This document shows, one piece after another, positions 1-64,000 of a DNA stretch of 64,000 nucleotides. Each line of letters begins with the position of its first letter. Position 1 is the stretch's first letter. The translations under genes were made by a program, and so were the position numbers. Source of the DNA: Microbacterium wangchenii (lineage in GTDB: Bacteria > Actinomycetota > Actinomycetes > Actinomycetales > Microbacteriaceae); NCBI RefSeq assembly GCF_004564355.1, contig NZ_CP038266.1, positions 1,426,001 to 1,490,000 of the forward strand, in the 5' to 3' direction. The notes below the pieces were generated by a model, which was given only the letters and a program-made list of their open reading frames with translations, had not been told where the DNA came from and did no database searches.

Positions 1-71
1 GGCTGAACGAGTTCGGGCACCTGGCTCACGAGCTGTTGGAAGTTGCTGACGAGTTCCTGCAGGGGATTCAT
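1..71 (-). CDS. Start of a gene, possibly a small multidrug export protein (partial)
   Basis: Only the first 24 codons are inside the window; the gene runs off the left edge. An ATG at 71 opens a frame starting MNPLQELVSN, preceded by a purine-rich GAAGAAAG about 9 bases upstream. The amphipathic start followed by VPELVQP is like the N-terminus of the small multidrug efflux proteins common in Actinobacteria, but the fragment is too short to prove it. It lies downstream of a MerR regulator on the same strand, and that pairing would fit an efflux protein. Confidence 0.45.
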   Translation of the reverse strand, partial: MNPLQELVSNFQQLVSQVPELVQ

Positions 72-154
72 GGCTCCGACTTCTTTCTTCGGGACGGCGG
101 ATCGGGAGATCTCTCGACCCGGTGCCCAGTAGAAACCGTGTTCTCAGAACCAGG

Positions 155-934
155 TCAAGAGGTGTGTCGCACGGACGGCGAAGCGTCGTCATCCGCCGAG
201 CGGTGCGCGGAAAGCAGCTCTTGCGCAAGCAATCCCGCGCGCGCGAGCACGTCGAGCTGGGCGGGGTTGTACAGCTCGGTCACGGCCTGGATGAAGGTCT
301 GTCGGGTCACAGGGGCGCTCTTGGACAGGTGCCCCGCCGGATCCGACAGCCACGGGTACTCGATCAGGTTCTGCGCGAGCGAGGGCGCGAGCTTCTCGGC
401 GAGTTGCTGCCGGGTGACCTCGTCCGCATCCGCGGGGAGAGCGCCGATCTCGTCGCCGACGGCGCCGGCTTCGGCATCCACTTCGACCATGCGCCGCAGA
501 TCCGCCATCGCCTCCTCGTCGTAGAGCTGCGAGTAGATGTGGATGATCGAACTGTCGGCCTCGGACAGGTGCGAGGCGACGGACGCGAAACCCGGGGGCG
601 CGTCGGCGGGGGCTCCGTCATCCAGGATCGCCGCGATGTCGGCACGGGCCTGCTGCAGACGTGCGATGTTCTCCGCCAGTTCGGCATCCAGCGCGTGCAG
701 CACCTCGGGAGTGTTCTCCCCACCTGCGCCGACCACTCCCACCTGCGACAGCGGCACCCCGAGGTCGGCCAGCCGCCGGATCCGCAGCAACCGCACCAGG
801 TGGCGCACGCCGTACTGCTTGTAGCCGTTGTACCTGCGATCGGGTTCGTCGAGCAGACCGACCCGGTGGTAGTGACGGACGGTGTTCACGGTCGTGCCCG
901 CCAGGTCGGCGAGCTCACGTGTGCTCCAGGCCAT
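155..934 (-). CDS. MerR family transcriptional regulator
   Basis: 259-residue regulator. The N-terminal winged helix begins STRELADLAGTTVNTVRHYH (residues about 3-22), the classic MerR recognition helix, followed by LLDEP and the GYKQYGVRHLVRL wing. The rest is a helical effector domain with no cysteine cluster, so a drug or other organic ligand is likelier than a metal. The ATG at 934 was chosen because the HTH starts right after it; upstream codons in frame are low-complexity Arg/Pro. It probably controls the gene starting at 71 and itself, with a dyad at 1212-1239 as a candidate operator. Confidence 0.85.
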   Translation of the reverse strand: MAWSTRELADLAGTTVNTVRHYHRVGLLDEPDRRYNGYKQYGVRHLVRLLRIRRLADLGVPLSQVGVVGAGGENTPEVLHALDAELAENIARLQQARADIAAILDDGAPADAPPGFASVASHLSEADSSIIHIYSQLYDEEAMADLRRMVEVDAEAGAVGDEIGALPADADEVTRQQLAEKLAPSLAQNLIEYPWLSDPAGHLSKSAPVTRQTFIQAVTELYNPAQLDVLARAGLLAQELLSAHRSADDDASPSVRHTS

Positions 935-947
935 GCGTCGGCCCTCC

Positions 948-1169
948 TCAGCGCGCAACCGGGCCGCGCGTCCCGGCTGCGCACAGCAGGGTGCCACCCA
1001 GCGCCGCGGCAAGGCTGATCGCCCCGGCGTAGCGGGTCGCACGCTCGCTCCCGGGCGCGGCCGGCCGGGTCAGGGGATGCGGCGTGGTGTCGCGTGTCCC
1101 GGTCAGGGCGCCGGGCCGCGCCGCCGGCCTCCGCTGCGTCGTCAGGGGTTCTCCGTGTTCTTCGAGCAT
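948..1169 (-). CDS. Small hypothetical protein with one membrane segment
   Basis: A 73-codon frame starting at ATG 1169 and ending 13 bases before the MerR start. The N-terminal 45 residues are polar (TQRRPAARPGAL), and residues about 47-66 (YAGAISLAAALGGTLLCAAG) would make one membrane helix. No family is recognised. It may be a real small protein cotranscribed with the MerR gene, or just an open stretch of the 5' untranslated region; GC-rich DNA gives such frames by chance. Confidence 0.3.
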   Translation of the reverse strand: MLEEHGEPLTTQRRPAARPGALTGTRDTTPHPLTRPAAPGSERATRYAGAISLAAALGGTLLCAAGTRGPVAR

Positions 1170-1211
1170 GCAGCCACGATGGCAGTGGCACCGGCGGCTT
1201 CGCGTCGGTAG

Positions 1212-1239
1212 CTCACCCTTATTTCCACCGAGTGGTGAG
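1212..1239. promoter_or_regulatory. Dyad upstream of the MerR gene
   Basis: CTCACC (1212-1217) and GGTGAG (1234-1239) are perfect inverted arms 16 bases apart, enclosing a second small dyad CCAC-cga-GTGG (1225-1235). MerR proteins bind such dyads between -35 and -10 boxes. It lies upstream of 1169 on the minus strand, so it is a candidate autoregulatory operator. Confidence 0.4.
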
Positions 1240-1272
1240 AACCGGGTTCATCACACGGCGGGCTCCCGACCG

Positions 1273-1779
1273 TCAGCGCCGGCGGGCGAGCATGCGTTCC
1301 TCCACGTGCCACGTGCGCGCCTCGTCGTCGGAGTACTCGCCCAGCCACACGAACCGGTCGGGGCCGATCTCGGTAAATCGCCACCGGAGGAAAGGCGCGT
1401 CGTCGGTGCTGACGAGGTGGATCTCGTCGCCCACCTCTCGGCCGATGAACTTCCGCACCCGCCCGTTGACCGGCTCCATCCACGTGGATCGCCACGCCCC
1501 CAGCACCTCGTCGAAGAATCTCACCGTCGTGCCGTGGAAACCATAGGGCGCCTCGCCGGCGCCCGGCTGCCCGGGCCCCGGCACCGTCCACACGTCCTGG
1601 ACCGCGCGGCCGCCGAGCACCCAGCCGAAGTGGACCTCGCCGACGGCATGATCCGGCGCAGCCGGGTCACCCGGTCGCGACCACTCGAGCCGCCACGAGC
1701 CGATGAACCGGCCGAAGGTCTCGGATGATGCGTGGTCGGGCGGGCGGCTGAGCAGGTGTTCGTTGAGGGGAGTCGACAT
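1273..1779 (-). CDS. Hypothetical protein, DUF1579-like / lipocalin-like
   Basis: 168 residues with no signal peptide or membrane segment. FGRFIGSWRLEW near residue 22 and the later GRAVQDVWTVPG and ARTWHVEERM pieces recall the beta-barrel families (DUF1579-like) whose members begin with a G-x-W motif. The charged, Trp-rich strand pattern fits a small lipocalin-like barrel. ATG at 1779 was chosen because the longer in-frame extension is Arg-rich noise. It is divergent from the propeller-protein gene that follows. Its ligand is unknown. Confidence 0.7.
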   Translation of the reverse strand: MSTPLNEHLLSRPPDHASSETFGRFIGSWRLEWSRPGDPAAPDHAVGEVHFGWVLGGRAVQDVWTVPGPGQPGAGEAPYGFHGTTVRFFDEVLGAWRSTWMEPVNGRVRKFIGREVGDEIHLVSTDDAPFLRWRFTEIGPDRFVWLGEYSDDEARTWHVEERMLARRR

Positions 1780-1874
1780 GCGGTGAGGATAGGCGCGCCC
1801 ACCGACGTCCGGGTGGCGCGCCCGATAGCGTGGGAAACCCCGGCCACGTGCTGATCCTGCAGAGCGGAGACACC

Positions 1875-3224
1875 ATGACCGAGGCTCACCCACCGTCGCG
1901 CGCGCCCTTTTTCGCCGGGCCCCGGCGTGGCGCAGCGATCGCCGCCGCGATTCTCGGCGCGGTGGGTGTGGCCGGCGGAGTGGCCGCGGTCGTCCTGGAC
2001 CTCGGCTGGGCGGTGTGGGTGGCGTCGCTGGTCGTCGTCGGACTGGCGCTCGTGTGCGCACTGAGCGGAACGCGGCGCTCGGCCCTCATCGGCCTTGTCG
2101 CCGGCGCCGCTGTGGTGGCTGGCGGATGCATCGCGATCGATGTTCAGCCGCCCGTGCCGTCGGGCTCGCGGGTGCTCGCCGGCATCTCGCCCAGCGAGGA
2201 CGTCGACGACTACTGGGAAGTGGGCGGCACGGGCGACGTGCGCGTCGTGGTCGAACGGGATCGGAACGCCCTCGTCGGGTACTCCCCGGACGGGTCGGTC
2301 CTCTGGGTCAACGACGACGCCGCCCGGGCGCCGAGTTGGTCCGCCGTCTCGGCGGAAGACTCGGTCGTGGTGTTCGCCGATGGGACGTCGGAGGGATCGG
2401 CGATGTCCGTCTCCACGGCGACGGGGGAGACCGAGTGGTCTGCCGAGGTCGGTGATGCGGAACCCTTCTCCGCGAACGCCGACGTCGTCGTCTTCACCGA
2501 CGGAGAGCGCACCCTCGGCGTGGACCGCCGCACGGGCGAGGGCGTGTGGGAGGCGGAGTCCGGGGCGGTCGCGAGCAGCGGGGGTAGATCGTCCTTCAAC
2601 CCGCGCCGGTGGACTCCCGAGGCTCAGTGGATCGTCCTGTCCGACGCGGAAGCGGGCCGGCACACCGTCGTGGATTCCCGCACGGGGCAGACCGCCACCA
2701 CCGTGGAGCTGGCGGACGATTCGCACAACGCGTGGGTGATCGCGGGCGACACGTTCGTCACGTTCGGCTACGAGGACGACCGGCCCGTTGCCGTGGGCAC
2801 GCCGCTGACGGGCGGTCGCGGCTGGACGACGGAGATCACCGGTGGCGACTGGCTCGAGTCGTATGAGCCGGTGGGCGGGGATGTGCGTCTGGTGAACCGG
2901 GCCTCCGTGCAGTGGGTGGACGGGCGTGACGGCGAGCTCACGACGCGGGAGCTGCCGACGGGATGGACGATCGACACCCGCGGCGACATCGACGGCGCCA
3001 CGGTCCTCGTCGTCCAGCATCGCGACCGCGACGATGACTCCGTCGTCATCGGCCTGATGGATTCGCGCACCGGCGATCTGACCCCGCTCGATCCACGGGT
3101 GCGAAAGGTCACCGTCGTCGACTCGACGGCGGGCGGGACGCTCGTCCGGGTGGGGTATCGCGACGCCGTCGGCGGCACCCACGATCGCACGGTGCTGATC
3201 CCCGACCCGGGTCTGTCTCCCTGA
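1875..3224 (+). CDS. PQQ-like beta-propeller membrane protein
   Basis: 449 residues. Two or three hydrophobic segments come first (roughly 20-85), ending in AAVVAGGCIAID. The extracytoplasmic part has repeated blades such as NALVGYSPDGSVLWV, SVSTATGETEWSA and GVDRRTGEGVWEAE, the Asp/Gly/Thr-Gly-x-x-x-W pattern of PQQ-type propellers. Such proteins usually serve as scaffolds or sensors outside the membrane. ATG 1875 follows GCGGAGACACC; an upstream in-frame GTG at 1830 is less likely. TAGCGT near 1824 is a plausible -10. The last 15 codons recur as a remnant near 4859-4896. Confidence 0.75.
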   Translation: MTEAHPPSRAPFFAGPRRGAAIAAAILGAVGVAGGVAAVVLDLGWAVWVASLVVVGLALVCALSGTRRSALIGLVAGAAVVAGGCIAIDVQPPVPSGSRVLAGISPSEDVDDYWEVGGTGDVRVVVERDRNALVGYSPDGSVLWVNDDAARAPSWSAVSAEDSVVVFADGTSEGSAMSVSTATGETEWSAEVGDAEPFSANADVVVFTDGERTLGVDRRTGEGVWEAESGAVASSGGRSSFNPRRWTPEAQWIVLSDAEAGRHTVVDSRTGQTATTVELADDSHNAWVIAGDTFVTFGYEDDRPVAVGTPLTGGRGWTTEITGGDWLESYEPVGGDVRLVNRASVQWVDGRDGELTTRELPTGWTIDTRGDIDGATVLVVQHRDRDDDSVVIGLMDSRTGDLTPLDPRVRKVTVVDSTAGGTLVRVGYRDAVGGTHDRTVLIPDPGLSP

Positions 3225-3235
3225 CGCGGCGAGGC

Positions 3236-3637
3236 TCAGCCTCGCAGGCGCGTCGCTTCCTCGCCGAGCACGGCGGAGAGCCCGTTCAGGCGCAGGGCGA
3301 TGCCGCCCCGCAGGTGCGGAAGATCCGCGCTGCCGTCACCGGTGCGGACGAGGAAGGCGACCTGCTCGGTCCAGGTCAACAGCGTGGCGGCGGCGGCGTC
3401 GGCCAGGAGCACGGTGACGAGGGACGCCCACCTCACGACGTCGTCGATGATCGACTCGTAGGTGAAGACGATCCGGCTCCCGGGAACGATGTCGAGATAG
3501 TGCGACCGGTACTCCAGTGCCTCGGGTGCGCTGTCCATGCTCCGGAAGTCGCTGTGCGCGTCCTCCCCGCCGCCGGCGCGGAAGTCCCGGCGCATCCGCG
3601 CGCCCGACCCGGGGAGGCGGAACCACCGGCGGTACAC
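3236..3637 (-). pseudogene. N-terminally truncated SRPBCC / AHSA1-type protein
   Basis: The frame encodes 133 residues matching the middle and C-terminus of activator-of-Hsp90-like START domains: WFRLPGSGARMRRDFRAGGG, then SHYLDIVPGSRIVFTYE and LLTWTEQVAFL. Family members have about 25-30 more residues at the start, including the first strand. Here an in-frame TGA (3674-3676) lies only 12 codons upstream of the sole start candidate, a GTG at 3637. The missing part would sit where the promoter of the next gene is, so I read this as a decayed or 5'-deleted gene. A functional short form cannot be excluded. Confidence 0.55.
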
Positions 3638-3734
3638 GGCCTTCCCGGCGTGCCGCGAGGCTCGCGGTGGTGCTCATCGACGACACCGCAGACGGTTCGG
3701 AGATTCCGTGTGCGCCGGCCGGTGGGCGATTCGT

Positions 3735-3740
3735 TACGCT
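3735..3740 (+). promoter_or_regulatory. -10 box of a leaderless promoter (VanZ gene)
   Basis: TACGCT lies 7 bases before ATG 3748, a spacing that puts the transcript start at the start codon. No Shine-Dalgarno sequence is present. Confidence 0.5.
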
Positions 3741-3747
3741 CAGCATC

Positions 3748-4815
3748 ATGCGCGACCAACTCGTGCTCGCCCTCCTCGCCGTCCTCATCGGCGGAATCGT
3801 CGGCTTCCTCTTGTTCGTGCCTTTCGTGGCGGCCAGCTATCGGCGCGGGGGGCGGCTGCCGCTGAGCCGACTCGCGATGTGGTCGGCGGCCCTCGTCTAC
3901 TTCTGGGCGATCTGGACGTACACGCTCCTGCCGCTTCCCGACCCCGACACGATGGTGTGCGCGGGGGTGAATCTCAATCCCGCGCAGTTCGTCGCCGACA
4001 TCCTCGAGGCGATCTCCGCGCCGGGCGCATTCCTGACCAACCCCGCGGTCTTGCAGCTGCTCCTGAACGTCGCGCTGTTCGTACCGCTCGGCTGCTTCGT
4101 CCGCGTGCTCGGGCAGCGTGGCGTCGTCGTCTCCGCTGTGCTGGGTCTGAGCATCTCGGCCATTGTGGAGTTCACGCAGCTCACGGGGGTGTGGGGCCTC
4201 TATCCGTGTGCGTACCGAGTCTTCGACGTGGACGACCTGCTCACGAATACGATCGGTGCGGTGATCGGGTCGCTGCTCGCGCTGGCGCTGCCTCGCGCGA
4301 TGCGTGCAGGCGTCGCGTCGACGAGTGCGGCACCGGGCGGCGAGGTGACGCGCGGGCGCCGCATCTATGCGATGGTCAGCGACCTCGTCGCCGCGCTGAT
4401 CATTCAGGGGAGCACCGGGATCCTCGTCCAGCTCTGGCTGCAGTTCGTCGTCCAGGATCGATCGGCCGTCATCGCCGGCACGATCGCAGGCGTCACCGGC
4501 ACCCTCGCCGCCATCATCGGAACGCTGGCCGTCGTGATGGCGACGGGGCGGACCATCGGAGACATCGCCGTCGGAGTCCGATTCGCCGGCGGCCCCGGTG
4601 ACGAGTGGGTCGCAAGGCTCATGCGCTATCTCGGTGGCATCGGCGGGTACCTTCTGCTGAGTGCTCTGCCCGGCGGATGGGGCGGCCTGGCGTTCGTCTT
4701 CGCCGTCCTGTCGCTCGTCCTGGTCTTCACCCGGGTCGGCCCCGGCGGGCTTCCGGGCCTCCTGGCGCGCCGACGGCTCTCCGACGCGCGACGCGGAGCC
4801 TCCCGGCCGCGCTAG
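3748..4815 (+). CDS. VanZ family membrane protein with RDD domain
   Basis: 355 residues, entirely membrane-embedded. The first half is a VanZ domain: IWTYTLLPLPDP, LLNVALFVPLGCFV and SAIVEFTQLTGVWG (about 55-165), then FDVDDLLTNTIGAVIGSLL. The second half (from about 200) is an RDD domain with RRIYAMVSDLVAALI and RTIGDIAVGVRF. VanZ proteins are linked to teicoplanin tolerance and envelope changes, but the actual activity is unknown. The fusion to RDD is common in Actinobacteria. ATG 3748 is set by the leaderless promoter. Confidence 0.85.
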   Translation: MRDQLVLALLAVLIGGIVGFLLFVPFVAASYRRGGRLPLSRLAMWSAALVYFWAIWTYTLLPLPDPDTMVCAGVNLNPAQFVADILEAISAPGAFLTNPAVLQLLLNVALFVPLGCFVRVLGQRGVVVSAVLGLSISAIVEFTQLTGVWGLYPCAYRVFDVDDLLTNTIGAVIGSLLALALPRAMRAGVASTSAAPGGEVTRGRRIYAMVSDLVAALIIQGSTGILVQLWLQFVVQDRSAVIAGTIAGVTGTLAAIIGTLAVVMATGRTIGDIAVGVRFAGGPGDEWVARLMRYLGGIGGYLLLSALPGGWGGLAFVFAVLSLVLVFTRVGPGGLPGLLARRRLSDARRGASRPR

Positions 4816-4834
4816 CCGATCCTCGCGTCACCGG

Positions 4835-4896
4835 GCTCGATCCACGCGCGCGAAGGGCGCACGGTGGTGATCCCCGACCCGGCCCTGTCTCCCTGA
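4835..4896 (+). pseudogene. Remnant of a duplicated propeller-protein gene end
   Basis: Bases 4859-4903 match 3187-3231 (the last codons, stop and trailer of the propeller-protein gene) at 42 of 45 positions without gaps, and 4835-4846 repeats 3086-3097 exactly. Read in the same frame, the remnant ends RTVVIPDPALSP-stop against RTVLIPDPGLSP-stop. About 90 bases between the two blocks are missing here. It is the scar of a second copy that has been almost wholly deleted. Confidence 0.75.
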
Positions 4897-4956
4897 CGCG
4901 GCGGGGTCTAGCGTCGGGTCCGACGGCGCCCGCGCAGCGTCGGAGGGTGGGGTCGC

Positions 4957-5712
4957 ATGCGGAAGCTCCAGGACAGCCAGCCCCTCTGGCACGCGTTGAT
5001 CTGGATCGGGATCTACATCGTCGCCGTCAACGTGGGCGACGTCGTGGGGGGAGTGCTGCACTTCCCGGGGGCGACGAGCATCGTCCTCCTCATCCTCTCC
5101 GCAGTCCTGCTCGTCTATCTCCGGCGCACGCGCCGGCTCGCCTTCTACGGGGTGCGCCGCGTGCAACCGGGCACGCTGCCGGCGACGGCCTTCTTCATCC
5201 CGCTCTTCGTCACCGCCTTCGTGTCCTACGGCAAGGGATGGGCTCCCGGACTGGACACGGAGACGGTGGTCTTCGCGATCCTGCTGGTCGCGGGTGTGGG
5301 GTTCGTCGAGGAGCTCGTCTTCCGCGGGTTCCTGCTGCGCGCACTGAGGGCGGAGGGACGGTTGACGTGGGCGATCGTCGTCTCCGGTGTCACGTTCGGG
5401 GTCGGGCACGTCGTCAACCTGCTCCGCGGGTACTCGCTCCCCGAGCAGCCGGTGCAGATCGTGCTGGCGATCCTGGTCGGCATCGCGCTGGCCTACGGGG
5501 TCGTTCTGACCGGCAGCATCCTGCCCGGAGCCGTCTTCCACGCGTTGTTCAACCTCAGCGGCACGCTCACGTCCGACTCCGTCTGGGGTGAGACCGTCGT
5601 GGCGGGGATCATCGCGGCCGTGATGATCCCGTACATCTTCTTTCTGCGCAGTCGCCTCGCCGCGGTGGGGCCGGCGCCCGATCCGCCGGTCGCGTCCGAC
5701 GGCTCACGCTGA
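4957..5712 (+). CDS. CPBP family intramembrane metalloprotease
   Basis: 251 residues with about seven membrane segments. The diagnostic ABI/CAAX-protease motifs are intact: EELVFRGFLLRAL (residues about 119-131), FGVGHVVNL, and HALFN near residue 200, giving the glutamates and histidines that bind zinc. Family members cleave prenylated or signal-like peptides, or protect against bacteriocins. ATG 4957 follows a strong GGAGGGTGGGG; TAGCGT at about 4908 is a candidate -10. The end overlaps the MFS gene on the other strand by 9 bases. Confidence 0.9.
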   Translation: MRKLQDSQPLWHALIWIGIYIVAVNVGDVVGGVLHFPGATSIVLLILSAVLLVYLRRTRRLAFYGVRRVQPGTLPATAFFIPLFVTAFVSYGKGWAPGLDTETVVFAILLVAGVGFVEELVFRGFLLRALRAEGRLTWAIVVSGVTFGVGHVVNLLRGYSLPEQPVQIVLAILVGIALAYGVVLTGSILPGAVFHALFNLSGTLTSDSVWGETVVAGIIAAVMIPYIFFLRSRLAAVGPAPDPPVASDGSR

Positions 5713-7137
5713 CCTTTCGGTGGGGGAGGTCGCGGGGACGGATGCTGCCGGCCGGGGCCGCGACCGCCGCCGGATCGTCGTCACCACGGCCGACGCGAAC
5801 CCGAGCGCGGCCGCCGCGATGGGCGCGATCAGCGCGATCTTCAGCGCCGTCAGGCCGTCTCCGATCGTCTCGGTGGCGCTCGAATGCAGGGCCGAAGCCC
5901 CGGCGATGCCGAGAGCGGCACCGAACTGGAAGCACGTGTACAGGACCGCGCTGACGACGCCCTGATCCTCGCGTGGGGCGCGCTCGGTGGCGGCGATCGT
6001 GAGCGGGCCGTAGGCGAGGGTGAAGGCCAGCCCCACGGCGACCAGCCCCGGAAGGAAGTCCAGGTAATGGTCCGTGCCATCCAGCGGGAGGAACAGCGTG
6101 TAGGCGAGGAGCGCGAAGCCGAGCCCGGCGGTGGCCACCGGCCATACCCCGAATCGCCGGACCAGAAGGGGCGTGACCAGGGGTGCCAGGACCGCATCCA
6201 TCGCCACCACCAGCATCGCCAGCGCGGAGTGCAGCGCCGACCACCCCAGGGATTCCTGCAGATAGATGACGAAGACGAGCTGGAAACCCGCGAAACCGGC
6301 GGCGAGGGACGCGGCTCCGATCACCGCCGGCGCCGCCGACGACTGCGACAGCACTGCGAGGGACAGGAGTGGCTCGGGCGCACGTCGAAGTCGCGCGATG
6401 AACAGCAGGAACGCGGCCACGGCCGCGACGGTCCACGCCACCGGGGGGAACGGACCGGCGTGGTGGGCGAGGGACTCGATGCCGAGCATCGCGAACGCGA
6501 CGGCGGCAGCGATGAGCACGGCTCCGGGGTAGTCCACGCGCGACGCGCGCGGACGCACATCATCGCGGGGGATCAGCGCGGACGCCCCGGCGAACAAGAG
6601 GAGTCCGACCCCTGCGGGGAAGAGGAAGACCCACCGCCATCCCAGCAGCGACAGCACGCCGCCGGCGACCAGGCCGACCGAGAACCCCGCCGCCCCGATG
6701 CCGGCGTAGATGAGAACCGCACGATCCCGGACGTGGCCGGCCGGATACGTCGTGTTGAGGATCGCGAGGCCCGCGGGCATGAGGAAGGCCGCGCACGCGC
6801 CGGTGAGGACGCGCATCGCGATCACGAGCCAGGCGTCGCCGGCGAGCCCGCCCACGAGGGAGAACCCGATGAACGCCGCCAACCCGACGAGGAAGACGCG
6901 TCGATGCCCGTACGCGTCGGCGACGCGCCCGCCGACGAGCATCAGGGCGCCGTAACTGACGACGTATCCGCTGACGATCCACTGCACCTCCGCGGTCGTC
7001 AGGCCCAGGTCGGCGCGGATGGAGGGAAGGGCGACGTTGAACATCGCGACGTCCATGCCCTCGAGGAAGGCTGCGCCGCAGAGGACGGCGAGGAGGACGG
7101 CTCTCGCCAGGGGAGCTGTGGGAATGGGGCGTGGCAT
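5704..7137 (-). CDS. MFS transporter, DHA2-like drug exporter
   Basis: 477 residues and about 14 membrane helices. EGMDVAMFNVALPSIRADL is the D1 start of DHA2 pumps, VQWIVSGYVVSYGALMLVGGRVADAYGHRRVFL holds motif A between helices 2 and 3, and VGLVAGGVLSLLGWRWVFLF is the antiporter motif C region. It probably expels a toxic organic compound using the proton gradient. Start ATG 7137 faces the HxlR regulator gene 59 bases away, which is likely to control it. Confidence 0.9.
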   Translation of the reverse strand: MPRPIPTAPLARAVLLAVLCGAAFLEGMDVAMFNVALPSIRADLGLTTAEVQWIVSGYVVSYGALMLVGGRVADAYGHRRVFLVGLAAFIGFSLVGGLAGDAWLVIAMRVLTGACAAFLMPAGLAILNTTYPAGHVRDRAVLIYAGIGAAGFSVGLVAGGVLSLLGWRWVFLFPAGVGLLLFAGASALIPRDDVRPRASRVDYPGAVLIAAAVAFAMLGIESLAHHAGPFPPVAWTVAAVAAFLLFIARLRRAPEPLLSLAVLSQSSAAPAVIGAASLAAGFAGFQLVFVIYLQESLGWSALHSALAMLVVAMDAVLAPLVTPLLVRRFGVWPVATAGLGFALLAYTLFLPLDGTDHYLDFLPGLVAVGLAFTLAYGPLTIAATERAPREDQGVVSAVLYTCFQFGAALGIAGASALHSSATETIGDGLTALKIALIAPIAAAALGFASAVVTTIRRRSRPRPAASVPATSPTERSA

Positions 7138-7196
7138 GGGGTCTCCGCGTTCGGTTACCTATTGTTCGAGGCCCCATCCTGGGTCACCATGGACGC
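7138..7196. promoter_or_regulatory. Divergent promoter region between MFS pump and HxlR regulator
   Basis: 59 bases. TATTGT (7160-7165) is a good -10 for the rightward gene. CGAAC occurs twice as a direct repeat on the minus strand (around 7150 and 7165) around this box. HxlR proteins usually bind in such shared regions, but no strict operator consensus can be read here. Confidence 0.4.
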
Positions 7197-7631
7197 ATGA
7201 CGGAAGAAGGCACTTTGCAGTCACCCGGTTACCCCAGGGGAACCGAGGGGTGGGACGCCTTCCAGTGGGACCGGCGCGAGGACTGCGAGGTCCGGCAGAT
7301 CCTCGACCGCATCGCCGACAAGTGGTCGTTGCTGGTGATCGCCCTGCTCGACGGCGCCCCGATGCGGTTCACCGAGCTTCAGCGCGCCGTGGACGGCATC
7401 AGCCAGCGCATGCTCACCGTGACGCTGCGGAACCTGGAGCGCGACGGCCTGGTGCACCGGGAGGTCTATGCGGTCATCCCCCCTCGCGTGGAGTACAGCC
7501 TCACCTCCGTCGGACGCGGCCTGCATGCGACGGTGCAGTCGCTGGTGACCTGGACAGAGGAGAACACCGAGTACATCGTGCGTGCCCGCAACGAGTACGA
7601 CCGCCGCGAGGACGGCGCAGCCGCCAGGTGA
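7197..7631 (+). CDS. HxlR family transcriptional regulator
   Basis: 144 residues, single winged-helix domain. CEVRQILDRIADKWSLLVIALL (from about 29) is the HxlR signature with the family cysteine, followed by RFTELQRAVDGISQRMLTVTLRNLERDGLVHREVY and the wing PRVEYSLTSVGRGL. The family responds to electrophiles or aldehydes in some members. It is divergent from the MFS pump, the usual arrangement for a local repressor or activator. ATG 7197 begins MTEEGTLQSPG; no strong ribosome site is seen. Confidence 0.9.
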   Translation: MTEEGTLQSPGYPRGTEGWDAFQWDRREDCEVRQILDRIADKWSLLVIALLDGAPMRFTELQRAVDGISQRMLTVTLRNLERDGLVHREVYAVIPPRVEYSLTSVGRGLHATVQSLVTWTEENTEYIVRARNEYDRREDGAAAR

Positions 7632-7647
7632 GGGCGGAACCTGCGGA

Positions 7648-7944
7648 TCAGGCCGGTCCGTCGGGGTGGGCGAGGTCGTAGGCGCGCGAGAGCTTCTGCG
7701 GGACGACCATGCGCCACGCGTCGACCACCCACTCCCGCGCCTCGCCGGCTTCCAGTGCCGCAAGATCCGCGTGCACCCAGTTGAAGCGGAGGTCGGGCTC
7801 CGCGGGCAGCTGGAACTTGCGCGGGTCGCCGCCCACGAGCGCCTCCCGCTCCTCCTTGGGGAAGGCGAACCCCATGATGCGCTCGTCCCGCGAGAAGGCG
7901 ACGTACACGAGCCGGCCGACGCGGAACTTGAGCCTCCCGCGCAC
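7648..7944 (-). pseudogene. MmcQ/YjbR-type protein lacking its N-terminus
   Basis: 98 residues from the only available start, GTG 7944. GRLVYVAFSRDERIMGFAFPKEEREALV, FNWVHADLAAL and ARE-WVVDAWRMVVPQKL match the MmcQ/YjbR fold. Normal members have about 20-25 more residues ahead of the SPAYVRGR segment, but a TAG (7969-7971) closes the frame 8 codons before the GTG, and the promoter of the PadR gene occupies that space. It is thus truncated, though the rest is free of stops. Confidence 0.55.
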
Positions 7945-7980
7945 GTAGGCCGGGGAGGAGACACACTTCTATTCTGGCGC

Positions 7981-7986
7981 TAGGAT
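7981..7986 (+). promoter_or_regulatory. -10 box of a leaderless promoter (PadR gene)
   Basis: TAGGAT, 6 bases before the GTG start at 7993, with no ribosome binding site between. Confidence 0.5.
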
Positions 7987-7992
7987 AGCCGT

Positions 7993-8568
7993 GTGGAACT
8001 CACCCCCGCCGAGTTGACCGTCCTGGGGCTCGTGGTCGAGCGCCCGCAGCACGGCTACGAGCTCGAGCAGGTCATCGAGCAGCGCGGCATCCGGCAGTGG
8101 ACCGAGATCGGCTTCTCCTCCATCTACTACCTGCTCGCCAAACTGGAGAAGCGCGGTCTCATGGCAGCCGAGCACGCACGCGGCGGTGCGAAGTCGCGCC
8201 GTGTGTTCCGCGCCACGGCGGAGGGGCGGGATGCTGCGGCCCGCAGCGCACGCGCACTCATCGCTGACACGGCTCCCACCCCGCACCCCGTGCTGGTCGG
8301 GGTCGCGAACTCTCCGCTGCTCTCCGAGCGCGAGTACGCCGCGGCGCTGGGCGCCCGGCTGGTGCACGTGGATGCGCGGATCTCGGCGGTCGAGGCCGCC
8401 GAGCGCGCCCTCGGACCCGTCCCGAAGCCAGCATCCGAAGTTCTCTCCTACTCGCTGAGCCTCATGAAGGCAGAGAGGTCGTGGCTCGCGGAGCGGGCCC
8501 AGGTGTCCGATGACCGAGAAGATCGACCTGAAGAAGACGCTCGACAGCTACCGGGCGCGGCGCGGTGA
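7993..8568 (+). CDS. PadR family transcriptional regulator
   Basis: 191 residues. The winged helix (1-85) has LTVLGLVVERPQHGYELEQVIEQRG and the PadR-specific GFSSIYYLLAKLEKRGLM recognition segment; the C-terminal part is the helical dimerisation arm. GTG 7993 is fixed by the leaderless promoter. The last 59 bases overlap the next gene, so the two are cotranscribed and probably act on the same ligand. Confidence 0.88.
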   Translation: MELTPAELTVLGLVVERPQHGYELEQVIEQRGIRQWTEIGFSSIYYLLAKLEKRGLMAAEHARGGAKSRRVFRATAEGRDAAARSARALIADTAPTPHPVLVGVANSPLLSEREYAAALGARLVHVDARISAVEAAERALGPVPKPASEVLSYSLSLMKAERSWLAERAQVSDDREDRPEEDARQLPGAAR

Positions 8569-9139
8569 GTTCCGCCTCGTCGATGTGCCAGACCTGCAGT
8601 ATCTGATGATCGACGGGCACGGTGACCCGAACACCTCACCGGCCTACGCCGAGGCGCTGGAGGCGCTGTACCCGGTGGCGTACAAGGTGAAGTTCGGCAG
8701 CAAACGCGAGCTCGGGCGCGATTACGTCGTCCCGCCCCTGGAAGGGCTGTGGTGGGCCGATGACATGGCGGCGTTCACCGCATCGCGCGATAAGTCCCGG
8801 TGGGACTGGACCATGATGCTCCTGGTCCCCGACTGGATCGAGACCGCCATGATCGCGGATGCCGTCGCCCAGGCCGGAGCGAAGGCGCCGCCGGCGCGCC
8901 TGGCCGACGTCCGCCTCGAGGGGCTCTCGGAGGGCCGCTGCGTGCAGACGCTGCACGTCGGCTCGTTCGACGACGAGGCGCCCGTGCTCGAACGGATGCA
9001 CGAGGAGGTCATCCCCGCGCAGGGCCTGCGGATGGCCGGTCGGCATCACGAGATCTACTTCAGCGATTTCCGCACGGTCGCGCCGGAGAAGCTCCGGACT
9101 CTCCTGCGGCAACCCGTCGCGCCACGCGCAGCGAGGTGA
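8510..9139 (+). CDS. GyrI-like small-molecule-binding protein
   Basis: 209 residues. EKIDLKKTLDSYRARRGEF then LVDVPDLQYLMIDGHGDPN is the usual start of actinobacterial GyrI-like proteins (SHS2 fold), and PPLEGLWWADD supplies aromatic residues of the ligand pocket. C-terminal GRHHEIYFSDFRTVAPEKLRTLLRQP is also typical. These proteins bind or hydrolyse amphipathic toxic compounds. It overlaps the PadR gene, suggesting a drug-sensing pair. Confidence 0.88.
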   Translation: MTEKIDLKKTLDSYRARRGEFRLVDVPDLQYLMIDGHGDPNTSPAYAEALEALYPVAYKVKFGSKRELGRDYVVPPLEGLWWADDMAAFTASRDKSRWDWTMMLLVPDWIETAMIADAVAQAGAKAPPARLADVRLEGLSEGRCVQTLHVGSFDDEAPVLERMHEEVIPAQGLRMAGRHHEIYFSDFRTVAPEKLRTLLRQPVAPRAAR

Positions 9140-9171
9140 GCCGACCTTCGTGCGGCGCGGCCTCGCCCGCC

Positions 9172-9807
9172 TCAGGCGGCTTGCCCGCGTGTGAGCCCGA
9201 GGGTTGCGATGAGGTCCTCGTGAAGCTGGAACCAGACGCGGTGACACGAGTCGACACCTTCCCGGTCGACCCAGTCATGGTCTCCCGCCCGCGCCCGCCG
9301 CAGTGCGGCCGCGAAACGGGTGTCATATCCGGCGAACCGCTCCAATCGACCGCTGAGCCGCCGGGTGAACGGTCTCAGGAATCCCTCGACTGAGTCCAGT
9401 TCCGCCAGGACGCCGCCGTCCCACTGCACGTCCCGGTGGTCGTTGTGGGCGAGCACGTCCGTGGGGGAGGGGCGCACCTGCCAGTCGGTGCAGGCCGCCA
9501 ACAGGCGTGCGTTGGCGGGTAGAAAGTCCGTGTGGGCCCTGGTGAGCGCTTCTCGTGCGCCGGCGTCGTCGAGCTCCTTCGCGAGCTGTTGCTCGTTCTC
9601 GGCCTTCCCCGTCTCCGTCAGCGACCACCCCGCGATGTCGAGGAACGTCGAGTACTGGACCCACCCCTGCTCCTGGAAGACGCGCAGTGCGTCGGCGGTC
9701 GGCGCAGGCTCGAGATTGAACCGCTCCGCGACCTCGCGGGTGCCGGCGAAACCGGTGAGGCGCACGGAGTGCAGGACGAGCACTCCGAACGCCGAGGCGT
9801 GCGTCAT
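9172..9807 (-). CDS. Winged-helix transcriptional regulator
   Basis: 211 residues. The first 65 form a winged helix: VLVLHSVRLTGFAGTREVAERF, then ALRVFQEQGWVQY and the wing WSLTETGKAENEQQL. The remainder is a helical domain with CTDWQVRP, a Gly-Tyr-Asp segment and VDSCHRVWFQLHEDLIATLG. The same type of regulator is often found next to short PEP-synthase-like genes in Actinobacteria (from memory, not checked). The ATG overlaps the stop of the preceding HTH gene (ATGA), so both are one transcript. Confidence 0.7.
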   Translation of the reverse strand: MTHASAFGVLVLHSVRLTGFAGTREVAERFNLEPAPTADALRVFQEQGWVQYSTFLDIAGWSLTETGKAENEQQLAKELDDAGAREALTRAHTDFLPANARLLAACTDWQVRPSPTDVLAHNDHRDVQWDGGVLAELDSVEGFLRPFTRRLSGRLERFAGYDTRFAAALRRARAGDHDWVDREGVDSCHRVWFQLHEDLIATLGLTRGQAA

Positions 9808-10175
9808 CGGCGGCTGCTCCGCTCGGTCAGGCGGTTGTAGTGCTGCTGGCAGGCCTGCGGGGAGTTGAACCCCATCGATTCGGCGATCTGAGCCCACGTC
9901 AGACCAGCGCTGCGGGCGACGAACAGCAGCCCCGCTTCCAGCCCCTCGACTTCGGCGCGGGCCTCGGCGAGAAGCGTGAGCGCGCTGAGCAGTCCGTCGG
10001 TGGGGAGGTCGGCTGACCGCCAGAGGGCGAACTGGGCGAGGTCGACCGCGGACGGGTGCGACGCCGGTCGCCACGGTCGGGGGTCCAGCGCGTTCGCGCC
10101 GTGCTCGTGCAGGGCCGCTCGCGCCGTCCGGTAACGGTCTGCCGCTGCGTGGTCTTCTCGCGCAGCATCGGCCAT
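9804..10175 (-). CDS. Helix-turn-helix DNA-binding protein
   Basis: 123 residues from ATG 10175 (a GTG at 10193 would add 6). A helical N-terminus is followed by EVEGLEAGLLFVARSAGLTWAQIAESMGFNSPQACQQHYNRL, a sigma-region-4-like HTH with the AGLTWAQIAESMG turn. It is the first gene of a two-regulator operon, overlapping the next start by ATGA, and is divergent from the PEP-synthase-like gene. Two dyads lie in the shared promoter. Confidence 0.7.
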   Translation of the reverse strand: MADAAREDHAAADRYRTARAALHEHGANALDPRPWRPASHPSAVDLAQFALWRSADLPTDGLLSALTLLAEARAEVEGLEAGLLFVARSAGLTWAQIAESMGFNSPQACQQHYNRLTERSSRR

Positions 10176-10211
10176 GGGGGTCTTGCGGATCACGGCACCA
10201 GCATGAAGAAT

Positions 10212-10239
10212 CAACGAACCGTTGTCAACATTATGTTGA
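10212..10239. promoter_or_regulatory. Two dyads in the divergent promoter at 10.2 kb
   Basis: CAACG-aac-CGTTG (10212-10224) and TCAACAT-t-ATGTTGA (10225-10239) are perfect inverted repeats set side by side. On the minus strand TTGACA overlaps the second dyad and may be the -35 box for the regulator pair; on the plus strand TATGTT (10232-10238 region) can act as a -10. The GGAGG at 10241-10245 right after is the ribosome site of the rightward gene. They are likely operators for one or both HTH proteins. Confidence 0.6.
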
Positions 10240-10249
10240 AGGAGGTGTC

Positions 10250-11491
10250 GTGATCCGCTGGCTCGAGGACGCCGTCGCGCAGGATTGCGGGGGGAAAGCG
10301 GCGACCATGGGCGCGTTGCGCAGGTCGGGGTTCCCCGTTCCGGAGGGCTTCGTCATCCCTTTCTCCGCATACCTCGCCGCAGCGACGCCGAGCGCTCCGC
10401 CGGACGCCGACGTCCACGATGACGCGGTCCGGTCCGGCGCCGGGGTGCCGGTGATCCCGCCGGAGCTGACGGAGTCGATCGCGCGACACCTGTCGCGCTG
10501 GAGTGGCGCCCCCGTGGCGGTGCGCTCCTCCGCACGCGACGAGGACACCCGGGGAGCATCCGCCGCCGGCCAGTACGCCACAGTGCTGGGCGCGCGCGAC
10601 GTCGCGTCGGTGAGCGCCGCCGTCCGCACCTGCTGGTCCTCCTTGCACTCCGACCGTGCCCGTTCGTATCGCCATGGCCGCGCTCGTCGGGCGCCCGCCG
10701 GGCCGGGGGCGATGGCCGTTCTCGTCCAGCGCCTCGTCGACGCGCGTGTCTCCGGGGTGATGTTCACCTCGAGCCGGGGGCACGTCACTCGCATCGAAAG
10801 CGCGTGGGGATTGGGAATCGGCACGGTGGGCGGAACCGTCGATCCCGACCGGTACGAGGTCCACGACGACGGCACCGTGATGCGCACGATCGGGCGGAAG
10901 CTCACCCGTTCCGACCGCTCGGGAGACACCATCCGCACGCGCCGCGTCCCGGAGCCGCAGCGCGTCGCACCGACACTCGATGACGCTCTGGCGAACACTC
11001 TGAGAGGGCTGGGCGAGGGCATCGCCGACCTGCTCGGCGCACCGCAGGACATCGAGTGGGCCATGGATGGCGGAGGGATCTGGATCCTCCAGGCACGTCC
11101 CGTGACCGCTGAGGTCCCCTCGCCCGCCAGCGCCACGGCGTCCTCCCCCCTCCGCGGCATCGCGGGCAGCCGGGGGATCGCGCGTGGTCCGGCGCGGATC
11201 GTCACGGGACCGGCGGATTTCGCGCGAGTCCGGCGCGGGGACATCCTCGTATGCCGGTACACCGACCCCAGCTGGACGCCCCTCCTGCGCGTGGCGGCAG
11301 GCGTCGTCACCGAGACCGGCGGTGCCCTCTCCCACGCCGCGATCGTGGCCCGCGAGCACGGTATTCCCGCTGTCCTGGGCGTCCCGGGCGCCACCGGCCG
11401 CATCATCGAATCCGCCGCGCTCACCATCGATGGGGCGCGCGGCACCGTCGACATCCACCTCGCGCCCAGACATCCGAAGGAGCAGAAGTGA
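10250..11491 (+). CDS. Compact PEP/pyruvate-binding phosphotransferase-like protein
   Basis: 413 residues. The N-terminal part is a PPDK/PEP-synthase ATP-grasp domain: GGKAATMGALRRSGFPVPEGFVI, PVAVRSSARDEDTRGASAAGQY, AMAVLVQRLVDARVSGVMFT, and PQDIEWAMDGGGIWILQARPVT near residue 275. The swivelling phosphohistidine domain follows, with VTETGGALSHAAIVAREHGIPAV and the catalytic histidine at residue 362. The C-terminal PEP/pyruvate barrel of full-length PPDK and PEP synthase (about 800-900 residues) is absent, and so is the middle drug-binding domain of rifampin phosphotransferase. The acceptor of the phosphate is therefore unknown. GTG start follows GGAGG. Confidence 0.85.
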   Translation: MIRWLEDAVAQDCGGKAATMGALRRSGFPVPEGFVIPFSAYLAAATPSAPPDADVHDDAVRSGAGVPVIPPELTESIARHLSRWSGAPVAVRSSARDEDTRGASAAGQYATVLGARDVASVSAAVRTCWSSLHSDRARSYRHGRARRAPAGPGAMAVLVQRLVDARVSGVMFTSSRGHVTRIESAWGLGIGTVGGTVDPDRYEVHDDGTVMRTIGRKLTRSDRSGDTIRTRRVPEPQRVAPTLDDALANTLRGLGEGIADLLGAPQDIEWAMDGGGIWILQARPVTAEVPSPASATASSPLRGIAGSRGIARGPARIVTGPADFARVRRGDILVCRYTDPSWTPLLRVAAGVVTETGGALSHAAIVAREHGIPAVLGVPGATGRIIESAALTIDGARGTVDIHLAPRHPKEQK

Positions 11492-11528
11492 GAACACCCG
11501 CCACGCCCATCCCGCATCACGCGCGACC

Positions 11529-12137
11529 ATGACGACACGACACCTCTACATCGCACGTCACGGCGCAGCCGACCCGTTCGGAACACTCACCGAGACCGGC
11601 CGTCGGCAGGCGGAACTGCTGGGGAAACGGCTCGCCGCACTGCCCATCACCGCGATCTGGCACTCACCGTTGCCCCGTGCCGCCGCCACTGCCCTCGAGC
11701 TCGTCCGGCACCTTACAGACGCACCCGTAGCCGAAGCTGCCGAGCTCATCGACAACATCCCCTACGTCCCGCCCGCCGAGACGATGCCCGCGAGCTGGGC
11801 GGGTTTCTTCGACGGTTATGCCGAGGCCGACGCAGCCGCGGGCCGCCGGACAGCGGATGCGCTCACGGAACGCTTCGCGACGGCGGGGCCCGCGGGAAAC
11901 GGTGTGACGGAGCGGCATGAAGTGCTCATCACGCACGACTACCCGATCGCATGGCTTGTGCGCCACGCGCTGGAGGCCCCTCCCGCGCGTTGGCTGGACC
12001 TCACCAGCGCGAATGCCGGGCTGACCGTGCTCACCTACCGTGCGGGAGCCGCTCCGACGATCATGATGTTCAACGACATGAGTCACCTTCCCGTGGACCT
12101 GCGGTGGACGGGCTTTCGACCGGGCCTCCGCCCGTGA
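11529..12137 (+). CDS. Histidine phosphatase family protein
   Basis: 202 residues. LYIARHGAADPFGTLTETGRRQAELLG holds the RHG signature with the phosphoryl-accepting histidine near residue 11; IWHSPLPRAAATALELV gives the second arginine, and LITHDYPIAWLVRHAL the second catalytic histidine. This is the phosphoglycerate mutase/acid phosphatase superfamily. It is 37 bases after the PEP-synthase-like gene, so the pair could add and remove phosphate in one pathway (inference). Confidence 0.85.
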   Translation: MTTRHLYIARHGAADPFGTLTETGRRQAELLGKRLAALPITAIWHSPLPRAAATALELVRHLTDAPVAEAAELIDNIPYVPPAETMPASWAGFFDGYAEADAAAGRRTADALTERFATAGPAGNGVTERHEVLITHDYPIAWLVRHALEAPPARWLDLTSANAGLTVLTYRAGAAPTIMMFNDMSHLPVDLRWTGFRPGLRP

Positions 12138-12147
12138 GAATGGATCC

Positions 12148-12669
12148 GTGACGGCATCGACCCGGGTCTTCCGCGCGCCTCTGCGGTCGCGGCGGGCCGA
12201 CGTGGACGGGGGAGCGGCCGTGGAACGCGCCCTCACGCACGGCCTGTGCGGGATCGGCGGCGTCCTGGCATCCCCACCCGCTGCCCTCGTCGCGGCGGCC
12301 GAGCAGGTGGCGGCCCGCTACGACGAGCGGATGGCGCGCCGGCTGGAGCGGTTCGCGGCGGCACCCGAGGGTGCGTTCGTGTGGACGCGGGATGCCGAAG
12401 GGCTCTTCTGGCTGGGCCGCCTGGGCGGCGGGTGGCGCTACGACGGGAGCGCCGATGCGGCAGGCGTCGACCTCGTGCACGTCCGCCCCTGCACGTGGCT
12501 GGATGCGCCGATCCCCGACGGTGACGTGCCGCCGGGCGTGCACCGGACCTTCGCGCGGGGCGGGCGCAACTGGCAGGAGATCCACGATGGCGCGGTGGGT
12601 GCGCTCACGTCGGGGCTGTGGAACGAGTCGCAGCGAACGGCATCCGCCGGGTCGGACGACGCCGGATAG
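12148..12669 (+). CDS. Hypothetical protein
   Basis: 173 residues, soluble. Features are an alpha-helical segment VAAAEQVAARYDERMARRLERFAA, a Trp-rich middle FVWTRDAEGLFWLGRLGGGWRYD and VDLVHVRPCTWLDAPIPDGDVPPGVHRTFARGGRNWQEI. I do not recognise a named family. GTG 12148 lies 10 bases after the phosphatase stop, which suggests cotranscription. Confidence 0.65.
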   Translation: MTASTRVFRAPLRSRRADVDGGAAVERALTHGLCGIGGVLASPPAALVAAAEQVAARYDERMARRLERFAAAPEGAFVWTRDAEGLFWLGRLGGGWRYDGSADAAGVDLVHVRPCTWLDAPIPDGDVPPGVHRTFARGGRNWQEIHDGAVGALTSGLWNESQRTASAGSDDAG

Positions 12670-12689
12670 GACGACGCCGCGGCGGCGGG

Positions 12690-13412
12690 CTACTCGTCGA
12701 TGATGGCGGCCAGCCCGGCGATGATGCGGCCCAGGCCGAACTCCCAGGCGGCGGCCGGGCTGTACGGGCCGCCCATTCGCTCGCCCGCCGCTGCACCCAC
12801 GCGGCGCGCGAGTGGGTAGTCCCGCCCGACGTACTCGCCGAGCTTCACGGTCGCGTCCGACCAGACCGCGTCGAACCCCGTGGCCACGAGCCGGGCGGAT
12901 GTGTTGGCCCGGACGAAATCGAGGACGAAGGTGAGGGCGGCATCGCGCTCCACGCCGTCGATCCCGGTGTCGTCGAACGCGTGCAGCTCGTGATCGTACT
13001 TGGCGATGGTGCCCGGTCCCAGGGCCGAGCGCGGGTCATGGACCTCGAGAAGCCAGGGGTGGGCGGTCAGGAGCGCGAGGTTGGAGTCGGCGACCGCGCG
13101 CACGCGCGCGCGCCAGTCTGTGCCCCGGTACGGCGGCAGCGACATCGCCGCGTGCGCGCTGTCGGTCATGAGCACCAGTAGGTCGTCGCGCGAATTCACG
13201 TGGGTGTACACCGACATCGTCGACATCCCGAGCGACTGCGCCAGCGCCCGCACGGTCAGTGCGTCCAGCCCTTCGGTGTCCGCCAGCGCGATCGCCCCGT
13301 CGACCACGGCGGTCGTCGATCGCTTCGCGCGGGGGCCGCGGCTCCCGCCGTCGGGGGCGTTCGGGTGCCCGCGCCACAGCAGGTCGATCAGCGTCTTCGG
13401 CACGTTCCCCAT
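12690..13412 (-). CDS. TetR family regulator (TetR_C type)
   Basis: 240 residues. The HTH lies at about 33-80: TTAVVDGAIALADTEGLDALTVRALAQSLGMSTMSVYTHVNSRDDLLVLM. The C-terminal part follows the tetracycline-repressor type, with WRARVRAVADSNLALLTAHPWLLEV and AAWEFGLGRIIAGLAAIID. About 30 extra residues precede the HTH (LIDLLWRGH...), as in this subfamily. It is divergent from a VOC protein with a 13-base palindrome between them. Confidence 0.9.
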   Translation of the reverse strand: MGNVPKTLIDLLWRGHPNAPDGGSRGPRAKRSTTAVVDGAIALADTEGLDALTVRALAQSLGMSTMSVYTHVNSRDDLLVLMTDSAHAAMSLPPYRGTDWRARVRAVADSNLALLTAHPWLLEVHDPRSALGPGTIAKYDHELHAFDDTGIDGVERDAALTFVLDFVRANTSARLVATGFDAVWSDATVKLGEYVGRDYPLARRVGAAAGERMGGPYSPAAAWEFGLGRIIAGLAAIIDE

Positions 13413-13432
13413 TGTGTCGCACCCCCTTTATC

Positions 13433-13445
13433 CGTACAGTGTACG
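13433..13445. promoter_or_regulatory. Palindromic TetR-type operator
   Basis: CGTACAGTGTACG is a perfect 13-base palindrome centred at 13439 in the 56-base gap between the tetR and VOC genes. It overlaps likely -10 boxes in both directions, so binding would repress both. Confidence 0.65.
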
Positions 13446-13468
13446 CGGTAACTCGGAAGGGAGTGTCC

Positions 13469-13870
13469 ATGCACATCAACCAAACAGCGATCTCTGTCAA
13501 CGTGCCTGACGTGGAGGCGTCGGCGGACTTCGCCCGGAGCAACTTCGGATTCCAGGACCAGATGTCCTCCGAGGGCTTCGTGTCCCTGGGGCACTCCACA
13601 GCGGGGGTCAACCTCATCTTCCTGGCCACCGGCCTGGCGACCTTCCGGCCGGCCGAGGTGGCCGGAGCGGCCGGTCAGGGCCTTCTTCTGGTGTTCGTCG
13701 TCGACGGTCTGGACGCGGAGTTCGCGCGCATCCAGGCCTCCGGCGCGCGTGTCGTGACGGCGCCGGAGACGGAGCCGTGGGGCGAGCGATTCTGCCAGTT
13801 CGCCGACCCCAACGGTCTGATCTGGCAACTGGTGGAGTGGGTCGAGGGCGCATCGCCGGCAACGTCCTGA
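13469..13870 (+). CDS. VOC family (glyoxalase-like) protein
   Basis: 133 residues with two beta-alpha-beta-beta-beta units: ISVNVPDVEASADFARSNFGF and FVVDGLDAEFARIQASGARVVTAPETEPWGERFCQFADPNGLIWQLVEW. The second unit ends in the usual DPNG-x-x-W-Q motif. The superfamily includes glyoxalase, dioxygenases and antibiotic-binding proteins; metal ligands cannot be assigned with confidence. The start follows GGAAGGGAG. Control by the divergent TetR protein is likely. Confidence 0.88.
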   Translation: MHINQTAISVNVPDVEASADFARSNFGFQDQMSSEGFVSLGHSTAGVNLIFLATGLATFRPAEVAGAAGQGLLLVFVVDGLDAEFARIQASGARVVTAPETEPWGERFCQFADPNGLIWQLVEWVEGASPATS

Positions 13871-13888
13871 CCCCCTGAGCCGGCCGGC

Positions 13889-14680
13889 TCACCGCTGTCG
13901 CCTGTCTACAGCGGTGGGCCGGGTCGCGCGCCAGATCTCCGCCCACTGCACAGGCCGCACGTCGCGGGGGAGCGCCGAGGGGGCCACACCCGCACGCGCC
14001 AGCGCATCCGCCACCGCGGCGGCCGAGGAACCCGGCGCGGCGCGGGGGACCAGGCGCGCCAGCGTGCCGCCGCGTCCGGTGAACACCCGGCGGACGAACG
14101 CGGCGTACGACCCGCGCTCGGCGAGGGGCACGAGCGGAGTGGCGCGCCGCTGGATGCGCAGCAGGCCCGCGTCCACGCCCGGGCGGGGCGAGAACGCGTG
14201 GGAGGGGATGCGCCCCTCCAGTGAGAACGAGAACCAGGGGTCGGTCTGAGCGGTCATCATCGTGCGACCGCCCACCCCGGCCCGCTTGCGGGCGACCTCC
14301 CATTGCAGCACGAGGACGGCGTGCGTCCACGTCCCGGAGTGCAGGAGGCGGCGCAGCAGCGGCGTGGTGAGGTGGAACGGGACGTTGCTGACCACGGTGG
14401 GCCGATCCAGCGGCACGGCGAGCCCGTCCGCGGCGAGGACGTCGATGTGGGGCGCGCGTCTGCGCAGCGCCTGAGCGCGCACGGGGTCGATCTCGATCGC
14501 GCGCAGAGGGCGGGCCAGGCGGGACAGCGGGAGAGTCAGGGCGCCGTCGCCGGCTCCGATCTCGAGGATGGGGCCGGGCGTCGAGCGCACGAGATCGATC
14601 GCGCGTGCGATGGCGCGGGGGTCGCGGAGGAAGTTCTGGCCGAGCTCGGCGCGGCCGCCGTACGGAGAGTGCATGGGCAT
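13889..14680 (-). CDS. erm: Erm-type 23S rRNA adenine N6-methyltransferase
   Basis: 263 residues. Erm methylates A2058 of 23S rRNA and blocks macrolide, lincosamide and streptogramin B binding. Visible motifs: ELGQNFLRDP (motif X, about 12-21), ILEIGAGDGALT (SAM-binding motif I), RAIEIDPVRA (II), DVLAADGLAVPL (III) and VVSNVPFHLTTPLLRRLL (motif IV, N-x-P-F). The GRAELGQNFL start separates Erm proteins from KsgA/RsmA, which is usually encoded elsewhere. Two starts are possible, ATG 14680 and ATG 14674. A leader peptide and stem-loop lie upstream, which indicates induction by translational attenuation. Confidence 0.85.
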   Translation of the reverse strand: MPMHSPYGGRAELGQNFLRDPRAIARAIDLVRSTPGPILEIGAGDGALTLPLSRLARPLRAIEIDPVRAQALRRRAPHIDVLAADGLAVPLDRPTVVSNVPFHLTTPLLRRLLHSGTWTHAVLVLQWEVARKRAGVGGRTMMTAQTDPWFSFSLEGRIPSHAFSPRPGVDAGLLRIQRRATPLVPLAERGSYAAFVRRVFTGRGGTLARLVPRAAPGSSAAAVADALARAGVAPSALPRDVRPVQWAEIWRATRPTAVDRRQR

Positions 14681-14735
14681 GCGAAAAGATCCAGTCGTAC
14701 TCGGGTGCGGAGCACGCGGACGACGCGGCGCGAGT

Positions 14736-14753
14736 CGCCCCTGGAGAGGGGCG
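14736..14753 (-). promoter_or_regulatory. Stem-loop in the erm leader
   Basis: CGCCCCT (14736-14742) pairs perfectly with AGGGGCG (14747-14753) around a GGAG loop (transcript read on the minus strand). It lies between the leader-peptide stop and the erm start, where attenuator structures are found in inducible erm genes. Confidence 0.5.
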
Positions 14754-14827
14754 GAGGGTCACGCTCGCGGGTCCGGGTGCAGGGTCCGGAGCGGAGCGAC
14801 CGGCTGTTCAGTCAGCGGGGCGCGCCG

Positions 14828-14890
14828 TCAGGCGCTGCGCAGCCGCGTCAGGGCGAGGCGGCCGAACGCCCCGTGCTTCGTGTATGCCAT
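14828..14890 (-). CDS. ermL: erm leader peptide
   Basis: A 20-codon frame, MAYTKHGAFGRLALTRLRSA, starts at ATG 14890 and stops 147 bases before erm. Residues 16-18 are Arg-Leu-Arg. Macrolide-bound ribosomes are known to stall at Arg/Lys-X-Arg/Lys motifs, as in the ErmD leader MTHSMRLR. The -10 box TACTCT (14898-14903) is 7 bases upstream, so the peptide would start a leaderless mRNA. The peptide call is inference from position, motif and promoter. Confidence 0.65.
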   Translation of the reverse strand: MAYTKHGAFGRLALTRLRSA

Positions 14891-14897
14891 GCAGGCG

Positions 14898-14903
14898 AGA
14901 GTA
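14898..14903 (-). promoter_or_regulatory. -10 box before the erm leader peptide
   Basis: TACTCT on the minus strand, 7 bases before ATG 14890; leaderless layout as in several other genes here. Confidence 0.45.
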
Positions 14904-14941
14904 GCGGAGCGGCGAGCGCGAGCGGGAGCCCCAGTTTCGTG

Positions 14942-15814
14942 TCAGGCGAGCCCAACCGCCTCATCCAGCCCCGCGATGGTGCGCAGTCGTTCGGCGCCGG
15001 CCAGTACCTCCAGGGCGGTGATGCGCCCGTGGTGGATGCCGAAGATCATCACCGACACGACGCGGCCGCGCACCACCGCCGCCACGGCGGGACGTCCGTT
15101 GACGAGGATGCGCGTGGAGCGAGCCGCGAGCGCTGCCGACAGCGCCGCACGCCCCGCGATGTCGCGGGCGCCGCGGATCGTCTCGCTGTGCGTGCCGTAG
15201 TCGGCCCGCAGCACGGCGCCTTCATCCAGCAGCTCCAGCAGCGTCGCGAACTCGCCCTCCCGCGCCGCGCGCAGCCACGCCGCGACCAGCCGGTCGTCCG
15301 CGCGCGACGCCGTGCGCGACGGCGCCGCGCCGCGCACACGGGCACGCGCGCGCGAAGCGAGTTTCCGGGACCCCGCTTCGCTGCGGTCGAGGATGGCGGC
15401 CACTTCGGGGAAGGAGAGGCCGAAGACGTCATGCAGGACGAACGCGAGCCGCTCGGCAGGTCCCAGGGTCTCGAGCACCACGAGCAGGGCGACGCCGACG
15501 CGGTCGGCGGCGGCTGCGTCCTCCTCCGGGGTGGGCGCAACATACGCGTGCGAGCGCCATCGCTCGGCGCTCAGTGGTGCCTCATGTCGCCGGCGGGCGG
15601 AGCGGAGAACGTCGAGACTCAGCCGGGACACCACCGTCGTCATCCATGCGGCGAGGTTGTCGATTCCCGCGGGGTCGGTGCGCTGCAAGCGCAGCCATGC
15701 CTCCTGGACGACGTCCTCGGCCTCAGCGGCGTCGCTCAGGAGGTTGACGGCGATGGCGACCAGGCGCGGGCGCTGCGACTCGTACCATCGGGCCAGCATC
15801 CGGGGGTCGGTCAT
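14942..15814 (-). CDS. SigJ-type ECF sigma factor with SnoaL-like domain
   Basis: 290 residues. Sigma region 2 is at about 5-75 (YESQRPRLVAIAVNLLSDAAEAEDVVQEAWLRL), region 4 at about 108-160 (TLGPAERLAFVLHDVFGLSFPEVAAILDRSEAGSRKLASRARARV). A SnoaL-like C-terminal domain (about 175-285) has LDEGAVLRADYGTHSETIRGA and LVNGRPAVAAVVRGR. Such sigma factors are controlled by their own C-terminal domain instead of an anti-sigma protein. The DGGGK motif of the ECF41 group is not present (DYGTH stands in its place), so it is nearer SigJ. It follows osmC by 27 bases on the same strand. Confidence 0.85.
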   Translation of the reverse strand: MTDPRMLARWYESQRPRLVAIAVNLLSDAAEAEDVVQEAWLRLQRTDPAGIDNLAAWMTTVVSRLSLDVLRSARRRHEAPLSAERWRSHAYVAPTPEEDAAAADRVGVALLVVLETLGPAERLAFVLHDVFGLSFPEVAAILDRSEAGSRKLASRARARVRGAAPSRTASRADDRLVAAWLRAAREGEFATLLELLDEGAVLRADYGTHSETIRGARDIAGRAALSAALAARSTRILVNGRPAVAAVVRGRVVSVMIFGIHHGRITALEVLAGAERLRTIAGLDEAVGLA

Positions 15815-15841
15815 GTCGCCGCTCGCTCTCTTCCGTCAGGG

Positions 15842-16327
15842 CTATGACGGGATGGGCGCCCCACGTGTGACGACCGGGATGTGGCGCACCGGGAAGTTCA
15901 CCGAGCGGGCGATGAAGCAGTAGTCGCCCACCTGGCCGTGCAATCGTTCGGCGAGGTCCAGGTCGCTGTCGGGAGTGATGAGGACCCGCGGGCGGAGCAC
16001 GACCTCGGAGAACCTGCCGGCGCCGGTGGCGTCCTCCGTCATCGTGCCGGTCGCGTCGTCGCGGTACTCCGTCACGACGATCCCCGCCGTTCCGGCGAGG
16101 TGGAGGTACCACAGCATGTGGCACTGCGAGAGGGAGGCGACGAGGAGCTGTTCGGGGTTCCAGCGGCTGGGATCCCCGCGGAAGGCCGGATCCGAGGAGC
16201 CGGGGATGGGCGGGGCCATGGGATGGGCGACGACGTGATCGCGGGAGTAGTCCCGGTAGCCGGATGTCCCGGTGCCCCGGTTGCCGGTCCACTCCAGCGA
16301 CAGGGAGTAGGTGTGCGCGCGGCTCAT
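15842..16327 (-). CDS. OsmC family peroxiredoxin-like protein
   Basis: 161 residues. Two redox cysteines are placed as in OsmC/Ohr: one in LLVASLSQCHMLWYLHLA (about residue 74) and one in HGQVGDYCFIARSVNFPV. OsmC/Ohr proteins reduce organic hydroperoxides with these cysteines. The start ATG overlaps the stop of the GntR gene (ATGA), so both are translated from one mRNA, and the sigma factor gene follows 27 bases later. Confidence 0.9.
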   Translation of the reverse strand: MSRAHTYSLSLEWTGNRGTGTSGYRDYSRDHVVAHPMAPPIPGSSDPAFRGDPSRWNPEQLLVASLSQCHMLWYLHLAGTAGIVVTEYRDDATGTMTEDATGAGRFSEVVLRPRVLITPDSDLDLAERLHGQVGDYCFIARSVNFPVRHIPVVTRGAPIPS

Positions 16328-16956
16328 GAGTCCTCCTTCGACAGGACCTCTCGCGTCCGACGGACATGGTCGGCGGCCAGGCGGGCCGCAGCCGCCGCGT
16401 CGCCGCCGGTGAGCGCATCCAGCATCCCGCGGTGTTCCCGGTCGACGCTGTCGGCCCGGCGGGCCTCGTCCAAACCGGCGCGGGTGGCGATGGCGATGAG
16501 GTTCCAGTACCCCTCGAGCGTGCGCTGCACGAGCGCGTTCTCGCACAGCGCCGTTGCGGCGAGGTGGAACTCACGGTTGGCCGACACGGCTGACGCGAGT
16601 TCGCCCGCGCGCGTGCGTTCGTCCGCCTCCGCGGCGAGCGTACGCAGGCGGGCCAGGCGCGCCGGGGGGACCAGCCCGGCGGCGACGCGTTCGGCCGCGC
16701 GGCCCACCGCCCACGACTCCAGCGCCTCTCGGGCCTCCAGAACCAGGACCAGCGCCGCGACGTCCAACGACGCGACGCGCACGCCCCGGCCGCGCGCATG
16801 CACGAGGCCGTCCCCTTCCAAGCGGGCCAGCGCCTCGCGGACCGGAGTGCGGGACACATGCAGCCGCTCCGACAGTTCGGCCTCCGATACGCGCACGCCC
16901 GGATGGATGGCGCCGGAGAGGACGAGGTCCTTCAATGCTTCGTACACCTCAGCCAT
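16324..16956 (-). CDS. GntR/FCD family transcriptional regulator
   Basis: 210 residues. The N-terminal winged helix reads VYEALKDLVLSGAIHPGVRVSEAELSERLHVSRTPVREALARLEGDGLV (about 4-52). The C-terminal FCD helical domain has SANREFHLAATALCENALVQRTL and DREHRGMLDALTGGDAAAAARLAADHV; the histidines there usually hold a metal. ATG 16956 was chosen since upstream residues are not family-like. It is the first gene of a gntR-osmC-sigma operon and has two matching operator half-sites just upstream. Confidence 0.9.
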   Translation of the reverse strand: MAEVYEALKDLVLSGAIHPGVRVSEAELSERLHVSRTPVREALARLEGDGLVHARGRGVRVASLDVAALVLVLEAREALESWAVGRAAERVAAGLVPPARLARLRTLAAEADERTRAGELASAVSANREFHLAATALCENALVQRTLEGYWNLIAIATRAGLDEARRADSVDREHRGMLDALTGGDAAAAARLAADHVRRTREVLSKEDS

Positions 16957-16966
16957 GCGGCGAGTA

Positions 16967-16995
16967 TTGCATGCACAACACGACATTGCATACAA
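16967..16995. promoter_or_regulatory. Pair of GntR/FadR-type operator sites
   Basis: TTGCATACAA (16986-16995; reverse TTGTATGCAA) fits the TNGTATNCAA-like site of FCD regulators, and TTGCATGCACAA (16967-16978) is a second copy 19 bases away. They lie 11-39 bases before the gntR start and so are likely used for autoregulation; the rightward NmrA-like gene may be controlled as well. Confidence 0.6.
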
Positions 16996-17085
16996 CAAGC
17001 GCGGTGCGCCGACGCGGCGGTCACACCGCGGCACGCTGCGCCGTCATCGCATCGGGCGACATCCCGCCCGGAGACGGAGACCACC

Positions 17086-17859
17086 ATGCCCGCGATGCTC
17101 GTGACCGGAGGAACCGGGAACCTCGGACGCCATGTCGTGCCACTGCTGTGCGCCGAGGGCGCGGCCGTGCGTGTCCTCAGCCGCACGGCGCACTCCGGCG
17201 CGGACGGCATCGCCGTCCTGCGCGGCGACACCGTCGCCGGGACCGGGCTGGACGCCGCGATGGATGGCGCCGACGTGGTGCTGCATCTGGCCGGCGGACG
17301 CAAGGGCGACGATGTCGCGGCGCGCAACGTGGCCGCCGCGGCCGGCCGCGCCGGTGTCGCGCACCTCGTCCTGATCTCCGTCATCGGGGCCGACGCGATG
17401 CCGATCGGCTACTTCCGCGCCAAGGCGGCGGCGGAGGAGGAGTTCCGCGCGTGCGGGGTTCCGTACAGCATCCTGCGCGCGGCGCAGTTCCACGACTTCA
17501 TCCTCACCACGATCGGGGCGATGGCCCGGTTCCCGGTCGTCCCCGCGCCGCGGGGCCTGCGCTTCGAGCCGGTCGAGGTCGCCGAGGTGGCCGCGAGACT
17601 CACGCGCATCGCGCTGGGCGCGCCGGCAGGCCGGGTCCCCGACCTCGCCGGGCCGGCCGTGCTGGACGTGCCGGAGATCGTGGGCCCGCTGCTGCGGATC
17701 AGACGGCGACGACGGCCGACGGTGCGCGTGCCGCTGGGCGGGGCGATCGGTGCCGCCTACCGCGAAGGACGCAACCTCGCCGGGCCCGGAGCGGCACGGG
17801 GAGCGGTCACGTGGCCGGAATACCTGATGACGCGCGCCGGCGCTTCTGCGAGGGTGTGA
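17086..17859 (+). CDS. NmrA-like NAD(P)-binding protein
   Basis: 257 residues. MLVTGGTGNLGRHVVPLL is the Rossmann GxxGxxG start of atypical short-chain dehydrogenases. VLHLAGGRKGDD and LVLISVIGADAMPIGYFRAKAAAEEEFRACGVPYSILRAAQFHDF are typical of NmrA/HSCARG-type proteins, which often lack the catalytic Tyr-x-x-x-Lys and sense NADPH or isomerise substrates. It starts 129 bases from the divergent gntR gene and leads a four-gene operon. Confidence 0.85.
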   Translation: MPAMLVTGGTGNLGRHVVPLLCAEGAAVRVLSRTAHSGADGIAVLRGDTVAGTGLDAAMDGADVVLHLAGGRKGDDVAARNVAAAAGRAGVAHLVLISVIGADAMPIGYFRAKAAAEEEFRACGVPYSILRAAQFHDFILTTIGAMARFPVVPAPRGLRFEPVEVAEVAARLTRIALGAPAGRVPDLAGPAVLDVPEIVGPLLRIRRRRRPTVRVPLGGAIGAAYREGRNLAGPGAARGAVTWPEYLMTRAGASARV

Positions 17860-17862
17860 GGC

Positions 17863-18204
17863 ATGGCCGCACGCGACGACTCGCAGAACGATCACCTGCT
17901 GTGCTGCCTCCTGTGGGCCCGTGAGGGGCGGCTCCAGGATCTGCACGACTACGAGGACGCCGTCCTGGCGTTTCTCCCCGATCACGGTGCGGAGGTGTTC
18001 CTGCGCGTCTTCGGCGACGGCGCGGAGACCGACCCCGACGAGGTGCAGCTGCTGCGCTTCCCCGATCCCCGGGCGGTCGAGGTCTTCGTCGCCGATCCGC
18101 GGCGCGGCGCCCTCAGCGGTGAACGCGAGCGAGCGGTCCCGCGCACGGTCACCTTTCCCGTGACCGTGCCCGCCGCACGCGGCGCGGGTGTGGCAGGGTC
18201 GTAG
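17863..18204 (+). CDS. Small alpha/beta-barrel-like hypothetical protein
   Basis: 113 residues. The order of segments (HLLCCLLWAREG, LHDYEDAVLAFLPDHGAEVFLRVF, DEVQLLRFPDPRAVEVFVADPRR) is like dimeric alpha-beta barrels of the DUF1330/EthD group. It begins 3 bases after the preceding stop, so it is cotranscribed. Function unknown. Confidence 0.7.
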   Translation: MAARDDSQNDHLLCCLLWAREGRLQDLHDYEDAVLAFLPDHGAEVFLRVFGDGAETDPDEVQLLRFPDPRAVEVFVADPRRGALSGERERAVPRTVTFPVTVPAARGAGVAGS

Positions 18205-18240
18205 TCGGCCGGCACACCGCCGGGCACGAGAGGATCCCCC

Positions 18241-19230
18241 ATGCAGCAGCGCGAACTCGCCCGCACCGGCCGCTCGGTCTCGGTCATCGGATTGGGCACG
18301 TGGCAGCTCGGGGGCGACTGGGGCGATGTCGGCGAGGATGACGCGACGGCCGTGCTGGCCGCATCCGCAGACCGCGGGGTGACCCTCTTCGACACCGCCG
18401 ACGTCTACGGCGACGGGCGCAGCGAGACTATCATCGGCCGCTTCCTCGCCTCGCGGCCGGGAGCGGGCATTACGGTGGCGACCAAGATGGGCCGGCGCAT
18501 GGCGCAGGAGCCGGGCAACTACACGCCGGAGAACTTCCGGGCCTGGACGGAGCGCTCCCGGCGCAACCTCGGTGTTGACACGCTCGACCTCGTGCAGCTG
18601 CACTGCCCACCCTCGGCCGTCATCGAGGCGGACGAGACCTACGACGCGCTGGACGCGCTCGTGGCCGAGGGGGCGATCGCCGCGTACGGCGTCTCGGTGG
18701 AGACGTGCGCCCAGGCGCTCGCCGCCATCGCCCGCCCGCATGTGACGAACGTGCAGATCATCGTCAACCCGTTCCGGCTGAAGCCCCTCGACGAGGTGCT
18801 TCCCGCCGCGCGCGCCGCCGGGGTCGCCGTGTTCGCCCGGGTGCCGCTGGCCTCCGGCCTGCTCTCCGGCCGCTACACCGCCGCCACGACGTTCGCCGCG
18901 AACGACCACCGCTCCTTCAACCGTCACGGCGAGGCGTTCGATCGGGGCGAGACGTTCTCGGGCGTGGATTTCGAGACCGGGGTCGCCGCGGCAGCCGAGC
19001 TGGCCGCAGCCCTGCCGGCGGGTGTGCCGCTGCCGGCGGCGACGCTGGCATGGATCGCCGCGCAGCCGGGCATCACGAGCGTCATCCCCGGCGCGCGCAA
19101 CCCCGCACAGGCCGAGGCGAACGCGGATGCCGCGGCGCTCGTGGACAGCGGCGACCTGGCCGGCTTCGATGCCGCCGTGCACCGCGTCTACGACGAGCGG
19201 CTGCGCGCGCACATCCACCCCCTGTGGTGA
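18241..19230 (+). CDS. Aldo/keto reductase
   Basis: 329 residues, TIM-barrel NADPH oxidoreductase. The catalytic tetrad is visible: Asp and Tyr in TLFDTADVYGDGRSE (about residues 47-61), Lys in ITVATKMGRRM, and His in DLVQLHCPPS. The C-terminal cofactor part ends ATLAWIAAQPGITSVIPGARNPAQAEANADAA, which is usual for the family. A GAGAGGA ribosome site precedes ATG 18241. Substrate not predictable. Confidence 0.93.
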   Translation: MQQRELARTGRSVSVIGLGTWQLGGDWGDVGEDDATAVLAASADRGVTLFDTADVYGDGRSETIIGRFLASRPGAGITVATKMGRRMAQEPGNYTPENFRAWTERSRRNLGVDTLDLVQLHCPPSAVIEADETYDALDALVAEGAIAAYGVSVETCAQALAAIARPHVTNVQIIVNPFRLKPLDEVLPAARAAGVAVFARVPLASGLLSGRYTAATTFAANDHRSFNRHGEAFDRGETFSGVDFETGVAAAAELAAALPAGVPLPAATLAWIAAQPGITSVIPGARNPAQAEANADAAALVDSGDLAGFDAAVHRVYDERLRAHIHPLW

Positions 19231-19242
19231 CACCCTGCTGAC

Positions 19243-19809
19243 ATGGGCTTCACGCGCGCCGAACTGGAGTCGTACCGCGACGCGACGATCCCCGATCTGA
19301 TGCCCGCCCGGCCCCGGCTCGTGTTCGTCGGAATCAATCCGGGGCTGTGGACGGCGGCCACGGGGACACCGTTCGCCCACCCCGGCAACCGCTTCTACCC
19401 GGCGCTCGTGGCAGCGGGAATCCTGCCGAGGCTCCCCGCGTTCTCGGGTCCGCTGAACGAGGCCGACCGCACGATGATCCTGGAGGCGGGCATCGGCATC
19501 ACGAACCTCGTCCGCCGTGCAACCGCGCGCGCGGACGAGCTCACGCGCCCCGAGCTGCGCGCGGGGGCGGAGCGGGTGGCGGCGGATGCGGCGCGCTGGC
19601 GCCCCCGCGTCGTGGCGGTCGTGGGGATGACGGCGTACCGGCAGGGCTTCGACCGTCCCCGTGCGAAGGCGGGGCGGCAGGAGCAGCGCATCGGCGGAGC
19701 GGAGACGTGGGTCGTGCCCAACCCGAGCGGGCTCAACGCCCATGACACCGTGAGTACGCTCGCCGAGGCGTATGCCGCCCCCGCGCGTGCGGCCGGCGTC
19801 CTGCCCTGA
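19243..19809 (+). CDS. mug: G/U mismatch-specific DNA glycosylase (MUG)
   Basis: 188 residues. VGINPGLWTAATGTPFAHPGNRFYPAL is the MUG motif A (GINPGL with the Asn typical of mismatch-specific enzymes), and VVPNPSGLNAHDTVSTL is motif B (NPSGLN). The enzyme removes uracil or ethenocytosine from mispairs. It starts 12 bases after the aldo/keto reductase, so it shares that operon. Confidence 0.92.
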   Translation: MGFTRAELESYRDATIPDLMPARPRLVFVGINPGLWTAATGTPFAHPGNRFYPALVAAGILPRLPAFSGPLNEADRTMILEAGIGITNLVRRATARADELTRPELRAGAERVAADAARWRPRVVAVVGMTAYRQGFDRPRAKAGRQEQRIGGAETWVVPNPSGLNAHDTVSTLAEAYAAPARAAGVLP

Positions 19810-19815
19810 CCCGCC

Positions 19816-20472
19816 TCAGCGCACCTCGATCGCGCCGGCGCGGATGCCCCACAGCACCGCCTGCAGGCGATCGCGGGCGCCGGTCTTCTGCAGGATCTGG
19901 GCGAGGTGGTACTTCACGGTGGTCGGCTCGACGTACAGGCGTGCGGCGATCTCGCTGTTGGACAGCCCCTCGGCCAGCAGCGCGAGCACGTCGTGCTCAC
20001 GCTCGGTGAGGGCGACGGGGAGGGCCGCCGGCGGCTGGGGTGCGCGGCGGCGCGCGGTGAACTCCCGCAGGATGCGGCGGGTCAGCCGCTGATCGAGGGT
20101 GCCCTCGCCGGCGGCCACCGAGCGGATGGCGGCGACCAGGGTCGCCTCATCGGCTCCCTTCAGCAGGAAGCCCGCGGCGCCCGCCTCCAGCGCCGCGAAC
20201 ACGTCGTCGTCGATGTCGAAGGTCGTGAGCACGAGGACCTCGGTGTCGAGCTCCGCGTCCGCGGAGATGGCGCGGGTCGCCGCGATGCCGTCGGTGCCGG
20301 GCATCCGGATGTCCATGCACACCACGTCGGGGCGCAGGGACCGGGTCAGCGCGATCGCCTCGGCGCCGTCGGCGGCCTCACCGACCACATCCAGGTCGGC
20401 TTCGGCGCCGAGGATGACCGACAGGCCGGCGCGGACGATGGTCTGGTCATCGGCGATGAGCACCCTGATCAT
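19816..20472 (-). CDS. Two-component response regulator, NarL/LuxR type
   Basis: 218 residues. The receiver domain starts MIRVLIADDQTIVRAGL with phospho-acceptor Asp54 in VVCMDIRMPGTDG; the LuxR HTH (about 150-210) reads LTEREHDVLALLAEGLSNSEIAARLYVEPTTVKYHLAQIL. Its ATG overlaps the stop of the kinase gene (ATGA), so the pair is translationally coupled. It likely controls envelope-related genes, perhaps its own operon (inference). Confidence 0.95.
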   Translation of the reverse strand: MIRVLIADDQTIVRAGLSVILGAEADLDVVGEAADGAEAIALTRSLRPDVVCMDIRMPGTDGIAATRAISADAELDTEVLVLTTFDIDDDVFAALEAGAAGFLLKGADEATLVAAIRSVAAGEGTLDQRLTRRILREFTARRRAPQPPAALPVALTEREHDVLALLAEGLSNSEIAARLYVEPTTVKYHLAQILQKTGARDRLQAVLWGIRAGAIEVR

Positions 20473-21764
20473 GCGCGTTCCTCCTCCACGTCGGCCCCGA
20501 GGGGGACGACCAGCTCATTGCGCCAGCCGCCGTCCGGCGTGGGGCCGGTGGTGAGCCGGGCCCCGATGAGGTCGGCGCGTTCACGCATCCCGGCGAGGCC
20601 GTAGCCGTCGGTCCGGCGGGGCGCGGGCGCCGGAGCCGGCGGGCGGTCGTTGCTCACGGCAGCCCGCAGCATCCGGGTGGCGGACTCGATGCGCACGACG
20701 GATGCGGCGCCGGGGGCGTGGTGCGCGACGTTGGCGAGCGACTCCTGCACCATGCGGTAGACGGTGGCGTCGGCCAGCGGAGACAGCGAGGGGAGGGCGT
20801 CGTCCATCTCGAGCTCGACACCGCGTCCGGCCGCGCGCGCGTGCGCCACGAGGTCAGGCACGCGCGCCAGCGACGGCGTCGCGACCGGTGCGTGGGGCCC
20901 GTCGGCGTCCGCGGCATCGTCGCGCAGAAGCCCCACGGTGCGGCGGAGGTCGGCCAGTGCCGTGCGCGCCTCCTCCTGCACGGTGCCGAGCAGGTCGCGT
21001 GTGCGCGCCGGGTCGGTGGCAGCGAGGGCGGAGGCGGCCTGGGCGGTGACGATGATGCCGGAGAGGTGATGGCCGGCGATGTCGTGGAGCTCCCGGGCGA
21101 GGGCGGTGCGCTCGGCGCGGAGGGCGCGCTCGGTTTCCTCGCGCCGGCCCCGTTCGATCAGTGCCGCGCGCTCGCGCTCCGCCACGGTCAGGCGTGCGCG
21201 GTTGCGGACGTATTCGGCGGCTCCGACGGGCAGCGCGTACAGGAGGAGAACCCGTGCCGTCGCGGCGACGACGATCAAGAGCACGGGAAGGCCGGCGACC
21301 GCCATCGCGGTCGCGCTGACCACGATGGTCGCGATGGCCGCGCCGGCGAGAGTCGCCACGGCGCCCGGTGACTCCCGCCGCCACACGGCGTAGACGGCGA
21401 TCAGCACGGCCAGGGAGCCGATGCCCAGCTGGCCTCCGCTGGTGGCGAGGATCAGCAGATCCAGCGCCACGACGACACCCAGCACCGTGCGCGGCGCGCG
21501 ATCGCGCCACAGCAGGGCGACGGCCTGCAGCACCACCAGGGCGGCGTGGGCCAGGGGAGGCAGCGGCGAGAGCACCGGTTCGTCGACGCCGGTGAGGTCG
21601 ATGCCGACGTATCCCAGGGCGACGGCGGCCGTGAGCACCGGAGCCACCGCCGCGCGCACCCGGGACGCCGGGGTGGCGGGAGCGTCGGGCATGGAGGAAG
21701 TCAACCACGCCGGCTGCCGACGCGGATCCGCGTCGGCAGCCGGGTCGTGGTAGGCCGTGCTCAC
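20469..21764 (-). CDS. Sensor histidine kinase, NarX/DesK type
   Basis: 431 residues from GTG 21764, which overlaps the stop of the hydrolase gene (GTGA); an ATG at 21692 is the alternative. About five or six membrane helices (30-185) form the sensor, then the HisKA_3 box LARELHDIAGHHLSGIIVTAQ with His near 227, and a HATPase domain with VQESLANVAHHAPGA and DGYGLAGMRERADLIGARL. No large extracellular loop is seen, so it probably senses something in the membrane. Confidence 0.93.
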   Translation of the reverse strand: MSTAYHDPAADADPRRQPAWLTSSMPDAPATPASRVRAAVAPVLTAAVALGYVGIDLTGVDEPVLSPLPPLAHAALVVLQAVALLWRDRAPRTVLGVVVALDLLILATSGGQLGIGSLAVLIAVYAVWRRESPGAVATLAGAAIATIVVSATAMAVAGLPVLLIVVAATARVLLLYALPVGAAEYVRNRARLTVAERERAALIERGRREETERALRAERTALARELHDIAGHHLSGIIVTAQAASALAATDPARTRDLLGTVQEEARTALADLRRTVGLLRDDAADADGPHAPVATPSLARVPDLVAHARAAGRGVELEMDDALPSLSPLADATVYRMVQESLANVAHHAPGAASVVRIESATRMLRAAVSNDRPPAPAPAPRRTDGYGLAGMRERADLIGARLTTGPTPDGGWRNELVVPLGADVEEERA

Positions 21765-22981
21765 GAGTCGCACAGCGTCTCGTCGAGGGCATCCATCACG
21801 AGCTCGTACTTCGGCAGCAGGAGCGCCTCGTCGGCGGGGTCGGCGATCGCCCACGGCAGCGCGGTCACCGCGATCGTCACGGCGGTGCCGTCGGGTGCCA
21901 CGGCATTGCGCGTCTGCGTGCCGGGGATGTCGCCGCCGTGACCCCACACGACCCCGCACTCGAGCGAGTAGGTCTGCAGCCCGAGCCCGTAGCCGAGGTC
22001 GGGGTGGAACGGATCGTCGGCGGGCACGGTGTCCTGCATGAGCGCCAGGCTCTCCTCGCTCACCAGCTCGCCGCCCAGCAGCGCCTGCATGAAGCGGTTC
22101 ATCTCCGTGGGCGTGGACACCACCGCGCCGGCGGCCCATCCGAAGGCGGGATCCATGTCGGTGATCTCCCTCAGCTCGCCGGGGAAGTCGGCGTGGTATC
22201 CCTCCACGTGCGCCCCGCGCAGTTCGCGTTCGCCGGGCACGGGCAGGTAGGTGTGCTCGAGCTCCAGCGGCTGCACGATCCGCTCGTCGATCTGCTCCCA
22301 CAGCGGGCGCTGCGAGACGCGTTCGACCAGGAGGCCCAGCACGATGTAGTTGGTGTTGCTGTACTCCCAGCGGTCGCCCGGCGCGAACGTCGCGGGCTGG
22401 GCCAGGGCGATGTCCAGCAGGTCGCGTCCGGAGATGTACACGTCCTGCATGCCGAACGGGTCCGTGGCGATGACCTCGGACGACTCGGGCAGGCCCGAGG
22501 TCTGACGCAGCAGATCGCGGACGGTGATGGCGGCGCCGTCGATCCCGTCGCCGGTGACGACGCCGGGCAGGTAGGTCTCGATCGGTTCGTCGAGGGAGAC
22601 GGCGCCTTCCTCGATCAGCTGCATCACCACGGTGGCGACGAACATCTTCGTGTTGCTGCCCACGCGCACCTCCGCATTCTCGGGGGTCTCGCGGTCGGAG
22701 CCGAGGTCGCCGTCGCCGACGGACACGTCGATGCTCGTGCCGTCAGGGCGGGTGACCGAGGCCAGCGCGGCGGGGTAACCGGCGTCCACGAGCGACTGCA
22801 GGCGTTCCTCCAGCGCGCTCTCGGCAGGGTCGGCCGCGCTCGTGCGGGCGGCCGCGCCGAAGGCCAGCGCACCGGCGACGAGCACGGCGGCCGTCGTCGC
22901 CGCCAGCGCGATGCGTCCCCGCGGGGCGCGACGCCGATCGGGGGTCGAGGTGGGGGTGGGGGTGGGGGTCTGTGCATCCAT
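21761..22981 (-). CDS. Serine hydrolase, class C beta-lactamase / D-Ala-D-Ala carboxypeptidase-like
   Basis: 406 residues. A membrane anchor or signal segment (IALAATTAAVLVAGALAFGAA, about 23-43) follows a Thr-Pro repeat. The catalytic set is present: RVGSNTKMFVATVVMQLI (S-x-x-K as SNTK), the YSNTNYIVLGLLVE motif (Y-x-N) and VWGHGGDIPG (H-x-G in place of K-T-G). It may trim peptidoglycan peptides or hydrolyse beta-lactams outside the cell. It is the first gene of the operon with the kinase and regulator. Confidence 0.9.
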   Translation of the reverse strand: MDAQTPTPTPTSTPDRRRAPRGRIALAATTAAVLVAGALAFGAAARTSAADPAESALEERLQSLVDAGYPAALASVTRPDGTSIDVSVGDGDLGSDRETPENAEVRVGSNTKMFVATVVMQLIEEGAVSLDEPIETYLPGVVTGDGIDGAAITVRDLLRQTSGLPESSEVIATDPFGMQDVYISGRDLLDIALAQPATFAPGDRWEYSNTNYIVLGLLVERVSQRPLWEQIDERIVQPLELEHTYLPVPGERELRGAHVEGYHADFPGELREITDMDPAFGWAAGAVVSTPTEMNRFMQALLGGELVSEESLALMQDTVPADDPFHPDLGYGLGLQTYSLECGVVWGHGGDIPGTQTRNAVAPDGTAVTIAVTALPWAIADPADEALLLPKYELVMDALDETLCDS

Positions 22982-23132
22982 GACTCCAGCCTGCGCACCG
23001 CGGATGCCGCGCACCCCGGCCGCACGATCAGTCCGCCCTGTCCGGAGGGATAGGCCCCGCGGGGCGGATCAGTGGCCCAGGCCCAGCCCTCACGGCGAGA
23101 ACCCCACGCCCGAGCGCTAGCGGGAGTCGTCC

Positions 23133-23585
23133 ATGATGGGGAGCATGATGTCTCCCGTGCGGCTGCGACGGTGGGCCGCCTCGGCCGCGCTCGCGGTCAT
23201 CGTGGTGGCCGGGCTCGCCGTCCACGGCCTCGCGCCCGACACGGCGGCCACCGACATCGCGGGTGACGCGCTGTACGCCGCGGCGGTGTATGCCGCCGGC
23301 GTGCTGCTGCTTCCGCGCCGGCGGGTCGGCGTGGCGCTCGCCGCCGCGGCGTGGTGCGTCGCCGTGGAGGTGTTCCAGCTGACGGGCCTGCCCCTGACGT
23401 GGGGTGCCGCCTTCCCGCCCGTTCTGCTCGTGCTGGGAACCGTCTTCGACCCGCGCGATCTGGTCGTCTACGTCTGCGCCGTCGCCGCGGCGGCCGCTGT
23501 CGACGTTCTGGTGACGCGGCGGGCGCGGCCGGACGGCTCGGGCGGCTTGCCCCGTGGCGCCGCACAGCGGAGCATGGGACGGTGA
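23133..23585 (+). CDS. DUF2809 family membrane protein
   Basis: 150 residues with four or so membrane helices (AALAVIVVAGLAVHGLAP, DALYAAAVYAAGVLLLPRR, VALAAAAWCVAVEVFQLTGLPL). The VEVFQL segment and the overall size match DUF2809. In-frame ATG codons at 23145 and 23148 are alternatives, the latter preceded by GGGGAG. Its stop overlaps the next start (GTGA). Confidence 0.8.
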   Translation: MMGSMMSPVRLRRWAASAALAVIVVAGLAVHGLAPDTAATDIAGDALYAAAVYAAGVLLLPRRRVGVALAAAAWCVAVEVFQLTGLPLTWGAAFPPVLLVLGTVFDPRDLVVYVCAVAAAAAVDVLVTRRARPDGSGGLPRGAAQRSMGR

Positions 23586-24499
23586 CCGACCCCCGACCCG
23601 CGCCCCGCTCGCGCGGTGCCCGCGCCATCGCGATGGCGGTCGCCGCCGTGCTGGTCGCCGCCGGCGCGGTGACCGTGTGGATCGCATCCACGCGGCCCGC
23701 CGCACCGCCCGCGGCCTCACCTGCCGCCACCAGCCCGGCCGCGGTGCCGAGCGCCACGCCCACGCCGACTCCGACTCCGAGCGGCGCTCCCGCCGACACC
23801 ACGGCGTATCCGCTCGACCAGCTTCCCCAGGTCGATGTGTACGCCGTGATCCCCGCGCTTCCGGTGGACACCGACCCGGCCGGGGCGTTCACGGGCGATC
23901 TGGCCCGCGCCAACGCCGAACGCATCCCCGTCTTCGCCGTCCCCGGGCAGGCGCCGGTGGCGACCCTGCCCCGCGACCATTTCTACGACGGCACGACGGT
24001 GCCCGTGATCGAACGCCAGGAGCACTGGCTGCACGTGCTGCTCACCGGCCGCGCGGCACTGCCGTCGGCGGGGAACCCGGGGCAGGTGACCGGGTGGGTG
24101 CGCGCGCAGGACGTGGAGCTGTCGGCGTGGGAGCAGAGCATCGAGGTGGACCTTTCCGCACGCACGATCGACGTCGTCGGCCGCGACGGCGCCCGCGAGC
24201 GCGTCGCCGACGACTACGCGTGGGGAGCGGAGGGCACTCCGACCCCGCGCGGCCGCTCCTTCGTCATGATGGTGCGCTCGGAGCCGTCGCTGACGTACAC
24301 GCGCGGTCATCCGCTGGTCTACCTCTCGGTCCAGTCGCCCACCCTCGACGGCTTCGGCGGCGCGCCGGTGGCCGTCACGGCCTTCCACTACCACGACGCC
24401 CGCTCCGGCGGCATCTCCAACGGCTGCCTGCGGCTCGGCCCCGAGGCGATCGCGCGGCTCGGGCAGCTGCCGGTGGGCACCCCCGTCGTCATCCGCTGA
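23582..24499 (+). CDS. L,D-transpeptidase (YkuD domain)
   Basis: 305 residues. One membrane segment (about 15-37) is followed by a Pro/Ala/Thr-rich linker with TPTPTPT, an SH3-like region (IPVFAVPGQAPVATLPRDHF...GWVRAQDVEL) and a YkuD catalytic domain from about 195. The catalytic region reads AFHYHDARSGGISNGCLRLG: the nucleophile Cys and the Arg are in place, but the usual S-H-G-C has Asn for His. The enzyme would make 3-3 cross-links or attach proteins to peptidoglycan. GTG start overlaps the DUF2809 stop. Confidence 0.88.
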   Translation: MTDPRPAPRSRGARAIAMAVAAVLVAAGAVTVWIASTRPAAPPAASPAATSPAAVPSATPTPTPTPSGAPADTTAYPLDQLPQVDVYAVIPALPVDTDPAGAFTGDLARANAERIPVFAVPGQAPVATLPRDHFYDGTTVPVIERQEHWLHVLLTGRAALPSAGNPGQVTGWVRAQDVELSAWEQSIEVDLSARTIDVVGRDGARERVADDYAWGAEGTPTPRGRSFVMMVRSEPSLTYTRGHPLVYLSVQSPTLDGFGGAPVAVTAFHYHDARSGGISNGCLRLGPEAIARLGQLPVGTPVVIR

Positions 24500-24555
24500 C
24501 CGGGACGGTCGCCGCATGCGGCGCGGCCACCACCGCACCCGGCGAGAGGCGCGAG

Positions 24556-24561
24556 TAGCCT
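24556..24561 (+). promoter_or_regulatory. -10 box of a leaderless promoter (glycosyltransferase gene)
   Basis: TAGCCT, 7 bases before GTG 24569; no ribosome binding site. Confidence 0.5.
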
Positions 24562-24568
24562 GGCCCCT

Positions 24569-25372
24569 GTGTCCGTCTTCCCGCGCATCGCCGTCGTCAT
24601 CCCGTGCCGCAACGACGCGCCCTACCTCGAGGAGTGTCTGCAGGCCCTGGCGGCGCAGACGCGCCGGCCCGACGAGGTGATCGTCGTGGACAACGTCAGC
24701 ACCGACGACTCCGCCGACGTCGCCCGGAGGCACGGCGCGCGAGTGATCACAGAGTCGCTCGTGGGGATCTGGCCGGCGGCGGCGCGGGGATACGACGAGG
24801 CACGCGGGTTCGACCTCATCGCCCGCCTGGACGCGGATTCCCGTCCGCACCGGGATTGGGTGGCCCGCATCGCGCAGGCCTTCGCCGCCGACCCCGACCT
24901 CGGCGTGCTCACCGGCGGCTCGGAGTTCTACGGCGCCACACCCCTCGTGCGCTATCTCGGCGACCACTGGTACATCGGCGGCGGCACGTTCTGGGTCAAG
25001 CAGTGGCTGGGCGTCCCGCTGGTGTTCGGATCGAACTTCGCCATGCGCTCGCGCGTGTGGGAGCGCGTGCGCGATCAGGTCGAGCGGACCAACCCGATCA
25101 TCCACGACGACCTCGACCTCACCATCCACCTGCGCCCGAGCGACGGCGTCCGTTACGACCCCGACCTGCGGATGCCGGTGTCGGCACGCCCGTTCGCCCG
25201 CCCGTCGGCGCTGCTGCGACGGGTGTGGCGGGTCGTCCCGACGTTCGCCGCGAGCTGGCCGGAAGGCTCGCCGTGGCATCGTGCGCACGAGGCGCAGAGC
25301 GCCCGGCCCCTGCGCGCGGGCGACATCACGTGGCCTCGCGACGACGCGCCCGCTCCCGGGAACCGGCGGTGA
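24569..25372 (+). CDS. Family 2 glycosyltransferase
   Basis: 267 residues, GT-A fold. AVVIPCRNDAPYLEECLQALAAQTRRPDEVIVVDN is the nucleotide-sugar binding start, and IARLDADSRPHRDWV gives the metal-binding D-x-D. FGSNFAMRSRVWERV and NPIIHDDLDLTIHL match the acceptor part and the catalytic Asp-Asp region. No membrane segment is seen, so it is a cytoplasmic or peripheral enzyme. The sugar and acceptor are unknown. Confidence 0.9.
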   Translation: MSVFPRIAVVIPCRNDAPYLEECLQALAAQTRRPDEVIVVDNVSTDDSADVARRHGARVITESLVGIWPAAARGYDEARGFDLIARLDADSRPHRDWVARIAQAFAADPDLGVLTGGSEFYGATPLVRYLGDHWYIGGGTFWVKQWLGVPLVFGSNFAMRSRVWERVRDQVERTNPIIHDDLDLTIHLRPSDGVRYDPDLRMPVSARPFARPSALLRRVWRVVPTFAASWPEGSPWHRAHEAQSARPLRAGDITWPRDDAPAPGNRR

Positions 25373-25374
25373 CG

Positions 25375-25674
25375 ATGCACCTGCGCTTCGAGACCCGCGT
25401 CTACCGGTGGCAGGCGCGCCAGGACACGGCGTGGTTCTTCGCCGACGTGCCGGAGGAGCTGAGCGCGGAGGTGCGCGAAGTCATGCAGCCGGTCGCGCGC
25501 GGCTTCGGCGCCGTGCGCGTGGCGGCGACGGTGGGGGAGACGACGTGGCGCACCTCGATCTTCCCCGGCTCGTCGGGCACCTACGCGCTGCCGCTCAAGC
25601 GCGCGGTGCGTGAAGGAGAGGGGCTCGTGGAAGGCGGCCCCGTCACGGTGGACCTGGACATCCTGGACGGCTGA
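25375..25674 (+). CDS. DUF1905 family protein
   Basis: 99 residues: LRFETRVYRWQARQDTAWFFADVPEELSAEVRE, then FGAVRVAATVGETTWRTSIFP and TYALPLKRAVREGEGLVEGGPVTVDLDIL, the regular DUF1905 small beta-barrel. An in-frame GTG at 25369 overlaps the glycosyltransferase stop (GTGA) and may be the true start, adding two residues. Function unknown. Confidence 0.88.
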   Translation: MHLRFETRVYRWQARQDTAWFFADVPEELSAEVREVMQPVARGFGAVRVAATVGETTWRTSIFPGSSGTYALPLKRAVREGEGLVEGGPVTVDLDILDG

Positions 25675-25675
25675 G

Positions 25676-26182
25676 ATGACCGTCGCGCTCGGTGCCGCCG
25701 TGGCGTGCGCGCTCCTCGCGTACGCCCTGTTCGCGGTGCAGTCCGTCGTCCTGGCCGTCATCGACGCGCGCACGCACCGCCTGCCCGATCGGTACGTGCT
25801 GCCCGGCTACCCGATCGCCGCCGTGCTGCTGACGGTGTCGGCGATCGCCCAGGGCGCGCCGGAGCGACTCCTGCCGGCGGTCGGGGGAGCCCTCGCCCTG
25901 TTCGCGTTCTACCTGGCGCTGCGGATGCTGCGCCCCGCCGCGATGGGCGGCGGCGACGTCAAGCTCGCCGGCGTCATCGGTGCGTACCTGGGGTTCCTCG
26001 GCTGGGAGAGCGTGCTCGTGGGTGCGCTCGCGGGGTTCCTCCTCGCCGGGTTCTACGCCGTGGCGCTGCTGCTGATCCGCCGCGCCCGGGCGCGCACGGC
26101 GATCCCGTTCGGCCCGTGGATGCTGGGCGGGGCCTGGTTCGCGATCCTCGCCGCCGCCGTGCCCGCCTTCACCGGCGACTGA
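25676..26182 (+). CDS. Prepilin peptidase (A24 family, CpaA/TadV type)
   Basis: 168 residues with six membrane helices. Two aspartates mark the aspartic protease: the one in VIDARTHRLPDRYVLP (about 30) and the G-x-G-D of AMGGGDVKLAGVIGAYLG (about 100). The N-terminal methyltransferase domain of PilD is absent, as in CpaA/TadV enzymes that serve Flp-type pili. No pilus genes are adjacent. ATG overlaps nothing but lies 1 base after the DUF1905 stop. Confidence 0.85.
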   Translation: MTVALGAAVACALLAYALFAVQSVVLAVIDARTHRLPDRYVLPGYPIAAVLLTVSAIAQGAPERLLPAVGGALALFAFYLALRMLRPAAMGGGDVKLAGVIGAYLGFLGWESVLVGALAGFLLAGFYAVALLLIRRARARTAIPFGPWMLGGAWFAILAAAVPAFTGD

Positions 26183-26232
26183 CCCCGCGCGCGATGAGCG
26201 TCAAGCCCCGGGGCGCGGCTCACGGCCGCGGC

Positions 26233-26238
26233 TAGATT
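26233..26238 (+). promoter_or_regulatory. -10 box of a leaderless promoter (BrkB-like gene)
   Basis: TAGATT, 6 bases before ATG 26245. Confidence 0.5.
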
Positions 26239-26244
26239 GGCGAC

Positions 26245-27240
26245 ATGTCGAGTACGGTCGTGTCCCGCCTCACCGCCTGGGCGCTGGCCCGCCGTCCCGT
26301 GCGCGCCTTCCTGCTGTACAGCCGCCACCGCGGGCCGATGCTGGCCGATTCGGTCACCTACCGCACCCTGTTCGCCCTCTTCGCCGGCGTGCTGCTCGGT
26401 TTCTCCGTCGCGGCGCTGTGGCTCGCCGGCAACCGGGAGGCATGGAACGCCCTCGTCGGTGCCCTGGATGCGGCCGTCCCGGGCCTGGTCGGAGTCATCG
26501 ACCTGGATGCGGTCCGGGCCCCGACGGGGCTGACCGTGGCCGGGATCGTCTCGGCGATCGGTCTCGTCGGTGCCGCGATCGGCGCCGTCGGGTCGCTGCG
26601 CTCGGCGCTGCGGTCGATCGCCGGCGTCGCCGTCGACGACGTCCTGTTCATCTGGGTGATCCTGCGGAACCTCCTCCTGGCGATCGGCATCGGACTCGGC
26701 CTGGCCGCCGCCGCGGCGGCGACCTTCCTGGCCACGGCCGGCCTGTCGGTCCTGACCGGCTGGCTCGGCATCCCCGAGGGCGAGCCGGCGCTGGGATTCG
26801 TGGCCTGGCTGGTCTCCGCGCTCGTCGTCTTCGTCCTGGACACCCTCGTCGTCGGAGTGTCCTTCCGCCTGCTCTCCGGCATCCGGGCCCGGCCGCGGAC
26901 CCTGTGGCTCGGTGCGATGCTCGGCGGATTCGGTCTCACGGTCCTTCAGCAGCTGTCCGGCCTGTTCGTCGGGGGCGCCGCCGCGAACCCGCTGCTGACC
27001 ACCTTCGCCTCCTTCATCGCGCTGCTGCTGTGGCTGAACCTCTCCAGCCAGGTGATCCTCATCGCCGCCGCGTACATCGTCATGGGCGTGGAGGAGGACG
27101 AGGACCGCGTGAGCGCCCGCTTCGGTGCCGCCACCTTGGCCCAGTTCCGCGTCCGGCGTGCGGAGAAGGAGGTCCAGGCGGTCTCGGCCGAACTCACCGC
27201 CGCGCGCGAAGCAGAGGAGAAGGAGCGGGAGAATGCGTGA
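26245..27240 (+). CDS. YihY/BrkB family membrane protein
   Basis: 331 residues. RGPMLADSVTYRTLFALFAGVLLGFSVAAL is the family start, and the last domain reads LWLGAMLGGFGLTVLQQLSGLFVG...TFASFIALLLWLNLSSQVILIAAAYI. Six membrane helices are expected, followed by a charged coiled-coil tail (VRRAEKEVQAVSAELTAAREAEEKE). The family was once called RNase BN; the real function is unsettled. Confidence 0.9.
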   Translation: MSSTVVSRLTAWALARRPVRAFLLYSRHRGPMLADSVTYRTLFALFAGVLLGFSVAALWLAGNREAWNALVGALDAAVPGLVGVIDLDAVRAPTGLTVAGIVSAIGLVGAAIGAVGSLRSALRSIAGVAVDDVLFIWVILRNLLLAIGIGLGLAAAAAATFLATAGLSVLTGWLGIPEGEPALGFVAWLVSALVVFVLDTLVVGVSFRLLSGIRARPRTLWLGAMLGGFGLTVLQQLSGLFVGGAAANPLLTTFASFIALLLWLNLSSQVILIAAAYIVMGVEEDEDRVSARFGAATLAQFRVRRAEKEVQAVSAELTAAREAEEKERENA

Positions 27241-27946
27241 GAACGTCCTGGGCTCCGCCTACAGCGCCGACGCCGTGCGTGCCGCGGAGGCTCCGCTGCT
27301 GGCCGCGGGCGAACCGCTCATGCGTCAGGCGGCGACCGCCCTGGCCGACGTCGTGCGTGAGCGACTGACGCAGACTCCGGGGAGCCTCCTCGTGCTCGCG
27401 GGCGGCGGGGACAACGGCGGCGACGCGCTGTATGCGGCGGCCGAGCTCGCCGGGCCGCGACAGCGCGTCGACATCGTCCTGACCTCCGACCGGGCCCACC
27501 GCGAGGCCCTCGCCGCGGCGCTGTCGGCGGGGGCCGTGCTCCGCGGCGCGGGTGAGCTGCGGGAGGGTGCGGGGGAGTACGCCGTGATCCTCGACGGCGT
27601 CCTCGGCATCGGGGTCTCCGCCGATCCGCGCCTGCGTGGCGTGGCCCGCGCGGTCGTGGAATCCCTGCTGCCCGTGGTGCGCGGGGGCGGGGCGAGCGTC
27701 ATCGCCGTCGACCTGCCCAGCGGTCTGCACCCCGACGACGGCGGCGCCGACGACGTGGTGCTGCCGGCGACGATCACCGTGACTTTCGGTGCGGTGAAGG
27801 CCGGTCTCGTGCGCGGACGCGGGCCCGAGCTCTCCGGCGAGGTGCGTCTGGTGGATCTCGGGCTCGGCCCCGCACTCGCGCGCGCCCGGCCCGAGGTGAC
27901 CGGCCCCATCCCGGTCGTCTCGGTCGCGCGGCGTCAGCGCGCGTAG
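27233..27946 (+). CDS. NAD(P)H-hydrate epimerase (YjeF N-terminal domain)
   Basis: 237 residues. AGGGDNGGDALYAAAEL (about 58-74) is the phosphate-binding loop, AVILDGVLGIGVSADPRLR and IAVDLPSGLHPDDG the other conserved segments. It epimerises R-NADHX to S-NADHX for repair. The C-terminal dehydratase (CARKD) domain of bifunctional Nnr is lacking, so the dehydratase must be encoded elsewhere. The start overlaps the BrkB-like gene by 8 bases; its end overlaps the amidotransferase gene on the other strand. Confidence 0.9.
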   Translation: MRENVLGSAYSADAVRAAEAPLLAAGEPLMRQAATALADVVRERLTQTPGSLLVLAGGGDNGGDALYAAAELAGPRQRVDIVLTSDRAHREALAAALSAGAVLRGAGELREGAGEYAVILDGVLGIGVSADPRLRGVARAVVESLLPVVRGGGASVIAVDLPSGLHPDDGGADDVVLPATITVTFGAVKAGLVRGRGPELSGEVRLVDLGLGPALARARPEVTGPIPVVSVARRQRA

Positions 27947-28671
27947 CGGGCGACGTAGGTCCGCAGGATCCGCGCCGGCTCGCTCACGCGCACCCGGCGC
28001 ACGGCGGCGAGGGTGGCATCCAGTTCGTCGGGGGCGAAGTAGCCGTGCGCGGCGTACGCGTGGATGCGCGTCGTGATCCCGTCCACATCCAGCTCGGGGT
28101 GGAACTGGGTCGCGTACACGTTGTGGCCGACGCGGAACATCTGCACGGGGCACGACGGCGAGGACGCCAGCAGCACGGCGGGTGCCGGCAGGTCGCTGAT
28201 GGCCTCCTTGTGCCCCACGAAGGCGTCGAAGGTGCGCGGCATCCCCGCCAGCAGCGGATCGAGGAGACCGGCGTCGGTGAGGGTCACCGGCACGATGCTG
28301 ATCGGCTCGGAGTACCGCCGGTCGATCCTCGCCCCCAGATGCGTGCCGATCGTCCCCACGCCGTAGCACGCGCCGAGGAAGGGCACGTCCCGCGCGACGA
28401 CCTCGGCGAGCAGATCGGCGAACTCCGCCTCCACGCGCCGCTGCACCGCCGACTTGCCCTCGTCGGGGTCGGAGGCGTTGAACGGGCTGCCGCCCACGAA
28501 GATGCCCGACACCGCGTCCAGGTCGAGGTCGGGCATCGGCTCGGCCTCCAGGCGCACGCGACGCAGCTGCTCGGGGCGCAGTCCGCTGGCGCGCAGGAAG
28601 AGCGCGTACTCCTCGTCGGCGGGGCCGTCCTCCGCGCGCGTGGCGAGGAGGACGAAAGGTCGCGCGGTCAT
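27934..28671 (-). CDS. Class I glutamine amidotransferase-like protein
   Basis: 245 residues. The triad is visible: Cys in VPFLGACYGVGTIG (about residue 100), His-x-Glu in NVYATQFHPELDVDG (about 190). GIFVGGSPFNASDPDEGK forms the oxyanion side. It resembles the GMP-synthase-like free-standing amidotransferases of unknown partner. The start overlaps the glgP stop (ATGA), so both are one transcript. Confidence 0.88.
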   Translation of the reverse strand: MTARPFVLLATRAEDGPADEEYALFLRASGLRPEQLRRVRLEAEPMPDLDLDAVSGIFVGGSPFNASDPDEGKSAVQRRVEAEFADLLAEVVARDVPFLGACYGVGTIGTHLGARIDRRYSEPISIVPVTLTDAGLLDPLLAGMPRTFDAFVGHKEAISDLPAPAVLLASSPSCPVQMFRVGHNVYATQFHPELDVDGITTRIHAYAAHGYFAPDELDATLAAVRRVRVSEPARILRTYVARYAR

Positions 28672-31211
28672 GACGCGAAGGCGACCAGGCCGAACTCCAC
28701 CGCCGAGACCAGGTGCGGATGCTGCGGCACGACGCGCACCGTGTAGCCGAAGGGACCGGTGACATCCAGGTCCAGCATCGTCTCGAACACCGTCGCGCCC
28801 TCGTGGGCGCCGGTCGGGTCCAGTGCGCGCACGCTCCGTTCGCCGGTGAGGTCGCCGTCGGCGTCGGCGCGCCCCGACACCAGCTGCACGGCCACGTCGG
28901 CCGGGTCGAGGCCGCTGAGCTCCACCTCAGCCCGCACGATCAGGCGCTCGCCCGCCCTCGCCTGCTGGGCGAGCCCTGAGGCATCCACGCTGCGCACGCG
29001 CACGCCGGCCCACGCCGCCTGAACCCGTGCGATGTAGGCGGCCAGCTCGATCGCGGCGGCGTGGCCGTCGGCGGCGAGGGCGTGCGCGTGGACGGCGGCG
29101 GGCGTGTAGAGGGCGCCGACGTACTCCCGCACCATCCGGTCGCTCGTGGCCTTGGCGCCCAGATCCGTCATGGTGTGGCGCACGCGCTCGAGCCAGCCCA
29201 CCGGGATCCCGCCGTCGCGGTCGTAGAACGCCGGCACCAGCTGATGCTCGATGAGGTCGTACAGCGCGGCGGCTTCGAGGTCATCGCGCTCGGAGTCGCT
29301 CGTGGCCGTGTCGGCGGTGGGGATCGCCCAGCCGTTGCGTCCGTCGAACCACTCGTCCCACCATCCGTCGAGCACCGACAGGTTCAGGGCGCCGTTCAGC
29401 GCCGCCTTCATGCCCGAGGTCCCGCACGCCTCGAGGGGACGCAGCGGGTTGTTCAGCCACACGTCGCACCCCGGGTACAGCGTCTTGGCGAGGGTGATGT
29501 CGTAGTCGGGCAGGAAGACGATGCGGTCGCGCACCTTGGGGTCGCGGCTGAAGCGCACGAGCTGCTGGATGAGCAGCTTGCCGGAGTCATCGGCCGGATG
29601 CGACTTGCCTCCGATCACGATCTGCACGGGGCGCTCGGGGTCGGTCAGTAGCCGCGTGAGCCGTTCGGGGTCGCGCAGCATGAGCGTGAGCCGCTTGTAC
29701 GTGGGCACGCGGCGGGCGAAGCCGATCGTCAGTACGTCGGGGTCGAGCACGTTCCCCGCCCACGCGCCCGCGGTCGACCCGGCGGCGGCGAGGCGCCCGC
29801 GCGCCTCGGCGATGAGCTCCTGCTTCATCGCGGTGCGCACCGCCCACAGCTCGCCGTCGCCGACGACGTCGCGGTCGCGCCAGTCGTGCTCGGTCGTGAG
29901 GGCGTCGCCGAAGGCCCGTTCGCTGAGTGCCTTGAGAGCGGGATGCACCCACGTCGGCGCGTGCACGCCGTTGGTGATCGACCCGATCGGGACCTCGTCG
30001 GTGTCCACCCCCGGCCACAGCGTCCCGAACATCGCCCGGCTGACGGTGCCGTGCAGACGCGAGACGCCGTTGGCGTGCTGCCCGAGGTGCAGGCCGAGCA
30101 CGGCCATGTTGAACACGCCGGCGTCCCCTCCCGGATAGTCCTCGGCACCGAGGGCCAGGGCGCGGTCGGCGTCCAGGCCGGCGAGAAGGTCCGTCGCGAG
30201 GTATTCGGCGACGAGGTCGCGGGAGAACCGGTCGATGCCGGCGGGCACCGGCGTGTGCGTGGTGAACACCGTCGAGGCGCGCACCTGCGCGAGGGCGGCG
30301 TCGAACCCGAGATCTTCGCCCGTGATGAGCTCCGCCATCCGCTCCAGGCCCTGGAAGCCGGCGTGCCCCTCGTTGGTGTGGTAGACGTCGGGCTCTTCCC
30401 GGCCGGTGATGCGGCACCACGCCCGCACGGCCCGCACGCCGCCGATGCCCAGGAGCAGCTCCTGCAGCAGGCGGTGCTCGCCGCCGCCGCCGTAGAGGCG
30501 GTCGGTGACGTGGCGGAGGTCCTCCGGGTTGGCGGGGGTCTCCGAATCCAGCAGCAGGAGGGGGACGCGGCCGATGTCGGCGACCCACACGCGCGCCGAC
30601 AGGGTGCGCCCGCCGGTGACGGCGAGGGTGATCTCCACGGGGGTGTCGTCGTCCTCGCGCAGGAGAGTCAGGCCGAGCCCGTACGGGTCGAGCACGGGAT
30701 AGCTCTCGCGCTGCCATCCGTCGTCGGCGATGGACTGACGGAAATAGCCCGCCCGGTAGAACAGCCCGACGCCGGTGAGAGGGACGCCCAGGTCGGAGGC
30801 GCTCTTGAGGTGGTCGCCGGCGAGGATGCCGAGGCCCCCGGAGTACTGCGGCAGCGAGCCGTCGACGCCGAACTCGGGGGAGAAGTACGCGATGTGGGCG
30901 GGCTTGGGGCCCGGCAGCGACTGGAACCAGCGGTCGCCGGTGAGGTAGGCCCGCAGGCGCTCGTCCTCCTCGTTCACCCGCGCGACGAACTGCTCGTCGC
31001 GGCCCAGTTCGTCCAGCCGTGCCTGGCCGAGGGCTCCCAGCATCCGCGAGGGGTTCTCGCCCACCTGCGCCCACAGGCCGGGGTCCATCGACGCGAACAG
31101 GGCGTGCGTCGCGCGGCTCCACGACCAGCGCCAGTTGGACGCCAGCCGGTCCAGCGGCGCGAGGCGCTCGGAGAGGACGGGTCGGACGGTGAACGTGCGC
31201 AGGGCCTTCAT
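28668..31211 (-). CDS. glgP: Alpha-glucan phosphorylase, Thermotoga type
   Basis: 847 residues. An N-terminal DUF3417 domain (FTVRPVLSERLAPLDRLASNWRWSW) is followed by the GT35 phosphorylase core: AYFSPEFGVDGSLPQYSGGLGILAGDHLKSASDLG, TNEGHAGF, TTHTPVPAGIDRF, and the pyridoxal-phosphate site EACGTSGMKAALNGALNLSVLDGWWDE with its lysine. It releases glucose 1-phosphate from glycogen or maltodextrin. It starts 65 bases from a divergent small gene. Confidence 0.95.
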   Translation of the reverse strand: MKALRTFTVRPVLSERLAPLDRLASNWRWSWSRATHALFASMDPGLWAQVGENPSRMLGALGQARLDELGRDEQFVARVNEEDERLRAYLTGDRWFQSLPGPKPAHIAYFSPEFGVDGSLPQYSGGLGILAGDHLKSASDLGVPLTGVGLFYRAGYFRQSIADDGWQRESYPVLDPYGLGLTLLREDDDTPVEITLAVTGGRTLSARVWVADIGRVPLLLLDSETPANPEDLRHVTDRLYGGGGEHRLLQELLLGIGGVRAVRAWCRITGREEPDVYHTNEGHAGFQGLERMAELITGEDLGFDAALAQVRASTVFTTHTPVPAGIDRFSRDLVAEYLATDLLAGLDADRALALGAEDYPGGDAGVFNMAVLGLHLGQHANGVSRLHGTVSRAMFGTLWPGVDTDEVPIGSITNGVHAPTWVHPALKALSERAFGDALTTEHDWRDRDVVGDGELWAVRTAMKQELIAEARGRLAAAGSTAGAWAGNVLDPDVLTIGFARRVPTYKRLTLMLRDPERLTRLLTDPERPVQIVIGGKSHPADDSGKLLIQQLVRFSRDPKVRDRIVFLPDYDITLAKTLYPGCDVWLNNPLRPLEACGTSGMKAALNGALNLSVLDGWWDEWFDGRNGWAIPTADTATSDSERDDLEAAALYDLIEHQLVPAFYDRDGGIPVGWLERVRHTMTDLGAKATSDRMVREYVGALYTPAAVHAHALAADGHAAAIELAAYIARVQAAWAGVRVRSVDASGLAQQARAGERLIVRAEVELSGLDPADVAVQLVSGRADADGDLTGERSVRALDPTGAHEGATVFETMLDLDVTGPFGYTVRVVPQHPHLVSAVEFGLVAFAS

Positions 31212-31264
31212 CCGAGTGAGTCTAGGCTCTCGCCCGCCCCGGCTCCGTGGCTCCTGCCCGGGAC

Positions 31265-31270
31265 TACGCT
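31265..31270 (+). promoter_or_regulatory. -10 box of a leaderless promoter (small gene)
   Basis: TACGCT, 6 bases before ATG 31277. Confidence 0.45.
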
Positions 31271-31276
31271 GTGGGC

Positions 31277-31504
31277 ATGGCTATCGCACGACTGACCGGA
31301 GGGCCGCTGGACGGCCAGGTGCTTCCCCTCGACGACGACACCGACGACACGATGATCGTCGGCTACGGCGAGGGCCAGCTGGTCTACCGCCGTGAAGGCG
31401 GCTTCACGCACACGGGTGAGGACGACGGCCCCACCGAGGCGACGTTCCGTTTCGTGGAGGGCACCGAGGACATCAACCCCAATGAGGACGGGCGCCTGGA
31501 GTGA
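31277..31504 (+). CDS. Small conserved-looking hypothetical protein
   Basis: 75 residues, acidic: ARLTGGPLDGQVLPLDDD, then QLVYRREGGFTHTGEDDGPTEATFRFVEG. The G-G-P-x-D-G-Q start is seen in small actinobacterial proteins of unknown role. A leaderless promoter fixes the start, and the stop overlaps the CYTH gene (GTGA), which supports that it is real. Confidence 0.7.
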   Translation: MAIARLTGGPLDGQVLPLDDDTDDTMIVGYGEGQLVYRREGGFTHTGEDDGPTEATFRFVEGTEDINPNEDGRLE

Positions 31505-32133
31505 CGGCTGACGCCGAACCGCGCCGCTCGATCGAGGTCGAGCGCAAGTACGACGTCGACGACGGCACCGAGCTGCCGGACTGGTCGGCGCTGCCGGGCA
31601 TCGCGCACGCCGACGAGGCGGAAGTCCGCGAGCTCGACGCGCGCTATCTCGACACCGCCGACGGCGCGCTCGCGCGGGCGCGCGTTGCCGTGCGCCGCCG
31701 CTCCGGCGGCCCCGACGCCGGGTGGCACGTGAAGGTGTCGGCGCCCGACGGACGGCACGAGTGGCAGTGGCCCCTCGACGAGGATGCGGAGGATCCGGTG
31801 GTCCCCGAGGCCGTCGCCGCCGCGATCGCGCAGTGGGCCGAGCCGCCGTTCACCCCGCTCGCCCGCGTGCGCAACACCCGCACGGCGTACGCACTCCGCG
31901 ACACCGCCGGCGCCCTCGTCGCGGAGTTCGTCGATGACCGCGTGCGCGCCCGCGACGAGCGCAGCGGCCGCGAAACGGCGTGGCGCGAATGGGAGGTGGA
32001 GCTCGGCCCCGCCGCCCCGGCCGATCCCGCCTGGCAGGCGGCGTTCTTCGCCGCGGTGGATGCCGCGGTGGCGACTGTGGGCGCCCGCCCCGCCGCATCC
32101 GATTCCAAGCTCGCCCGCACCCTCGGCCGCTGA
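31501..32133 (+). CDS. CYTH domain protein
   Basis: 210 residues. SIEVERKYDVDDG near the N-terminus is the E-x-E-x-K signature that binds triphosphate and metal; YLDTADGALARARVAVRRRSGGPDAGWHVK and WREWEVELGP are other tunnel strands. CYTH enzymes act on triphosphates (inorganic triphosphatase, adenylate cyclase, thiamine triphosphatase). No CHAD domain follows. GTG start overlaps the previous stop. Confidence 0.9.
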   Translation: MTADAEPRRSIEVERKYDVDDGTELPDWSALPGIAHADEAEVRELDARYLDTADGALARARVAVRRRSGGPDAGWHVKVSAPDGRHEWQWPLDEDAEDPVVPEAVAAAIAQWAEPPFTPLARVRNTRTAYALRDTAGALVAEFVDDRVRARDERSGRETAWREWEVELGPAAPADPAWQAAFFAAVDAAVATVGARPAASDSKLARTLGR

Positions 32134-32150
32134 CCGGCGAGCGGAAAACA

Positions 32151-32191
32151 CTGCGGCGCCGCCCCCGGCTTCGATCGGGGCGGCGCCGCAG
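32151..32191. terminator. Bidirectional stem-loop between CYTH and lpdA
   Basis: A perfect 15-base-pair stem, 32151-32165 against 32177-32191, with an 11-base loop. It lies between convergent genes; AAAA precedes it on the plus strand, giving a short T-run in the minus-strand transcript. Confidence 0.75.
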
Positions 32192-32208
32192 GTCGGGCGG
32201 GTGAGACC

Positions 32209-33606
32209 TCAGATGTTGATCATGTGACCCGACAGGCCGTGGAACGCCTCCTGCAGCGCCTCCGACAGCGTGGGGTGGGTGTGCACGTTGCGTGCCAGCT
32301 CGAGGGCCGTCAGGTCCCACTTCTGCGCGAGGGTCAGCTCGGGCAGCAGCTCGGAGACATCGGGGCCGATGAGGTGCCCGCCCAGCAGCTCGAGGTGCTC
32401 GGCGTCGGCGATGAGCTTGACGAAGCCGATCGGCTCGCCCAGGCCGTTGGCCTTGCCGTTGGCGGTGAAGGGGAACTTCGCGACCTTGACGTCGTGGCCG
32501 GCGTCGCGGGCCTGCTGCTCGGTCAGGCCGAAGGAGGCGACCTGCGGCGTGCAGAAGGTCGCGCGCGGCATCATCCGGTAGTCGCCCAGGGTCATCGTCT
32601 CGGCCTTGCCGATCGTCTCGGCGGCCACGACGCCCTGCGCCTCGGCCACGTGGGCCAGCTGCAGCTTGGCCGTGACGTCGCCGATGGCGTAGATGTGCGG
32701 GACGTTGGTGCGCATGTGGTCGTCGATGCCGATGGCGCCGCGCTCGGTGAGCTTGACCCCGGTGTGCTCGAGACCGAAGCCCTCCACGCGCGGAGCGAAG
32801 CCGATCGACATGAGTACGCGGTCGGCCTCGATCGAGCCCTGCGCGCCGTCCTTGCCGGTGTAGGTGACGGTGACCTTGTCGCCGGAGTCCTCCACCTTCT
32901 CCACCTTGGTGGAGGTGAGGATGTCCACGCCGTACCCGCGGTACTGCTTCTGGATCTCCTTGGAGACCTCGGCGTCCTCGTTGGGGAGGGCGCGGTCGAG
33001 GAACTCGATGATGGTGACCTTGACGCCGTAGTTGGTCAGGACGTACGCGAACTCCATGCCGATCGCGCCGGCGCCGACGATGACCATCGACTTCGGCAGC
33101 TCGCGGTTGAGGATCTGCTCCTCGTACGTCACGACGTTCTCGCTCAGGCTCACGCCCGGCAGCAGCCGCACGGTGGAGCCGGTGGCGATGATGGCGTTGT
33201 CGAAGGTCACGCGCTCGACCGAGCCGTTGGCGCCGGCGACGTCGATGGAGTTCGCGTCGACGAACGTGCCACGTCCGTCGTACTCCGTGACCTTGTTCTT
33301 CTTCATCAGGTAGTGGATGCCCTTGACGTGCTGGTCGGCGACCTTGCGGCTGCGATCCCACGCGGTGCCGAAGTCGAAGTGCACGTCGCCGGAGATGCCG
33401 AACAGGTCGGCCTTGGCGTGGAACGTGTGCGCCAGGTCGGCGTTGCGCAGCAGCGCCTTCGAGGGGATGCAGCCGACGTTGAGGCAGACACCGCCCCAGT
33501 ACTTCTCTTCGATGACCGCGACAGAGAGGCCCAGTTGAGCGCTGCGGATCGCCGCGACGTAACCGCCGGGGCCCGCGCCGAGGATGACGACGTCGTAGTG
33601 AGGCAT
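32209..33606 (-). CDS. lpdA: Dihydrolipoyl dehydrogenase
   Basis: 465 residues. FAD-binding [21 protein letters not shown] at the start, redox disulfide in [16 protein letters not shown] (Cys about 41 and 46), NAD site [20 protein letters not shown], and the C-terminal interface with [11 protein letters not shown] including the catalytic His-Pro-Thr. It is the E3 subunit of pyruvate and 2-oxoglutarate dehydrogenases. It begins 10 bases after copC, but a leaderless promoter formed with the copC stop suggests its own transcript. Confidence 0.97.
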
Positions 33607-33613
33607 GACTCCC

Positions 33614-33619
33614 AGCCTA
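33614..33619 (-). promoter_or_regulatory. -10 box of lpdA, overlapping the copC stop codon
   Basis: TAGGCT on the minus strand, 7 bases before ATG 33606. Its first three bases are the TAG stop of copC (33617-33619). Confidence 0.55.
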
Positions 33620-34255
33620 TCGTCCGTCGCGCGTGCCGGAGCCGGCGCGAGCGCGCCGCGGGCGGATGACCAGGAGGTACAGAACGAGGCCGATCACGAC
33701 CACCAGCACGATCGCGCCGACGATCCACGGCAGGGGGTCCGCAGCTCCCGCGGCGTCCTCGTCGGAGATCGGCGTGGCGGCGGGGGAGGGCTCGGCGGAC
33801 GGGGTGGGCTGAGCCGTCTCGATGGGCTCCGGGGTGGCGGTCGGGGTCTCCGCCGGGACGGGCGGTGTCACCGTGAAGGCGAACTCACCGGAGATCGGGT
33901 GGCCGTCGCTGGAGACAACGCGCCACACCACCTGGATGCTGCCGCTCGCGTCGCCGGCGAGCGCCTGCGTGAGCGTCGTGCCCGCCACGACGGCGGGTCC
34001 GTCGGTCAGCGCCGTGCCCGCGGCATCCGTCACCTGCACCTGGTTCGCCTCGTCGCCGCCGAGCAGCTCCGCGCTGAAGGTGAGTGTGAGGGCCTCGGGC
34101 AGGGCCGTGAGCTCGGCTCCGGCGGGCGGGTCGGTGGACACGAGCTCATCGTGCGCCGCGGCCGGCGAAGCGGCGCCCCACAGCACGGTGAGAGCCATCA
34201 GGAGGACCGTCGCGAGGACGGTCAGCGGGTGGATGCGGAAGCGGTCGGGGGTCAC
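33617..34255 (-). CDS. CopC domain copper-binding membrane protein
   Basis: 212 residues. Signal segment about 9-35 ending [19 protein letters not shown]; the histidine right after the AAA cleavage site is the N-terminal copper ligand of CopC. The domain continues to [21 protein letters not shown], whose D-G-H is the second metal site. A Pro/Thr-rich linker and a C-terminal helix ([21 protein letters not shown]) anchor it. No CopD is fused or adjacent. GTG 34255 start. Confidence 0.9.
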
Positions 34256-34508
34256 GTTTCCGAGCCTACCCGGGGCCCCGTTGGGGCCGCAGGCCGCCCG
34301 TCCGGGCAGCTCGGGAGACAGCCGAGGCAGGTGCGGACTCGACACGGTGGACTCCTTGTCAGTAGGTTCGAATTCCCGCCGGGCTCGGCGGATCCGGAAT
34401 CCGGCGCCCGAACGCCGACGCGCAGCGCGGCCCAGCGCCGTGTCGGCCCGGGGAGAGGCCGCATCAGGCCCGCCGCTTTCGGTTAGTGTGGATGAGGAAG
34501 GAGGACTC
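34256..34508. other. 253-base gap between copC and garA
   Basis: Divergent promoter space. TAGTGT around 34483 and the GGAGG before 34509 serve garA. GTTCGAATTC occurs near 34366 but its flanks do not pair, so no tRNA. No convincing small gene. Confidence 0.5.
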
Positions 34509-35009
34509 GTGGACGAAACACGTCGACCCGAGCCGGGCGAGATCCGGCGCGACGCCGATAACGGCTCTTCGGAGGTCCGTTCGCACGACACCACGCAGAC
34601 CTTCGGCCACGACGCCGACCTGTCCTTCGTGCCGTTCGGGAGCGAACTGAGCGAGACCGAGATCGAGGCGATCGGGGCGCTGCCCTCGGGAGCGGCCCTG
34701 CTGCTCGTGCGCTCCGGTCCCACCGCCGGCGCCCGCTACCTGCTCGACACCGACGTCACCACCGTCGGTCGTCACCCCGAGGCCGACATCTTCTTCGACG
34801 ACGTGACGGTCTCGCGCCGGCACGCCGAGATCATCCGCGAGGGCGTGCGCTTCGACATCGTCGACCAGCGCTCCCTCAACGGCACCTATGTCAACGGGGA
34901 GCGCGTGGACCGCACGACGCTCGCCAACGGCGCCGAGGTGCGCATCGGCAAGTTCCGCCTGACCTTCTTCGTCTCGCCCGCGGACCTCCCGCCGGCCGCC
35001 GACGCCTGA
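34509..35009 (+). CDS. garA: FHA domain protein GarA/OdhI
   Basis: 166 residues. The C-terminal FHA domain (about 66-155) has YLLDTDVTTVGRHPEADIFFDDVTVSRRHAEIIREG...LNGTYVNGERV, with the Arg and Ser of the phosphopeptide site. N-terminal HDTTQTF (Thr28, Thr29) corresponds to the ETTSVF element phosphorylated by Pkn kinases. Unphosphorylated GarA/OdhI is known to bind and inhibit 2-oxoglutarate dehydrogenase and affect glutamate metabolism. GTG start after AAGGAGGA. Followed by ftsR as in Corynebacterium and Mycobacterium. Confidence 0.92.
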   Translation: MDETRRPEPGEIRRDADNGSSEVRSHDTTQTFGHDADLSFVPFGSELSETEIEAIGALPSGAALLLVRSGPTAGARYLLDTDVTTVGRHPEADIFFDDVTVSRRHAEIIREGVRFDIVDQRSLNGTYVNGERVDRTTLANGAEVRIGKFRLTFFVSPADLPPAADA

Positions 35010-35695
35010 TGCCCGCCGCATCCGCCCGTGGACGTTCGTCGTCCGCGGGGCTGCTCAGCATCGGCCAGGTGCTGGCACGGCTGACGCCGGAATTCCCCTC
35101 GCTGACCTCCAGCAAGCTCCGCTTCCTCGAGGTGCAGGGGATCGTCTCGCCCACGCGGACGGAGTCGGGGTACCGAAAGTTCTGCGCCGCCGACCTCGAC
35201 CGGCTGCGCCTGGCGCTGACGCTGCAGCGCGACCACTACCTGCCGCTGAACGTCATCCGCGACTACCTCGCCGAGCTCGACGCCGGCCGCAATCCGTCGC
35301 CGCCCAGCTCCGTCCCCTCCATCGTGCCCGCTCCGCGCCGGTACCGCCGCGCGGAGCTGCTGGCCGCCGCGGGGGCCGCGCCGCAGTTGCTCAACGATGC
35401 GATCAGCACCGGCATGATCACGGCGTCCGAGACGTACACGGATCAGACGCTGGCGCTGCTGCGGGCGCTCGTGGCGCTGGATCGCCACGGCATCGAGCCG
35501 CGCCATCTGCGGAGCCTCCGCCAGAGCGCGGAGCGCGAGGCATCGCTCATCGAGTCGGCGCTGGCGACGCTCATGCGTCGCCCGGATGCTGCGTCCCGCG
35601 CGCGGGCGAGCGAGCTCGCCCCGGAGCTCGCCAAGCGTCTCGAGGACGTGCGCGCGGTGTTCGTGCGCGACGCGATCGATCGCATCATGTCGTGA
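35009..35695 (+). CDS. ftsR: MerR family regulator FtsR
   Basis: 228 residues. SIGQVLARLTPEFPSLTSSKLRFLEVQGIVSPTRTESGYRKFCAADLDRLRLALTLQRDHYLPLNVIRDYL is the atypical MerR domain of FtsR (Rv1828), known to activate ftsZ in Corynebacterium. ATG overlaps the garA stop (TGATG), the same gene order as in corynebacteria and mycobacteria, which supports the name. Confidence 0.85.
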   Translation: MPAASARGRSSSAGLLSIGQVLARLTPEFPSLTSSKLRFLEVQGIVSPTRTESGYRKFCAADLDRLRLALTLQRDHYLPLNVIRDYLAELDAGRNPSPPSSVPSIVPAPRRYRRAELLAAAGAAPQLLNDAISTGMITASETYTDQTLALLRALVALDRHGIEPRHLRSLRQSAEREASLIESALATLMRRPDAASRARASELAPELAKRLEDVRAVFVRDAIDRIMS

Positions 35696-35792
35696 TGGCG
35701 CGACACGCCGAACCCGCGATGCGGATGTCGTTGCCGCAGGCCCCTCGCTCCTCTAGCGTGGATGTATCCGATTCCCCGAGGAGGTTCCTGGC

Positions 35793-36338
35793 ATGACCGC
35801 TGGAAAAGCAGTCGGCGAACCTCGGTTCGTCTCGGACCTCCTGTTCACCGACGGTCTGCCGGAGATGGACGACGAAGTCGGGTACCGCGGTGCCGTCGCC
35901 GCTCGTGCGGCCGGCATCACCTACCGCCAGCTGGACTACTGGGCGCGCACCGAACTGGTCGAACCGACCGTGCGCGGCGCCTCCGGCTCCGGCTCGCAGC
36001 GGCTCTACGGCTTCCGCGACATCCTCGTCCTCAAGCTCGTCAAACGCCTGCTGGACACCGGAATCTCGCTCCAGCAGATCCGCACCGCCGTGGACCAGCT
36101 CCGCGCCGCCGGCATCCGCGACCTCGCCGGCACGACGCTCATGAGCGACGGCGCATCGGTGTACCTGTGCACGTCCAACGACGAGGTCATCGACCTCGTC
36201 AGCCGCGGCCAGGGCGTGTTCGGCATCGCCGTGGGCAAGGTGCTGCGGGAAGTCGAGTCGACGCTCGTGGAGTTCGACGCGACCGCGCCGGACCCGGTCG
36301 ACGAACTCGCAGCCCACCGCGCGAAGCGCACCGCGTAA
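35793..36338 (+). CDS. MerR family regulator, Rv1830-like
   Basis: 181 residues. YRGAVAARAAGITYRQLDYWARTELVEPTVRGASGSGSQRLYGFRDILVLKLVKRLLDTGISLQQIRTAV is a full MerR domain; the tail (GVFGIAVGKVLREVESTLVEF) matches the second MerR gene of the garA locus. In Mycobacterium a DUF151 nuclease gene separates the two MerR genes, but here only 97 bases do. TAGCGT about 35754 is a candidate -10 and GAGGAGG the ribosome site. Confidence 0.88.
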   Translation: MTAGKAVGEPRFVSDLLFTDGLPEMDDEVGYRGAVAARAAGITYRQLDYWARTELVEPTVRGASGSGSQRLYGFRDILVLKLVKRLLDTGISLQQIRTAVDQLRAAGIRDLAGTTLMSDGASVYLCTSNDEVIDLVSRGQGVFGIAVGKVLREVESTLVEFDATAPDPVDELAAHRAKRTA

Positions 36339-36390
36339 CGCTCCTCCGCCGCATCCGCCCGCCTCGTGCGGTCGATCGTGCGCGCCCGAG

Positions 36391-36463
36391 ATCAGGAAGA
36401 TCGCCGAAATCAGGCCGATTCCGCCTGTTTCCATCCTGATCCGGGCGAATCGCCTGATTTCGG
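36391..36463. repeat. Palindromic intergenic element A (ATCAGG type)
   Basis: An imperfect hairpin with arms 36404-36425 and 36443-36463 (two one-base indels) and a 17-base loop. ATCAGG appears at 36391 and 36409 and in reverse at 36435 and 36453, each pair exactly 18 bases apart. It lies between convergent genes. It is related to the element at 63610-63677. Confidence 0.7.
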
Positions 36464-36482
36464 GATGCGGGCCGGCGGCGGG

Positions 36483-37295
36483 TCAGACGCTGGCGACGTC
36501 GCCGGGGATCGGGATGCGGCCGGTGCGCATGACGCGGTCCAGCAGTGCGTCGAAGTCGGCGGCGAGCTCCTGTGCGGAATCGCCCGGCCACACGTGCAGC
36601 GGCTTGGCCGCGCCCTGGGCCTGCTGCAGCGACGTGCGCTCGGGCAGCTGCGGGTTCAGCACCAGCGGGCCGAACATGTCGCGCAGCTCCTTGATACGGA
36701 ACTGGTGCTCGATCGACTGCGGGCGCACGCGGTTGACCACGACGCCGAGGGGCTGAAGGCGGGGGGAGAGACCGCGACGGATCTCCTCGATCGCCCGCAG
36801 CGCACGGTCGGCGGCGGCGACGGAGAACAGGCCGGGCTCGGTCACGACGATGACGCGGTCGCTCGCGGCCCACGCGGTGCGCGTGAGTGCATTCAGCGAC
36901 GGCGCGCAGTCGATCAGCACGAGGTCGTAGTCGGCCTCGATGGTGGCGAGCGCCTCTTCGAGCTTCCACACGTCACGGACGCTCGGATGCGGGCCGTCGA
37001 AGTTGATCGCGGACGGACTGCCGATCAGCACGTCGATCGTGCCGGGGTGCACCTTGGCCCACCCGCTCGTCGTGATCGCCTGACGCACGACCTTCTCGCG
37101 CGGATTGGCGAGGACATCGGCGATGTTCAGCCGGCCCGCCACCTGGATGTCCATGCCCGTGGACACGTCGGATTGAGGGTCGAGGTCGACGACGAGGGTG
37201 CGCACGCCGCGGGCGAAGGCCGCGGAGGCCAGACCGAGCGTGACGGTGGTCTTGCCGACGCCGCCCTTGAGCGAGCTGACGGAGAGTACGTGCAC
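36483..37295 (-). CDS. ParA-family ATPase
   Basis: 270 residues. The deviant Walker A is SLKGGVGKTTVTLGLASAA (about 8-26), followed by TLVVDLDPQSDVSTGMD (A') and YDLVLIDCAPSLNALTRTAW (Walker B). There is no parB next to it, so it is an orphan ParA-like positioning ATPase; the divergent neighbour is pyc. GTG start at 37295. Confidence 0.9.
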   Translation of the reverse strand: MHVLSVSSLKGGVGKTTVTLGLASAAFARGVRTLVVDLDPQSDVSTGMDIQVAGRLNIADVLANPREKVVRQAITTSGWAKVHPGTIDVLIGSPSAINFDGPHPSVRDVWKLEEALATIEADYDLVLIDCAPSLNALTRTAWAASDRVIVVTEPGLFSVAAADRALRAIEEIRRGLSPRLQPLGVVVNRVRPQSIEHQFRIKELRDMFGPLVLNPQLPERTSLQQAQGAAKPLHVWPGDSAQELAADFDALLDRVMRTGRIPIPGDVASV

Positions 37296-37359
37296 AAGGG
37301 TCTACGTTACCGTCCCCTAGGCTGAGTGCACACTCAACCGGCCGCCATGTGAGGTGTGC

Positions 37360-40300
37360 ATGTTCCGAAAGATCCTGGTCGCCAATCGCGGCGAGATCGC
37401 CATCCGTGCTTTTCGAGCCGCCTACGAGGTGGGAGCCCGCACCGTTGCGGTGTACCCCTACGAGGATCGGTTCTCCCTTCACCGCCTGAAAGCGGATGAG
37501 GCGTACCAGATCGGCGAGCGCGGGCATCCCGTGCGCGCCTACCTGAACGTCGACGAGATCATCCGCGTCGCACGCGAGAGCGGAGCCGACGCGATCTACC
37601 CCGGCTACGGCTTCCTCTCCGAGAACCCGGAGCTGGCCGAGAAGGCCGCCGCCAACGGCATCGCCTTCATCGGTCCGCCCGCCGCAGTGCTGGAGATGGC
37701 CGGCAACAAGGTCACGGCCAAGGAGCACGCGGTCGCCGCGGGCGTCCCGGTCCTGCGCTCCACCGAAGCATCCGACGACATCGACGCGCTCGTGGCGCAG
37801 GGCGAGGACATCGGGTTCCCGCTGTTCGCCAAGGCCGTCGCCGGCGGCGGCGGGCGCGGCATGCGCCGGGTGGACTCCGCCGGCGAGCTGGCACCCGCGC
37901 TGGCCGAGGCGATGCGCGAGGCGCAGAGCGCGTTCGGCGACCCCCGGATGTTCCTCGAGCAGGCCGTGCAGCGCCCGCGTCACGTGGAGGTGCAGATCCT
38001 CGCCGATCAGGCCGGGCACACCGTCCACCTGTTCGAGCGCGACTGCTCCGTGCAGCGCCGGCACCAGAAGGTCATCGAGATCGCGCCGGCCCCCAACCTC
38101 TCCGACGACGTGCGCGACGCGCTGCACCGGTACGCCATCGCTTTCGCGCAGTCGATCGGCTACCAGAACGCCGGCACCGTGGAGTTCCTCCTGGAGACGG
38201 CGGGACCGCGCACCGGCGAGGTGGTCTTCATCGAGATGAACCCCCGCATCCAGGTCGAGCACACCGTGACCGAAGAGGTCACCGACGTCGACCTCGTGCA
38301 GTCGCAGATGCGCATCGCGGCGGGGCAGACCCTTGACGAGCTGCACCTCGCGCAGGACGACATCCGCCTGCGCGGCGCCGCCCTGCAGTGCCGCATCACG
38401 ACGGAGGACCCGGCGCAGGGCTTCCGCCCCGACACCGGGAAGATCACCACCTACCGCTCGCCCGGCGGCGCAGGCGTCCGCCTGGACGGCGGCACGACGG
38501 CCGCGGGCGCGCAGATCAGCCCGCACTTCGACTCGATGCTGGCCAAGCTCACGTGCCGCGGGCGCGACTTCCCCGCCGCCGTCGCCCGTGCGCGGCGCTC
38601 GCTCGCGGAATTCCGCATCCGCGGGGTGTCCACCAACATCCCGTTCCTGCAGGCGGTGCTGGATGACCCCGCCTTCCTCGCCGGCGATGTCAGCACGTCG
38701 TTCATCGACGAGCGCCCCGAGCTGCTGCGCGGCCGGGAGTCCAAGGACCGCGGCTCGAAGATCCTCAACTGGCTCGTGGATGCGACGGTGAACCGTCCGC
38801 ACGGGGAGAACCCCGTCTCGGTGAACCCGAAGCTGAAGCTGCCCGCGCTCGATGTGCTGACCCCCGCGCCCGCGGGATCGCGCCAGCGACTGGAGCAGCT
38901 CGGCCCGGAGGGCTTCGCCCGCGCACTGCGCGAGCAGAACGCCCTCGCGGTGACGGAGACGACGTTCCGCGACGCCCACCAGTCGCTGCTGGCCACGCGC
39001 GTGCGCACCAAGGACCTCGCGATCGTCGCGCCGTACGTCGCGCGCCTGACGCCTCAGCTGCTCTCGGTGGAGGCGTGGGGCGGTGCCACGTACGACGTCG
39101 CGCTGCGCTTCCTCGGCGAGGACCCGTGGGAGCGACTGGACGCCCTGCGCAGCGCGCTGCCCAACGTGGCGGTGCAGATGCTCCTGCGCGGGCGCAACAC
39201 GGTCGGTTACACGCCGTACCCGACCGAGGTGACCGACGCGTTCGTGGCCGAGGCATCCGACAGCGGCATCGACATCTTCCGCATCTTCGACGCGCTCAAC
39301 GACGTCGCGCAGATGCGCCCCGCGATCGATGCGGTGCTGGCGACGGGCCGCTCGGTGGCCGAGGTGGCCGTGTGCTACACCGGCGACCTGCTGGATCCGG
39401 CCGAGAACCTCTACACGCTGGATTACTACCTGCGCCTGGCCGAGCAGATCGTCGACGCCGGCGCGCACGTCCTGGCGATCAAGGACATGGCGGGGCTCCT
39501 GCGTCCCGCGGCGGCCGCGCGCCTGGTGTCGGCGCTGCGCGAGCAGTTCGACCTCCCCGTGCACGTGCACACGCACGACACCGCCGGCGGACAGCTCGCG
39601 ACTCTGCTGGCCGCGTCGGCGGCCGGTGCGGATGCGGTGGACGCGGCGTCCGCGCCGATGGCGGGCACCACGAGCCAGCCCTCGCTGTCTGCCCTCGTGG
39701 CAGCCCTGGCCCACACCGAGCGCGACACCGGACTGGACCTGCAGGCGGTGTCCGACCTCGAGCCGTACTGGGAGGCCGTCCGCCACCTGTACCGCCCGTT
39801 CGAGTCGGGGCTCCCGGGCCCCACGGGACGCGTGTACCGGCACGAGATCCCCGGCGGCCAGCTGTCGAACCTGCGCCAGCAGGCCATCGCGCTGGGCCTG
39901 TCGGAGGACTTCGAGCTCATCGAGGAGATGTACGCCGCCGCCAACGACATCCTCGGCCGCGTGCCCAAGGTGACCCCGTCGTCCAAGGTCGTCGGCGACC
40001 TCGCGCTGCACCTCGCGGCGGTCAAGGCCGACCCGGCCGACTTCGCCGCGAACCCGGAGAAGTACGACGTGCCCGACTCCGTGGTCGGCTTCATGGCCGG
40101 CGAGCTGGGCGATCTCCCGGGCGGATGGCCCGAGCCGTTCCGCACCAAGGTGCTCGCCGGGCGCGACGTGAAGATCGGCGTGACGCCGTTGACCGACGAG
40201 GATGCGGTGCACCTGGCCGGCACGTCGGTCCAGCGCCGCGAGCGCCTGAACACCCTGCTGTTCCCCGGGCCGACGCGCACCTTCACGGAGGTGCGGGAGA

Positions 40301-40767
40301 CCTACGGCGACCTCAGCGTCCTGGACACCGCCGACTACCTGTACGGGCTCGTGCCCGGCTCCGAGCACATGGTCGAGATCGAGAAGGGCGTGCAGCTGTT
40401 CGTCGGTCTCGAGGCCATCGGCGACGCCGACGACAAGGGCATGCGCACCGTCATGACCACGCTCAACGGCCAGTTGCGGCCCGTCTTCGTCCGCGACCGC
40501 TCGATCGCGGTGGAGACGCGGTCGGCCGAACGCGCCGACACCTCCAAGCCCGGTCAGGTCGCGGCCCCCTTCTCGGGTGTCGTGACCCTGAAGACCGCCG
40601 TCGGCGACACCGTCGCGGCCGGTCAGGCGGTCGCCTCGATCGAGGCGATGAAGATGGAGGCGGCGATCACCAGCCCCGTCGACGGCGTCGTGGAGCGGCT
40701 CGTGGTGGGCAGCACGCAGCAGGTGGACGCAGGGGACCTTTTGGTCGTCATCCGCCCCGCGCAGTAG
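37360..40767 (+). CDS. pyc: Pyruvate carboxylase
   Basis: 1135 residues, single-chain enzyme. The biotin carboxylase (1-450) has FRKILVANRGEIAIRAFRAA, AKAVAGGGGRGMRRV and FIEMNPRIQVEHTVTEE; the carboxyltransferase (about 525-800) has ETTFRDAHQSLLATRVRTKD and HVHTHDTAGG; a PYC_OADA domain follows; the biotinyl domain ends with EAMKMEA (Lys about 1098). It makes oxaloacetate from pyruvate, refilling the TCA cycle. The start ATG 37360 has an upstream GTG at 37354. The TAG stop is part of the next gene's -10 box. Confidence 0.98.
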   Translation: MFRKILVANRGEIAIRAFRAAYEVGARTVAVYPYEDRFSLHRLKADEAYQIGERGHPVRAYLNVDEIIRVARESGADAIYPGYGFLSENPELAEKAAANGIAFIGPPAAVLEMAGNKVTAKEHAVAAGVPVLRSTEASDDIDALVAQGEDIGFPLFAKAVAGGGGRGMRRVDSAGELAPALAEAMREAQSAFGDPRMFLEQAVQRPRHVEVQILADQAGHTVHLFERDCSVQRRHQKVIEIAPAPNLSDDVRDALHRYAIAFAQSIGYQNAGTVEFLLETAGPRTGEVVFIEMNPRIQVEHTVTEEVTDVDLVQSQMRIAAGQTLDELHLAQDDIRLRGAALQCRITTEDPAQGFRPDTGKITTYRSPGGAGVRLDGGTTAAGAQISPHFDSMLAKLTCRGRDFPAAVARARRSLAEFRIRGVSTNIPFLQAVLDDPAFLAGDVSTSFIDERPELLRGRESKDRGSKILNWLVDATVNRPHGENPVSVNPKLKLPALDVLTPAPAGSRQRLEQLGPEGFARALREQNALAVTETTFRDAHQSLLATRVRTKDLAIVAPYVARLTPQLLSVEAWGGATYDVALRFLGEDPWERLDALRSALPNVAVQMLLRGRNTVGYTPYPTEVTDAFVAEASDSGIDIFRIFDALNDVAQMRPAIDAVLATGRSVAEVAVCYTGDLLDPAENLYTLDYYLRLAEQIVDAGAHVLAIKDMAGLLRPAAAARLVSALREQFDLPVHVHTHDTAGGQLATLLAASAAGADAVDAASAPMAGTTSQPSLSALVAALAHTERDTGLDLQAVSDLEPYWEAVRHLYRPFESGLPGPTGRVYRHEIPGGQLSNLRQQAIALGLSEDFELIEEMYAAANDILGRVPKVTPSSKVVGDLALHLAAVKADPADFAANPEKYDVPDSVVGFMAGELGDLPGGWPEPFRTKVLAGRDVKIGVTPLTDEDAVHLAGTSVQRRERLNTLLFPGPTRTFTEVRETYGDLSVLDTADYLYGLVPGSEHMVEIEKGVQLFVGLEAIGDADDKGMRTVMTTLNGQLRPVFVRDRSIAVETRSAERADTSKPGQVAAPFSGVVTLKTAVGDTVAAGQAVASIEAMKMEAAITSPVDGVVERLVVGSTQQVDAGDLLVVIRPAQ

Positions 40768-40770
40768 CCT
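40765..40770 (+). promoter_or_regulatory. -10 box overlapping the pyc stop codon
   Basis: TAGCCT, whose TAG is the pyc stop. ATG 40777 (short leader frame) is 6 bases downstream. Confidence 0.55.
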
Positions 40771-40776
40771 GGGGGG

Positions 40777-40818
40777 ATGGGTGCGCGCGCCCTGATCCCG
40801 TTTGGAGACCTGCTGTGA
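40777..40818 (+). CDS. 13-codon leader frame before the second ParA-like gene
   Basis: ATG 40777 opens MGARALIPFGDLL and stops at TGA 40816-40818, which overlaps the GTG start (40815) of the large gene as GTGA. A -10 box 6 bases upstream would make this ATG the first codon of a leaderless mRNA. The overlap suggests translational coupling. It may be a regulatory leader or a by-product. Confidence 0.45.
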   Translation: MGARALIPFGDLL

Positions 40819-42476
40819 CCCCCGACCGACTCGATGAGACCCCTGAGGAGCAGCCCGAACACGGCATGCTCACCGACGCCGGGAGCGTCGACACCGCCGG
40901 CATCGGCATCCTCGGGGCCGCGACCGCGCAGGTGCGCGTGACGCTTCCGAACGCGGATGACGACGAGTTCGCCGAGGACGAGGTCGTCGACGACATCTCC
41001 ATCGAGCACATCCCCACCGGCGACATCATCCTCGAGCACGCGCCGGAGGGCGACGCCGCCGCGTGGCGCTCGGACGACATCCACGACGCGGAGGAAGTCC
41101 ACGACGACGCTCCCGCCGCCACTGTCGCCGACGAGACCGCCTCTCATGACACGGTCGCCGCGGACACCGCCTCCGAGGACACCGCCTCCGATGACACCGT
41201 CGCCACGGGCACCGTCGCCTCCGACGCTCCGGTCGCCCAGGACGCCCCCGCGGATGCGGCCGACGCGCCGCCGGCGGGGGAGGAGACCGCGCCCGAACCC
41301 GAGACGGTGGCCGCTGCCGTATCCACGCAGCCCGCGGCATCCACGCGCCGATCCGTTCCGGTCGGCGACCCCGTGCCGCTCACCGGCGCCATCCCGACCA
41401 CGCGGCGCGCCGCGCACCACGCCGACGAGCACGCGCGCCTCGACCGCGCGCACGCCGTCGAGCGGGTGCACCCGCCCCAGCCGGAGATCGCGCTGACCTC
41501 CAAGCGCCTCGGCGAGTTCGAGCCGAACCGCGAGACCTCCGACCTGCTGACGGCCGACCGCCTTCTGGACCGGGGACAGCTCAGCGGTGCCGAGCCGGAG
41601 GGGCTGTGGCAGCAGATCGTCTACTCGCTCTCACGGCACCGCATCAACCTCGGCGACAGCCGCAAGGCCCGCGAGCGCAAGCAGCTCGACGTCCGGATCG
41701 CCGCACCCCTTCCCGGCGGCGCGCGGTTCGTGCCAGTGCTCTCGCGCAAGGGCGGCGTGGGCAAGACCACGATCACGACGCTGCTCGGGATGGCGCTGGC
41801 CTCCGCGCGGGATGACCGCATCATCGCGATCGACGCGAACCCCGACCGTGGCACGCTCGCCGACCGGATCGGCCGCGTGGGCGGCCGCACCGTCCGCGAC
41901 CTCGCGCGCGTGCGCGGCGAGGTCACCGGCTTCAACGACATCTCCACGATCGTGGCGCGCGACGAGACGCGCCTGGACGTGCTGGCCTCGGACTCCGACC
42001 CGCGCGTGTCGGAGGCCTTCAGCGACCGCGACTACCACGACGTCGCCGCCGTCGCCGCGCACTACTACTCCATCGTCCTCACCGACACCGGTACCGGCAT
42101 CGTCCACTCCGTCATGGGGGCGACCCTGGAGATGGCCGACGAGCTCGTGATCGTGGCAGGGCTCAGCGTCGACGAAGCGCGGCTGGCGTCCGAGACCCTG
42201 ACGTGGCTGGAGACGAACGGGTACGCCGATCAGGTGCGCAACGCCGTGGTCGTGCTCAACAACGGCCGCCCCGGCACGCCGCTGGTGAGCGAGCGGGAAC
42301 TGGAGACGCACTTCCGCACGCGCGTGCGCTCGGTCGTGCGCATGCCGTACGACCCGCTCATCGGAGCGGGCAGCGAGATCACCTTCCGCGACCTGCAGCC
42401 GGCCACGCGGCAGGCGGCGCGCCAGCTGGCCGCCGCGGTCGTCGAAGGCCTGCGGTCGATGGCTCCGGCCGCGTGA
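40815..42476 (+). CDS. ParA/MinD-like ATPase with long acidic N-terminal region
   Basis: 553 residues. Residues 1-200 are disordered and acidic with tandem DTASEDTASDDTVA-like repeats; a linker (GEFEPNRETSDLLTADRLL) leads to the ATPase: FVPVLSRKGGVGKTTITTLLGMALA (Walker A about 308), IIAIDANPDRGTLADRI and YYSIVLTDTGTGI. This layout resembles EspI-like and other actinobacterial MinD-type proteins whose partner is unknown. GTG start after TTGGAGA, overlapping the leader frame. Positioned after pyc. Confidence 0.85.
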   Translation: MTPDRLDETPEEQPEHGMLTDAGSVDTAGIGILGAATAQVRVTLPNADDDEFAEDEVVDDISIEHIPTGDIILEHAPEGDAAAWRSDDIHDAEEVHDDAPAATVADETASHDTVAADTASEDTASDDTVATGTVASDAPVAQDAPADAADAPPAGEETAPEPETVAAAVSTQPAASTRRSVPVGDPVPLTGAIPTTRRAAHHADEHARLDRAHAVERVHPPQPEIALTSKRLGEFEPNRETSDLLTADRLLDRGQLSGAEPEGLWQQIVYSLSRHRINLGDSRKARERKQLDVRIAAPLPGGARFVPVLSRKGGVGKTTITTLLGMALASARDDRIIAIDANPDRGTLADRIGRVGGRTVRDLARVRGEVTGFNDISTIVARDETRLDVLASDSDPRVSEAFSDRDYHDVAAVAAHYYSIVLTDTGTGIVHSVMGATLEMADELVIVAGLSVDEARLASETLTWLETNGYADQVRNAVVVLNNGRPGTPLVSERELETHFRTRVRSVVRMPYDPLIGAGSEITFRDLQPATRQAARQLAAAVVEGLRSMAPAA

Positions 42477-42480
42477 CGCT

Positions 42481-42972
42481 GTGACCGTCCGCAGCATCCG
42501 CCTCTTCGGCGACCCCGTTCTCCGCGCCGTCAGCGCACCGATCACCGACATCGACGACGGCGTGCGCGCCCTCGTGCGCGACCTGCTCGACACCGTCGAG
42601 CCCCCCGGCCGCGCCGGTGTCGCGGCGCCGCAGATCGGCGTGGGGCTGCGCGCCTTCAGCTACAACATCGACGGCGACATCGGCTACATCCTCAACCCGG
42701 TGCTCGTGGAGACCGCCGGTGACCCCGTGCCCACCGGCGAAGGCTGCCTCTCCATCCCCGGCGTATGGCACGACGCACTGCGTCACCCCTACGCGAAGGT
42801 CGTCGGCATCGACCTGGACGGCAACGAGCTGGTGCTGGAGGGGGAGGGCCTCATGGCGCAGGCCCTGCAGCACGAGACCGACCACCTCGACGGGAAGCTC
42901 TTCCTGCAGCGGCTGCCCGCCGACGCCCGCCGGGAGGCGATGAAGGAGATCCGCGAGAGCTCCTGGTTCTGA
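42481..42972 (+). CDS. def: Peptide deformylase
   Basis: 163 residues. All three metal-site motifs are intact: GVAAPQIGVG (motif 1), EGCLSIPG with the Cys ligand (motif 2) and QHETDHLDGKLF with the H-E-x-x-H (motif 3). It removes the formyl group from new proteins. GTG start 4 bases after the ParA-like gene, so probably cotranscribed. Confidence 0.96.
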   Translation: MTVRSIRLFGDPVLRAVSAPITDIDDGVRALVRDLLDTVEPPGRAGVAAPQIGVGLRAFSYNIDGDIGYILNPVLVETAGDPVPTGEGCLSIPGVWHDALRHPYAKVVGIDLDGNELVLEGEGLMAQALQHETDHLDGKLFLQRLPADARREAMKEIRESSWF

Positions 42973-42996
42973 CCAGGAGCCCCGGCGGATCGCGTC

Positions 42997-44823
42997 TTAC
43001 GGCAGCGAGACGTTGGTCGTGTTGACCGGTGCGCTGTAGATCTCCTCGACGTGCTCGGCGAAGTCGCTCAGGATGACCGTGCGCTTGATGCTGAGCTTCG
43101 GGGTCAGGTGTCCGCTCGCCTCGGTCCACTCCACCGGCAGGATCGTGAACTTGCGGATCGACTCCGCCCGCGACACGTGCGCATTGGCGCCGTCGATCGC
43201 GCGCTGCACCTCGAGGTGGACGACCTCGTGCTGCGCCGCCTGGGCCAGCGGCATGTCGGCGGCCAGGCCGTTGTTCGCCAGCCACGTGGGCAGCATCTCC
43301 GAATCCAGCGTGATGAGTGCGGAGATGAACGGCTTCTGGTCGCCCACGACCACGACCTGCCCGATGATGGGGTTCGCGCGGATGGGATCCTCCAGCGCCG
43401 CGGGGGCGACGTTCTTGCCGCCGGCGGTGACGATGATCTCCTTCTTGCGCCCCGTGATGGTGAGGAAGCCGTCGGAGTCGAAGGAGCCCAGGTCACCGGT
43501 CTTGAACCAGTCGCCGTCGAACGCCGCGGCGGTGGCCTCTGGATTGCGCCAGTACTCCTTGAACACGTTGACCCCGCGCACCTCGATCTCGCCGTCCTCG
43601 GCCAGGCGCACGCCCACGCCCGGCAGCGCCGGACCCACCGTGCCGATCTTGGACTTGGTCGCGAGGTTCACCGTCGCCGGCGCCGTGGTCTCGGTGAGGC
43701 CGTAGCCCTCCAGGATCACCACGCCCAGGCTGTGGAAGAAGTGTCCGAGGCGCTCGCCCAGCGGCGCCGACCCCGACACCGCGAACTGCACGCGGCCGCC
43801 CATGGCGGTGCGGAGCTTGGAGTAGACGAGGCGGTCGAACAGCGCGAACTTGACCTTCAGGCCCAGCGGGACCTTCTTGCCGTCCTGCAGGAGCTTGGAG
43901 TGCTCGATCGCGGCCGCGGCGGCGGCGCGGAAGATCTTGCCCTTGCCGCCGGCTTCGGCCTTCTGCTCGGCGGAGTTGTACACCTTCTCGAACACGCGCG
44001 GCACCGCGAGCAGGAACGTCGGTTTGAACGACCCCAGCGCCGGCAGCAGCTGACGCGTGTCGGGCTGGTGCCCGACCTTCACCCCCGCGTGGATGCTGAG
44101 GATCGAGATGAAACGCGCGAACACGTGCGCGGTGGTGATGAACAGCAGCGTGGACGCCCCCGGCGCCTCCACGACCTCGTGCAGCGCCTTGGCGGAGTTG
44201 CGGGAGAGCTCGACGAAGTTGCTGTGCGTGAGCACGCAGCCCTTCGGGCGACCCGTGGAGCCGGAGGTGTAGATGAGGGTGGCGATGTCGTCACCGTTGG
44301 CGATGGCGCGACGGCGTTCGATCTCGGCATCCTCCACCGAGGCGCCCGCGGTGACCAGCTTGTCCAGGTCGCCCAGGTGCATGCCCCACACCTCGCGCAG
44401 GAGCGGGAGGTCGGCGCGGACCTCGTCCAGGCGCGCGGAGTGATCCGGTGACTCCACGATGACGGCGATGGCACCGGAGTCGGAGAGGATCCACTGGATC
44501 TGGGCGGGCGAGCTCGTCTCGTACACCGGCACCATGACGGCCCCGGCGTAGAACAGCGCGAAGTCCACGAGCGTCCAGTCGTACGTGGTGCGCGCGAGGA
44601 AGGCGACCTTGTCGCCGGGCTGGATGCCCGAGGCGGCGAAGCCCTTGGCCAGAGCGATGACCTGCCGCTGGAACTCGACGGCCGACACCTCCCGCCACCC
44701 CGGCCCGTCGGGGACGGCGAACAGGGCGCGCTCGGGCGTCGCGGCGACGCGTTCGGCGAGCAGGTCTGAGATGTTGGCGGACGGATCGGCGGGCACGATC
44801 GGCGGGACAACGAATTCGGTCAC
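42997..44823 (-). CDS. fadD: Long-chain acyl-CoA synthetase (AMP-forming)
   Basis: 608 residues. ATP motif TLIYTSGSTGRPKGCVLTHSNF (about 190), the YGLTETTAP motif, WFKTGDLGSFDSDGFLTITGRKKEII and the final K in LTPKLSIKRTVIL. It activates fatty acids by way of an acyl adenylate; FadD15-like proteins of this length are membrane-bound. GTG 44823 follows GAAGGAG at 8 bases, which decides against the upstream ATG 44850. Confidence 0.95.
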   Translation of the reverse strand: MTEFVVPPIVPADPSANISDLLAERVAATPERALFAVPDGPGWREVSAVEFQRQVIALAKGFAASGIQPGDKVAFLARTTYDWTLVDFALFYAGAVMVPVYETSSPAQIQWILSDSGAIAVIVESPDHSARLDEVRADLPLLREVWGMHLGDLDKLVTAGASVEDAEIERRRAIANGDDIATLIYTSGSTGRPKGCVLTHSNFVELSRNSAKALHEVVEAPGASTLLFITTAHVFARFISILSIHAGVKVGHQPDTRQLLPALGSFKPTFLLAVPRVFEKVYNSAEQKAEAGGKGKIFRAAAAAAIEHSKLLQDGKKVPLGLKVKFALFDRLVYSKLRTAMGGRVQFAVSGSAPLGERLGHFFHSLGVVILEGYGLTETTAPATVNLATKSKIGTVGPALPGVGVRLAEDGEIEVRGVNVFKEYWRNPEATAAAFDGDWFKTGDLGSFDSDGFLTITGRKKEIIVTAGGKNVAPAALEDPIRANPIIGQVVVVGDQKPFISALITLDSEMLPTWLANNGLAADMPLAQAAQHEVVHLEVQRAIDGANAHVSRAESIRKFTILPVEWTEASGHLTPKLSIKRTVILSDFAEHVEEIYSAPVNTTNVSLP

Positions 44824-44955
44824 GGCAGCTCCTTCGGTACCGGAAAGCACATGTTTCGGATGGATCGAGTGTATCCGGACGCCGAGGTGGGCCCCGAGCA
44901 GGCGCGACTAGACTCGCAGGCGCCGTCGTCGCGTCGTCGGCCGGAAGGGAGCGCG

Positions 44956-45891
44956 GTGCTCAACGTCGGAATCGACATCGGCGGGACCAAGATCGCCGGC
45001 GGAGTCGTCGATGCCGCCGGCGGCATCCTCGACAAGCGCCGCGTGGACACCCCCGTGGAGGTGCCCGCACTGGTGGACGCCGTCGTCGCGATGGCCGAGG
45101 AGCTGCGTTCGCGTCACGACGTCACCGCGATCGGGGTGGCGGCGGCCGGGTTCATCGACCGCGACCGCTCCACCGTGATCCACGCCCCCAACATCGCGTG
45201 GCGCAACGAGCCGCTGCGCGCCGTGCTGGAGTCGCGGCTGCAGGCCCCGGTGTCGATCGAGAACGACGCCAACGCGGCCGGATGGGGCGAATTCCGGTTC
45301 GGCGCCGGCCGCGGCCGCTCGCACATGGTGATGCTCACGATGGGAACCGGCGTGGGCGGTGCCGTCGTCTCCGACGGGGCGCTGTACCGCGGCGGATTCG
45401 GCTCCGGTGGCGAGCTCGGGCACGTCCGCTTTCTCCGCGACGGCCTGCTGTGCGGCTGCGGGCAGAAGGGGTGCCTCGAGCAGTACGCCTCCGGCCGGGC
45501 GCTGCAGCGCGAAGCCGCGGAGATCGCCGCCCGCGGTGGGATCGGTCAGGCCCTGGCCGACGTGCGCGACGCCGACGGCACGATCCACGGCACCGACATC
45601 TCCCATCTCGTGCAGGCCGGTGATCCTGGCGCCCTCGAGGCGCTGCGTCGCGTCGCGAGCGCGCTGGGGGAGGCGTGCGGGGGATTCCAGGCGGTCCTGG
45701 ATCCCGAAGTCTTCGTCATCGGTGGGGGAGTGGCCCAACTGGGCGACGTCGTCCTCGAGTCCGTGCGCGCCGCCTACGCGGCCTCGCTGCCCGGCGGCGG
45801 AGACCGCCCGATGGCCGAGTTCGCCCTCGCGCGGCTCGGCAACGACGCCGGACTCATCGGCGTCGCCGACCTGGCGGGCAGGGGTCGCTGA
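44956..45891 (+). CDS. ROK family sugar kinase (glucokinase-like)
   Basis: 311 residues. VGIDIGGTKIAGGVVD is the phosphate-1 loop, MLTMGTGVGGAVV phosphate-2, GGELGHVRF and the zinc motif LLCGCGQKGCLEQYASG (C-G-C-G-x-x-G-C) mark ROK kinases. Glucose is the likely substrate given the length and motif set. GTG start after GGAAGGGA; TAGACT about 44910 could be the -10. PlsC follows 2 bases later. Confidence 0.92.
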   Translation: MLNVGIDIGGTKIAGGVVDAAGGILDKRRVDTPVEVPALVDAVVAMAEELRSRHDVTAIGVAAAGFIDRDRSTVIHAPNIAWRNEPLRAVLESRLQAPVSIENDANAAGWGEFRFGAGRGRSHMVMLTMGTGVGGAVVSDGALYRGGFGSGGELGHVRFLRDGLLCGCGQKGCLEQYASGRALQREAAEIAARGGIGQALADVRDADGTIHGTDISHLVQAGDPGALEALRRVASALGEACGGFQAVLDPEVFVIGGGVAQLGDVVLESVRAAYAASLPGGGDRPMAEFALARLGNDAGLIGVADLAGRGR

Positions 45892-45893
45892 CG

Positions 45894-46607
45894 ATGTTCT
45901 ACTGGCTGATGAAGTACGTCGTGATCGGACCGGTCCTCAAGGCCATCTTCCGCCCGTGGATCATCGGCCGCCGCAACATCCCGACCGAGGGCGCGGCGAT
46001 CCTCGCGAGCAACCACTTGTCATTCGCCGACTCGGTGTTCCTGCCGCTCATGATCGACCGGCGAATGGCCTTCCTCGCCAAGAGCGACTACTTCACCGGC
46101 AAGGGACTGAAGGGATGGGCCACGCGCGCCTTCCTCAGCGCCACGGGTCAGATCCCGATCGACCGCACCGGCGGCAAGGCATCGGAAGCATCCCTCAACA
46201 CCGGACTCCGGGTCCTCGGCCGGGGCGAACTCCTCGGCATCTACCCCGAAGGCACGCGCAGCCCCGACGGGAAGCTCTACCGCGGCCGTACGGGCATCGC
46301 GCGGATGGCGTTGGAAGCCCACGTGCCGGTGGTGCCGGTCGTCATGGTCGACACCGACACCATCCAGCCGATCGGCAAGCGCATCCCGCGGATCGGGCGC
46401 GTGGGCATCGTGATCGGCGAGCCGCTGGATTTCTCCCGTTTCGCCGGCATGGAGAGCGACCGGTACATCCTCCGCTCGGTCACCGACGAGATCACCCTCG
46501 CCCTCCAGCGGCTCGGCGAGCAGGAGTACGAGGACGTCTACGCCTCCACCGTGAAGGACCGCATCCTCGCCGACCGCGCGCGATCCGGGGCTGCGGCGCG
46601 GCGATAG
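45894..46607 (+). CDS. plsC: 1-acyl-glycerol-3-phosphate acyltransferase (PlsC)
   Basis: 237 residues. Catalytic ASNHLSFADSVFLP (H-x4-D), and LGIYPEGTRSPDGKLYRGRTGIARMAL (EGTRS motif), both standard. It makes phosphatidic acid from lysophosphatidic acid at the inner membrane. Adjacent to fadD, and upstream of aroG as in mycobacteria. Its TAG stop doubles as part of the aroG -10 box. Confidence 0.93.
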   Translation: MFYWLMKYVVIGPVLKAIFRPWIIGRRNIPTEGAAILASNHLSFADSVFLPLMIDRRMAFLAKSDYFTGKGLKGWATRAFLSATGQIPIDRTGGKASEASLNTGLRVLGRGELLGIYPEGTRSPDGKLYRGRTGIARMALEAHVPVVPVVMVDTDTIQPIGKRIPRIGRVGIVIGEPLDFSRFAGMESDRYILRSVTDEITLALQRLGEQEYEDVYASTVKDRILADRARSGAAARR

Positions 46608-46610
46608 ACT
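46605..46610 (+). promoter_or_regulatory. -10 box of aroG, overlapping the plsC stop codon
   Basis: TAGACT, 6 bases before ATG 46617; its TAG is the plsC stop. Confidence 0.55.
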
Positions 46611-46616
46611 TCGAGG

Positions 46617-47954
46617 ATGCTTCAGCACCTCGACGGTCTCGATCATTGGCGGACACTGCCCATCAAGCAGCAGCCGCAGTGGTATGACGCCGATGCGGTG
46701 GCCGCGACATCCGCCGAGATCGCGACGCTGCCCCCGCTGGTGTTCGCCGGTGAGGTGGACACGCTGCGCGAGCGCCTGGCGCGCGCGGCGTCAGGGCGTG
46801 CGTTCCTGCTGCAGGGCGGCGACTGCGCCGAGACCTTCGCGGGGGCGACCGCCGAGCAGATCCGCAACCGGGTCAAGACCGTGCTGCAGATGGCCGTCGT
46901 GCTCACCTACGGCGCCTCGATGCCGATCGTGAAGATGGGCCGCATGGCCGGGCAGTTCGCCAAGCCGCGCTCCAGCGACACCGAGACCCGCGGCGACGTG
47001 ACGCTGCCGGCGTACCGCGGCGACATCGTCAACGGCTACGACTTCACCGAGGAGTCGCGCAAGCCCGACCCCGCGCGGCTGCTGAAGGGCTACCACACCG
47101 CCGCGTCGACGCTGAACCTCATCCGCGCGTTCACGCAGGGTGGTTTCGCCGACCTCCGCGAGGTGCACAGCTGGAACAAGGGCTTCGCCTCCAACCCGGC
47201 CAACCAGCGGTACGAGCGCCTCGCGGCCGAGATCGACCGCGCCATCAACTTCATGGAGGCGGCGGGCGCCGACTTCGACGAGCTGCGGCGCGTGGAGTTC
47301 TACACCGGCCACGAGGGCCTGCTGATGGACTACGAGCGGCCCATGACGCGCATCGACTCGCGCACGGGCACGCCGTACAACACCTCGGCGCACTTCGTGT
47401 GGATCGGGGAGCGCACGCGCGACCTCGACGGTGCGCACGTGGACTACTTCTCCCGCATCCGCAATCCCATCGGCGTGAAGCTCGGTCCGAGCACGACGCC
47501 CGAGACCGCGCTGGCCCTCATCGACAAGCTCGACCCCGAGCGCGAGCCCGGCCGCCTCACCTTCATCACGCGCATGGGTGCGGGCAAGATCCGCGACGCG
47601 CTGCCCCCGCTGCTTGAGGCGGTGAAGGACTCCGGCGCCACGCCGCTGTGGGTGACCGACCCCATGCACGGCAACGGCATCACGTCGGAGAACGGCTACA
47701 AGACGCGGCGGTTCGACGACGTCGTGGACGAGGTCCGCGGCTTCTTCGAGGCGCACCGTGCGGTGGGCACGTTCCCCGGCGGCATCCACGTCGAGCTCAC
47801 GGGCGACGACGTGACGGAGTGCCTGGGCGGCTCGGAGATGATCGACGAGGCCACCCTCGCGACGCGCTACGAGTCCCTGTGCGATCCGCGCCTGAATCAC
47901 ATGCAGTCCCTCGAGCTGGCCTTCCTCGTCGCCGAGGAGCTCGAGCAGCTCTGA
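46617..47954 (+). CDS. aroG: Class II DAHP synthase
   Basis: 445 residues. AFLLQGGDCAETFAG carries the metal-binding cysteine, MPIVKMGRMAGQFAKPRS the substrate arginine, and EFYTGHEGLLMDYE, WVTDPMHGNGITSENGYKTRR and GGIHVELTGDDVTECLGG complete the plant-type active site. It condenses PEP and erythrose 4-phosphate, the first step of the shikimate pathway. Class II is usual in Actinobacteria. Confidence 0.97.
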   Translation: MLQHLDGLDHWRTLPIKQQPQWYDADAVAATSAEIATLPPLVFAGEVDTLRERLARAASGRAFLLQGGDCAETFAGATAEQIRNRVKTVLQMAVVLTYGASMPIVKMGRMAGQFAKPRSSDTETRGDVTLPAYRGDIVNGYDFTEESRKPDPARLLKGYHTAASTLNLIRAFTQGGFADLREVHSWNKGFASNPANQRYERLAAEIDRAINFMEAAGADFDELRRVEFYTGHEGLLMDYERPMTRIDSRTGTPYNTSAHFVWIGERTRDLDGAHVDYFSRIRNPIGVKLGPSTTPETALALIDKLDPEREPGRLTFITRMGAGKIRDALPPLLEAVKDSGATPLWVTDPMHGNGITSENGYKTRRFDDVVDEVRGFFEAHRAVGTFPGGIHVELTGDDVTECLGGSEMIDEATLATRYESLCDPRLNHMQSLELAFLVAEELEQL

Positions 47955-47991
47955 CCCGCGCGCGCCCCGCGCCCCTCGGCCCGCGCGCGAT

Positions 47992-48064
47992 CCGCGAGAC
48001 TGCAGCCCACCGGCGAGACAGCGGCATAATGTCGCGGTCTCGCCGGTGGCGTGCAGTCTCGCGG
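47992..48064. repeat. 73-base near-perfect palindrome between aroG and pknL
   Basis: Arms 47992-48019 and 48037-48064 match at 26 of 28 positions, and the 17-base loop itself pairs further. GCGAGAC occurs twice in each arm, 19 bases apart. It separates convergent genes, so it may act as a terminator in both directions, though there is no T-run. Confidence 0.75.
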
Positions 48065-48085
48065 GGGTGAGGTGGGGGACCGGGG

Positions 48086-50017
<1,932 letters not shown>

Positions 50018-50023
50018 GGAGAG

Positions 50024-50029
50024 AGTCTA
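50024..50029 (-). promoter_or_regulatory. -10 box of a leaderless promoter (pknL)
   Basis: TAGACT on the minus strand, 6 bases before the GTG start at 50017. Confidence 0.5.
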
Positions 50030-50097
50030 CGGAGCGGGCCCGGCAAGGCCTGGGAGCGGCTCACCCCGTTACACAGCTGTTCCCTGACGATTCCCGC

Positions 50098-51096
50098 TCA
50101 CCCCAGCGCCGCGAGCCACGCGTACGCCGGCTGCTCCCACTGTGCATACCGCTCGGGGAATGCGGAGATCTGCACCGCCTGCGCGGCGTCGGTATACGAC
50201 ATGCCCTCCCACCCGGGGATGTCGAGCAGGCCGCGCGTGAGCGTGCCGTTGGGGTCGGCGGCACCGCCGAAGAACGCCCGCGTGGATCGTGCGGGGTCGC
50301 GGATCTCCTCCGCCGTGCCCCATCCGGTGCTGGGCCGCTGCTGGAACAAGCCGAGCGAGTCGCGATCGCCCCAGTCGAGGTTGCGCAGCCACGACTCCTG
50401 CATGGCGGTGCCCAGCGCGATGGCGATGCCGCGCTCGGAGACGCCGAGCTCGCGCCCGATGGCGATGATCAGCTGCGCGTTCGCGATCTGCTCGGCATCG
50501 AGTCCGTCGGCCGCCGGCGCGGGGGAGGCGGCGGCGGCGGGCGCTGCCGAGAGGACGGGGGCGGGGATCGCCAGGGTCTGGCCCGGGTAGATGATGGACT
50601 CCCGCGTGAGGCCGTTGGCGTCGAGCACGGCCTGCGTGCTGACGCCGTTGCCGCGCGCGATCGCGCTGACGGTGTCGCCGGCCTGCACGGTGTGCAGCAC
50701 GGCCACCGGGGACGGGGCGGGTGCAGCCGCGGCGGCGGGGGCGGGGGCGGCCAGGCGCAGCACCTGCCCGGGGTAGATGACGGAGGACCAGTCCAGCCCG
50801 TTGGCGGCGAGCACGTCGGGGGTGCGCAGGCCGTAGCGCGCGGCGATCGTGCTCACGGTGCCACCGGCCACGACGACGTGGTCGGCCGGTGCGGCCAGTG
50901 CCAGCGCGGCGCGGTGGGCCACGACTTTGCCGCCGGCGGCATCGCGTCTCTCGGGCACGGCGTCGGTGTGGTCTGCGGGTGCCGGTGCGGCGTGCGCGGA
51001 TTCAGCAGTGAGGGCCAGCGCGATGGATCCGGCGAGTGCCAAGGGCAGGCCGGAAACCAGCGAGCGGGCGCGGGGGGTTCGCCCTGAGGGTCGCAT
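50098..51096 (-). CDS. LysM peptidoglycan-binding protein with lytic domain
   Basis: 332 residues. Signal peptide about 1-37 (LPLALAGSIALALTAESAHA). Two LysM repeats, HVVVAGGTVSTIAARYG...VIYPGQVL and HTVQAGDTVSAIARGNG...IIYPGQTL, are joined by Ala/Pro linkers. The C-terminal domain (about 205-332) with GTAMQESWLRNLDWGDRDSLGLFQQRPSTGWG looks like a transglycosylase-related fold with a Glu after AMQ. It is likely a secreted cell-wall hydrolase. TTGACA (51150-51155, minus) may be its -35 box. Confidence 0.88.
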   Translation of the reverse strand: MRPSGRTPRARSLVSGLPLALAGSIALALTAESAHAAPAPADHTDAVPERRDAAGGKVVAHRAALALAAPADHVVVAGGTVSTIAARYGLRTPDVLAANGLDWSSVIYPGQVLRLAAPAPAAAAAPAPSPVAVLHTVQAGDTVSAIARGNGVSTQAVLDANGLTRESIIYPGQTLAIPAPVLSAAPAAAASPAPAADGLDAEQIANAQLIIAIGRELGVSERGIAIALGTAMQESWLRNLDWGDRDSLGLFQQRPSTGWGTAEEIRDPARSTRAFFGGAADPNGTLTRGLLDIPGWEGMSYTDAAQAVQISAFPERYAQWEQPAYAWLAALG

Positions 51097-51258
51097 GGGG
51101 GGATGCTCCGTTCTCGGTTTCCGTCACGCTGTCACGGATCCGGTGCGGGTGTCAACCAGAGTGAAGGCTGTGACGGATGTGAATAGTGAGAGATAGCGCC
51201 GCCGGCGCGGCCGAGGATCGCCGTGCCGGCGACCCGGCGGAGGTGAGATAGTGAAAGC

Positions 51259-51600
51259 GTGACAGGCACTCCCCTCGAAACCACCTGGCTGACCCTTCCC
51301 GAACTCGTCGAGGTGCTGGGTGAGCCGCTCGGACGCGTGCGACGCCTCCTGGACGATTCCCACCTGATCGGGTCGCGCCGGAACGGGCCGCTCGCCGTAC
51401 CCGCGCTGTTCCTCGTCGACGACCGTCCACTGTCGTCCCTGCGCGGCACCGTGATCGTGCTGCATGACGCCGGCTTCACCGACGACGAGGCCATCGACTG
51501 GCTGCTCACGCCCGACGACACGATCGGCGTCGCTCCGCTGGAGGCGCTGCGCGCGGGCCGCAAGAGCGAGGTGCGGCGGGTCGCTCAGACCCTCGCGTGA
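51259..51600 (+). CDS. Rv2175c-type DNA-binding protein
   Basis: 113 residues. TWLTLPELVEVLGEPLGRVRRLLDDSHLIGSRRNGPLAVPALFL is an atypical winged HTH, as in Rv2175c, and LRGTVIVLHDAGFTDDEAIDWLLTPDD is the conserved C-terminal part. Rv2175c is a known PknL substrate, phosphorylated near its N-terminus; here Thr 2, 4, 8 and 9 are present. GATAGT 6 bases before GTG 51259 is a candidate leaderless -10. Confidence 0.88.
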   Translation: MTGTPLETTWLTLPELVEVLGEPLGRVRRLLDDSHLIGSRRNGPLAVPALFLVDDRPLSSLRGTVIVLHDAGFTDDEAIDWLLTPDDTIGVAPLEALRAGRKSEVRRVAQTLA

Positions 51601-51616
51601 GGCGCGGCCCGCGGAG

Positions 51617-52708
51617 TCAGGACGTGCGCGTCGTGGCAGCCCGCGCCAGGTCGCGCAGTTCCCCGACGGCGGCGTTGTCCAGCCGCGCGCCCGAGAGCGC
51701 CCGGTCGGCTTCGAGGGCGTAGGAGGAGATGAGCTCCTCCGTGCGCTGCAGCGCGCCGGTGTCACGGATCGTCCGCTGCAGCGAGGCGATCTGCTCCTCG
51801 TCGAGGGTGGGATCGCCGATCAGCTCATCGAACACGCGGCGGGCGCCCGTGGGCAGCTCCTCGCGTGCGAAGGCCACCAGGACCGTCCGCTTCCCCTCGC
51901 GCAGGTCGTCGCCGGAGGGCTTGCCGGTGACGGATGCGTCGCCGAAGACCCCCAGGACGTCGTCGCGCAGCTGGAAGGCCATCCCCACGGGGTGGCCGAA
52001 GGCGGACAGCGCCTCCTCCTGGGCTGCATCGGCGCCGGCCAAGGCTGCGCCGATCAGCAGGGGCTGCTGGATGCTGTACCGCGCCGACTTCAGCGACGCG
52101 ATCCGCAGTGCCCGCTCGGCGTGCTCGGCGTCGGGCTGCGTCGAGAAGGCGGACTCCTCGGCGACGTCGAGGAACTGGCCGACGGTGACGTCGCGCCGCA
52201 TCCGCGCGTACGCCGCTCGCGTCGCCACTGCACGGTCGACCGCCGTCGCGGCGATCGCCTCCTCCAGCAGGTCGTCACTCCACGCCACGAGCAGATCGCC
52301 CAGCAGGACCGCGCCGGAGCGGCCGAAGGCCGTGGCGTCGCCGTGCCAGCCGCGGCGGCGGTGGTCTGCCTCGAGCCGGCGATGCGCGGCCGGGCGGCCG
52401 CGGCGCGTGTCGGAGTTGTCGATCAGGTCGTCGTGCACGAGCGCGGCGGCGTGGAAGATCTCCAGCGCGGCGGCTGCGCCGACCGCATCGTCGGGGGTGG
52501 GGGAGCCGGCGCGGGGGGAGGCGACCGCGCGCCATCCGGTCAGGCAGAAGCGGGCTCGCAGCCGCTTGCCGCCCTCCAGCGCGTCGGCGGCGGTGTCCGC
52601 CAGCAGTCCGGCTTCGGCCCCGAGCTCACCGGCCTCGCTCCGTCGGATGGTGAGGAAGGTGTTCAGTCGCTGGGAAACAGCCTCGATGGACTCCGGGGAG
52701 GGTGACAC
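51617..52708 (-). CDS. Polyprenyl (geranylgeranyl-type) diphosphate synthase
   Basis: 363 residues. First Asp-rich motif in AALVHDDLIDNSDTRRGRPAAH (D-D-x-x-x-x-D), second in MAFQLRDDVLGVFGD. GGKRLRARFCL is the substrate lysine/arginine region. The short D-D-L-I-D-x-S-D form with bulky neighbours fits C20 or longer products for menaquinone or carotenoid. The idsA position beside Rv2175c is as in mycobacteria. Confidence 0.93.
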   Translation of the reverse strand: MSPSPESIEAVSQRLNTFLTIRRSEAGELGAEAGLLADTAADALEGGKRLRARFCLTGWRAVASPRAGSPTPDDAVGAAAALEIFHAAALVHDDLIDNSDTRRGRPAAHRRLEADHRRRGWHGDATAFGRSGAVLLGDLLVAWSDDLLEEAIAATAVDRAVATRAAYARMRRDVTVGQFLDVAEESAFSTQPDAEHAERALRIASLKSARYSIQQPLLIGAALAGADAAQEEALSAFGHPVGMAFQLRDDVLGVFGDASVTGKPSGDDLREGKRTVLVAFAREELPTGARRVFDELIGDPTLDEEQIASLQRTIRDTGALQRTEELISSYALEADRALSGARLDNAAVGELRDLARAATTRTS

Positions 52709-52772
52709 GGCCCTAGCCTAGTGATTGACCGCACGCGTAGAATTGTCGCCAAGAAGCATCCGAGGGGGTTCC

Positions 52773-53150
52773 ATGCCACTCTCCGAACAGGAGCAGCGTC
52801 TGCTGGATGAGATGGAACGCCATCTCATGCGCAACGACGCCGATGTCGTCACCGCGCCCGGACACGCTCTGAGCTACCGCAATATCGTCTACGGCACGAT
52901 CCTCGTCCTCGTCGGACTGGGCGGTCTGATCTTCGGCGTGACCGTGGGCATGAACACCCTGGGCGTCATCCTGGGCGTCGTGGGATTCGCCGTCATGCTG
53001 GGCGGCGTCATCCTCGCCGTGACCCCCATGCGCGGGGCGAGCCCGGCACGTCCCTCCACTTCCCGCCCCCAGGCCGCCGCCCCGAGCCGCGGCGCGTCGT
53101 TCATGGATCGCATGAACGATCGCTGGGACCGGCGGCAGGACGGGAACTGA
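52773..53150 (+). CDS. DUF3040 membrane protein
   Basis: 125 residues. MPLSEQEQRLLDEMERHLMRND is the signature start, then two membrane helices (IVYGTILVLVGLGGLIFGVTVG, VILGVVGFAVMLGGVILAV) and an Arg/Ser-rich tail. DUF3040 genes near mraZ are usual in Actinobacteria. GGGGG ribosome site, ATG 52773. Confidence 0.93.
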   Translation: MPLSEQEQRLLDEMERHLMRNDADVVTAPGHALSYRNIVYGTILVLVGLGGLIFGVTVGMNTLGVILGVVGFAVMLGGVILAVTPMRGASPARPSTSRPQAAAPSRGASFMDRMNDRWDRRQDGN

Positions 53151-53161
53151 CCCGCCGCTGA

Positions 53162-53180
53162 CCCGGGCGAAACGCCCGGG
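53162..53180 (+). terminator. Perfect hairpin before the DUF3040 terminator
   Basis: CCCGGGCG-aaa-CGCCCGGG, 8-base-pair stem and 3-base loop, 10 bases before a T-tailed terminator. Confidence 0.6.
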
Positions 53181-53190
53181 ACGACACGAA

Positions 53191-53221
53191 GCACCGACTC
53201 TGCGGAGTCGGTGCTTTTTTT
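53191..53221 (+). terminator. Intrinsic terminator after DUF3040
   Basis: GCACCGACTC-tgcg-GAGTCGGTGC followed by seven T (53215-53221); a textbook rho-independent terminator that isolates the dcw cluster. Confidence 0.93.
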
Positions 53222-53280
53222 GTGCCCTCGTGGCGGCCGAGGCGTCGCGAAGCCCGGTATCTCGCGCCAAGTGATAGCCA

Positions 53281-53310
53281 AGTGGAGGACAGTGGAGTAA
53301 AGTGGTGGTA
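53281..53310 (+). promoter_or_regulatory. MraZ-type direct repeats in front of mraZ
   Basis: Three decamers in tandem, AGTGGAGGAC, AGTGGAGTAA and AGTGGTGGTA, each starting AGTGG, with a fourth degenerate AGTGA at 53270. MraZ is known to bind tandem repeats with a GTGG or TGGG core 10 bases apart upstream of its own gene. TAAAGT (53298-53303) inside them is a good -10 box. Confidence 0.75.
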
Positions 53311-53342
53311 CTTCGCAGGGCCGGGACGGAGGGGGTGCACGG

Positions 53343-53774
53343 ATGCTGCTCGGCACGCACACCCCCAAGCTCGACGACAAGGGCCGCGTCATCCTCCCGG
53401 CGAAGTTCCGCGACGACCTCGGCGCGGGCGTGGTGGTCACGCGTGGGCAGGAACGCTGCCTGTACGTGTTCTCCACGGCGGAGTTCGAACGGGTGCACGA
53501 GCGCATCCGGGAAGCACCACTGAGCAACAAGCAGGCGCGGGACTTCCTGCGCATGTTCCTGTCGGGAGCCAGCGCCGAGAAGCCCGACAGCCAGAACCGC
53601 ATCACCCTCCCGCCCGCGCTCCGTGCGTACGCGGGACTCGAGCGCGACCTCGTCGTCACCGGCGTGGGAGCGCACGCGGAGATCTGGAACGCCGACGCGT
53701 GGAACGCCTACGCCGAGAGCAACGAAGAGACGTACGCCGAGATGGAGCAGGAGGTGATCCCGGGCTTGTTCTGA
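53343..53774 (+). CDS. mraZ: Transcriptional regulator MraZ
   Basis: 143 residues. Two SpoVT/AbrB-like repeats: [23 protein letters not shown] and [30 protein letters not shown], with the D-x-x-x-R motifs. It binds the repeats just upstream and tunes the dcw operon. Start after GGAGGGGG. First gene of the cell-wall cluster. Confidence 0.97.
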
Positions 53775-53872
53775 CCCCCGGCTGTGATTCCCAGCCGCTC
53801 GCCCTGACGCACTTCCCCGGCGCCAGGTCGACGCGGATGGGGATCAGAGCCCCGGGCCGAAGCCCCCGCATC

Positions 53873-54826
53873 ATGGACTCCCGCGACATCCACACCCCGG
53901 TTCTGCTCGAGCGCTGCGTCGAGCTGCTCGCCCCCGCCCTCGAGCGGCCCGGCGCGGTGTTCGTCGACGCGACGCTGGGCATGGGCGGCCACTCCGAGGC
54001 CTTTTTGAAGCGGTTCCCGCATGCGCGCCTGATCGGCCTGGACCGCGACACCGACGCCCTGCGCATCGCGGGGGAGCGCCTCGCCGCCTTCGGCGACCGC
54101 GTGACCCTCGTGCACACCGTGTACGACGGCATCGCGGAGGCCGTCGCCTCGGCCGGTGTTCGCCGCGTGGATGGGATCCTGTTCGACCTCGGCGTCTCCT
54201 CGCTGCAACTGGATGTCGCCGACCGCGGTTTCGCGTATGCGAAGGATGCCCCGCTGGACATGCGCATGGATCAGAGCGCGGGGATGACCGCCGCCGACGT
54301 CCTGGCCACTTACGGCGAAGGCGACCTGCGTCGCATCTTCGAGCGCTACGGCGAGGAGAAGCTCGCCGGCCGCTACGCGCGCGCCATCCTGGCCGCCCGT
54401 GCGCAGGAGCCCATCGTCCGCTCGGGGCGCCTGGTGGAGATCCTCTCCGCCGCCACCCCCGCCGCGCTCCTGAACGCCGGGCACCCCGCCAAGCGCGTCT
54501 TCCAGGCCCTGCGCATCGAGGTCAACGGCGAACTGGCCGCTCTCGAGCGGGCGCTGCCGGCGGCGCTGGACCTGCTGAACCTCGGCGGGCGCATCGTCGT
54601 GCTGTCCTACCAGTCGCTGGAGGACCGCTTCGTCAAGCGGCTCCTCGCCGAGGCCACCGCCTCCACTTCTCCCGCAGGCCTGCCCGTCGAGCTCCCCGAG
54701 CACGCCCCGCGGTTCCGCCTGCTGGTCAAGGGCGCCGAACTCGCCTCCGACGAGGAGCGCGCCCGCAATCCACGTGCCACCCCCGTGCGCCTGCGCGCGG
54801 CCGAACGGATCCGGGAGGCGGCATGA
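53873..54826 (+). CDS. rsmH: 16S rRNA m4C1402 methyltransferase RsmH
   Basis: 317 residues. [41 protein letters not shown] (SAM loop), [14 protein letters not shown] and [17 protein letters not shown], then [22 protein letters not shown] are all conserved in MraW. ATG 53873 was chosen since the family starts close before HTPVLL. 98 bases separate it from mraZ. Confidence 0.96.
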
Positions 54827-55410
54827 CCGATCTCGCCCATGCCCTGCCGCTGCGCCGCCCGGCCGAGACGCCGGCGCGGCGCCTGCACGTCGTCGAAGCA
54901 CCCGCGCGGCACAAGCGCCCCAAGCTCGCCTACGGCGTCATCGCCGTCGCCGGTGCCGTCGCGATCGCGCTCGCCCAGATGGGCCTGTCGATCCTGACCA
55001 CCCAGGGGACGTACGAAGTCGCCGCCCTGACGCAGCAGCAGCGCGACCTCACCTACGAGAAGCAGATCCTCTACGACGACGTCGCGGGCCTGGGTTCGCC
55101 CCAGTACCTCGCCGCGAACGCCGCGGCGCTGGGCATGGTCATCAACGAGTCGCCGTCGTACCTGCGGCTGAGCGACGGGGCGATCATCGGCACCGGTTCC
55201 GCCGCCGCCGACGCGTCGGCGGTCGACGCCATCAACCGCGGCGCCGTCCCCAACGCCCTCATCACCGACACGCCGCTGGTCACCGCGCCGGACGCCACGA
55301 TCAAGGGCGTCCCCCTCGTCCCCGATGCGGCGGATGAGGCGGCCGGGGAGACCGGATCGACGACACCCCCGCCGATCACCGACGGCCTGCCCACTCCCGC
55401 GACACGATAG
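54823..55410 (+). CDS. ftsL: FtsL-like divisome protein
   Basis: 195 residues. A basic cytoplasmic stretch, one membrane helix ([22 protein letters not shown], about 37-58) and a coiled-coil segment ([24 protein letters not shown]) followed by an Ala/Pro/Thr-rich tail. Size and topology match actinobacterial FtsL, and the position between rsmH and ftsI supports it; sequence conservation in this family is low. ATGA overlap with rsmH. Confidence 0.75.
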
Positions 55411-55415
55411 GCGCC

Positions 55416-57200
55416 ATGACGACCCGCAGCACGAGAAGCCCGCGCCGTCGCACGGTGGTCGCCCTCGCGGTGGTCCTGGCCGTGCTGGTCGGTTTCGTCG
55501 TGCGCCTCGTCGACATCCAGGTCGTCAACGCCGGCGAGCACATCGAGGACTCGCTCTCACTGGGTTTCGCCGCCGAGCGCACGCTGTACGGAACCCGCGG
55601 CACGATCGTCGACGAGCAGGGCGCGACCCTGGCCGGCAGCATCCTGCTGTACGACGCCCAGCTGGACCCCTCGAACGTCAACGGGATCCGCCGCGAGGGA
55701 CCCGACGGTGAACGCATCGAGGTGAGCTGGCCGGAACTGGCGGCGGAGATCGCCGCCATCACCGGTCAGACGCCCCAGGAGGTGCAGCAGGTCGTCGAGG
55801 ACGCGAAGGCGAACGACCCCGATTCGCAGTACGCGCTCCTCAAACGTGGCCTCACCACGGAGCAGTACCGCAGCCTCGTCGCGCTCGGCATCCCGTTCCT
55901 CTACTTCGACCAGCACCCCTCGCGCATGTACCCCGACGGCGCCGTCGGCGGAAACCTCGTGGGCTTCGTGGGCACCGACGGCAAACCGCTGGCGGGCATC
56001 GAGCAGGCAGAGGACGACTGCCTGACCGCGACGGACGGCAAGCTCCTGTTCCAGCGCGGCAAGGACGGCGTCACGATCCCCGGCACCGCGGTGGAAGACC
56101 CGGCCGTGGACGGCGGGACGCTGCAGCTCACGATCAACCGCGACCTGCAGTGGTACCTCCAGCAGCTCGCGGCCGAGCAGGCGCAGAACACGGGCGCGAA
56201 ATCGGCCACGATCACGGTCGTGGAGGTGGAGACGGGCAAGGTTCGCGGCATGGCGGAGTACCCCACCGTCGACCCGAACAACGTCGACGGGTCGCATCCG
56301 GACGATCGCGGCAGCCGCATCTTCACGAACACGTTCGAGCCCGGCTCCACCTTCAAGGCGCTCACGGCGGCGATCGCCATCGACGCCGGCGGCGCGAACC
56401 CCGGTTCCACCGTCACGGCCGATTGGAAGGAGTCGTTCCCCAACGGTGCGCGGGTCCGCGACCCCTTCGTGCACCCGGTGAACAACTACACCCTCACCGG
56501 CGTGCTCGTCGACTCCTCCAACGTCGGCATCTCCAAGTTCGGCGACACCGTGAGCGCACAGACCCGCTACGACTACCTGCAGCGCTTCGGCGTCGGCGTC
56601 GACACGCCCATCGACTTCCAGGGTGAGGAACCCGGTGTGCTGCGCCCCATCGACCAGTGGGACAACCAGACGTTCTACAACGTCAACTTCGGGCAGGGCC
56701 TGACCACGACGGTCCCGCAGCTGGTGGGCGCCTACCAGACCCTCGCCAATGACGGCACCCGGATGCCGCTGTCGCTCGTCGAGGGCTGCACGCGCCCCGA
56801 CGGCACGGTCACCGACGTCCCCGACGCCACCGGTCAGCAGGTCGTGAGCGAGAAGGCCGCCGACGAGGTGTCGCTCATGCTCGAGAACGTCGCGACGCAG
56901 GGCACGCTCGCCAAGCAGGTGGAGATCCCCGGATACCGCGTCGCCATCAAGACCGGAACGGGCGAGAAATCCGACGGCGCGGGCGGGTACAAGGCCGGCG
57001 CCTACTTCACGACGATGATCGGCTACGCGCCGGCCGACGACCCGAAGTTCGTCGTCGCGGTCACGCTGGACGAGCCGGCGACGGTAAAATCGTCTGCGGC
57101 CAACGCGCCGGCGTTCCAGAAGGCGATGACGCAGGTCTTGAAGACCTACCGCGTCATGCCCTCCGGCTCCGCCACTCCCGAGCTGCCCAAGTTCGGCTGA
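55416..57200 (+). CDS. ftsI: Septal peptidoglycan transpeptidase (PBP, FtsI)
   Basis: 594 residues. N-terminal membrane helix (VVALAVVLAVLVGFVVRLVDI), a PBP dimer domain with RGTIVDEQGATLA, and the transpeptidase domain: S-x-x-K in FEPGSTFKALTAAIA (about 310), S-x-N in DSSNVGISKFG, K-T-G in VAIKTGTGEKSDG. No PASTA tail. It cross-links septal wall with FtsW. Followed by murF after 18 bases; murE is missing from this position. Confidence 0.95.
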   Translation: MTTRSTRSPRRRTVVALAVVLAVLVGFVVRLVDIQVVNAGEHIEDSLSLGFAAERTLYGTRGTIVDEQGATLAGSILLYDAQLDPSNVNGIRREGPDGERIEVSWPELAAEIAAITGQTPQEVQQVVEDAKANDPDSQYALLKRGLTTEQYRSLVALGIPFLYFDQHPSRMYPDGAVGGNLVGFVGTDGKPLAGIEQAEDDCLTATDGKLLFQRGKDGVTIPGTAVEDPAVDGGTLQLTINRDLQWYLQQLAAEQAQNTGAKSATITVVEVETGKVRGMAEYPTVDPNNVDGSHPDDRGSRIFTNTFEPGSTFKALTAAIAIDAGGANPGSTVTADWKESFPNGARVRDPFVHPVNNYTLTGVLVDSSNVGISKFGDTVSAQTRYDYLQRFGVGVDTPIDFQGEEPGVLRPIDQWDNQTFYNVNFGQGLTTTVPQLVGAYQTLANDGTRMPLSLVEGCTRPDGTVTDVPDATGQQVVSEKAADEVSLMLENVATQGTLAKQVEIPGYRVAIKTGTGEKSDGAGGYKAGAYFTTMIGYAPADDPKFVVAVTLDEPATVKSSAANAPAFQKAMTQVLKTYRVMPSGSATPELPKFG

Positions 57201-57218
57201 CGCGCGGCCCCCACACTC

Positions 57219-58631
57219 ATGATCCCCTTCACCCTCACCCAGCTCACCGACGCCGTCCGCGGCGACCTCCGCCTCAGTGGCTCCGACACCCCCGACACGG
57301 TGGTGTCCGGCGCCGTCGACACCGACTCGCGCCTGATCGAACCCGGCGGCATCTTCGTCGCCAAGCCGGGGGAGACCACGGACGGCCATCGCTTCGTGGA
57401 TGCCGCGCTGCAGCGCGGCGCCGCCGTGGCGCTCGTGGAACGCCCCGTCGACGACGCGATCACCCAGATCGTCGTGCCCGACGCCGTCGGCGCCCTCGCC
57501 GATCTCGCGCGGGAGGTCGTCGCACGCGTGCGCGAACGCGGCCACCTGCGGATCGTCGGGATCACCGGGTCCAACGGCAAGACCACGACGAAGAACATGC
57601 TCGCCCGCATCCTCGAGGGCGAAGGCGAGACGGTCGCACCGCGCGCGTCGTTCAACAACTCCGTGGGCGCACCGCTGACCATGCTGCGCGTGCGCGAGGA
57701 CACCCGTTTCCTCGTGAGCGAGTTCGGCGCGAGCGGCCCCGGCGAGATCGCACGGCTGGCCGGACTCGTCACGCCCGATGTGGGCGTCGTGCTGATGGTC
57801 GGGATGGCGCACGCCGGCGGATTCGGCGGCATCGAGGCGACCTTCGCCGCCAAGTCAGAGCTCGTCCGCGCCCTCCGCCCCGGCGGGCTGGCCGTGCTCA
57901 ACGCCGACGATCCGCGTGTGAGCGCCATGGCGCCACTCGCCGCCGAGCGCGACGTCTCGGTGCGCTGGTTCGGCCGCGGGCCCAGCGCGCACGTGCGGGC
58001 CACCGACGTCGAGGTGACGGCAGCGGGCACGCGCGCCGACCTCGAGGTCGACGGGGAGGCGATGCCCCTGCACCTGCAGGTGCTCGGCGAGCACCACATC
58101 ATGAACGCCCTCGCCGCCATCGCCGCCGCCACCGCGCTGGGTGTCGACGCCCGCGACGCCGTGGCGCGCCTGGAGACCCTGGAGATCGCCGAGCGGTGGC
58201 GCATGCAGCCGCTGGGGTCGGAGCGGGTCCGCATCCTCAACGACGCCTACAACGCCAGCCCCGACTCGATGGCCGCGGCCCTGCGCACCCTCGCGCAGAT
58301 CACACGGCCCGGCGAGCGCACCGTCGCGGTGCTGGGCGCCATGAGCGAACTGGGGGAGTACGCGGGCGAGGAGCACGACCGCATCGGCCTGCTCGCGGTG
58401 CGCCTGGGCATCCAGCGCATCGTCGTCGTCGGCGCCGAGGCGCGGCGCATGTTCCTGGAGGCCGTGTCGCAGGGCTCGTGGGACGGTGAGGCGGTGTTCT
58501 TCCCCGACGCCGACGCCGCGCACGCCTACCTCCTGACCGAGCTCCGCGACGGTGACCGCGTCCTGGTGAAGTCGTCCAACTCCGCCGGCCTGAGGTTCCT
58601 CGGCGATCGTCTGGGAGAATCGTTCTCGTGA
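57219..58631 (+). CDS. murF: UDP-MurNAc-tripeptide D-Ala-D-Ala ligase MurF
   Basis: 470 residues. VDTDSRLIEPGGIFVAKPGETTDGHRF at the N-terminus, ATP loop IVGITGSNGKTTTKNMLARIL (about 110-130), SEFGASGPGEIARLA and VRILNDAYNASPDSMAAALRTL in the C-terminal domain; the N-D-A-Y-N-A-S-P motif is specific to MurF. It adds D-Ala-D-Ala to the precursor. Stop overlaps mraY start. Confidence 0.96.
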   Translation: MIPFTLTQLTDAVRGDLRLSGSDTPDTVVSGAVDTDSRLIEPGGIFVAKPGETTDGHRFVDAALQRGAAVALVERPVDDAITQIVVPDAVGALADLAREVVARVRERGHLRIVGITGSNGKTTTKNMLARILEGEGETVAPRASFNNSVGAPLTMLRVREDTRFLVSEFGASGPGEIARLAGLVTPDVGVVLMVGMAHAGGFGGIEATFAAKSELVRALRPGGLAVLNADDPRVSAMAPLAAERDVSVRWFGRGPSAHVRATDVEVTAAGTRADLEVDGEAMPLHLQVLGEHHIMNALAAIAAATALGVDARDAVARLETLEIAERWRMQPLGSERVRILNDAYNASPDSMAAALRTLAQITRPGERTVAVLGAMSELGEYAGEEHDRIGLLAVRLGIQRIVVVGAEARRMFLEAVSQGSWDGEAVFFPDADAAHAYLLTELRDGDRVLVKSSNSAGLRFLGDRLGESFS

Positions 58632-59731
58632 GATCCCTCCTGACGGCAGCCGCGATCTCGCTGGCCTTCACTCTCTTCCTCACGCCCGTCTTCCTGCGGC
58701 TGTTCCGCAAGTGGGGCTGGGGTCAGGTCATCCGCACCCCCGAAGACATCCACAACCCCTCGCACGCCGCCAAGCGCGGCACCCCCACGATGGGCGGGAC
58801 GATCTTCATCGTCGGCACGATCGTCGGCTATCTCGTCGGGACGTTCACCGGCAACAATCCGCCCACCATCTCCGGCTGGCTCGTGATCTGGATGATGGTC
58901 GGATTCGGCACCGTGGGCTTCATCGACGACTTCATGAAGGTGCGCAGCCAGCGCAGTCTCGGGCTCTCGGGCTGGCGCAAGATCGTCGGCCAGGTGATCG
59001 TGACGATCCCGTTCGGCATCGTCGCGCTGAACTTCCCCAACCGCGTCAACCAGACCCCGGCGTCGGAGTACATCTCGGTCTTCCGCGACATCCCGCTGCT
59101 GTCGCTGTTCGCGCTCGGCCCGATCCTGGGCTGGCTGCTGTACCTCGCGTGGGTCTCCTTCATCGGGGTGGCCGCATCCAACTCCGTCAACGTCACCGAC
59201 GGGCTGGACGGCCTGGCCGCAGGCTCGGGCATCTTCGTCACCGGCGCGTACAGCCTCATCGCCTTCTGGCAGGTGCAGCAGGTGTGCACCAACGTCGCCG
59301 AGGCCGTGCAGCCGGCGTGCTACAACACCCGTGACCCGTTCGATCTCGCGATCGTCTCCGCCGCGTTCGTCGGCGCGCTCGTGGGCTTCCTCTGGTGGAA
59401 CGCGCCCAAGGCGAAGGTCTTCATGGGCGACTGCGGATCGATGGCCATCGGCGGCGTCATCGCCGCCATGGCGATCCTCACCCGCACGGAACTGCTCCTC
59501 GTCCTCGTCGCCGGCGTGTACGTCATCGCGTCCGGCTCGGTCATCCTGCAGCGGGCGTACTTCAAGATCACGCGCGGCAAACGGCTGTTCCTCATGAGTC
59601 CGCTCCACCATCACCTCGAGATGCGCGGATGGTCGGAGGTCACGATCGTCGTGCGGATGTGGATCATCGCCGGGATGCTGGCGGTCTCGGGCGTCGGATT
59701 CTTCTACGTCGAATGGCTCTCCCGCGCATGA
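58628..59731 (+). CDS. mraY: Phospho-MurNAc-pentapeptide transferase MraY
   Basis: 367 residues, ten membrane helices. HAAKRGTPTMGGTIFI (motif with catalytic residues nearby), GFIDDFMKVRSQRSLGLSGWRK (D-D-x-x-K), NVTDGLDGLAAG and SPLHHHLEMRGWSEVTIV (H-H-H) are all present. It makes lipid I at the membrane. GTG start overlaps murF (GTGA). Confidence 0.97.
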   Translation: MRSLLTAAAISLAFTLFLTPVFLRLFRKWGWGQVIRTPEDIHNPSHAAKRGTPTMGGTIFIVGTIVGYLVGTFTGNNPPTISGWLVIWMMVGFGTVGFIDDFMKVRSQRSLGLSGWRKIVGQVIVTIPFGIVALNFPNRVNQTPASEYISVFRDIPLLSLFALGPILGWLLYLAWVSFIGVAASNSVNVTDGLDGLAAGSGIFVTGAYSLIAFWQVQQVCTNVAEAVQPACYNTRDPFDLAIVSAAFVGALVGFLWWNAPKAKVFMGDCGSMAIGGVIAAMAILTRTELLLVLVAGVYVIASGSVILQRAYFKITRGKRLFLMSPLHHHLEMRGWSEVTIVVRMWIIAGMLAVSGVGFFYVEWLSRA

Positions 59732-61281
59732 GCACCGCACGCGTGGACACCCTGACCAGCTGGCACGCCGACTGGCGCGGACTGCGGGTCGCCGTGCTCG
59801 GGCTGTCGACGACCGGCTTCTCCGTCGCCGACACCCTCGCCGAGCTCGGCGCGGACGTGTACGTCTTCACCGAATCGGCCGACGAGGAGTACGCGCGGCT
59901 GCTGCCGGTCATCGGTGCGCGGTTGTGGACCGGTCCGCTGCAGGAGGTGCCGGAGGAGCTCGCGACGTTCGACCCCGAGGTCGTGATCGCCTCGCCCGGC
60001 TTCGCGCCGCAGCATCCGGTCATCGCGTGGACGCAGGAGCGCGGCACGCCGCTGTGGGGCGACATCGAACTGGCGTGGCGCGTGCGCGACAAGGTGCTGC
60101 GCCCGGACGGATCTCCCGCGGACTGGATGCTGATCACCGGCACCAACGGCAAGACCACGACGACGCGCCTGACCGCCTCCATGCTCGTGGCCGGGGGCCT
60201 GCGCGCCGCACCGGTGGGCAACATCGGGGTGCCGGTGCTCGACGCCGTGCGCGACCCCGGCGGCTTCGACGTGCTCGTGGTCGAACTCTCCAGCCACCAG
60301 CTGTGGTACCTCGGGCTGGCCGACGTGGCGGGCCCCGACCCGCTGTCGCCGTATGCCGCCGTGTGCCTGAACCTCGCCGACGACCACCTGGAGTGGCACG
60401 GTTCCTTCCAGGCCTACCGCGACGCGAAAGCGGTCGTGTACCGCAACACGCGCGTGGCCTGCGTCTATAACAAGGCCGACGTCGCCACGCGCGAGATGGT
60501 CGAGGACGCCGATGTGGTCGAGGGGGCCCGCGCGATCGGGTTCGACCTGGGCGTCCCCGGCCCCAGCGACCTCGGCGTCGTCGACGGCATCCTCGTGGAC
60601 CGCGCGTTCCTGGCCGAGCGGCGCTCGTCGGCCCTCGAGCTGACGACGGTGTCCGAGCTCGCCGCCGAGGGGCTCGGCGCTCCGCACATCGTCTCCAATA
60701 TCCTCGCCGCCAGCGCCCTGGCCCGCTCGCGCGACGTCGAGCCGGCGGCGATCCGCGCGGCGCTGCGGTCGTTCGCCCTGGACCCGCACCGCATCGAGGT
60801 CGTCGCCGTGCACGAGGGTGTCACGTGGATCGACGACTCCAAGGCCACGAACCCGCACGCCGCGGCATCCTCCCTCGCCGCCTATCCCGGCGCGCTGTGG
60901 ATCGTCGGCGGCATGCTCAAGGGCGTGGACATCGCCCCCCTCGTGGCGGGCCGAGGGGGCGGCGCGAAGGCGGCGATCGTCATCGGAGCCGACCGCACAG
61001 AGGTGGTGGGGGCGTTCGCGCGACACGCCCCCGAAGTCCCCGTCTTCGAGGTCGACGCCGCAGAGACTGAGAACGTCATGGCACGGGTCGTCGACCTGGC
61101 GCTGGACATCGCCCGCGACGGAGACGTGGTGCTGCTGGCACCGGCGGCGGCGTCCTTCGACCAGTTCTCGTCCTACGCCGACCGCGGCCGGCGCTTCGCC
61201 GACGCGGTGAGGGAACGCATCAGCGCAGGAGAGGGGGGTGCACGTGACCACGACGACACCGCCCCCGACCCAGGCGCCTGA
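59728..61281 (+). CDS. murD: UDP-MurNAc-L-Ala D-Glu ligase MurD
   Basis: 517 residues. LRVAVLGLSTTGFSVADTLAELGADV binds the nucleotide, LITGTNGKTTTTRLTASML is the ATP loop (about 136-154), DVLVVELSSHQL and TWIDDSKATNPHAAASSL are conserved MurD pieces. ATG 59728 overlaps the mraY stop (ATGA); an ATG 15 bases earlier is less likely. Its 3' end overlaps ftsW. Confidence 0.95.
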   Translation: MSTARVDTLTSWHADWRGLRVAVLGLSTTGFSVADTLAELGADVYVFTESADEEYARLLPVIGARLWTGPLQEVPEELATFDPEVVIASPGFAPQHPVIAWTQERGTPLWGDIELAWRVRDKVLRPDGSPADWMLITGTNGKTTTTRLTASMLVAGGLRAAPVGNIGVPVLDAVRDPGGFDVLVVELSSHQLWYLGLADVAGPDPLSPYAAVCLNLADDHLEWHGSFQAYRDAKAVVYRNTRVACVYNKADVATREMVEDADVVEGARAIGFDLGVPGPSDLGVVDGILVDRAFLAERRSSALELTTVSELAAEGLGAPHIVSNILAASALARSRDVEPAAIRAALRSFALDPHRIEVVAVHEGVTWIDDSKATNPHAAASSLAAYPGALWIVGGMLKGVDIAPLVAGRGGGAKAAIVIGADRTEVVGAFARHAPEVPVFEVDAAETENVMARVVDLALDIARDGDVVLLAPAAASFDQFSSYADRGRRFADAVRERISAGEGGARDHDDTAPDPGA

Positions 61282-62443
61282 CCCCGAGGGGCCCTCGCGC
61301 CGCGGACTGGCCGCACGCGTCTCGCTCGGCCGCGTGTTCACGCCGGTGCCGAGCGAGTTCCTCCTCATCGCCTCCACCGCGCTGCTCCTGACCGGCTTCG
61401 GCCTCGTGATGGTGCTCTCGGCCACCTCCGCCCTCGGCGGGGCGCAGGACCCGTTCGAGCACGTCATCAAGCAGGGGATCTTCGCCGTCCTCGGCATCCC
61501 GCTGATGTTCGTCGCGAGCCGGTTCCCGGTGAGCTTCTGGCGCAAGGTCGCGTGGCTCGCCCTCATCGGTGCGACCGCGTTCCAGCTCCTGGTCTTCGTG
61601 CCCGGCCTCGGCGTGGAGTCGTACGGAAACCGCAACTGGGTCTCCCTCGGCGGCATCCAGTTCCAGCCGGCGGAGTTCCTCAAGATCGCCCTGGCACTGT
61701 GGATGGGCGCGGTGCTGTACCGCAAGCGCACCCTCCTGCGCTCCTGGGCGCACGTGTTCATCCCCGTCGTCCCGGTCGGCGCGCTCGTGATCGCCACGGT
61801 CCTCGCCGGCCGCGACCTCGGCACCGCCATGATCCTGTTCCTCGTGGTGCTGGCGGCGCTGTTCTTCTCCGGCGTTCGCCTGCGGATCTTCATCCTGCCG
61901 GCGATCCTGGCCGTGGGTGCCGTGCTGACCCTCGCGCTCAGCAGCGAGAACCGCCGTGCGCGCATCTTCAGCTTCCTCAACCCCGACACCGTCGACTGCT
62001 ACTACGACACGTGCTATCAGTCGCTGCACGCGGTGTGGGGCCTGGCGTCCGGCGGCATCTTCGGGCTGGGGTTGGGCAACTCCAAGGAGAAGTACGACTG
62101 GCTCCCCGCCGCCGCGAACGACTACATCTTCGCGATCGTGGGGGAGGAGCTCGGGCTCATCGGCTGTGCCGTCGTGCTGGGCCTGTTCGCGCTGTTCGCC
62201 GTGGGGGCCTTCCACATCATCCGCAAGACCGACGACCCGTTCGTGCGCATCGTCTCCGGTGCCATCACGATCTGGATCGTGGGGCAGGCGCTCATCAACA
62301 TCGGCGTCGTGCTGCGGGTCTTCCCCGTGCTCGGTGTCCCGCTGCCGTTCATGTCGCAGGGCGGCACGAGCCTGCTCTCCGTGCTCCTGGCGTGCGGAGT
62401 GCTGCTGTCCTTCGCCCGCACGCTCCCCGTCCGCCAGCGCTGA
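61244..62443 (+). CDS. ftsW: Lipid II polymerase FtsW
   Basis: 399 residues, SEDS family, ten membrane helices. GNRNWVSLGGIQFQPAEFLKIAL, AGRDLGTAMILF with the catalytic Asp region, and GLGLGNSKEKYDWLPAAANDYIFAIVGEELGLIG together with LPFMSQGGTSLLSVLLACGVLLS are the family motifs. GTG 61244 fits the GGAGAGGGG spacing better than GTG 61238. Overlaps murD by about 38 bases. Confidence 0.95.
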   Translation: MTTTTPPPTQAPDPEGPSRRGLAARVSLGRVFTPVPSEFLLIASTALLLTGFGLVMVLSATSALGGAQDPFEHVIKQGIFAVLGIPLMFVASRFPVSFWRKVAWLALIGATAFQLLVFVPGLGVESYGNRNWVSLGGIQFQPAEFLKIALALWMGAVLYRKRTLLRSWAHVFIPVVPVGALVIATVLAGRDLGTAMILFLVVLAALFFSGVRLRIFILPAILAVGAVLTLALSSENRRARIFSFLNPDTVDCYYDTCYQSLHAVWGLASGGIFGLGLGNSKEKYDWLPAAANDYIFAIVGEELGLIGCAVVLGLFALFAVGAFHIIRKTDDPFVRIVSGAITIWIVGQALINIGVVLRVFPVLGVPLPFMSQGGTSLLSVLLACGVLLSFARTLPVRQR

Positions 62444-62477
62444 CCGCGCCCTGCGGGAACGCTCAGGCGGCGGCCGT

Positions 62478-62483
62478 TAGGGT
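62478..62483 (+). promoter_or_regulatory. -10 box before murG
   Basis: TAGGGT, 6 bases before GTG 62490 (3 before ATG 62487); suggests an internal leaderless promoter in the dcw cluster. Confidence 0.4.
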
Positions 62484-62489
62484 CGGATG

Positions 62490-63569
62490 GTGACCACCTA
62501 CCTCCTCGCCGGCGGCGGCACGGCCGGCCACGTCAACCCGCTGCTGGCGGTGGCCGACGGCCTGCGCGAGCGCGATCCCGACGCCGCCGTGTACGTCCTC
62601 GGCACGCGCGAGGGCCTGGAGGCCCGGCTCGTCCCGCTGCGCGGATACGAGCTGCTCTTCGTCGACAAGGTCCCGTTCCCGCGCCGCCCCGACCGCGCCG
62701 CCGCGACCTTCCCCACCCGCTTCCGCCGCGCCATCGCGCAGGTGCGCGCCCACATCCGCGACCGCGGCGTGGACGTGGTCACCGGCTTCGGCGGCTACGC
62801 CTCGGCCCCCGCCTACGTCGCCGCCCGCCGCGCGGGCGTGCCGGTCGTCGTGCACGAGGCCAACGCCAAGCCGGGCCTGGCGAACGTGCTCGGCGCACGC
62901 GGTGCCGCCGCGGTGGGCGTCGCCTTCGCGGGCACGCCGCTGCGCGGGGCCCGCGTGGTCGGGATGCCCCTGCGACAGGAGATCGTCGACCTGGATGCCG
63001 CCGCATCCCGCTCCGCCGCCGCCGAGCACTTCGGTCTCGACGCGGCGCGTCCGACGCTCCTCGTCTTCGGCGGCTCGCTCGGGGCCGAGCGCCTCAACGC
63101 GGCGTTCGGCGCCTCGTGGCAGGACGTGCTGGAGGCCGGATGGCAGCTGCTGCACGTCACCGGCGACCGGTCGGACCTGCCCGACCCCGGCGTGCCCGGC
63201 TACGCAGTCGTCCGCTACGTCGACCGGATGGACCTGGCCTACGCCCTCGCCGACGCGATCGTCTCCCGTTCGGGGGCGGCGACGGTGAGCGAGGTCAGCG
63301 CGCTGGGGATCCCCGCGGTGTACGTCCCCTACGCCGTCGGCAACGGCGAGCAGCGCCTCAATGCGGCGTCGGCGGTGCGCGCAGGTGCTGCCCGCATCAT
63401 CCCCGACGCCGAACTCACCCCCGAGCGCGTGCGCGCCGAGGTGGTCCCGCTCCTGCAGGACGCCGGCGCCCTGCAGGCGATGCGGGATGCCGCGGCCTCG
63501 GTGGGCACGCGCACCGGTACGCAGAACGTCATCGGCCTGATCGACGAGGCCCTCGCGCGCCGCCGCTGA
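62490..63569 (+). CDS. murG: UDP-GlcNAc transferase MurG
   Basis: 359 residues. TYLLAGGGTAGHVNPLLAVADGL (loop 1), GFGGYASAPAYVAARRAGVPVVVHEANAKPGLAN (loop 2), LLVFGGSLGAERLN (loop 3) and SRSGAATVSEVSALGIPAVYVPYAVGNGEQRLNA. It makes lipid II. GTG 62490 is preferred for the leaderless -10 spacing; ATG 62487 would add one residue. Confidence 0.95.
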   Translation: MTTYLLAGGGTAGHVNPLLAVADGLRERDPDAAVYVLGTREGLEARLVPLRGYELLFVDKVPFPRRPDRAAATFPTRFRRAIAQVRAHIRDRGVDVVTGFGGYASAPAYVAARRAGVPVVVHEANAKPGLANVLGARGAAAVGVAFAGTPLRGARVVGMPLRQEIVDLDAAASRSAAAEHFGLDAARPTLLVFGGSLGAERLNAAFGASWQDVLEAGWQLLHVTGDRSDLPDPGVPGYAVVRYVDRMDLAYALADAIVSRSGAATVSEVSALGIPAVYVPYAVGNGEQRLNAASAVRAGAARIIPDAELTPERVRAEVVPLLQDAGALQAMRDAAASVGTRTGTQNVIGLIDEALARRR

Positions 63570-63801
63570 CCCCGCCGGCGTCGGCGTCGGCCGCGTCACC
63601 GCCGCCGAAGTCAGGAGAACGGCCGGAATCAGGACGTTTGGGCCCTGATCCGTCCTGATTCCGGCGATTCTCCTGATTCCGGCAAGCGTGCGGACGGCGG
63701 ATGGCCGCGGGCCAGCGCCTCGGCAGACGCCGCGGCCGCGCCACGGCCGCCCCGCGCGCCGGAGCGGACGCCCAGGTGCGCCGACCTAGGATGATCGGGT
63801 C
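63570..63801. other. 232-base gap between murG and murC
   Basis: It holds the palindromic element at 63610-63677, then GC-rich sequence with no gene seen. TAGGAT (63787-63792), 9 bases before ATG 63802, is the likely murC -10 box. Confidence 0.5.
63610..63677. repeat. Palindromic intergenic element B (ATCAGG type)
   Basis: Arms 63610-63636 and 63651-63677 match at 24 of 27 positions around a 14-base loop containing GGGCCC. ATCAGGA or TCAGGA occurs at 63610 and 63628, reversed at 63653 and 63671, each 18 bases apart, with one more CCTGAT in the loop. Same family as 36391-36463. Confidence 0.75.
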
Positions 63802-64000
63802 ATGATTCGCCCCGACCTGAGCCTGCCCATCCCCGAGCACATCGAGGCCGCCCACTTCATCGGAATCGGCGGCTCCGGCATGTCGGGGCTCGCGCGCATG
63901 TTCCTGGACCGCGGCATCCGCGTGTCCGGTTCGGATCGCGCGGACAGCCCGGCGCTGCGCGATCTGGCGGCCCGGGGGGCGACGGTGCACGTGGGGCACG
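63802..64000 (+). CDS. murC: UDP-MurNAc L-Ala ligase MurC (N-terminal part)
   Basis: 66 codons before the window ends. [37 protein letters not shown] is the Rossmann start of MurC. Position after murG fits. The rest is outside the window. Confidence 0.93.

Follow-up and report, generated by a model that had tools for sequence, protein, structure and literature searches.

Does the short open reading frame ahead of the erm gene at this locus make that gene inducible by macrolides and, if so, how would a ribosome halted within the frame act on a start codon some 147 nt further on? The window, by which we mean the whole 64 kb stretch of DNA analysed, is part of a 3.83-Mb single-contig genome. The gene lies at 13889..14680 on the minus strand, as do all features of the locus described below, and a sequence-only reading of the window had named it erm. 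Its 263-residue product scores 234.3 bits against the NCBIfam model NF000499 (cut-off 212) and 123.9 against the RsmA model, below the cut-off of 171; it contains a match to PF00398, and its best relative in the PDB is Erm(38) (7f8a). The other match in the genome is a separate RsmA-like locus, 32% identical. Given that the Erm model scores above its cut-off and that the RsmA-like gene lies at a separate locus, we dropped RsmA as an identity for 13889-14680; by curated model score the product is an Erm, distinct from RsmA, and the name stands. Two in-frame ATGs, six bases apart, are present at the start of erm (14669-14680), and the second, at 14674, fits the usual start region of the relatives equally well and is closer to the point at which the majority of them align.

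Upstream of erm, a frame running from an ATG at 14890 to a stop at 14828 and ending in TRLRSA had been picked out, with TACTCT seven bases before the ATG. The coordinates of the frame proved exact to the base, and TACTCT was re-read at 14898..14903. The ORF (14828..14890) comprises 20 codons plus TGA and encodes MAYTKHGAFGRLALTRLRSA, with R-L-R at residues 16-18; its stop lies 147 nt upstream of erm. TACTCT resembles a -10 box and is separated from the ATG by the 7 nt CGCCTGC, so that the base at -1 is C. When both strands of the 64 kb were searched for an ORF with R-x-R, two residues and a stop, the leader was the sole match. The gene immediately upstream of the leader, in the same orientation, encodes an ECF-type sigma factor (14942-15814); L003, the close relative of the window, has this neighbour too, and 518 of 602 columns agree across 600 nt.

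Conservation of R-x-R at the codon level among relatives had been set as a test of the leader, and such conservation is what we find. In a sample of 198 genomes of the genus, Erm (E <= 1e-40) is present in 56, and all 56 loci have, 118-189 nt before the aligned Erm start, a short ORF that carries R-x-R close to its end. So patchy an Erm, with a leader at 56/56 loci, is consistent with the unit being lost or transferred as a whole. A scan for an ORF 90-330 nt upstream, with a -10 box 5-8 nt before its start and R-x-R 1-3 residues before its stop, was positive at 73 of the 75 Erm loci of the family (the 56 of the genus and 19 further). Under a single rule, namely a short ORF with TANNNT 6-8 nt before its start and R-x-R followed by 0-6 residues to the stop, the leader was recovered at 115 of the 125 related Erm loci taken from the family, order and class. 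Among the ten misses, L082, L085 and L106 have an R-[DE]-R-R-A frame and lack a proper TANNNT box, while in L123 and L124 the frame contains R-L-R at a different spacing; the remainder are L064, L076, L089, L122 and L126. The two family loci outside the rule are L064, with a short frame MGTLIFAR that has a TANNNT box 7 nt upstream and no R-x-R, and L076, with the frame MDYTTLIRWCRR.

A second set of loci was fetched after the rule had been written down. It consists of the best 80 of 315 relatives from alignment A2, of which 30 were duplicates, one (L140) was too short and 49 were new; the loci were not drawn at random, and they belong to the same clade as the first set. Within these best 80 of 315 relatives the rule held at 40 of the 49 new loci, all from named records, and failed at nine. 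One layout is found overall at 155 of 174 loci, that is, at 115/125 and at 40/49, the latter from the best 80 of 315. L002 (RsmA) is excluded from all counts, and from two further lists of relatives 24/27 and 28 rows without loci stand outside them, L069, L070 and L123 standing inside. A search for related loci with a single Erm protein found no relative.

The most constant element of the layout is its spacing. Although 0-6 residues were allowed between R-x-R and the stop, exactly two are present in 114 of 115 leaders, and in 39 of 40 from the second set (best 80 of 315 relatives). In both sets, a peptide with several R-x-R was scored on the motif that fits this spacing. The residue x is Asp in 65 of the 115 leaders, Ile in 14, Leu in 11, His in 9 and Pro in 6, and more rarely Glu (5), Met (2), Gly (2) or Asn (1). 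The distance from TANNNT to the start is 7 nt in 86 of the 115, 6 nt in 26 and 8 nt in 3; C stands at -1 in 108/115; and a Shine-Dalgarno-like tetramer precedes only 2 of 73 leaders, as against 66 of 73 erm starts. With C at -1, the -10 spacing and no Shine-Dalgarno, the layout is as would be expected of a leaderless mRNA, which agrees with what had been supposed for the window. At 90% of the 115 loci the stop codon is enclosed by a perfect stem of 5 bp or more, compared to 15% of shuffles. In the window its counterpart is hairpin 1:2, GCGCC-TGAC-GGCGC (14822..14835), with the leader stop codon in the loop.

We consider it likely that the window leader is real and that, by translational attenuation, it allows macrolides or ketolides to induce the chromosomal erm. 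First, transcription would start at the leader ATG and ribosomes would begin on a leaderless mRNA, as suggested by the -10 spacing, the C at -1 and the missing Shine-Dalgarno. By analogy with ErmDL, the leader of Bacillus ErmD, a drug-bound ribosome would then stall at Arg16-Leu17-Arg18, the P site being occupied by Leu and the A site by Arg-tRNA. The stalled ribosome would cover the 5' arm of the stop hairpin, leaving the 3' arm (segment 2) free, whereas a terminating ribosome would cover segment 2. Finally, segment 2 would pair with segment 3, hairpin 3:4 would open, segment 4 would pair with segment 5, and segment 5 would release the erm Shine-Dalgarno. From the P-site codon to the front edge of a ribosome is usually 16-17 nt. 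In the ErmDL stall, the P site is described as occupied by the middle residue and the A site by Arg-tRNA (PMC8298421). If x likewise occupies the P site, the front edge would reach roughly to where the stop codon ends, and this geometry would explain the invariant distance from R-x-R to the stop. According to the same report, the RLR of ErmDL is needed for telithromycin and largely dispensable for erythromycin (PMC8298421), and "macrolide-inducible" may therefore mean mainly ketolide-type drugs.

The segments of this putative relay can be located in the window. Segments 2 and 3 (14798..14829) were read by eye as GACGGC (14824-14829) and GCCGGTC (14798-14804), which pair with one bulge and, to judge by their letters, are the degenerate counterpart of helix 2:3 in the RDRRA-type relatives. 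Hairpin 3:4 (14762..14796), taken from folds of the window and L003, consists of TCCGG/CCGGA at 14772-14790 and a lower stem CGCTC/GAGCG. Segment 5, CCGCGTGC (14712-14719), has GCACCCGG (14773-14780) as its counterpart partner, the two pairing by eye with a single mismatch, and with the anti-Shine-Dalgarno block GTGCTCC (14709-14715) it occupies 14709..14719; counterparts of both were found in 58 relatives. The erm Shine-Dalgarno of the window is a weak GGATC (14688..14692), which by eye pairs with GCTCC at 4 of 5 bases, whereas the relatives have GGAG. Between segments 4 and 5 lies a perfect 7-bp stem-loop with a 4-nt loop, CGCCCCT-CTCC-AGGGGCG (14736..14753). It had been seen between leader and erm, and we re-read it unchanged; as a lock on the erm start it does not hold up, given that it ends 55 nt before the ATG, that it does not contain the Shine-Dalgarno, that its stem has 6 bp in L003, the only close relative, and that other loci have a different sequence there. 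It is probably a spacer hairpin. As a whole, 14681-14890 folds more stably than shuffles (z -2.62).

The RDRRA-type loci have a strong GGAG and clear covarying alternative helices, both of which are weaker in the window lineage, and the switch itself is modelled on the helices and covariation seen in 58 of these relatives, of which the window holds only degenerate counterparts. Alignment A1 comprises these 58 RDRRA-type sequences; it omits L061 as identical to L060, L062 and L065-L075 (12 loci with another leader type), L064 and L076 (no leader by the rule), the window and L003. Run unaided on A1, RNAalifold picks 2:3 (columns 29-36/122-129) and 4:5 (148-153/244-249), which together we call the ON structure; the OFF structure consists of 1:2, the core of 3:4, and 5:6. 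In each, 97.7% of A1 cells are paired, compared to 27-59% (ON) and 32-55% (OFF) in slid controls. For ON, the covariation score and the paired percentage exceed all 500 shuffles, with changes on both sides reached by 15/500 and further pair types by 60/500. For OFF, the covariation score likewise exceeds all 500 shuffles, but the structure does not stand above them in changes on both sides (reached by 495/500) or in further pair types (500/500). Averaged over 40 distinct segment pairs, helix 4:5 has 8.9 pairs, a length that none of 5000 shuffles reaches. Column 153 covaries with its alternative partners, 136 in 3:4 and 244 in 4:5, the triplets being A-U-A in 24, G-C-G in 21, A-U-G in 7 and others in 6 of the 58 sequences. 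The erm Shine-Dalgarno with the upstream GTGCTCC is paired in 99.3% of A1 cells, mostly by invariant pairs. Since shuffling leaves relatedness in place, these are strong hints, though not proof, that the alternative helices of the RDRRA-type loci are mutually exclusive.

As a model of the switch, equilibrium folding gives a neutral to unfavourable outcome. Masking the leader as a stalled ribosome would do takes the mean unpaired value of the Shine-Dalgarno from 0.07 to 0.06 over 70 loci (L069, with no GGAG, is outside this count), with 2 loci clearly more open and 3 clearly less; with segment 3 taken up, it goes from 0.05 to 0.06 over 58 loci, with 5 more open and 5 less. Folding with and without the leader covered had also been put forward as a check for the window, and the result goes against opening: the Shine-Dalgarno becomes less open, its unpaired value falling from 0.35 to 0.23, and from 0.24 to 0.15 in L003. 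Helices 4:5 and 5:6 compete closely in equilibrium folds, and GC-rich RNA is prone to over-pairing in folding. It is from covariation that we infer the helix relay.

The failure of equilibrium folding to open the Shine-Dalgarno, together with long leaders whose stable hairpins would permit control of termination, would also suit a different role for a real leader, in which stalling keeps transcription from ending early in the GC-rich gap, at an intrinsic or a Rho-dependent terminator, and does not unmask the erm ribosome-binding site. However, a scan found no intrinsic terminator within 14500-15100, and the last conserved helix in the 58 relatives pairs, at that 99.3%, the erm Shine-Dalgarno itself. 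We believe transcriptional control of this sort to be unlikely, and translational attenuation remains the reading that we prefer.

A WhiB7-type promoter consists of an AT-rich block beside a conserved -35. Mycobacterial erm genes are reportedly under WhiB7, and by extension the leader here might be real but secondary, the main control being exerted at the promoter by a WhiB7-type activator. When 73 promoters were aligned on the -10 box, however, neither a conserved AT-rich block nor a conserved -35 was present, and a scan by consensus around the leader found no full sigma-70 promoter. With such columns missing from the 73 aligned promoters, we rejected a WhiB7-type promoter, and we think it very unlikely that the leader is subordinate to one.

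The lineage of the window calls for separate consideration. An Erm match at E <= 1e-90 is found in only two of 366 genomes of the genus, that of the window and G085, whose Erm is 87% identical to that of the window. In a quick tree, calculated without L057 and L131, the window and its close relative form a pair on a long branch, the placement of which is poorly supported (0.1); by distance, the nearest locus to the pair is L077, whose leader ends RPRSA. The bulge in 2:3, the mismatch in 4:5 (both by eye) and the weak Shine-Dalgarno of the window count against translational attenuation in this lineage. With its downstream segments degenerate relative to those of the relatives and its Shine-Dalgarno weak, the leader could instead set mRNA stability or basal translation by coupling, induction being minor or lost in the lineage. 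Yet when the window is compared with L003, the leader has changed less than the sequence around it, with 60 of 63 bases identical and one residue changed, as against 133/148 in the gap, 43/62 in the 60 nt before the ATG and 672/763 in erm, and R-x-R and its spacing are retained. The stop hairpin and the 3:4 hairpin are likewise retained in the lineage. We give coupling without appreciable induction only a slim chance.

That the leader is a chance ORF is scarcely credible and was discarded, for although Arg-rich short ORFs are common at 73% GC, the scan that was positive at 73/75 family loci was positive at only 21 of 10,000 random anchors and at none of 181 other ORF starts in the window (1/182 in all, the one being erm itself), and the spacing is fixed in 114/115 leaders and in 39/40 (the latter from the best 80 of 315). 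About 19 anchor positives were estimated from anchors falling near the window leader, close to the 21 observed.

On its residues, the window leader is a member of the R-x-R (+X+) class of erm leaders. It had been held to differ from the known leaders, which is correct for its sequence but not for its kind, as the leaders of Erm(X) and Erm(36) share its layout. The Erm(36) leader of Micrococcus luteus pMEC2, MGSPSIAVTRFRRF, has TAGGGT 7 nt before the ATG, as in the layout of the window, and shares R-x-R plus two residues plus stop and a long stem spanning the stop; it differs in having 14 codons, Phe as x, a stop stem of 12 bp and another N-terminus. The Erm(X) leader of Corynebacterium resistens pJA144188, MLISGTAFLRLRTNR, has RLR, TATAAT 7 nt before the ATG and a stop-spanning stem, but three residues after RLR and 15 codons; a "short leader peptide gene" is mentioned in PMC3350403. 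The RDRRA-type Microbacterium leaders, for example that of L047, MGTICAAPVMGRTLVFRDRRA, share the layout, the -10 spacing, the stop hairpin and the two residues after R-x-R, and have Asp as x where the window has Leu. ErmDL, too, is a short ORF ahead of an erm gene and contains Arg-Leu-Arg as its arrest motif (PMC8298421). In contrast to the window leader, however, its R-L-R stands at codons 6-8 with further codons behind, and not two before the stop.

Plasmid-borne genes were also compared (40 records with relatives, 12 fetched and 11 analysed). Erm(55) on a M. chelonae plasmid has the leader MGITSVAVIRIRRF, and RDRRA leaders precede the erm genes on plasmids of Dietzia, R. qingshengii and Kocuria. 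Among the 11 records, no R-x-R leader was found before Erm(46), Erm(50), Erm(51) or the Delftia erm, and in the Nocardioides plasmid copy the frame runs on.

On balance, we lean towards the view that, throughout the class, most members of the Erm(38)/(55)/(36)/(X) clade are controlled by one ancient leaderless sensor element rather than by many that arose separately. In such an element, R-x-R, two codons and the stop would be locked in register with the stop-codon hairpin; an arrested and a terminating ribosome would cover different arms and so trigger a relay of helices, the last of them at the erm start. A 2024 survey describes erm uORFs and palindromes as not universal, without a common pattern and perhaps of independent origins (PMC11264731). 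In contrast, we find one layout at 155/174 loci of the clade (49 of them from the best 80 of 315 relatives), and the spacing rule predicts where the ribosome must stop. A word search of PMC11878018, on erm(55), did not find "leader", and no paper on this leader or on leaderless erm leaders was found by title or abstract, which is weak evidence, the subscription literature lying mostly outside such a search. One leaderless layout with one spacing across the class may be a new point. Taken by itself the window leader is unremarkable; the interest lies in the class-wide spacing rule. If it is true, the free choice of x, of which nine kinds were seen, would turn the clade into a natural library of arrest peptides of the +X+ type on leaderless mRNA and allow a direct test of x and of leaderless initiation in macrolide and ketolide arrest. 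Furthermore, many erm genes of the class would be inducible, and plain susceptibility tests could miss them.

Several smaller observations complete the comparison. At gathering scores, Rfam matched only the mraW RNA motif, elsewhere in the window (53769-53866, plus strand; RF01746, 61.2 bits, gathering 50), and a known RNA family for the leader region was set aside. In g91, one genus of the order (L087, L088, L090, L094, L097, L098 and L101), the leaders end IRHRSA and the gap to Erm is 291-311 nt; the downstream RNA must therefore be built differently there. Lastly, L127, L128, L139, L006, L060 and L061 have near-identical leaders, MG[NK]LIC..A..[HY][ST]LAVRDRRA, although they come from Dietzia and Rhodococcus plasmids, a Corynebacterium MAG record and the Microbacterium-type L006/L060, which suggests that leader and erm were transferred as one unit between these loci.
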